Part shown: positions 1 through 27,808 of the stretch, in pieces
How positions within the stretch are numbered: position 1 is the stretch's first letter
Layout: every line of letters begins with the position of its first letter
Position numbers and translations under genes: made by a program
Notes under the pieces: model-generated
Databases searched by the model: none
What the model was told of the DNA's origin: nothing
Seen by the model: only the letters and a program-made list of their open reading frames with translations
IMG/VR virus record: IMGVR_UViG_3300022752_004038
Location: 1-27,808 of that record
Direction: 5' to 3' (one strand)
DNA: 27,808 nt
DNA from: a virus

Positions 1-165
1 AATTTGGACTGGTTTGCCTTCTTGGCACCGCTGCGTCTCACGGTTGTATTCCGGTTGGTCAACCCACTCCACATGGGCGTAGTCAGCCATACCAGCCGGG
101 TCAATATGGATATCCCCAATGTGACGAGGATACTCACCAGTCGATAGTTTGATATAAGCGCTCAT
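1..165 (-). CDS. Small tail-fibre-associated protein, partial (N-terminal 55 residues)
   Basis: An open frame on the minus strand starts with ATG at 165 and runs off the left edge without a stop. The protein begins MSAYIKLSTGEYPRHIGD and contains a stretch around PEYNRETQRCQEG. The YIKL-S/T-TGEYPR opening resembles small proteins found beside tail fibre and tail assembly chaperone genes in aquatic myoviruses; this is recalled from the family style and was not searched. The start codon overlaps the stop of the beta-propeller gene by four bases (ATGA), so the two are probably translationally coupled and belong to the host-recognition cassette. The piece is richer in GC than the baseplate genes. 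The function is unknown; a role in fibre assembly is a guess from position. Confidence 0.7.
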   Translation of the reverse strand, partial: MSAYIKLSTGEYPRHIGDIHIDPAGMADYAHVEWVDQPEYNRETQRCQEGKPVQI

Positions 166-1478
166 ATTGTCGTCACCGAGGAAGTGAGGGTGCCAGCAGC
201 ATCAGCACGCGATGTGGAGGATGATGTAAATGAAGTTGCAGAAACTGTATATGTCGATGATGAATCAGATGCCGTTGGAGTATCTATTGTTTGAGAAGAA
301 GCAGCATAAGTCAGCGATATACCGCCGACCGTATATGTACCAGTTTTTGAACCGTCATTTGGCAACTTTGCAATAAAAATATCTTGGTTGCTACCAGTAT
401 AAATCCGGCCAGCAACATACAAATTATTTGATATATCTACAGCAATACTTATTGCATTTGATTGGCCAAAGTTGCTTGTAGTGGTTATATATCTTTGCCA
501 TTGAATAGTCCCAGTAGAATTATACTTTGCCAAAAACATTCTACTAAAACCACTAGCATAACCAGATATATAAACATTACCAATTGAATCAGTAACAACT
601 GACGACGCTGTGCTTAATGAAACTCTCCTTTGCCATTGCAAAGTTCCACTTGAATCATATTTAGCAAGAAAAATATTAGCATCACCACCATTATCTGAAG
701 TGCCAGTTACATAAACATTGCCACTAGAGTCTACTGCGCAACCAGTGCCCCCTGTATCACTACCATTTACTAATAAAGATTTTTGCCACTGCACGGCAAA
801 TGAACTATTATATTTTATAATAGACGCCCGGAAAGGTGATGTCACTCCACTTCTTCCTGTTGTGTATATATTTCCAGAGGAGTCAACAATAATTGTTGCA
901 GCATTAGCATTTGCATATCCAATTTCGTTTTGAAATTGAACAGTGCCAGACGAATTATATTTAATAACTTCAAAATTGCCGTTTTGGTTATTACCAAAAA
1001 CATAAATATTACTAGAAGAATCTATTGCAACTGCATTTGGTCCATTTGGTGTTACATATTGAGTAACGCCCATATTACCCAAAGTTTTTTGCCATTGGAT
1101 TGTTCCACTTGAATTATATTTAGCAGCAACATTAAAACCTGCAGTTGAACCGCCGTCCCTGCCAGCAGCATAAACGTTTCCAGACGAATCTACCGCAACG
1201 CCTCTGAAATCAACTGACGAACCGCCAGATAAAACACTTTGCCACTGAATAGTTCCTGAATTATTATATTTAGCAACTACTGCATTATCATTCGTTCCAT
1301 CATAAGTGCTTCCAGAGATATATATGTCGCCCGGACTGGTGACAGTAATTGCATACCCAGTATCATCTCCAAAACCCCTTCTCAAAAGTCCCATCCAATA
1401 CGGACCGCCGATGCCGGTCAGGGCAGTAAACCCAAACCCTCTAGCTGATGCTGCTCCACGAGTACCGAGTAATGGCAT
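162..1478 (-). CDS. Seven-repeat SBBP-type beta-propeller tail protein, probable host-recognition protein
   Basis: This 438-residue protein contains seven repeats of about 40-50 residues of the SBBP (beta-propeller) type, with the pattern VDSSGNVYxxG...AKYxSSGTIQWQ. They begin near residues 41, 92, 148, 194, 246, 293 and 343. Seven repeats fit a seven-bladed propeller. The last repeat lacks the closing xxxQWQ strand, while the N-terminal segment around PYWMGLL (26-32) looks like that missing strand, so the ring may close by an N-to-C 'velcro'. The first 25 residues (MPLLGTRGAASARGFG) are of a type seen at the start of phage tail proteins. The last 60 residues are rich in Ser and Thr. The start at 1478 has an AAGGA ribosome site about nine bases upstream. 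The gene follows the 167-aa fibre gene after 11 bases. A receptor-binding or virion-decoration role is inferred from fold and position; no enzyme motif is seen. Confidence 0.85.
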   Translation of the reverse strand: MPLLGTRGAASARGFGFTALTGIGGPYWMGLLRRGFGDDTGYAITVTSPGDIYISGSTYDGTNDNAVVAKYNNSGTIQWQSVLSGGSSVDFRGVAVDSSGNVYAAGRDGGSTAGFNVAAKYNSSGTIQWQKTLGNMGVTQYVTPNGPNAVAIDSSSNIYVFGNNQNGNFEVIKYNSSGTVQFQNEIGYANANAATIIVDSSGNIYTTGRSGVTSPFRASIIKYNSSFAVQWQKSLLVNGSDTGGTGCAVDSSGNVYVTGTSDNGGDANIFLAKYDSSGTLQWQRRVSLSTASSVVTDSIGNVYISGYASGFSRMFLAKYNSTGTIQWQRYITTTSNFGQSNAISIAVDISNNLYVAGRIYTGSNQDIFIAKLPNDGSKTGTYTVGGISLTYAASSQTIDTPTASDSSSTYTVSATSFTSSSTSRADAAGTLTSSVTTI

Positions 1479-1489
1479 AACTATATTCC

Positions 1490-1993
1490 TTAAGCAAACT
1501 TGGTCAATGAAGCAAACACTGTATAAGCAGAACTACCTGTCTTTACAATAGTGAATAAGTACATGTCAATGCTCGATGCATTACCAGAAGTTGGAGCAGT
1601 ACCACCTTGCCACTTTGGAGTAACAGTAATACCATCGATCTGGAATACGTTATTGTAGTAAGCAGTGGCACCGTTGGTGTTCATGAATGCAACACTGAGG
1701 GATTCACCAGTATTCATGATGCTGTTTAGTGTATTTGAACCATCGCCGCGAACGTTTAGTGTAAAGTTAGCGGAAGCGCTGGTAGTATAATATAATACAC
1801 CTTGAGTTAAAGCATCAAAGTTAATAGTACCGGTTGCTGCAGTTGCAGATACGGTAGTAACTTCACGAACACCTTTAATAATATCATTAGTCAATGTCTT
1901 ATTAGTTAGTGTTTGAGTATCGGTAGTGCCAACAAATGAACCAGCTGGTACACTAACACCAACTGCTGCGGCTAAAGATGATGCTTTACTCAT
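1490..1993 (-). CDS. Fibre-like structural protein with TLTNKTLT motif
   Basis: This is a 167-residue virion-type protein. Residues about 25-45 carry the TDTQTLTNKTLTNDI motif common in phage tail fibres, followed by a short beta-rich domain (INFDALTQGVLYYTTSAS...) ending in MYLFTIVKTGSSAYTVFASL. The same layout, TLTNKTLT then xxxREV/RETV then a beta domain closing with a 'time-course' strand, forms the C-terminal part of the 401-aa fibre at 4377-5582, so the two are probably paralogous modules. The start at 1993 has a strong CGGAG ribosome site seven bases upstream and lies about 30 bases downstream of an exact late promoter motif. It may be a separate fibre tip or decoration subunit. The exact role cannot be read from sequence. 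Confidence 0.75.
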   Translation of the reverse strand: MSKASSLAAAVGVSVPAGSFVGTTDTQTLTNKTLTNDIIKGVREVTTVSATAATGTINFDALTQGVLYYTTSASANFTLNVRGDGSNTLNSIMNTGESLSVAFMNTNGATAYYNNVFQIDGITVTPKWQGGTAPTSGNASSIDMYLFTIVKTGSSAYTVFASLTKFA

Positions 1994-2023
1994 TTTATCT
2001 CCGGATTAAATTAGTACTTACTT

Positions 2024-2031
2024 TATTTATA
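2024..2031 (-). promoter_or_regulatory. T4-type late promoter (TATAAATA)
   Basis: An exact TATAAATA lies on the minus strand, overlapping the stop codon of the chaperone gene and about 30 bases upstream of the ATG at 1993. T4 late promoters are defined by this octamer, recognised by the phage sigma factor gp55 with gp33 and the sliding clamp. It would give separate late transcription of the 167-aa fibre, the propeller protein and the gene beyond. Confidence 0.75.
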
Positions 2032-2473
2032 CTGGTTCTGTTGGCCAAGTTACTTCCCATGGAAAACCTGATTGGGTAGTAATATCACGTAAAGCTTGAC
2101 GGTAGGTTGCCCATGGGGTACTAATTGAATCAGGGATATCCTTACCTTGGGTCCAATCTGATGTAGCTAGTTTAGCATTGCGTGTTGTGCGCATATTCTT
2201 AGCTTGCTCGGCATCAACAGCAGCCTTAGCTTCATCGGTCATATCGGCAACACTGTACTTGGTGAACCACTTACCATCAACTTGCTCAACACCATCACGG
2301 AAAGCAGTCTGATAACGAGTTGGCTGAGCTTGTGGGCCTTCAAGGACTACATCATAACCGAAATCATTAAATAGATCTTCGGTGATTTGTGCTGGAAAGC
2401 CAGTGTTTGAGAAAGCAGCACGGAACTCAGATTCCGTAATTACTGCACCAGTTTCTTTGTTTCTTAATTCCAT
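2027..2473 (-). CDS. Phage tail assembly chaperone-like protein (Phage_tail_APC type)
   Basis: This 148-residue protein has a C-terminal half carrying the conserved layout of the phage tail assembly chaperone family (Phage_tail_APC): RNAKLATSDWTQGKDIPDS, then WATYRQALRDITTQ and GFPWEVTWP. Members lie next to fibre genes and are thought to help fibre folding or attachment. The N-terminal half (MELRNKETGAVITESEFRAA...) is of the kind that often precedes it, acidic and probably compact. The start at 2473 has a TAGGAG ribosome site eight bases upstream. It follows the 632-aa adhesin after 8 bases, so the adhesin is the likely client. Confidence in the family is high; the client is inferred. Confidence 0.85.
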   Translation of the reverse strand: MELRNKETGAVITESEFRAAFSNTGFPAQITEDLFNDFGYDVVLEGPQAQPTRYQTAFRDGVEQVDGKWFTKYSVADMTDEAKAAVDAEQAKNMRTTRNAKLATSDWTQGKDIPDSISTPWATYRQALRDITTQSGFPWEVTWPTEPV

Positions 2474-2481
2474 GTTTGCTC

Positions 2482-4380
2482 CTAAGCAATTGCGAGGAAG
2501 ATGTAGGTTGCGGCAGATACGTTAATATTAGTTGCAGCAAGTTGATTAACAATGAAGCCTGAGCTATCTGGATCAATACTATCATCAGTAGTAACATCAG
2601 CAGCAGTAGTATTAAGACTTAAGTGTGGATCATTGGCAGTTACAATACCGCGAGCTGTATCCCAGACGTACCAATCACCAGTGGAGTCAGTACGCTTAAT
2701 CAGGACAAACCGTGCACCACCAGTGAATCCACAGTTGATGGTTTGTGTTGTGCCGTTGCCAGTGTATGAGCCTACTTTGGAAACGCCAGCAACGGTGGCA
2801 AAGAGGTAAGTGACCATGTTGTAGCCACTCAACGTATTGTTCACAAAGAATTGCGTAGATGTTGGCGTTTTATTGTCCCAACCATTATTTGTATCTTGTG
2901 CTGCCGTTTGGTCAAGATAAAGAATCTTTGTGTTTCCAATCGCCGCCGCATAAACCATCCAACCTTCCCAAGTGCCGTTACGCACTTTACGAATCATTAA
3001 TTCCGGGACAACACCTAAGTTGTGGTTCAATGTTTGTGCAGCACCTGTTGTAGTCCAGCAAACCTCATCAAAGAAGCCGGGGGCGCGGCGCATCCAATAG
3101 AAGATTGACCCAGTTGTGAATGTGTTGTAGTCGCTAACTTCCCCGACATGCAGTTTTAACTGGTCGTAATTGAATTTAACAAAATAATTTCCTGATCCTG
3201 TAATTTCTGCGCCAGTCGTATTTGTCGCCAAGTATTGCGTATTTCCGCGCAACCTGTCGTAGTCAAACCAGTTGTAACTTGAAGATGTTGTGTTCTTTGC
3301 CCAAAACGTATCGGCTGGAAACGCTGTATTTACAACGTTAATAGTTTCCCCAACTGGCCGCGAATATGCTTCATACACACTCGTCCCACTCGTCGGCACT
3401 TTCATCGGGCCGCGACGGATGGCGATGTAGATGTATGAAGTAGATATGTACTGACTTACAGTAAAACCAGTCGCATTGATGGCAAAGCCGCCGTTTACGG
3501 TTTCTGCCTGTGTTGCCCCGGCATAGAGTTCTGCGGCTTGCGCCGCAGTAGCCGTCAGCGCCCGCATATTGTCTACAAGTTGAAAATATTGGTTGTTTGC
3601 TAGGTCTTTGACAAGCAGCCATTGCGGCTCATACCCCAAATTCACCGTTGCATTGCCACTGCCATCAGTCGTAAACGACCCACACGAAATCACATTGTCC
3701 GTACCCGTCAGGCCAAAGCCACCTGCATTGTGGGCAAAGAGGTAGGCAACGTAGGTGCCGCCAGAGGCGTTAGTGGTAACGTTGCCGACATAGAAATTTG
3801 TCGCATCCTCAATTGTTGTACCCCAAACATTGGTGTACGTTGCAACTGCATCGGTCGTGTTCAAAAGCAGTGCTTGACTTGTACCCAACCCCGGTGCCTT
3901 GCAATACCAATTAGCAGCCGTGTTGGTTTGCTTTACGACAATGAAACCGGGGGCGCTGCCTAACGCATGTGAAATTGCTCGGTTCTGTGTTCCATTCCCA
4001 GTATACGTCACAACATCAAAGAACTTGGCTTGCTTGCGGAATGTCCATGAGGCGAAAGTGACGCCACTATTGCCAAATCCGTTTGATGACGGGGCAGAAA
4101 AACCGTTGGCGTTAAAAGTTAGCGTCCCATCGTTTTGCTGTGCGCCAGTGGTATCTGACCGTAAATTCTGACTACCTCCGCGCATGGTGTCTGTTAGGAA
4201 ATTGTTGTTAACGGCACTTCTTGACTTAATCCAAACCAACCCACCATTGGTGGACAAGTTAATACCATTGGTAATGGTCTGCGTTGACCCATTGCCCGTA
4301 TATAGGTAGGTGCTGAAGACATCTTCGATGTAGTTAGCAGCGGTGCTACTACCTGCCGAGCTCATTAATAATTTGGTCAT
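2482..4380 (-). CDS. Tandem-repeat tail adhesin / fibre protein
   Basis: This 632-residue protein is built of about six related repeats of 90-100 residues, starting near residues 26, 123, 229, 345, 438 and 535. Each repeat has a YTGNGTxQTI-like opening, a 'P-x-hydrophobic-V/I-K' strand (GLVWIKSRS, GFIVVKQTN, QWLLVKDLA, ELMIRKVRN, FVLIKRTDS) and a closing strand (YVAYLFA, YIYIAIRRG, YIFLAIA). Repeats of this kind occur in tail fibres or adhesins of aquatic phages. The ATG overlaps the stop of the 401-aa fibre by four bases. The stretch encoding the N-terminal two thirds (about 3000-4380) is clearly richer in G and C than the AT-rich 3' end and neighbours, which suggests a mosaic origin. A receptor-binding role is inferred; no catalytic motif or trimerisation domain could be identified. 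Confidence 0.8.
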   Translation of the reverse strand: MTKLLMSSAGSSTAANYIEDVFSTYLYTGNGSTQTITNGINLSTNGGLVWIKSRSAVNNNFLTDTMRGGSQNLRSDTTGAQQNDGTLTFNANGFSAPSSNGFGNSGVTFASWTFRKQAKFFDVVTYTGNGTQNRAISHALGSAPGFIVVKQTNTAANWYCKAPGLGTSQALLLNTTDAVATYTNVWGTTIEDATNFYVGNVTTNASGGTYVAYLFAHNAGGFGLTGTDNVISCGSFTTDGSGNATVNLGYEPQWLLVKDLANNQYFQLVDNMRALTATAAQAAELYAGATQAETVNGGFAINATGFTVSQYISTSYIYIAIRRGPMKVPTSGTSVYEAYSRPVGETINVVNTAFPADTFWAKNTTSSSYNWFDYDRLRGNTQYLATNTTGAEITGSGNYFVKFNYDQLKLHVGEVSDYNTFTTGSIFYWMRRAPGFFDEVCWTTTGAAQTLNHNLGVVPELMIRKVRNGTWEGWMVYAAAIGNTKILYLDQTAAQDTNNGWDNKTPTSTQFFVNNTLSGYNMVTYLFATVAGVSKVGSYTGNGTTQTINCGFTGGARFVLIKRTDSTGDWYVWDTARGIVTANDPHLSLNTTAADVTTDDSIDPDSSGFIVNQLAATNINVSAATYIFLAIA

Positions 4381-5582
4381 GCGTTTAATCCTGCAGTAAA
4401 TGCTTGATAAGTAGTACCGCCATCGGTAGTATATGCTACAAATGTATCAACCTTACCAGTTACGGCAGTTAATGTTGGAGCTATACCACCTGGGAACTTA
4501 AATGCACTATTAAATGTAACAGCGGCTGAACCGGTTGTTACAAACTTAACAGCAAATTCAAAATAAGTACCTGATGCTGGAGGATTAGTTGGTGCACCAA
4601 TTGTTACAGTACCGCTTGATGGTAGGGTAACAACGAAAACGTTTGCAGTGCTAAGATCAAGAGTAACAGTAGTACCAGCAGTAGGACTAAATGTTGATAC
4701 TGTTTCACGAATTGATGTTGTAACTGGGCGGGTTAGTGTCTTATTGGTAAGAGTATCAGTTGTAGCACGACCAACTAATGTATCAGTTGATGTTGGTAGT
4801 GTTAAGGTACCGCTATTGCTGATAGTTGAAATAACTGGTGAAGTTAGTGTTGGTGAATTTGCAAGTACAACTGAACCTGAACCTGTTGTTGATGGAGTAA
4901 ATGCGCCAGTTTGTGAATAAACTTGCCATGTAGTACCATCATAAAGCATTTGGACACTACTACCAGTAATATCGCATACAAGGTTTTCAGCAACACCTTC
5001 GATTGTTGAACCGTTTCTATTGATGGTTAGGTTATTAGTTGCCCATGAACCACCATCAGCAATCCATACTTGAGTACCAGTTGCTGGAGTTGCTGGAAGA
5101 TTTACTGAGAAAGCACCGGCAGTTGTATCAGCAATAATACCTTGCTTATCAGTAAGAGTTGTTGTGGCAATAACCTTTGTGTAAGTAATACCACCTGATA
5201 CTGCTGCCCAAACTGGAGCGCCTGTGCCGCTTGATGTTAATACTTGGCCAAGTGTACCCGCAGCAGTATAAGCATGTGCTGTACCTGTGCCATAACCAAT
5301 ACCACCAGAAGTTGGGGTTGCAGTACTATTAGTACCACCGTTTGCAATTGCTACAACACCGCTAACATTAGTGGCAGTAGTGGCAGTAGTAGCATTACCT
5401 GATAGAGTAGCGGTAATTGTACCAGCTGAGAAGTTACCTGATGCATCACGTTGAACTACATAATTAGCGGTATTTGCCGATGATTTAAGGCCTAATTCAG
5501 TATTTAGACCAGAAAAGTTATTATCAACTTCAGTGCTTGTTAATGGAGCACCTTTAACAGACCTTAAAGTAATTGTTGCCAT
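4377..5582 (-). CDS. Tail fibre-like protein
   Basis: This 401-residue protein has a classic phage fibre organisation. The N-terminus (MATITLRSVKGAPLTSTEVDNN) is the common attachment-type start with the 'EVDNNFxxLN' motif. It is followed by VVQRDASGNFSAGTITATL and SGNATTATTATNV, low-complexity shaft motifs frequent in collagen-like or beta-helical fibres. A GGTN-type segment follows, then the TDTLTNKTLTRP motif and a beta-rich C-terminal domain ending FVAYTTDGGTTYQAFTAGL. That C-terminal module resembles the 167-aa protein at 1490-1993. The start at 5582 has an AAAGGA ribosome site eight bases upstream and two late promoters 40-100 bases upstream. It heads the adhesin-chaperone operon and is probably the fibre part that carries or anchors the 632-aa adhesin. 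Confidence 0.85.
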   Translation of the reverse strand: MATITLRSVKGAPLTSTEVDNNFSGLNTELGLKSSANTANYVVQRDASGNFSAGTITATLSGNATTATTATNVSGVVAIANGGTNSTATPTSGGIGYGTGTAHAYTAAGTLGQVLTSSGTGAPVWAAVSGGITYTKVIATTTLTDKQGIIADTTAGAFSVNLPATPATGTQVWIADGGSWATNNLTINRNGSTIEGVAENLVCDITGSSVQMLYDGTTWQVYSQTGAFTPSTTGSGSVVLANSPTLTSPVISTISNSGTLTLPTSTDTLVGRATTDTLTNKTLTRPVTTSIRETVSTFSPTAGTTVTLDLSTANVFVVTLPSSGTVTIGAPTNPPASGTYFEFAVKFVTTGSAAVTFNSAFKFPGGIAPTLTAVTGKVDTFVAYTTDGGTTYQAFTAGLNA

Positions 5583-5624
5583 TTATAGTTCCTTTGATGA
5601 ACGGTTATGCAATCAATGCTAATT

Positions 5625-5632
5625 TATTTATA
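5625..5632 (-). promoter_or_regulatory. T4-type late promoter (TATAAATA), gene-proximal copy
   Basis: An exact TATAAATA on the minus strand lies about 42 bases upstream of the 401-aa fibre ATG. It sits in a 15-base context, CTAATTTATTTATAC on the plus strand, that is repeated identically 46 bases upstream at the second late promoter. It would direct late expression of the fibre operon. Confidence 0.75.
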
Positions 5633-5670
5633 CAACAAAAAAGACTCATGCGAAATTTTGAATTCTAATT

Positions 5671-5678
5671 TATTTATA
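5671..5678 (-). promoter_or_regulatory. T4-type late promoter (TATAAATA), distal copy
   Basis: A second exact TATAAATA on the minus strand lies immediately after the stop of the 68-aa gene. It shares CTAATTTATTTATAC (plus strand) with the copy at 5625. The 97-base gap between the 68-aa gene and the fibre gene is thus essentially a duplicated late promoter; nothing else is seen in it. Confidence 0.75.
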
Positions 5679-5679
5679 C

Positions 5680-5886
5680 TTACAATTTCTTCAAGAGTAC
5701 TTCTAACATACCTTTTATTTCATTAATTTCTTGTTTTAATTCTCTTACTTCTTCACCTTGTTTCATTAAGTCGGTCATAAAATTCTTTCGAGCTCGATGC
5801 TCTTGGAGTTTAACCGAATCGCATGCTAATATAGCCTTTGATTCGGCATCTCGTATTAGATCTGGATTATCTTTTACTTTAATCAT
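5680..5886 (-). CDS. Small coiled-coil protein, probably virion-associated
   Basis: This 68-residue protein opens MIKVKDNPDLIRDAESKAI. Short proteins with a 'I-K-V-x-D-N-P-D-L-x-R-D' start are common after the giant baseplate/fibre genes of T4-like aquatic phages. Residues about 38-68 (MTDLMKQGEEVRELKQEINE onward) show a heptad pattern of hydrophobic residues and read as an amphipathic coiled coil. Its ATG overlaps the stop of the 2083-aa gene by one base (TAATG), so it is translationally coupled to it. A late promoter follows its stop. It could be an oligomerising accessory of the giant protein; no specific function is claimed. Confidence 0.75.
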   Translation of the reverse strand: MIKVKDNPDLIRDAESKAILACDSVKLQEHRARKNFMTDLMKQGEEVRELKQEINEIKGMLEVLLKKL

Positions 5887-8800
5887 TAATAGTCGTCAGT
5901 AGCAATAACACGAAGATCCTTAAACATTGGTACAACTGCTGGATTAGGACTTAACATTACAATCTTAATCACAAAGGTATTAAACTTAGCACCGTCTGGT
6001 AAACAAGTATTTGTTGCATTCTCAAAGAAATATTCAGCAAAAGTATTTCTTGTATTACCATTAACTGAAGTAATAGCCATTTCAACATATTTATTTTGGC
6101 TATCAAAATCAGTTGTACCAGGGGCATTTACTTTGTAATATACCTTAAAGCTTGATGCTTCTGGACAATATGCATTAATGTATACCTTAAGATCTTGTGC
6201 TTCAAACCCTGGAGCAAGAGTTACTCGACGAGTCATATATCGTGCTAATGCATTACCGCCAGAATAACCATCTTCTCCAGTTGCATCATTATTAATAATA
6301 TTTTGAATTAGTACATTAGACAATCTAGTAATGTCAAGCGCTGGAACAACCTTTGTTGAATTACTTGAGAAATCTGATTTAACTGTTAATGAATCAAACT
6401 TATTAGGAATTAATGCTTTTCTCTTTAATGTTGCAACATTTTTACCATATTGCAATGGCTTAAAGACAGTATCAATTTCACCAGTTTCAGATGTTGACTT
6501 ATAATAGAATGATGATGCTGTTCCTGGGAACTGTAGCATTTCACCATCAACATAAAGAACATCATATAATGTTTTTTCTGCTGGAACGAATGATTTTAGA
6601 ATTGCTGAAGTATCAGTTGTTGTTGCAAACTCAGCAATATTAATTCTAAACATAATATCTTCAAGTTGCTCAGCAGTCCATGTTGAAGCATTTTGTGACT
6701 TAAACATTGAACCAATATATGGTTGTTGCGCTACTATTTGGCCTGTAATTAGATCATCTTCACCTAAAACCGCAGTATAAATTCTAAAGCTCTTACTATT
6801 ACCAAGAATAACAAATGCATATTGACCAGGTGGAAGATATGCTGGTGTAACAAATTTAAATCTTGTATATTCATCAAGATTTGGTGTATTTACACCTGTT
6901 GATATATTTAAGTTTGATGATTCAACAATATCTTTTGAATCAACTGTTACTGTAGCATAAGGAACAATTTCTGATGAACTTGGATACCCATTAACAACTG
7001 GACGGATTTCAACAGTAACTGGACTTGACAGATCTTTTTGAGCAAACCATAAATCAATGGATGTAACAACTACACCTTCTGGCTCTTCAACAAAGAATGT
7101 TTGGGCAAGTGGATCCATTCCAGCTTTTGCTGCGTTTAACTTTGTTGTGTTTAATTTAATGGTGACATCATTAATTGATGCCTTTTTTGTTCCAGCTGAA
7201 TTTGTTGCATCAATTTTAACTGATAAATCACCAACCGCTACGCCATCTTTAGTTTTATCAATGTAAACTGTAAATGTTCTTGATTCACCACGTGGAATAT
7301 CTACTGGAAAATTACCAAGTGTATTATCCCATGTTGGCGAATAGCGCTTATTACCTTCTAATGGATTATATGGAGCAGTACCAATAACTTTTGTTCGCGT
7401 CTTACCATCTTTTGACCAACGCTTATCTGTTGTATACCATTCAACATTTTCATCAAAATAAATATGATGAGCAGCATACATATATGCTCCACGTGAAATC
7501 CATTTTGATGTTCCTGATTGTTCAATACCAAAACTAACTCCACTATTTTGTGTTAGCTTATCTGTTCCAACATTAATATTATTAATTCTTAATATACCAT
7601 CACTTGGAGTAGATGTAGTTGATGCACTTGAGGTATTAGTAATAGTAACTTGTACACCAATTCTAATATCTGCAGTTTGAGATAATACTGATGCTTCAGG
7701 TTTACCCGTCCAACCCTCAAAACCAGCAAATAAATTGAATGAAGATAAGCCTTGAGTAACCTTTGCAACACCCTTACCTGGAGTTGGATCTAAATTACCA
7801 ACTGGACAATTAACACTAAATTTCCAACCTGTTCCCTTAATTGGTGCATCAATATATAAATCTGCAAATTGTACATTTGCTAATTTTTCAAATGTAAACG
7901 TATAAGTACCAGTTGAACCAGAAGCAATTCCTGGATAACCTAATCTCTTGAGATCAGTATCATATTTGATATAATCACTATTATTTGGATTAGTTATTTT
8001 ACTAATAAAACCAGAATTTAGTTCCTTACCAGCATAAACCAATTTAAATCTATCTGGAATATTGCCAGATGAACAAGTAATTGATGTTGTACCAACAACA
8101 TCAACCCCGAGATTAATTCTGTAATGGAATATGCCTTGCTTACCAGATGACTTGGCATTTTGACCACAAAATAATGTTTGTTCAACAACGCCGGCATCTT
8201 CTTCAACTATTGTTGGAATTGTAGCAGGAGTATTTACTGGTGGAATTGATGTGTAATTAATATTACCAGCAGTAATAGTTGTATTACTTGTATCACGAAC
8301 AACAGTTCCAGCTGATTCTTGTCGGAATTCTTGAAGTGGATCAATTGAAACAGTATTGATCTTAGTTGCAAGTATTGTTTGTTCAGCAGTATTAGTTAAG
8401 CCTTGAGCAAGATATTTTGTCAAGCAACTTGAAGTAATAAATCGCTTATCAAGACTATCTGCTAATTTAAATGCACGGTCACCAACATTAAATCTAATGT
8501 TATCATCATTAGGAATAATGAAAACACCAACAATATCACCAGCTTCATTTGAAATAATGTCTGTTGGTGCACCAACTACTGTAATAATACGAGTGATTGA
8601 ACTAGCACCATCAATATTAATAGTGATAGTATCACCAATTTGGAAAATAGTTGATTGTACTTCTGGAATAAAGTAAAGTCGATTTGACTTTTGCAATAAG
8701 ACTGGTGTTGTTACACCATTAAATGTAATTGATGATACATTATCAGTAATACCAGTTGCAAATTCAACATAAAATGCTGGGTAGCAATATTGACTAACAT

Positions 8801-11800
8801 CAACATCATCGAATGTTGCATAGTGACGAGTATTTGGCTTTAAACGCTTTGCAATAAATGTAATTGGCTTTGAGCGAATATATGGAATCAAACTTGAATC
8901 AACTAGCTTAGTACCTAAATTAGTTGTTATAGTCTTTCCTGCTGCACTAAATTGTAAACCGCTACGCCCAAATGATTCACCATATGTTACAGATGCCGAA
9001 GTATTTGCTGATGTTGTTGCAACAGATTGTGATGAAAGATTGCCTGCCTCATCAACTGATGTAACAGTATCGACACTAGTTGATACTGATGTTGATACAC
9101 TTACGTCGGTAACACCGCGCCAAACTGATTGCCATGCATTCCATTTTGTAAACCATGGACTTAAACCAGCACTGTCTTGTGTTAATACTGTAAATGCGTC
9201 ATTTTCACCATTAAGATTGACAGTAACAGTAGGATTATTAATTGTGTCATGCCAAATATCAGTTGATGGACTTAGTGTCATTCTACCAATATATTCAAAT
9301 ACTTCATATGGTAATAGATATTCAGTGCGTGTACTCTTTGTTTGAGAGACTAAAGGAATCTCAATATATTCTGGTGTAATTAAATCACCAGTCTGTACAA
9401 CACCCTTTGAATTATTTTCATCAAGATAAAATGTATAAGAATCAGTAATACCAGCTGGGCGTAAAAGTTTATTTTCACTATCAATAGCACAAGTAAAATC
9501 TTTATTTAAAACATCAGCTACACCTGCGCCAGCAAATGGATCAACTAGAATACCATTCTTAAAGCGCTCAACGCCTGGAACAGATGATGGTATCTTTTGA
9601 TCTTGTGCAATCTTTTCTAAAAAGCTAAGTGTGGTATAATACTCTAAACGGCCAACGCGCTTATCAATCTTACCGATATCACGCATAGTATAGCGCTTAT
9701 TATCAACATAATTTAATTTGATATCGTTTATAACAGTATATGGTGGAACATATACAGTATAAATTGTCATTGCATCAGGATTATCATCAGGTATTGCTGG
9801 AGCATCTGCTGGAATACCTGAAATAATCTTAAGTGACTTATCTTTTGACACAACTAGTTTATCATATCGTGCTAGATAATAGTCATAGTCAGCAGAAATA
9901 AATGAATTAGGTACAACACTAATTGGATTTACAAATGTATTATCTGTACGAATATATCTAAAGTCTAAACAATCTGATAACTTAATCTTAGTACCAGATG
10001 ATGTTGTATATGTTTGAATATTCTCATAAGGAATATCAATATATGAATCAACACTAAAGAAACCACTATTACCTGAATGTTCAAAATACTTAAATTCAAT
10101 AGTAATAAATGTATTTGATGTATCATTTAATTGTGGCAATTGACTATTTGATTTAACAGTTAATGTTGAATAATCATAATAATCGTCTCTTTGACCATTA
10201 TTAAATGTATATGCTTGAGTATAATTTTGCTCTAATTCATCAGTTATTGATGTAATTGAAACAACATCGACTTTATTTAAATTAATTACTGATAGATAAT
10301 CGCTAAGATTCTTAGTATCATCATAATTAATAGTAAGAGTTGATATTTTTAGACTCTTGGTCTTTGCTTGAGCTGAGCTTAATGTATAATTAAAAGCAAT
10401 TGATGCTGTAAAAGTTGATTGGCTTGTTACTTTAACGATTGCAGTATTTGGATTAACAATTTCAACCGATACTGGAGTTAATACTTCTCCAATTGCAGGT
10501 GTACCAGTAATGCTTTGTGTTACGGCAATATAAAATCTGTCAGCAATGGCATCAGCACTTAAGAAGCCAGTACCAATAAATTCTTCATTTGTTGGTAATG
10601 TAAGTGTTGCGACTGAAGTACCAGATGACGTACCAGTGCCAGGAGCAAAATTTACTCCAGTTAATGTCTTAGATGCTGAAATGACGGTATCAGAACTACC
10701 GCCTGGCTTAAAGGTCTTAACAAACTTTTGTGCAACTGGAAATAGCAATGAATCATCAGTTGTTGAGTTTAAAACAAGATTATTATTTAGATTATAATAA
10801 TCTGCTTTAGCATTAAGAGTATATGTATTATTAGTAACATTAACTGAAATGAAACTCTTGACTTCGCTTAATGAATGGCCAGTATTAACCTTAATATCAT
10901 AAAGATACATGTTATAGTTAGTACCAACACGCTTAACATATCGTACTTTTGCAGCACCGATCTTTGTGTTATTATAGCTAGCGCTAGTTAATGATACTGA
11001 TATTGCTGCTACTGAATGTAAATCAATAACAATTGAAGTATTTGGATTGAAGAAACCCGTTAAGTTATTAACTGTAACATATTTTGCATAATCCGCAGCG
11101 ATTGGAAAGCCACTTACTGTGTTATAATCGCGGGCCTTATTAACAGAAATATATGTTGTATTAGTTGTTTCAAAGGCATAGCCCTTTACATATGCCTTAC
11201 CTGATGATACTTGAATAGTAAATTGATCATCATTATTGTAAATATTTTTAATTGCTTTAGCAATAAATGGCTTAACAGTATAATCACCTGATTCGTCAAA
11301 GGTGCGCTTAGCCATGGCATCTTCGACTTTATTATAGTCAGAGTCAACCTTAATATTAATTACATCACCATTTCTAATATTAGCAATGTCAACAAAATTA
11401 TTAACACTAATATTATCACTGCCTTCAACTGTTGAGTCATATTCAAATGATTTTAATACAAGTTCAATTGCATAACGGTCAGCGCCTGGTGCAAAATAGT
11501 TACTTGAGCCTAACGCAGGATCTAATAAATCTGGATTATCTTCAGATGTTACAACACTTTCATTGACTAAAAGACCAATACGTGCAGATGGATTTTGAAT
11601 TAATGTTGGAGAAACTACAATTACTTGTTCCTCACAATATACAAAATGACCACTTACGTAAATAATACCTTCTTTAATTGTAAAGAAATATGAATTACTA
11701 GTAAATGGACTATCTGATGATACTTCTAATTGAATATTATTACCAGTTACAACAAGTGTTTCGCCTTGTTCAAATGAACCAGTAACAGTAGCAAAATGTA

Positions 11801-12137
11801 AAACTGGTGCAGTATTATCACCAGTAATTAACTTAACAACACCAGTAGCACCTGAAGTTTGACCAGTAACAGTCAAACCTTTAATTGTTGATGCAAGAGT
11901 AGATGGCTTTAACTTAAGATATACACCCGGCGTATATGCTGATTGACATCCATATACAATTGATCCATTTTTAAAAACGTTTGTACCAATTGCTTCAATC
12001 TGTGATTGAAGAATTGATTGAATTTGAGTTAATTCACGCGCTTGAACAGCATAACCTGGTCGAAATAAGATTTTATAAAACTTATTTTCGCGTGAAAAAT
12101 CATCGTAATATGGATTGGTGTTGAAGTTAATCGTCAT
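5886..12137 (-). CDS. Giant DUF4815-type virion structural protein (baseplate / short tail fibre region)
   Basis: This 2083-residue protein is the longest in the window. The N-terminus (NTNPYYDDFSRENKFYKILF, then RPGYAVQARELTQIQSILQ) is the hallmark of the DUF4815 family of T4-like aquatic phages. A Ser/Thr/Val-rich stretch near residues 1020-1060 (VSVSTSVSTSVDTVTSVDE) looks like a linker. Around residue 1675 the AQTFFVEEPEGVVVTSIDLW and VEIRPVVNGYP segment is another conserved block of these proteins. The C-terminus is beta-rich and contains a YINAYCPEASSFKVYYK domain. No membrane segment or catalytic motif is visible. The position after the gp8-like wedge gene and before the fibres corresponds to T4 genes 9-12, so a baseplate periphery or fibre-attachment role is likely. 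The start at 12137 has only a weak AAAGA site; an imperfect late motif (AATAAATA, 12164-12171) lies upstream. Confidence 0.85.
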   Translation of the reverse strand: MTINFNTNPYYDDFSRENKFYKILFRPGYAVQARELTQIQSILQSQIEAIGTNVFKNGSIVYGCQSAYTPGVYLKLKPSTLASTIKGLTVTGQTSGATGVVKLITGDNTAPVLHFATVTGSFEQGETLVVTGNNIQLEVSSDSPFTSNSYFFTIKEGIIYVSGHFVYCEEQVIVVSPTLIQNPSARIGLLVNESVVTSEDNPDLLDPALGSSNYFAPGADRYAIELVLKSFEYDSTVEGSDNISVNNFVDIANIRNGDVINIKVDSDYNKVEDAMAKRTFDESGDYTVKPFIAKAIKNIYNNDDQFTIQVSSGKAYVKGYAFETTNTTYISVNKARDYNTVSGFPIAADYAKYVTVNNLTGFFNPNTSIVIDLHSVAAISVSLTSASYNNTKIGAAKVRYVKRVGTNYNMYLYDIKVNTGHSLSEVKSFISVNVTNNTYTLNAKADYYNLNNNLVLNSTTDDSLLFPVAQKFVKTFKPGGSSDTVISASKTLTGVNFAPGTGTSSGTSVATLTLPTNEEFIGTGFLSADAIADRFYIAVTQSITGTPAIGEVLTPVSVEIVNPNTAIVKVTSQSTFTASIAFNYTLSSAQAKTKSLKISTLTINYDDTKNLSDYLSVINLNKVDVVSITSITDELEQNYTQAYTFNNGQRDDYYDYSTLTVKSNSQLPQLNDTSNTFITIEFKYFEHSGNSGFFSVDSYIDIPYENIQTYTTSSGTKIKLSDCLDFRYIRTDNTFVNPISVVPNSFISADYDYYLARYDKLVVSKDKSLKIISGIPADAPAIPDDNPDAMTIYTVYVPPYTVINDIKLNYVDNKRYTMRDIGKIDKRVGRLEYYTTLSFLEKIAQDQKIPSSVPGVERFKNGILVDPFAGAGVADVLNKDFTCAIDSENKLLRPAGITDSYTFYLDENNSKGVVQTGDLITPEYIEIPLVSQTKSTRTEYLLPYEVFEYIGRMTLSPSTDIWHDTINNPTVTVNLNGENDAFTVLTQDSAGLSPWFTKWNAWQSVWRGVTDVSVSTSVSTSVDTVTSVDEAGNLSSQSVATTSANTSASVTYGESFGRSGLQFSAAGKTITTNLGTKLVDSSLIPYIRSKPITFIAKRLKPNTRHYATFDDVDVSQYCYPAFYVEFATGITDNVSSITFNGVTTPVLLQKSNRLYFIPEVQSTIFQIGDTITINIDGASSITRIITVVGAPTDIISNEAGDIVGVFIIPNDDNIRFNVGDRAFKLADSLDKRFITSSCLTKYLAQGLTNTAEQTILATKINTVSIDPLQEFRQESAGTVVRDTSNTTITAGNINYTSIPPVNTPATIPTIVEEDAGVVEQTLFCGQNAKSSGKQGIFHYRINLGVDVVGTTSITCSSGNIPDRFKLVYAGKELNSGFISKITNPNNSDYIKYDTDLKRLGYPGIASGSTGTYTFTFEKLANVQFADLYIDAPIKGTGWKFSVNCPVGNLDPTPGKGVAKVTQGLSSFNLFAGFEGWTGKPEASVLSQTADIRIGVQVTITNTSSASTTSTPSDGILRINNINVGTDKLTQNSGVSFGIEQSGTSKWISRGAYMYAAHHIYFDENVEWYTTDKRWSKDGKTRTKVIGTAPYNPLEGNKRYSPTWDNTLGNFPVDIPRGESRTFTVYIDKTKDGVAVGDLSVKIDATNSAGTKKASINDVTIKLNTTKLNAAKAGMDPLAQTFFVEEPEGVVVTSIDLWFAQKDLSSPVTVEIRPVVNGYPSSSEIVPYATVTVDSKDIVESSNLNISTGVNTPNLDEYTRFKFVTPAYLPPGQYAFVILGNSKSFRIYTAVLGEDDLITGQIVAQQPYIGSMFKSQNASTWTAEQLEDIMFRINIAEFATTTDTSAILKSFVPAEKTLYDVLYVDGEMLQFPGTASSFYYKSTSETGEIDTVFKPLQYGKNVATLKRKALIPNKFDSLTVKSDFSSNSTKVVPALDITRLSNVLIQNIINNDATGEDGYSGGNALARYMTRRVTLAPGFEAQDLKVYINAYCPEASSFKVYYKVNAPGTTDFDSQNKYVEMAITSVNGNTRNTFAEYFFENATNTCLPDGAKFNTFVIKIVMLSPNPAVVPMFKDLRVIATDDY

Positions 12138-12169
12138 ATCTAATCTTTCGTATTTGATGCTATTATTTA

Positions 12170-13768
12170 TTAGAACTGGATAGCAGTTCTCGTGACAATA
12201 GTTTCTTCAAGTGATGGAGAAAATGCTTTTCTATTATCAATATACAATATATCACCAGAGAATTTATTAAAGTCTGGTGACTCTACATCAATAATTTTAA
12301 AACTATATGTATTTTCATTAATTTGCATATTCAATATTTGATTTACTATACATGGATGATTATCCAATGGCTGTAATAGCATTGTTGAAGTATTAAATGC
12401 TATAATCAAATATTTATGACCTGAACTATCAGTTAAAATCATATCATTTTCATATAGTTCAGGATCAAATTGTGCAGTAATTTTAAAACATGCCGATGCT
12501 AAACTAGAAATCAATCTATCAGTTGATACATACTTTTGCGGATTACGGATTATACCAAACTGACGATAATCATTATTAACAGTAAAGCCTTTATTTTTTT
12601 CAACTGAAATTGAAGTATATGTCATAACTGCACTTGCATATAATTCTTTTTCAACATTTTTACCATGACCACCTGGTGGACTAATAATTACTCGCGCTGT
12701 TGCACCAGTACCATTTCCAGTTATTTCAACATTTGCATAGGTATAATTACTACCATGATTTAGTATATTAATACCTTTAATCTGGCCATTTTGTATAACT
12801 GCTGTTGCCGTTGCGCCTTCACCGTCACCAGTTATAGAAACAGTAGCAGCGCCATAACCAGTACCATTTGATATCATTTTAATAAAATCAATTGATCCAT
12901 TCACTGCTTGTAATTCAACATTTGATTGAATTGTATTTAATGTACCAACCGATAAATCTGCTTGTATCTTTGCTGGAACAGTTGGTCGATGTGCTTCATC
13001 TGTTACTAGTTCTAAATTGGCAAAACTATATCCTAAACCAGCATCATTGATAATGACATTAGTTACTTGTCCATTTTCCATGACTGCCGTTAATTTGGCT
13101 TTTGTATTTGCTATACCAGTACTTGATGTACCATCACCAACAACAACAATATCTGGAACAGTTGTATAACCTGAACCAGGATTAAGAATCTTAATCTTAT
13201 CAATTGTACCAGAAGTATAAAACTTATCCTTTAATGCAGTCATAACTGGCATAAAGGCACTAGTTAAAAACTTATTACGTAAAGCACTTGGCACATTAAA
13301 CATATACTTCCAAATGTACCCATCAGAAGTATGAATTAAATCTACGCCTACATCAATTGGTGATACTGTTGATGGTGCATCACCATTGTTTGATATGCAT
13401 TTGTAAACATTAAACTCGCTATTTAAAACATAAAATTTAGCATTTTTAATATTTGTTGCACCAGAATATGCTGGATTATCAACCGAATATGAATCATCAT
13501 ACATATCATATACGGTATCTTTAACCCAATCAATACGTGGGACAATTAAACATATATCTGATTCAGTAATTTGCTTTAATGAAATCATGTTATTTCTAAC
13601 TTGATTTTCATATTTCAAATCATCACGAGGAACCATTGGTTCATCTTGATTTAACCAAGACAATGTTTGTCCAAGAAATGTGTAATAAGTTGCTCGACGA
13701 GATACAATCTCGTCATACATTCCCTGAGCAATAGATGCCCGTAATGCTGATGTAATTACTGAACTCAT
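12170..13768 (-). CDS. 8: Baseplate wedge subunit gp8-like, with internal repeat insertion
   Basis: This 532-residue protein has ends that match the layout of T4 gp8 (334 residues): IVPRIDW near 75-81, DGYIWKYMFNVP near 149-160, DYRQFGIIRNPQ near 400-411 and GDILYIDNRKAFSPSLEET near 505-523, finishing in TAIQF. In T4, gp8 is a dimeric wedge protein that binds gp10, gp7 and gp6. Between about residues 189 and 365 is an insertion of roughly 175 residues. It is built of Gly-rich beta repeats with the motif NPGSGYTTVPxIxVxGDGTGATA; the GxGY element recurs near 199, 245, 303 and 339. This accounts for most of the extra length. Its ATG overlaps the stop of the 147-aa gene by one base. gp8 identity is inferred from motif spacing and gene order. 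Confidence 0.8.
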   Translation of the reverse strand: MSSVITSALRASIAQGMYDEIVSRRATYYTFLGQTLSWLNQDEPMVPRDDLKYENQVRNNMISLKQITESDICLIVPRIDWVKDTVYDMYDDSYSVDNPAYSGATNIKNAKFYVLNSEFNVYKCISNNGDAPSTVSPIDVGVDLIHTSDGYIWKYMFNVPSALRNKFLTSAFMPVMTALKDKFYTSGTIDKIKILNPGSGYTTVPDIVVVGDGTSSTGIANTKAKLTAVMENGQVTNVIINDAGLGYSFANLELVTDEAHRPTVPAKIQADLSVGTLNTIQSNVELQAVNGSIDFIKMISNGTGYGAATVSITGDGEGATATAVIQNGQIKGINILNHGSNYTYANVEITGNGTGATARVIISPPGGHGKNVEKELYASAVMTYTSISVEKNKGFTVNNDYRQFGIIRNPQKYVSTDRLISSLASACFKITAQFDPELYENDMILTDSSGHKYLIIAFNTSTMLLQPLDNHPCIVNQILNMQINENTYSFKIIDVESPDFNKFSGDILYIDNRKAFSPSLEETIVTRTAIQF

Positions 13769-14211
13769 TAACTAATTGTAACAACCCAAGTAATAGAAAT
13801 GCTATCAGCAGCTTGCTTATTAATAGTTGGGAATACTGTGCGGCAAAGCATTGTGCCGGCAGAAGCAGCATTGAAAATACCAGCTTCAGTTAGAGCACCT
13901 GTACCTACACCGGCGCCAAAAGTTGCGGTATAGGTTACAGTATTATCAGTTGCAGTTGTTGAAGTTAATGCAACAATTGCAGTTTGAGTATTTAAAGCTG
14001 TATCAGTAACACCAGCAGCGGTAGTACCTGTGCCGACAGCCATATGTGACATAACTGCAGATGTGGTTCCAGCCATGCGTGAAGCAATAAAATTCTTACC
14101 ATTTGTTACAATAAGATTCTTATGCTCAACTGATTCTACTAAGGCACCAGTACTATCAAATCGATTAATAGTAAGCATGCCAGTTAATTTAACTTCATTA
14201 TTAAATGCCAT
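13768..14211 (-). CDS. Putative virion structural protein (147 aa)
   Basis: This 147-residue Ala/Thr/Gly-rich protein has the pattern of a common small phage tail protein. It opens with a beta strand (LTGMLTINRFDSTGALVESV), continues with NLIVTNGKNFIASRMAG and MSHMAVGTGTTA, then a repeated-Thr region, and ends with a strand SISITWVVTIS. 'N-L-V/I-x-x-x-G-x-x-x-I-A-x-R-x' followed by an 'M-A-V/I-G-x-G' block is typical of fibre or baseplate-associated proteins. The start at 14211 has a TAGGAG-type site, and a late promoter lies 25 bases upstream, so it opens a transcription unit that continues into gp8. The exact structural role is unknown. Confidence 0.75.
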   Translation of the reverse strand: MAFNNEVKLTGMLTINRFDSTGALVESVEHKNLIVTNGKNFIASRMAGTTSAVMSHMAVGTGTTAAGVTDTALNTQTAIVALTSTTATDNTVTYTATFGAGVGTGALTEAGIFNAASAGTMLCRTVFPTINKQAADSISITWVVTIS

Positions 14212-14235
14212 TATTTTCTCCTAATTTATTAAAAT

Positions 14236-14243
14236 TATTTATA
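14236..14243 (-). promoter_or_regulatory. T4-type late promoter (TATAAATA)
   Basis: An exact TATAAATA on the minus strand lies in the 64-base gap between the 723-aa gene and the 147-aa gene, 25 bases before the ATG at 14211. It would allow the gp8/giant-protein block to be transcribed independently of the upstream baseplate operon. No clear terminator hairpin is seen in the gap. Confidence 0.75.
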
Positions 14244-14275
14244 CTATATTAATGTGTAAACTACTCAAATTAAAG

Positions 14276-16447
14276 TTAAGACACTACAACTGAAATTGAT
14301 TCTTCACTATCTACAAAATAACCATATTCAGCATAATTATCGGCATTATATACATATGATGTTATTGCAAAGGCAATATCAGAATAATTAGCACTATAAT
14401 TATTTACTAATTTATCATCTAAACTAATGCTATCATTTACTGATTTATTAATATTTGGAATACTTGAATCAGTTAAAGAAACAGAATCTTGAACAGATCT
14501 ATAACTATTTATTGCATTAGTTTCAATAGCATTAATAGAATCTTGTATATTCTTAGTATTATTCGACTCATTACTATCTAATGATGTTACAGAATCTTGT
14601 AAGTTTAATGCTTTATTTGCTACTGATGAACTATCATCTACTAAAGAAATAGTATCTTGTACTAATTTTCCACTTAAAATACTATCAAAATCATCAATTA
14701 CAATATCATCTTCAATAGATCTATTTGATGTTATTCCAATAAATTCTTGTGTTTCACTAAAATAACCATATTCTGCATAATTATCGGCATTATATAGATA
14801 TATTGTTACATCAACATTATCAGTAAATGTAGTACTATAATCTTTAATTAATTCATCAGTTGAAGTAATATCATCAGATATTAGTTTATTATTAGTTAAT
14901 TGATTAACATCATTACTAATAATAGAATCTTGTTTTGCTGTTTCAACTAATTTATTATTAATATCAGTAATAGGTGCATCATCAACTAATGCTTTTGATA
15001 CATCAACAATATCAAAATCAGATGTTACAATGCCATCATCTCTATATTTAGAGATATCCTTAATATTTTCATCAATTGGATGAACTGTATCAATAAATTC
15101 AATCAACTGATAATTAATTAGTGACTGAATTGTAGATGATACATCAATGATATTATTTAATTGATATTCCGCAAATAGTCTTGTACCTGCTGGATGCAAG
15201 TAAGATTTAATAATATTCTTATAACTATTTAAAGATTCATCAATCTTTATTTGATATGCATATGGCTGGTAATAATCCTGATCTTCTATATAAACAGCAT
15301 CAGAAATAAAACCATCATTATTAAGATAATAACCCTGATACTTAGCAATAGGACTGATATTAAATTTAATCAGTGCCATTTTTTGTTCGGCTGGAATATT
15401 ATCAACCGAAGTATTTGACACATCTAAATCATATGAAATCTCTGTTCTAAATGTTTGTATAATGTCGCCAACATAAGTATTATCGGCATAGTCTTGCTCA
15501 TAATAATTAGATATATTAATATAGCCTTCATCAATAAAACCTAAAGTGCTTGTTTTTGACGGTGAAGTTAAAACATTACCATTGTTTTTATTAATACTAA
15601 TAATACCACCCGGTGCATTAGTATTTGCTGATTGAATGTTTGCATAAAAGTCATAAGAATATCCAGTACCAAATTTAATAATTGATATTCTTTTAATACC
15701 ACCTTGTGCATCTATTTTATCTACTTTAATAGTAGCATTAATAATGCCCTTGCTAGTATTTGTACTAGCAGTAAGTAATTGACCAACTTTGAAGCTTAAG
15801 CCCGGTGTAATTACTTCATATGTACCAAGAGTAGGAGAAATACTTCCAACAAAGTCATTATATTGAATTGTTGATGTTACAGTAATATTCTTAAGATATT
15901 TGTTATTCTCAATGAATACTTCATACAATGAATCATTGATTTTCTTAATTTTCTTTACAACAACATAAGTAATTCTATTTTTTTCAGAAATTACTTTAAT
16001 TGTATTATTTAATAATGTATTAATGTCACCTGAAGTAGGAACAATGAATAATGAATTATCTTGATTCCATTTACCATCTGATGCTCGTAGTACAGATTTG
16101 TATGGATAATAAATTTCAACGTCTTTATTAAAGAGTAACTTAAATAATAGACGATATGATTCTTCAGAACCTTTTGCTGAATAGATTTCCTTAATCTTTT
16201 TAAGGATAAATCTATCATTTTCTGGTGCAGTATAAAAGCCATTATAGTTTAATTCATTTTTGAAATGAACTATAAATGCATCAAGAGTTTCGTCAATATC
16301 ACGATAACTACTTAAGTTTCTAGTATTTGTTTGCTCTAAAAACTTATAATATGCTTCTATAAAAGAAGTAAGCGCGGGATATTCTTCCTGAATAAACTCA
16401 GGAAATTGGTTTGCAACTAATGTTGATAATTTTACTTTTTGAAGCAT
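14276..16447 (-). CDS. Baseplate wedge-region structural protein (position of gp7) with repeat-rich C-terminus
   Basis: This is a 723-residue protein. The N-terminal 130 residues form a well-conserved block of T4-like aquatic phages: QFPEFIQEEYPALTSFIEAY, YSAKGSEESYRLLFKLLF and EIYYPYKSVLRASDGKW. Middle residues (about 200-300) contain a GTGYSYDF beta segment. From about residue 470 the chain becomes Asp/Ser/Asn-rich. It has an 18-20-residue repeat (K-x-x-x-D-S-I/V-S-x) with the Asp near 598, 618, 636, 654 and 672, plus two copies of a YNADNYAEYGYF module near 552 and 700. It starts two bases after the gp6 stop. It lies where T4 has gp7, so a wedge role is likely, but similarity to T4 gp7 itself is not evident and no symbol is given. 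Confidence 0.75.
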   Translation of the reverse strand: MLQKVKLSTLVANQFPEFIQEEYPALTSFIEAYYKFLEQTNTRNLSSYRDIDETLDAFIVHFKNELNYNGFYTAPENDRFILKKIKEIYSAKGSEESYRLLFKLLFNKDVEIYYPYKSVLRASDGKWNQDNSLFIVPTSGDINTLLNNTIKVISEKNRITYVVVKKIKKINDSLYEVFIENNKYLKNITVTSTIQYNDFVGSISPTLGTYEVITPGLSFKVGQLLTASTNTSKGIINATIKVDKIDAQGGIKRISIIKFGTGYSYDFYANIQSANTNAPGGIISINKNNGNVLTSPSKTSTLGFIDEGYINISNYYEQDYADNTYVGDIIQTFRTEISYDLDVSNTSVDNIPAEQKMALIKFNISPIAKYQGYYLNNDGFISDAVYIEDQDYYQPYAYQIKIDESLNSYKNIIKSYLHPAGTRLFAEYQLNNIIDVSSTIQSLINYQLIEFIDTVHPIDENIKDISKYRDDGIVTSDFDIVDVSKALVDDAPITDINNKLVETAKQDSIISNDVNQLTNNKLISDDITSTDELIKDYSTTFTDNVDVTIYLYNADNYAEYGYFSETQEFIGITSNRSIEDDIVIDDFDSILSGKLVQDTISLVDDSSSVANKALNLQDSVTSLDSNESNNTKNIQDSINAIETNAINSYRSVQDSVSLTDSSIPNINKSVNDSISLDDKLVNNYSANYSDIAFAITSYVYNADNYAEYGYFVDSEESISVVVS
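14315..14802. repeat. Duplicated 43-base coding repeat inside the 723-aa gene
   Basis: Two nearly identical stretches of about 43 bases, at 14315-14357 and roughly 14759-14802, differ at only a few positions and encode the YNADNYAEYGYF module at residues about 551-563 and 699-711. The intervening DNA encodes the Asp/Ser 18-20-residue repeats. The near identity of the DNA suggests a recent duplication or ongoing gene conversion. Confidence 0.8.
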
Positions 16448-16449
16448 TA

Positions 16450-18297
16450 TTAAGATCGGCTAGAACTAAAGATATAATTAGTTCCACCACCAGTATTACC
16501 CATTGAAATTGTATCCACCAAAACATTAATATTAATTAATTCTTCTGGAATAGAAATAATTTGATCTAGCACTGAGGCTACATCATATGATTGAGGTTTA
16601 ATAATAAATTTCAATTCATCAATATTTGTATTTGGATCTAGACTATCAATAAACAAATTTTTAATAAGAATTAAGCCAGTTGAATAATCAATGGTACCAA
16701 TATTTTTATTAACAACTGTTTTTTGTTTACCTGAATAAGTGTACATTACCACATTACCAATTCCATCATCTTCTAGATAATGTAATTGATCACTATTTGC
16801 GGTATAAAAGCCACCTGACTTAATACTTTCTTCAGCTACGCCAGAATAATAAATTGGATTACCTAAATAAATCTGATAATTGCCATAAATACCATAAACT
16901 GGCACAACACTGGTGTGTAAGTTAATTGTTGTAATATTACTTACAATACTTTGATCACTCTTATCAATTAATGACATTAAATTTGAAATTCTAAAAATAG
17001 AATCAAATTTTTGTAAATTATTAGTGTTATAATCTTTAATTGTTGTTAAAACTTGTGCTTTAATATCATCACTAGTTTTATTGGTTGACTTTGAATTAAA
17101 ATATACTGATGAATTTACTTGAATAGTTGTATATTTTGGATCAACAATTTCAGGTGTAATTGAGATAACATTCTTGGCTTTTAGAATGTCTCTCTTAATA
17201 GCATTCTTTTCTTCAATAGTAAGAACTAAACTTTCTTTTGGCTTTATGCATAGAAATACTTTACCATAAACTACTGGCTTATTATTTTCTCCGCCCCAAA
17301 CATTAATAGAACTTACATTTGGATAATTATTTAGAATAATGCTCTTATAATCCTCGGTAGTTACACCTCTATTTTGAGTAGAATAAGCACGAGGAGCATT
17401 ATATCGAATACTTTCAATATCTTCTATTTCAGAACCGCCAGTTGATGACTTCATTGTAACAACTGAAACAGTTGAATTTGCAATTAAGTTTGATCCTTGA
17501 TATTGAAAGGATCTTGCATTATTTGCCGCGCCTTTACTTGTAACTAAATATTCTAGATGTACAATATTACCAGCTTCAATTGCTTTACCTAGTACACCAT
17601 CGCCAAATGAAATTTCGTATAACTCATTATCGATTTCATTTACAAAGTATACGGTACTATCTTTATCTAAATTGATAATAGTATCACTACGCTTAAATAT
17701 AACATACTTTGAAGACATTGAACTAGCTTGAACACTTACCTTAAGTGTTGAAAGATCGACATCTTTATTTGGAACAATATAACGTTGACCTTGTGTAACA
17801 GTATACTTAAATGTTAACGGTGTGCCTTCTTTAATTTCAATATTATTAAATACGTATCTATTATTATTTAAAACTGCTGTATACTCTTGAAGAGTATAAA
17901 ATGTATATTGAACATTATTTAAATTAACAGTAAATGGACTATACTTTGGTAATGTAACAGTAATTGGAGGAGATACTGCTTGACTCGATAAATTAACTGT
18001 AATATCAACAATTGCTGTTGAACATAGTGCAGATTTTGTAATATAACCTAATTGCTTTGATAATGATACAACGCTTGAACGCTTAACAGCTGAATCTAGA
18101 AATGATTCATTAATAGCTAAATTTGTATATAAAGCATTGTAATGAGTATTATATGCCAAAACATCAAGAAGAATAGACATGGTCGACCCTTCAAAATCAT
18201 AATCTTGAATGGTGTTTTGACCCTTAAGGAATTCTTTGAGATTAGCTTTGATTTGATCAAAGTCTAATTCTGCGACTTGTATTTTTTGATTTGCCAT
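16450..18297 (-). CDS. 6: Baseplate wedge subunit gp6
   Basis: This 615-residue protein compares with about 660 for T4 gp6, the wedge component that forms the continuous inner ring of the baseplate and is related to P2 gpJ / T6SS TssF-TssG partners. The conserved N-terminal block is clear: DFDQIKANLKEFLKGQ, then DFEGSTMSILLDVLAYNTHY, NESFLDSAVKRSSVV and KQLGY. Further inside are YEISFGDGVLGK and TQNRGVTTEDYKSIILNNYP, also typical of gp6-like wedge proteins. It starts three bases after the gp25 stop, matching the functional pairing of gp25 and gp6 in the wedge core. Confidence 0.95.
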   Translation of the reverse strand: MANQKIQVAELDFDQIKANLKEFLKGQNTIQDYDFEGSTMSILLDVLAYNTHYNALYTNLAINESFLDSAVKRSSVVSLSKQLGYITKSALCSTAIVDITVNLSSQAVSPPITVTLPKYSPFTVNLNNVQYTFYTLQEYTAVLNNNRYVFNNIEIKEGTPLTFKYTVTQGQRYIVPNKDVDLSTLKVSVQASSMSSKYVIFKRSDTIINLDKDSTVYFVNEIDNELYEISFGDGVLGKAIEAGNIVHLEYLVTSKGAANNARSFQYQGSNLIANSTVSVVTMKSSTGGSEIEDIESIRYNAPRAYSTQNRGVTTEDYKSIILNNYPNVSSINVWGGENNKPVVYGKVFLCIKPKESLVLTIEEKNAIKRDILKAKNVISITPEIVDPKYTTIQVNSSVYFNSKSTNKTSDDIKAQVLTTIKDYNTNNLQKFDSIFRISNLMSLIDKSDQSIVSNITTINLHTSVVPVYGIYGNYQIYLGNPIYYSGVAEESIKSGGFYTANSDQLHYLEDDGIGNVVMYTYSGKQKTVVNKNIGTIDYSTGLILIKNLFIDSLDPNTNIDELKFIIKPQSYDVASVLDQIISIPEELININVLVDTISMGNTGGGTNYIFSSSRS

Positions 18298-18300
18298 GTA

Positions 18301-18693
18301 TTATCTTGTTCTTTTTAGAACAACATCTAGAGTTATTGGGCGGACAGTGTTAACAATTGAAAATTCAATTCGGACATATACATCATTTGTATCATAATTA
18401 TTTCTTACCATTACATCAATTAATCTAACACGCGGTTCAAAGTTTTGAATTGTATCTGTTATTGCCCGTTTCATTAGTGCAGTAAACATCGGGCCAGCTG
18501 GTTCAAATAATAAACCCCGAATATTTGAACCAATTTCTGAATGAAATGGGCGCTCATAATATGAGGTCATTATTAAATTTCTAACAGCTTGCTTTATTGC
18601 TTCTTCATCATATTTAAGCGTAAGATCTCCCGAAACTGGATGCTTCGAAAAATTATTGTTTAAATCTGAAAAGTTACGAGCAGTTTTTGTCAT
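18301..18693 (-). CDS. 25: Baseplate wedge subunit gp25 (TssE-like)
   Basis: This 130-residue protein is almost the length of T4 gp25 (132). The conserved elements are RNLIMTSYYERPFHSEIG, then GLLFEP near 60-65 and the EPR motif at residues 86-88 (NFEPRVRL), which is shared with T6SS TssE and is needed for contact with the sheath/wedge core. gp25 binds gp6 and gp53 and helps nucleate the contractile sheath. No clear Shine-Dalgarno sequence precedes the ATG; the 12 bases between it and the PAAR stop are AT-only except at the edges and include a TATAAATA. Translation may depend on coupling with the upstream PAAR gene. Confidence 0.95.
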   Translation of the reverse strand: MTKTARNFSDLNNNFSKHPVSGDLTLKYDEEAIKQAVRNLIMTSYYERPFHSEIGSNIRGLLFEPAGPMFTALMKRAITDTIQNFEPRVRLIDVMVRNNYDTNDVYVRIEFSIVNTVRPITLDVVLKRTR

Positions 18694-18697
18694 TTTA

Positions 18698-18705
18698 TAT
18701 TTATA
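18698..18705 (-). promoter_or_regulatory. TATAAATA octamer directly before gp25 (doubtful late promoter)
   Basis: An exact late-promoter octamer lies only four bases upstream of the gp25 ATG. A transcript from it would begin at or just inside the start codon and be leaderless, so it may be a chance match in an AT-rich junction or give an unusual leaderless message. Confidence 0.3.
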
Positions 18706-18987
18706 TTAGTTTACAAAAACGTTTGGAGAACCTTCGGCGCAATGATCACCACAGCTTAATTCATCGCCAATTCTTGCTGCAGCAAGACCATTAATAAACA
18801 CATTTGGAGACCCCTGAGCAGTAATTGAATCATGTGATCTTGGACCACATCTATGTTTTGGCCAATAATCACTTACTCGATGAGCTGCTATGCCATTAAT
18901 AAACACATTTGGAGATCCTTGAACATTTGGTCTTGGATTAAAACAATGTCCAGCCGACTTATCACCTAATCTAACTGATGCAGGCAT
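18706..18987 (-). CDS. 5.4: PAAR-repeat tail-spike tip protein (gp5.4-like)
   Basis: This 93-residue protein compares with 97 for T4 gp5.4. It shows the PAAR layout: MPASVRLGDKSAGHC, then three copies of GSPNVF(I/V)N near residues 24, 59 and 86, and His/Cys pairs (GHCF, HRCG, CGDHC) suited to holding a metal ion at the tip. PAAR proteins form a sharp cone capping the gp5 needle and pierce the outer membrane. It lies downstream of gp5 in the same operon, separated by the 182-aa gene, and its ATG overlaps that gene's stop by one base. The identification is strong from motif and context. Confidence 0.93.
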   Translation of the reverse strand: MPASVRLGDKSAGHCFNPRPNVQGSPNVFINGIAAHRVSDYWPKHRCGPRSHDSITAQGSPNVFINGLAAARIGDELSCGDHCAEGSPNVFVN

Positions 18988-19535
18988 TATAATAACTCCG
19001 GATAACTAGTAATGGCATCTTTATATGTTGATGCTTTTGTAATGATCTCAATAAGCTTTTGGTTTGAATAACTATCATTATATGTAATTGTTAATGGCCA
19101 TTGTTCGGTTATAGTAAATAAACCAAGACCTGCAGCAGGAATAGTTGATGATATGTTTATCTTTGCAGTAACATTAAACTTTAAAATTAAAGATGTTTTA
19201 GTTGGAGGTTTATATTGATATAATCCAACAAAATCTGATGGTATATCATCAAGACTATTTGTTACAGTAAATGATTTATTATAATTGGCATCTTGATTAG
19301 CAAATTTTAATACTCGATCAAACATATTTCCAAATTTGCTTGAAAATGTAAATGAATTATTATTCCAACTAATATTTAAATCCTTTGGTGCATTATCACA
19401 TACAACATTAATTATTTGAACTGAAGAGCTTGTTCCTGCTGCATATAATGCTAAGTCGGCACTACATGTAACTGTTTGTCCAGTTGTGCCTTCAAATTCA
19501 GTTAATGTCAAATTAGTAGGAGTAAAGATTATCAT
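18987..19535 (-). CDS. Hub-adjacent structural protein of unknown function (182 aa)
   Basis: This 182-residue protein was not recognised. It is rich in Thr, Ser, Asn and Ile with alternating hydrophobic residues (PTNLTLTEFEGTTGQTVTCS; TSLILKFNVTAKINISSTIP), suggesting a beta-sandwich or immunoglobulin-like fold. No signal peptide, membrane segment or catalytic motif is seen. It overlaps the gp5 stop by four bases (ATGA) and the PAAR start by one base, so it is made together with the needle and its tip. It could be a hub accessory, a needle clamp or a gp5-PAAR adaptor; none of these can be shown from sequence. Confidence 0.7.
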   Translation of the reverse strand: MIIFTPTNLTLTEFEGTTGQTVTCSADLALYAAGTSSSVQIINVVCDNAPKDLNISWNNNSFTFSSKFGNMFDRVLKFANQDANYNKSFTVTNSLDDIPSDFVGLYQYKPPTKTSLILKFNVTAKINISSTIPAAGLGLFTITEQWPLTITYNDSYSNQKLIEIITKASTYKDAITSYPELL

Positions 19536-22231
19536 AATAAGTAAAATCCTGTTTTATTATCTTTTTTATATGTTTGATCATTTAACATAGTAAATGCCAT
19601 TTTACGATTTATACCGCCTGGTCCAGTGGTATCACCTGCCTTTAAGCCACGATATCCAATATGCATCCAACATTGATTACCTGATCTATATTCAAGAATA
19701 ATTTGGTCATATGGAAGAATCTTTTCGAGTTGTTGAATAAACTCAAAATGCCGTTGATTTCTAGTATCATCTTTTGGTAATAATGAAAGATCTATTGCTC
19801 TACCATATGGGTGATCAGAAGTTGAACTACCAACACCATTTGATAATTGTCTATAACCTGAATTAATTGTCCATTGCTTGCCATAACCTTTAATACCGCC
19901 CGGAAGAATTGATAATGCAGGTTCAAGAATATTTTGACATAATTGTGAAAGGTTACAAATAATTTGTTGCTTAGTTAAACCACATTGATTAACTAATTTA
20001 TGATTACCAGCATGGTCATATAGCATGCCTAGATTAAAATTATCTGACAGTTTAAAGCTATCATTAAAGTCTTCGGTATTATAGATAACAGTACATGATG
20101 CAACAGTATTTGTTTTTGCTCCACCGCTTGTTTCTGTTACTTGATCTTGAGCAGGAACATTTTCTGGTGTTTGCTTACCATATTTCTTTTCAATAGCTTC
20201 CTTTGCAGCAATACCTTGAGGTGTTTTCCAATCTTCTTCCGATTCAAATGTAAATACTTCTTCACCTTCTGTTGATGGTGGAATTGTATATGGAACCGTT
20301 TTATTTAATGGAGTACCATTTGCTGGAATTGGAACATTAATTGTTGACGGGCTTTTTGCTTTACCACTATTCATAAAGATCATCGATGCATCCGCCGCAA
20401 AATTACCCGCAGCTCGAATATTAGTTGATCCAGTTGAAAATTGATTTAAATCCTTACTAGTAATAATATTACCAGAACCTAAACTTTGGAATGTCATATT
20501 ACCTTTTGATAAGACATTAAGCTTACCACCAATACCAACATTCATATTACCAGCAACGCCTAAATTATAATTACCACCAACTTGCATTTCAGCATCACCA
20601 GTAACTTCAATATTTGCATTTGATTGGCAAAGAATGTTAATATTACCATCAACTGATAAGTTACATTCACCTGTTATGTAAATACAACCATTGCGATCAA
20701 CAATTGTATACTTGTCACCAACAACATGATGAACTTCTGTACCATTTGCATCGATTTCAGTAAATGTACCTTTTCTATGAAAGGTGTTTATTCTTTCCAT
20801 ACCGGGCGTGTCGTCAAATTCCTGAACGTGACCTGATTCAGTTTCAATGACATGATTATATGGATACTTAGCGGCATATGGAGATGTTGGCTCATCATAT
20901 GTCTCTTTACTAAGTGCCTTCTTAATGCCAAGTACTCGGTTTGCTTCTTTAATTGGAACAATTGTTCCCTTCTTAATACCACGTGCTAAACGATTAACAT
21001 CTGGTTCATGCACAAAACTCTTCAATGGGTACTTATTATTTGGATCACGGAAGCCTAATTCACCAATATCATATTGACCAACATTAGCACCAGTACTATT
21101 TGGATTAATATTAGTACCTGCGGTTTTTTCTTCAGTTTGTGACGCTTCTACCTGTGCACCATAAAAATATTCATAATACCGAGTTCTAACAATTGCACCA
21201 TTACCGGTATCATTACCATTTGCCTTCTTTGCGGCAAAAAACCAATCTGGGTTTGCTGATGCATTAACTGACTTTGATGTTTTGTCTTTAATCATTACAC
21301 ATGTAACATAAGCACTTTTATCAAGATCAGTCTGAAGGATTCCAGGATTATTTAAAATATCTACGCCTGATAGTTTAGCGTATTTTGTATAATTAGCACG
21401 ACCAGTAATTTGATTAAAGCCACGACCGAAAAATTTGCCACCATCACCAGTTTGTGTATTACCGAGTTGTCGACCATTATTTTCTGGTGCATAAACAAAG
21501 GCAAAGAAATCTTGTCTTGAGCCTTTCCAACGAGCATACTTATCAGCTAATTCTGGTTTACCAGAAAATGTTGATTTAAATGTTGATTGAAGTCCAGATG
21601 AAGAATATGAATAACCTTCTTCTTGAGGAATCCAACCACATTCACCACCTGCAATTGCCAATACAGAACATTTTTGTTCACGTGTTGTTAAACCAGCTTT
21701 ATCACATGCTGCAAGTAATGCTTTAATGCCTGCCGATGCTTTTGACCTATCACCTTTCCAATCTGGTGGTGGTACTGTTGGAATATCAGTAGATGGTGTA
21801 GCAGTTGATGCCGGTGCAGTGGTCCCGGCATTTGGATCAGATGTTACAACTGCTTGATTATCTTGGTTTGCTACTACTTGTTGTGATAAAATTGGTGTTT
21901 TACCAGAATCATCTTTTAATATAATGCCATCGGCTTCTGAATTATCTTGTGGAATGCCAGGAATTGTACCAACCATAATTGGTAATTGACAATCCTCATC
22001 ACGGAACATTACAATTACCCAAGTACCCTCAACTGGACCAGTTGGAGCATGACCAATACCTGACATCGAAGCAGAAGTAATTGGTAACATTGGATGAGCC
22101 CAAGGCAAATCCTCGGTTTTGATCTTATTTTTATCAATAGTATGTAGGCCAACAACTCTAACTTGGCATCGACCTAGTTTAAGTGGGTCATTACGATTTT
22201 CGACACAACCAATATAAAAATTATTATTCAT
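19532..22231 (-). CDS. 5: Baseplate hub / tail lysozyme gp5 with GH19-like and M15-like domains
   Basis: This 899-residue protein compares with 575 for T4 gp5. Residues 1-95 form the gp5 OB fold (FYIGCVENRNDPLKLGRCQV; GTWVIVMFRDEDCQLPIMVG). A Thr/Pro/Ala linker (about 120-157) leads to a GH19 chitinase/lysozyme-like domain (about 160-357) with candidate catalytic E197 in AGGECGW and the motif GRGFNQITGRANYTKYAK at 269-286. Residues 460-620 hold the gp5 C-terminal block and beta-helix needle (repeated V-x-G-x-N/G elements). Residues 770-860 form an M15-type peptidase, with SGYR at 791-794, SDHPYGRAID at 805-814 and WMHIGY at 855-860; likely zinc ligands are H807, D814 and H857, and E847 is the likely base. 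Both enzymes would cut peptidoglycan during entry. The gene overlaps gp27 and the 182-aa gene by four bases each. Confidence 0.93.
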   Translation of the reverse strand: MNNNFYIGCVENRNDPLKLGRCQVRVVGLHTIDKNKIKTEDLPWAHPMLPITSASMSGIGHAPTGPVEGTWVIVMFRDEDCQLPIMVGTIPGIPQDNSEADGIILKDDSGKTPILSQQVVANQDNQAVVTSDPNAGTTAPASTATPSTDIPTVPPPDWKGDRSKASAGIKALLAACDKAGLTTREQKCSVLAIAGGECGWIPQEEGYSYSSSGLQSTFKSTFSGKPELADKYARWKGSRQDFFAFVYAPENNGRQLGNTQTGDGGKFFGRGFNQITGRANYTKYAKLSGVDILNNPGILQTDLDKSAYVTCVMIKDKTSKSVNASANPDWFFAAKKANGNDTGNGAIVRTRYYEYFYGAQVEASQTEEKTAGTNINPNSTGANVGQYDIGELGFRDPNNKYPLKSFVHEPDVNRLARGIKKGTIVPIKEANRVLGIKKALSKETYDEPTSPYAAKYPYNHVIETESGHVQEFDDTPGMERINTFHRKGTFTEIDANGTEVHHVVGDKYTIVDRNGCIYITGECNLSVDGNINILCQSNANIEVTGDAEMQVGGNYNLGVAGNMNVGIGGKLNVLSKGNMTFQSLGSGNIITSKDLNQFSTGSTNIRAAGNFAADASMIFMNSGKAKSPSTINVPIPANGTPLNKTVPYTIPPSTEGEEVFTFESEEDWKTPQGIAAKEAIEKKYGKQTPENVPAQDQVTETSGGAKTNTVASCTVIYNTEDFNDSFKLSDNFNLGMLYDHAGNHKLVNQCGLTKQQIICNLSQLCQNILEPALSILPGGIKGYGKQWTINSGYRQLSNGVGSSTSDHPYGRAIDLSLLPKDDTRNQRHFEFIQQLEKILPYDQIILEYRSGNQCWMHIGYRGLKAGDTTGPGGINRKMAFTMLNDQTYKKDNKTGFYLL

Positions 22232-23511
22232 GATCTATTATTGAAATCCACGATATATGAGTCTTTAATTAATTCCATTGAACATTCATGTTTATCTCTA
22301 TTAATATAATGATTAATAGCAGATACAATATATCTTCCGGAAAAGATATTATCTTTTGCATCTTCATTCTTTTGAATAGGTTGCATTTTATTTAAATCCA
22401 ATTCAACAATCATACCAACTGTATAATCAGTTCTTCCCATTACAGTGACTTGAATCTTTGTAGTCTCGGCTTGCATTAATCTAGAAATTCTTTTTTGAAT
22501 AATTGATGCGTTTGTTACATCAGTATATCCATTATGTGATGCATATGCCTTTGGATAATTAATTACCAATGCGTTTGGATTTGAAATGTTTTTCTTTGAT
22601 ACCGCGGCATATCTATTTAAATGATAGTTATTATCAAAGTCCTTAAGCATATCATAATTTTTAACCAGATATCTTTTTGTTGTTGTATCAAATGTAATTA
22701 GCTTTGATCCATACATACCAGATCGCGTTCTATCCATATAATCAAATACATTTGGAACATCAATATCTAATAATCTTGAATAGTCTTTATTTAGATCAAT
22801 AATAGAACCACCGTCTGATCGATAATCACGTGAATAATTATCATAAACAAATTTTATATAAGATGGTTGCTTATATAATGTATCAAGTGAAGCAAAATTT
22901 AAACCACGACGATTTTCAAAGAAAATATAATTTGTTGCATTATCAAGAGTGATCGCGGTGTCGGCAATATAATTTAATGTTTTTACGGGTGACCAATAAT
23001 TTGAAATGAATTTTGTAGTATTTGAAGTTGTTTCAATATTAACTTTCTTTTCTGTTTCAAGACCATCTATTTTATTTGTTAAAATTTCTTTTGCAATATC
23101 AGATACTTTACCTTGATATGATTTACTTACATTTTTATTTAAATCAACAATTGCTTCTTTTGATATAAAATGAATTTGATATATTTGTGTACGAAGATTT
23201 AATATTTGACGATTTGATACTTTGTAAATATAAAATTGCCCTTCAATATGATCTTCATTACCAAATGATGGAGTAAAAACCGATAAATTAATATATTCTT
23301 CGCCAATAAAAGGTAATACATTAATAAAATCAAATGATTCATTAATATTAATAACACCAGTAATGAATGGCGAAAAAAGATCTTCATAGATCTCAATTGC
23401 CATTACTTGGTTTTTAATATTATGTACTAGACCAGTTGAAGTAACTACACTAATATATTCAATATTAACATCACCCGCAAATCTAATACTATTTGAATCA
23501 GTTGGATTCAT
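22228..23511 (-). CDS. 27: Baseplate hub protein gp27-like
   Basis: This 427-residue protein is slightly longer than T4 gp27 (391). It opens with a beta-barrel-type N-terminus (MNPTDSNSIRFAGDVNIEYI; QVMAIEIYEDLFSPFITGVI). It contains the hub-type 'WSPVKTLNYIADTA' helix near 172-185 and ends in a 'D-Y-T-V-G-M-I-V-E-L-D-L' strand and SGRYIVSAINHYINRDKHEC, typical of gp27 and VgrG-like hub rings. gp27 forms the trimeric ring that adapts gp5 to the tail tube. It sits directly between gp53 and gp5 with four-base overlaps on both sides, and the gp5 partner follows at once, which supports the call. Confidence 0.88.
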   Translation of the reverse strand: MNPTDSNSIRFAGDVNIEYISVVTSTGLVHNIKNQVMAIEIYEDLFSPFITGVININESFDFINVLPFIGEEYINLSVFTPSFGNEDHIEGQFYIYKVSNRQILNLRTQIYQIHFISKEAIVDLNKNVSKSYQGKVSDIAKEILTNKIDGLETEKKVNIETTSNTTKFISNYWSPVKTLNYIADTAITLDNATNYIFFENRRGLNFASLDTLYKQPSYIKFVYDNYSRDYRSDGGSIIDLNKDYSRLLDIDVPNVFDYMDRTRSGMYGSKLITFDTTTKRYLVKNYDMLKDFDNNYHLNRYAAVSKKNISNPNALVINYPKAYASHNGYTDVTNASIIQKRISRLMQAETTKIQVTVMGRTDYTVGMIVELDLNKMQPIQKNEDAKDNIFSGRYIVSAINHYINRDKHECSMELIKDSYIVDFNNRS

Positions 23512-23996
23512 AGATTACTTAAATTAGTTAATATTAAATTTATAACATCTTTTGATACAATCTTTATTCTTCGCTTTGATTCATTTATTCTTGTTTCATA
23601 ATCATAATTAGATACCGATACTGCACCAGGATAAGATGAATCAACAACTAAACCTTTATCATTCTCATAATGATGAATTGCATATGCTTGATCACCATAT
23701 TTGTCAGTAATAAATTTTTCAAGCTTATGTATATCTAATGGAAAATCTGTCAAATAATCATATTTGTCATTTGCTAACATAATAATCCAATGATATTCTG
23801 GATTACCATAGATTTTTTCGGCAATAATCTCAGGTGTTTCACCATCTTTAATATCATATAAGTCATATGTTAAAATATTAGATAAAACTTCTTTTCTAAA
23901 TCTAACATTTTTAGTGATATCAGTAACAACCTTTAATTCTTTTTCACCATTAATAGTATAGTCATAATATATTTTTTGAAAGTTTTTAAAGTACAT
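23508..23996 (-). CDS. 53: Baseplate wedge subunit gp53
   Basis: This 162-residue protein compares with 196 for T4 gp53. The central segment (about residues 50-87) has the conserved gp53 LysM-like block: DGETPEIIAEKIYGNPEYHW followed by IIMLANDKYDYLTDFPL. The C-terminal half carries YENDKGLVVDSS and an ETRINESKRRIKIVS stretch, the 'N-E-x-K-R-x-I' ending usual for the family. gp53 links neighbouring wedges to each other and to the hub. Its ATG overlaps the gp48 stop by one base (TGATG). In T4, gene 53 is next to gene 4; here gp48 and the endonuclease locus lie between them. Confidence 0.93.
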   Translation of the reverse strand: MYFKNFQKIYYDYTINGEKELKVVTDITKNVRFRKEVLSNILTYDLYDIKDGETPEIIAEKIYGNPEYHWIIMLANDKYDYLTDFPLDIHKLEKFITDKYGDQAYAIHHYENDKGLVVDSSYPGAVSVSNYDYETRINESKRRIKIVSKDVINLILTNLSNL

Positions 23997-25204
23997 CAGA
24001 AGCCCTCTTGGATCCGCTCCTTCGTAAGCTGTGAAAGCTCCTTGAAGGTAAGAGTCATATTAATTTGTGTTGGTGCACCTTCTTCAAATGAAGTAAATTG
24101 TCCTTGTGGTGCATAATTAACTACCATTTCTGTTAATACGCAAGATGTATGGCGTGGTAAATTTAAGTTTTCGTCAACACCATTATAATGGACAATATCA
24201 AACTCAGAAGGATATAGATACAAGAAGTTATCTTTGTCTTTAAATTCTGGGTGCATATGCAATTTAAACAAATAAATGATATTCTGCACATTTTGTAATT
24301 CTTGTTTAGATTTAGGAAAGAATTGATAATCAAATGTAAATGATCTAAAATCAACGCCTTTAAAGATTTGTTCTTTCTTTGGATTAACTGCTAAACCAGT
24401 TATAGTAGAAATAGCATCTTTTCCAGGTGCAGAACTTAAAGCAGCAGTGGCAAGTAAAGGTGCAGCTTCTTTTGCTATTGTACTACCTGCACGCACAGTA
24501 GAATCTTTGGCATCACCAATGGTATTTACTGTTTTATATTCTGATGCCGCTTTTGTTAATGTATCAATGCCCTTTAGCGCCATTTGAAACATATTTGTAT
24601 CTTCAGATTCCCATGATGCACTATAACGTGTTGATATTTGATTAGGTGTATGCATTGCAATTGCAGCGCGAAGACGTTTCATTTGTCGTGTAAATGTACC
24701 AGCAGTTTCAGCAATTGCGCCAACACCAATAGCAGTAACACCTCCAGCTAAAGCAGCTCCTTTTGCTGCACCTAAATCACCTGATAAAATCTTCCCGGCT
24801 GCTCCACCCGCTAATGCAGAAATTCCGGAAGAAGCTGCTATAGCTTGTTTTTCGGAAATACCCTTTCCTGCAAGAGTATTAATATCAGATGGATTATAAT
24901 TAGGAATAGTTAAATCACCACCTTTATCATTAGTTAAAAGCTTTGAACTAGCATTAACGTTGATATAGAATATGACATAATTATTTCCATATTCAGTATT
25001 ACCTGTTCTATTATGCTTAGGAAAACCATTAGCACTTAATAGATCATCGGGATACATTAAATTATCAACACGATAATCACCATTCTCCGAGAACGTAGTT
25101 CTGGAGGTTTTAGTGTTTTCTATATCCTGAATCTTATCATTGATATTTAAATCAGCTTTCTGATAAGATTGATCATAATATGATGCAATTGGATTAAATG
25201 CCAT
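23996..25204 (-). CDS. 48: Baseplate tail-tube cap gp48-like
   Basis: This is a 402-residue protein (T4 gp48, 364). Residues 65-90 (GNTEYGNNYVIFYINVNAS) and the C-terminal third are of the tube-cap type: VNPKKEQIFKGVDFRSFTFD, FKLHMHPE, LYPSEFDIVHYNG, LPRHTSCVLTEMVVNY and INMTLTFKELSQLTKE. Between residues about 115 and 170 is a Gly/Ala-rich segment (ISALAGGAAGKILSG...) resembling a glycine zipper, probably disordered or packed inside the tube rather than membrane-inserted. It opens the leftward operon; a late promoter lies 34 bases upstream and a GGAA site precedes the ATG. gp54 is the alternative within the same tube-initiator group. Confidence 0.88.
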   Translation of the reverse strand: MAFNPIASYYDQSYQKADLNINDKIQDIENTKTSRTTFSENGDYRVDNLMYPDDLLSANGFPKHNRTGNTEYGNNYVIFYINVNASSKLLTNDKGGDLTIPNYNPSDINTLAGKGISEKQAIAASSGISALAGGAAGKILSGDLGAAKGAALAGGVTAIGVGAIAETAGTFTRQMKRLRAAIAMHTPNQISTRYSASWESEDTNMFQMALKGIDTLTKAASEYKTVNTIGDAKDSTVRAGSTIAKEAAPLLATAALSSAPGKDAISTITGLAVNPKKEQIFKGVDFRSFTFDYQFFPKSKQELQNVQNIIYLFKLHMHPEFKDKDNFLYLYPSEFDIVHYNGVDENLNLPRHTSCVLTEMVVNYAPQGQFTSFEEGAPTQINMTLTFKELSQLTKERIQEGF

Positions 25205-25237
25205 TTTTATTCCATTAAATACCTATTTTGTAATATA

Positions 25238-25245
25238 TATTTATA
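25238..25245 (-). promoter_or_regulatory. T4-type late promoter (TATAAATA) of the baseplate operon
   Basis: An exact TATAAATA on the minus strand lies 34 bases upstream of the gp48 ATG in the 59-base gap before the gp4 remnant. It is the only exact late motif ahead of the nine-gene hub/wedge operon, apart from the doubtful one at gp25. The remnant's own ATG, on the other strand, begins 18 bases beyond it. Confidence 0.78.
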
Positions 25246-25263
25246 TCCTATACGTTAATCCCT

Positions 25264-25383
25264 ATGAATTACTACAAAGGCAAATTTAACCCAAAGCATC
25301 CTAATAAGTATGAGGGTGATCCTACACAAGTGTATTATAGAAGTTCATGGGAACTTAAAGCCATGAATTGGTTTGATAATAAC
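25264..25383 (+). pseudogene. 4: 5'-terminal remnant of a divergent gp4 (head completion) gene
   Basis: The first 40 codons of a plus-strand frame encode MNYYKGKFNPKHPNKYEGDP, then TQVYYRSSWELKAMNWFDNN. This aligns with residues 1-39 of the intact gp4 at 26224 at about 25 of 39 positions, with an indel near the start and many silent differences. Similarity stops after GATAATAAC (end 25383), about 10 bases before the endonuclease stop codon at 25393. The frame continues for another 78 codons only as antisense of the endonuclease gene. The remnant keeps the WELK glutamate but lacks the PD and EVK parts of the nuclease fold, so it cannot work as gp4. It looks like donor-derived sequence left by endonuclease invasion. 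Confidence 0.85.
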
Positions 25384-25392
25384 TATTTTTCT

Positions 25393-26163
25393 TTAAGAGA
25401 TTTTTCTACCTCTTTTATAGCCTTCACCTGGACATTCTTTAGATCTAATAGCATTTATGCCATTTGTCCACCACAATTTACCTTTTTGCGATGGTGGTTT
25501 TATTCCTCTTTTCTTATATTCTTCACTCTTTTTTTTCTTATATTCTTCACTATGTTTTTTTCCATAATTAATAGAAACCCAAACACCATTTTTAATATTT
25601 TCATGATTCAAATCAACTAATCCAATTATTTCACCAGTAATATAATCTTTTACTACCATTTTGCCTTTTTTTGATTCACTAATTTTTTTATATGTTTCAA
25701 AATCATTATGCACACCATATCTTGGATTAAGTTTTCCACTTCTATCTTTTCCATACCAATAATTTCGTTCACCCGGTTGGCCCTTTTTACGATTTATTTT
25801 TTGTTGTTCTTCTTGTGATAAAGAATTCCACCATTCATTATATTTTTGTTTTCTTATTTGTTTTGATAATGAATTTATGTGAGTCCATCCACCATCTAAT
25901 TCTTCAATTTTTAAATTTGCCCATTCAAGAGATTCTACAATATTATTTTTAATACTAAATTCTTTAGCAAAAAGTTTACATTCATTTTTATCTAAAAAGC
26001 TAGCAATTATTTCTGTACTTACATCATTACCATGTTTTTCTAAATGCTTATTCCAATAAACACCCGATCCTTTATACTTGTATGGGTCTTTTGACACCGT
26101 TTTTCCAAAATATTTTAATCCAGTTTTATTGTGGGTTTTTATATACAAATGTATAGGTTTCAT
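25393..26163 (-). CDS. GIY-YIG-type homing endonuclease with NUMOD3 motifs (Seg-like)
   Basis: This 256-residue protein has an N-terminal GIY-YIG-like nuclease domain: HLYIKTHNKTGLKYFGKT at residues 5-22 (LYI and YFG in place of GIY and YIG), then YKGSGVYWNKHLEKHG and a likely catalytic Glu at about 68 in FAKEFSIKNN. The middle carries a NUMOD3-type DNA-binding motif (GERNYWYGKDRSGKLNPRYG, 131-150). A Lys-rich linker leads to WWTNGINAIRSKECPGEGYK near 231-250, a module repeated in phage homing endonucleases. It has an AAGG ribosome site and a late promoter 36 bases upstream. It is inserted between gp48 and gp4, antisense to gp4, with a gp4 fragment at its 3' side. The likely target is a gp4 gene of related phages. 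Confidence 0.88.
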   Translation of the reverse strand: MKPIHLYIKTHNKTGLKYFGKTVSKDPYKYKGSGVYWNKHLEKHGNDVSTEIIASFLDKNECKLFAKEFSIKNNIVESLEWANLKIEELDGGWTHINSLSKQIRKQKYNEWWNSLSQEEQQKINRKKGQPGERNYWYGKDRSGKLNPRYGVHNDFETYKKISESKKGKMVVKDYITGEIIGLVDLNHENIKNGVWVSINYGKKHSEEYKKKKSEEYKKRGIKPPSQKGKLWWTNGINAIRSKECPGEGYKRGRKIS

Positions 26164-26198
26164 TATTTTACCTTAAATAAATAATTAAACTAATATTC

Positions 26199-26206
26199 TA
26201 TTTATA
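26199..26206 (-). promoter_or_regulatory. T4-type late promoter (TATAAATA) of the endonuclease gene
   Basis: An exact TATAAATA on the minus strand lies 36 bases before the endonuclease ATG and 17 bases before the ATG of gp4 on the other strand. The spacing to gp4 matches that of the promoter at 25238 to the gp4 remnant (18 bases), so promoter plus gp4 start form a duplicated unit flanking the endonuclease. Confidence 0.75.
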
Positions 26207-26223
26207 TAAGATAATAATCTCTT

Positions 26224-26655
26224 ATGTACCTTGAAGGAAAATACACGGTAAAAAATCGCCATAAATATATTGGCGATCCCACTAATGTAATTTATAGATC
26301 ATCGTGGGAATTAAAATTTATGATATGGTGTGATAATAACCCAAATGTAATTGAATTTTCATCGGAGGAAATTATTGTACCGTACCGATGTGGTACAGAT
26401 AATAAACTTCATCGATATTTTCCGGACTTTAAAATAAAAGTCAGAACATCTAATGGTTCAATTAAGATTTACTTAATTGAAGTTAAACCACATGGTCAAA
26501 CAGAACCACCCAAGTTTCCAGGCAAACAAACAAAAAGATACATAACTGAATCAATGACTTTTATTAAAAATCAATCTAAGTGGAAAGCAGCTATTGAATA
26601 TAGTAATAGAATGGGATGGGAATTTAAGATCATTACAGAAAAAGATCTTTTCTAG
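26224..26655 (+). CDS. 4: Head completion protein gp4 (PD-(D/E)XK nuclease-like)
   Basis: This 143-residue protein is close to T4 gp4 (about 150). The conserved path is YIGDPTNVIYRSSWELKFM (E29), then HRYFPDFKIKV (P67-D68) and IYLIEVKP (E86-V87-K88), the E...PD...ExK order of the PD-(D/E)XK/TnsA-like nuclease fold; it ends FIKNQSKWKAA...FKIITEKDLF. T4 gp4 acts in head completion before the tail joins, and has been annotated as a head completion nuclease. There is no obvious ribosome site upstream. The 26255-26277 segment inside the gene is a 7-bp inverted repeat. Expression is divergent from the baseplate operon, and no exact late promoter precedes it. Confidence 0.93.
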   Translation: MYLEGKYTVKNRHKYIGDPTNVIYRSSWELKFMIWCDNNPNVIEFSSEEIIVPYRCGTDNKLHRYFPDFKIKVRTSNGSIKIYLIEVKPHGQTEPPKFPGKQTKRYITESMTFIKNQSKWKAAIEYSNRMGWEFKIITEKDLF

Positions 26656-26676
26656 AATCAATATCTAGAATCAATA
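26651..26676. repeat. Perfect 13-bp tandem repeat TCTAGAATCAATA x2
   Basis: Two head-to-tail copies of TCTAGAATCAATA lie at 26651-26663 and 26664-26676. The first includes the gp4 stop codon. They lie just upstream of a sigma70-like promoter, and a third TCTAGA follows it. They could be protein-binding sites; no known regulator is assigned. Confidence 0.8.
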
Positions 26677-26686
26677 AATATATTAC

Positions 26687-26713
26687 TTGACAAACCCAAT
26701 AAGTAACTATAAT
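26687..26713 (+). promoter_or_regulatory. Sigma70-like promoter TTGACA-N15-TATAAT
   Basis: A perfect -35 hexamer (26687-26692) and a perfect -10 hexamer (26708-26713) on the plus strand are separated by 15 bases, shorter than the preferred 17. The -10 lies about 30 bases upstream of the ATG at 26744. It lies in the only sizeable gap on the plus strand (88 bases) and would serve the 197-aa gene and the tail-tube-like gene, possibly by host-type polymerase before late transcription. Confidence 0.55.
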
Positions 26714-26714
26714 C

Positions 26715-26726
26715 AATTCTAGAATT
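26715..26726. repeat. 12-bp palindrome AATTCTAGAATT
   Basis: A perfect palindrome centred on the third TCTAGA of this gap lies immediately downstream of the -10 hexamer, a position where a bound protein would block initiation. It shares TCTAGAAT with the tandem repeat upstream. An operator role is inference only. Confidence 0.5.
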
Positions 26727-26743
26727 AATGTACAATTTATTTT

Positions 26744-27337
26744 ATGGCAACTGAAACAAATTTTAAAGATGTATTTGAAAAAAACAAATATAATTTACAT
26801 AATGCCGCGCGTAAATCGCAGGCATGGTTTCAGCAACAAACTCTTTTATTACAAAAGCAAAGAATTTCTCCGGGCCAATTAATTCGTGGAAATGATTTAA
26901 CATCAAATATTTTACCAGGTAATATGTATATGTTTTCTTATGATGCTAAGCATAAAGATACATTACCATATTGGGATAGATTTCCTTTATTATTGCCATA
27001 TAAAAAATACGCAGGTGGTTTTATTGGCTTAAATATGCATTATTTACCATATCAAATGCGTTTTCAATTGATGGACAGGTTAATGTATTTTGCCAATAAT
27101 AAAGCAATGGATGATACAACAAAATTAAGATATTCATGGGGTTTAATTGATGGTATATCAAAGTATAAAGCCGCAGAAATTTGTATTAAACAATATTTAA
27201 CTGAACACGTTCGTTCACCATTTAGAAAAATATCACCCGAAGATTGGGCTACCGCATTAATGTTACCAGTAGAATCATTTGTTGGTTCCAATAAATATAA
27301 CGTATGGCAAGAATCAAAGAGAGCATTTAATAAATGA
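26744..27337 (+). CDS. Conserved T4-like aquatic phage protein, possible virion assembly factor (197 aa)
   Basis: This 197-residue protein has a well-conserved-looking core: ILPGNMYMFSYDAKHKDTLP, then YWDRFPLLLPYKKYAGGFIG and LNMHYLPYQMRFQLMDRLMY, followed by CIKQYLTEHVRSPFRKI and MLPVESFVGSNKYNVWQESK. Proteins with this 'Y-x-A-K-x-x-x-x-L-P-Y-W-D-x-F-P' signature recur in structural gene neighbourhoods of T4-like cyanophages. I cannot assign it firmly to a T4 gene; gp2 or another assembly protein is possible because T4 gene 2 neighbours gene 4. There is no signal peptide or membrane segment. The stop overlaps the next ATG (ATGA), coupling it to the tail-tube-like gene. The start lacks a clear ribosome site. 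Confidence 0.7.
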   Translation: MATETNFKDVFEKNKYNLHNAARKSQAWFQQQTLLLQKQRISPGQLIRGNDLTSNILPGNMYMFSYDAKHKDTLPYWDRFPLLLPYKKYAGGFIGLNMHYLPYQMRFQLMDRLMYFANNKAMDDTTKLRYSWGLIDGISKYKAAEICIKQYLTEHVRSPFRKISPEDWATALMLPVESFVGSNKYNVWQESKRAFNK

Positions 27338-27808
27338 GTACTTTAAACGAATTTATCGCTTCAATTAAAACGCATGGTATAATGCCATTGAATCGATATG
27401 AAGTTGAATTTTCATTACCAAAAACAATTGCTAGCACATTTAATGGTGATTTGCAAACAGTGCTTTTGCATTGTGAAAGAGTTACTATTCCAGGTATGGC
27501 TATTTCTACACAACAAGCAAGAACATATGGTGAATTCCGAGAGATGCCATATGAACGCACATTTGATAATGTAAATATGACGTTTCTTGTTGATACAACA
27601 ATGGATACAAAGCATTTATTTGATTCATGGATAAATTCAATTCAAGATCCAGGTACAAGACAATTTAATTACTATAGAGATTATACTACTGATCTTACAG
27701 TAAAAGTATTAGATAAAAATGAAACCTCAGTATATTATGTTAAATTGTTTGAATGTTATCCAAAATCAATTGGTTCAATTCAAATGGATTATTCATCAAG
27801 AGATATTA
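27334..27808 (+). CDS. Tail-tube-like protein (gp19/gp54 family), partial
   Basis: An open frame from ATG at 27334 runs to the right edge without a stop (158 codons). The protein has the tail-tube fold signature: MPLNRYEVEFSLP near the N-terminus, LLHCERVTIPGMAISTQQ, RTYGEFREMPYERTFDNVNM, then FDSWINSIQDPGTRQFNYY and FECYPKSIGSIQMDYSS. This order fits the major tube protein gp19 and also the related tube initiator gp54, since tube proteins and initiators share the fold. The start overlaps the preceding gene by four bases. Which of the two it is depends on its full length (T4 gp19 about 163 residues, gp54 about 320). A conserved domain end near residue 158 slightly favours gp19. Confidence 0.82.
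   Translation, partial: MSTLNEFIASIKTHGIMPLNRYEVEFSLPKTIASTFNGDLQTVLLHCERVTIPGMAISTQQARTYGEFREMPYERTFDNVNMTFLVDTTMDTKHLFDSWINSIQDPGTRQFNYYRDYTTDLTVKVLDKNETSVYYVKLFECYPKSIGSIQMDYSSRDI

Follow-up and report, generated by a model that had tools for sequence, protein, structure and literature searches.

We analysed a window of 27,808 nucleotides of viral DNA, corresponding to positions 1 to 27,808 of the IMG/VR record IMGVR_UViG_3300022752_004038, which carries near its beginning a cassette of genes on the minus strand. The features of this cassette are listed in Table 1. The gene of main interest encodes a predicted beta-propeller that is preceded by a short N-terminal segment, hereafter the tag, and the gene before it encodes a putative fibre-tip domain, hereafter the dock. 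Proteins that start with the tag are also referred to as heads, and loci on other contigs are designated by L numbers. The placement of the propeller gene in a tail fibre cassette, proposed in the initial annotation, agrees with the Pfam and PHROG matches of the neighbouring genes.

Table 1. Features of the fibre cassette in the window
Feature	Position	Strand	Basis
Propeller gene, 438 aa: tag, seven-bladed ring (predicted) and Ser/Thr-rich tail	162..1478	minus	ATG start; Pfam, repeat HMM, AlphaFold, VIA-align
Ser/Thr-rich C-terminal tail, residues 399-438	165..284	minus	pLDDT under 50
Seven SBBP repeats, residues 44-388	315..1349	minus	7 HMM domains and structural matches
Motif conserved behind the last blade, KLPNDGSKTGTY (residues 371-382)	333..368	minus	alignment; identity 0.51, 10 tagged propellers
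Strand 28-32 (WMGLL), predicted to close the ring as the fourth strand of blade 7	1383..1397	minus	AlphaFold strand and D-strand register
N-terminal tag, residues 1-17 (MPLLGTRGAASARGFGF), common to unrelated head modules	1428..1478	minus	tag search and translations
167-aa gene with putative fibre-tip (dock) domain (PHROG 5906); gap to the propeller gene 11 bp	1490..1993	minus	PHROG and neighbour analysis
Dock domain proper, last 130 residues	1493..1882	minus	alignment of 20 sequences
Tail fibre assembly chaperone (Phage_tail_APC), 148 aa	2027..2473	minus	Pfam 9.1e-19
DUF7483 fibre protein, 632 aa; the same module is a tagged head elsewhere	2482..4380	minus	Pfam 1.1e-83
401-aa fibre protein, encoded before the DUF7483 gene	4377..5582	minus	PHROG tail fibre matches

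Elsewhere in the window, the region 25393-26163 has a PHROG homing endonuclease match (E 4e-6) and lies beside baseplate genes. The large DUF4815 gene, used as a query, retrieves two relatives; on the contig of one of them, five gene products are 100% identical over the shared part, which ends inside the DUF4815 gene.

Predicted fold and closure of the propeller

The propeller protein matches Pfam SBBP with an E-value of 8.6e-20 (70.8 bits, cut-off 20.5), and the Pfam model marks five SBBP stretches at E 0.1 and one at E 0.001. The initial annotation had counted seven repeats, and this number is recovered by a repeat HMM derived from the seven very regular 51-52-residue repeats of the relative L027. 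On the window protein, this HMM finds seven domains, at residues 44-88, 93-136, 150-192, 196-236, 246-285, 296-334 and 345-388, all with independent E-values of 1.2e-7 or better and scores of 21.3-46.8 bits; the best domain in 200 shuffles of residues 18-438 scores 9.9 bits. Autocorrelation of the protein rises above shuffles only at the two-repeat periods 98 and 102. All seven repeats are clear to the L027 HMM only in the window protein, L027 and L167; L168 has seven, one of them weak, and six other tagged propellers have 4-7 domains, many of them insignificant.

AlphaFold, run on the single sequence, gives a model of moderate confidence (pLDDT 65.6, pTM 0.72), in which no residue reaches pLDDT 90; two models are alike in score and the other three of the five are lower, at 50 or less. 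The modelled chain starts with a strand at residues 28-32, which is followed by six four-stranded blades, a three-stranded seventh blade (strands 340-347, 353-361 and 364-372), a short hairpin at 380-393 and a low-confidence tail. The seventh repeat is thus short of its last strand in the model, as had been read from the sequence. The best VIA-align match is CylK (Z 38.6, 340 residues), followed by the 7-bladed designer protein WRAP-T, YncE and RACK1-type WD40 rings, the latter two of which we take to be seven-bladed. The matches mostly span model residues 25-379, and agreement with seven-bladed propellers extends from residue 25 to about 380. The Foldseek list is mixed, with propellers lower down that, judging from their names, are presumably six-, eight- and nine-bladed. 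Six or eight blades or an open solenoid, the outcomes that would speak against the annotated ring, are absent from the AlphaFold model, and a solenoid or another blade number is also at odds with VIA-align and the seven HMM domains. The model and the repeats make it highly probable that the window ORF is a seven-bladed propeller ring.

The ring appears to be closed by its own N-terminus. The seventh repeat lacks the QW-type fourth strand and the chain runs on as KLPNDGSKTGTY. The N-terminal segment GGPYWMGLLRRGF agrees in a single register with the D-strand motif derived from the six complete repeats, with a summed BLOSUM score of 19 compared to -27 for the next register; a stretch of the Ser/Thr-rich C-terminal tail scores 10 against the same motif. 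In L027, the likeness of the N-terminal segment to the fourth strand is plainer by eye (FWIATLGGASNDYGYGIAVD versus IQWQRTFGGGSSDFGYGIAID). RACK1-type rings close with an N-terminal strand, and the VIA-align alignment of the model with a ring of this type starts at residue 25. The pairing of strand 28-32 with blade 7 is predicted from the modelled strand together with the register, in line with the earlier suggestion that YWMGLL supplies the missing strand. Judging from the model, the gene very probably makes a seven-bladed, self-closing propeller.

We compared ten tagged propellers in one alignment, expressing conservation as mean pairwise identity. The most conserved part measured is the tag (0.71), followed by KLPNDGSKTGTY (0.51); the AB and CD turns are conserved as well (0.41 and 0.36), and the BC and DA loops, at 0.14 and 0.10, fall below the strands (0.15-0.21). 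The BC and DA loops of a propeller are found on the same face of the ring, as a rule the one that binds the ligand. Their variability fits a variable binding face, with selection no necessary cause, given that conservation of the AB and CD turns is a general feature of SBBP repeats. The invariance of the loops that would have spoken against receptor binding is not observed, the BC and DA loops being the most variable among the ten propellers.

The N-terminal tag and the upstream dock domain

The tag lies outside every blade. A signal peptide was considered and rejected, as the tag has no hydrophobic stretch by eye. A degenerate DNA pattern for the peptide GAASARGFGF, searched against the IMG/VR viral contigs, found by itself 58 stretches, the translations of which are the starts of very different proteins. 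When viral contigs were searched with the propeller alone, three stretches matched a peptide and none was confirmed as a relative. The dock domain or its end lies upstream of the tag in 54 of the 58 stretches, and the other four have at most 190 bp of contig there. A script read 54 of the 58 stretches and located, in 50 of them, a dock-domain gene on the tag's own strand and upstream of it; the gap is -1 to 21 bp in 47 cases and 430-559 bp in three, which hold one intervening ORF of at least 129 aa. The four stretches outside this set, L008, L028, L046 and L049, have slightly different tags, directly preceded by the end of a dock gene. Altogether, the search from the tag gives 49 pairs at tag score 8 or more, with 36 distinct heads, some loci carrying identical proteins.

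The dock protein of the window matches PHROG 5906, a family of unknown function, over residues 42-166 (93.1 bits, E 4.1e-26), and its AlphaFold model, built from 74 aligned sequences, is beta-rich over residues 46-166 with a mean pLDDT of 88.7. The dock is the very C-terminal domain in 160 of 162 segments, and the two exceptions are one contig found twice (L003 and L111).

The reverse search started from an alignment of 20 docks and covered the best 80 of 597 confirmed viral loci, that is, the nearest relatives only. Among these best 80 loci, 74 of the 81 dock genes that have a stop are followed within 25 bp by the start of a tagged gene with a score of 8 or more, and these 74 pairs hold 72 distinct heads. 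The remaining seven genes from the same best 80 loci comprise one at a contig end (L100), three with the tagged gene one ORF further (L067, L071 and L125) and three with no clear tag after the dock gene (L086, L095 and L133). At least two of the loci found from the domain sit on contigs also found from the tag (L092/L004 and L111/L003). In contigs from MAGs, the dock is followed by a tagged gene in 12 of 13 cases, nine within 25 bp and three at 86-136 bp. In public phage records, a clear tag (score 8) follows the dock in 3 of 9 cases, and 5 of 9 reach score 2.5; the cyanophage and actinophage cases are diverged. The record MW202481 annotates the gene behind its dock as ‘phage tail fiber adhesin gp38’. 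Among control ORFs of 150 aa or more, 13 of 846 reach tag score 8, as do 6 of 158 shuffled N-termini; the scoring omitted near-identical training tags for the test genes and retained them for the control genes. Ten of the 12 listed among those 13 controls are themselves tagged genes that lie behind an inserted ORF, at a contig edge or after part of a dock only.

Covariation of dock and tag, examined after removal of identical pairs, is absent among 110 distinct pairs (rho 0.03, with 297 of 999 permutations as high); for the 77 pairs found from the domain among the best 80 of 597 loci, it is modest, with rho 0.23 and 0 of 999 permutations as high, which shared descent could explain. By sequence, the dock profile has nothing below E 0.5 in the PDB. 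By fold, the dock matches the Pa223 capsid spike (Z 7.7) and the KP1 baseplate, CBA120 TSP4, the Solidus tailspike and T4 gp9 (4.8-6.3); these matches of the model are weak and may reflect just a common arrangement. In BFVD, several relatives of the dock bear the annotation ‘collagen repeat protein’, and a trimeric fibre would be consistent with this.

Some loci depart from the simple gene order. One ORF separates the dock from the tagged head in L036, L125, L022, L047, L067 and L071, and in L036 and L125 this ORF has paired cysteines and, by eye, the look of an HNH-type endonuclease. L010, L048 and L053 each have a second dock gene, and the ORF behind it, of the same kind in all three, is 102 aa long and untagged; in L133, after position 3094, the gene after the dock looks by eye like a sulfotransferase in place of a tagged head. 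Dock genes from a bacterial genome, Candidatus Magnetaquicoccus inordinatus (L150, L151 and L153), are followed by Gly-rich proteins in which, by eye, a tag-like segment comes after a stretch resembling a signal peptide.

The end of the 401-aa protein may be a diverged dock, judging from a weak hhalign match (104 columns, E 0.0025, probability 11.7), and a second dock/head pair is possible at 2482-5582 of the window. The DUF7483 gene, with MTKLLMSSAGSSTAAN as its beginning, overlaps at its start with the 401-aa gene (4377-5582). In L188 and L189, after position 4243, relatives of the end of the 401-aa gene are at once followed by heads that look laminin-G-like by eye and begin MMNNGEQFFNTAAGG, perhaps a different class of tag.

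Proposed exchange of heads and alternative readings

We scanned 87 heads, hand-chosen from 113 clusters at 80% (126 distinct heads), with L170, L174 and L175 added. The Pfam matches comprise Gly_rich_2 (43), DUF7483 (7), SBBP (6) and Laminin_G_3 (4), as well as SPRY (4), fn3 (1) and NHL (1); DUF7483 is the tagged head in L031 and L041. Our script-made head classes are rough: two propellers identified by tblastn or BLAST, L003 and L058, were labelled ‘other’, and the long heads L088 and L102, which begin Gly-rich, were labelled ‘LamG’. Seven heads scanned against PHROGs yielded the names of unknown, structural or tail fibre proteins only, and a Gly-rich head has no match in the PDB by sequence at E 0.01.

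Different heads occur behind closely similar docks and tags. Between L003 and L042, the docks are 90% and the tags 93% alike, but the head is a propeller in L003 and Gly-rich in L042. L036 shares the gene order of the window, with DUF7483, a chaperone 76% identical and a dock 64% identical, followed by the inserted ORF and a tagged Gly-rich head where the window has the propeller. In L003 (2507-3985; the same contig as L111), a dock-like domain and a Gly-rich head form one continuous 493-aa ORF, in which no tag is seen; elsewhere, this contig encodes a tagged propeller behind a normal dock gene. The tag thus accompanies separate docks and heads here and is missing in the single fused case, as expected for an attachment device.

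The computations yield seven repeats, a predicted propeller fold, a tag, its reciprocal link to the dock, a diversity of heads and one natural fusion. The shared tag and the upstream partner domain had been missed in the initial annotation, and finding them makes the receptor-binding reading stronger. In the mechanism that we propose, the dock, presumably trimeric, would form the fibre tip and bind the tag, and the tagged protein would be a detachable, exchangeable adhesin comparable to gp38. With tag and dock kept, heads such as propellers, Gly-rich proteins, DUF7483, laminin-G and fn3 modules would be exchanged as units, and the propeller would be a receptor-binding head with the variable BC and DA loops as its ligand face. 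We infer the virion position, docking and ligand of the propeller from sequence; neighbouring genes in one cassette need not touch, which counts against docking. Attachment to the dock at the fibre tip is, in our estimate, probably what the tag serves, and receptor binding by the propeller is likely from its position and kind. The complete reading, a self-closing propeller that acts as a receptor-binding head at the fibre tip and is exchangeable through tag and dock, has a good chance of being correct. The chances are about even for a more general proposition, namely, that environmental tailed phages of more than one family share a widespread plug-and-socket standard, in which a small beta-rich C-terminal fibre domain accepts any head with a short Gly/Ala-rich tag from a common pool that includes self-closing propellers.

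Alternatively, the tag could act as a signal in folding or recruitment. Either the chaperone (2027-2473) or the dock would bind it only in assembly, and the propeller would then end up elsewhere or be released, as happens with T4 gp38. The cassette indeed includes a gene for a fibre assembly chaperone, T4 gp38 is a released chaperone according to PMC12892980, and the chaperone of Pam3 embraces the fibre tip according to PMC9608196. The heads, however, are lectin-like or Gly-rich modules and not chaperone families, a dock-like domain and a head are naturally fused, and a chaperone match is found in only part of the tag loci, many of which are fragments. We consider such a signal unlikely.

Even lower in our ranking is an enzymatic role of the propeller in place of binding, for instance as a lyase or hydrolase of glycans. 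The best structural match is the enzyme CylK, phage endosialidases (K1F and phi92) have propeller domains according to PMC4901313, and one of the 87 tagged heads matches Vgb_lyase. However, the match is limited to CylK residues 251-659, without its N-terminal part, the window protein matches no enzyme family in Pfam at the curated cut-off, and the same tag carries non-enzymatic kinds of module.

Finally, the many different heads behind the same start might suggest a recombination site, with DNA conserved for head exchange and a peptide that has no binding role, but this is highly improbable because no fixed DNA site is kept at the tag, GAASARGFG having 34 spellings among 74 loci (chosen by peptide, so that only the DNA variation is informative) with all nine third codon positions variable, and because the tag is missing where dock and head are fused.

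Relation to known adhesins and propellers

If the 17-residue tag marks detachable fibre heads, the receptor-binding proteins of uncultured phages could be found from sequence alone, and the tag/dock pair, if true, would explain how unrelated lectin-like modules reach the fibre tips of different phages. We recognised no description of such a pair by title or abstract start in the open PMC literature, the scope of the search.

In T2-like phages, the gp38 adhesin gene lies directly after the fibre-tip gene. The propeller gene, 11 bp behind the dock, is placed in the same manner, as are the tagged genes of 74 of the 81 dock genes among the best 80 of 597 loci found from the domain. The Gly-rich receptor domain typical of gp38 is also frequent among the tagged heads (Gly_rich_2 in 43 of 87). 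According to PMC12892980, gp37 and gp38 form the long tail fibre tip of T2-like phages (PP01, S16), in which the gp38 N-terminus contacts the fibre and the receptor domain is Gly-rich, and 113 N-terminal residues of gp38 are exchanged, whereas the attaching part here would be a tag of 17 residues. The window propeller, preceded by the tag and a short linker, lacks the gp37-binding N-terminal region of about 110 residues and, unlike gp38, is a predicted propeller and not a poly-glycine II receptor domain. Moreover, the heads include propellers and other folds, and the partner is the PHROG 5906 domain, in contrast to gp37/gp38. By analogy, the system would work like gp38 yet is not a gp38.

Among phage propellers, the receptor-binding protein Gp45 of phi11 is five-bladed, closed by an N-terminal strand and proposed to bind glycans, as described in PMC4901313; the predicted closure of the window propeller is of the same kind. 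In Gp45, by contrast, the five blades belong to one trimeric chain with a stem and a tower, and there is no separate tag or dock. The same text reports a seven-bladed propeller suspected of receptor binding in the myophage protein phiKZ gp131C; there, unlike in the window protein, the propeller is the C-terminal domain of a larger protein, and the comparison here is through general fold searches only. The Photorhabdus PLL/PHL lectins match the window propeller in Foldseek as well. The best match in both fold and sequence is the propeller domain of CylK, an enzyme with an additional N-terminal part, the fold being common to propellers of many functions.
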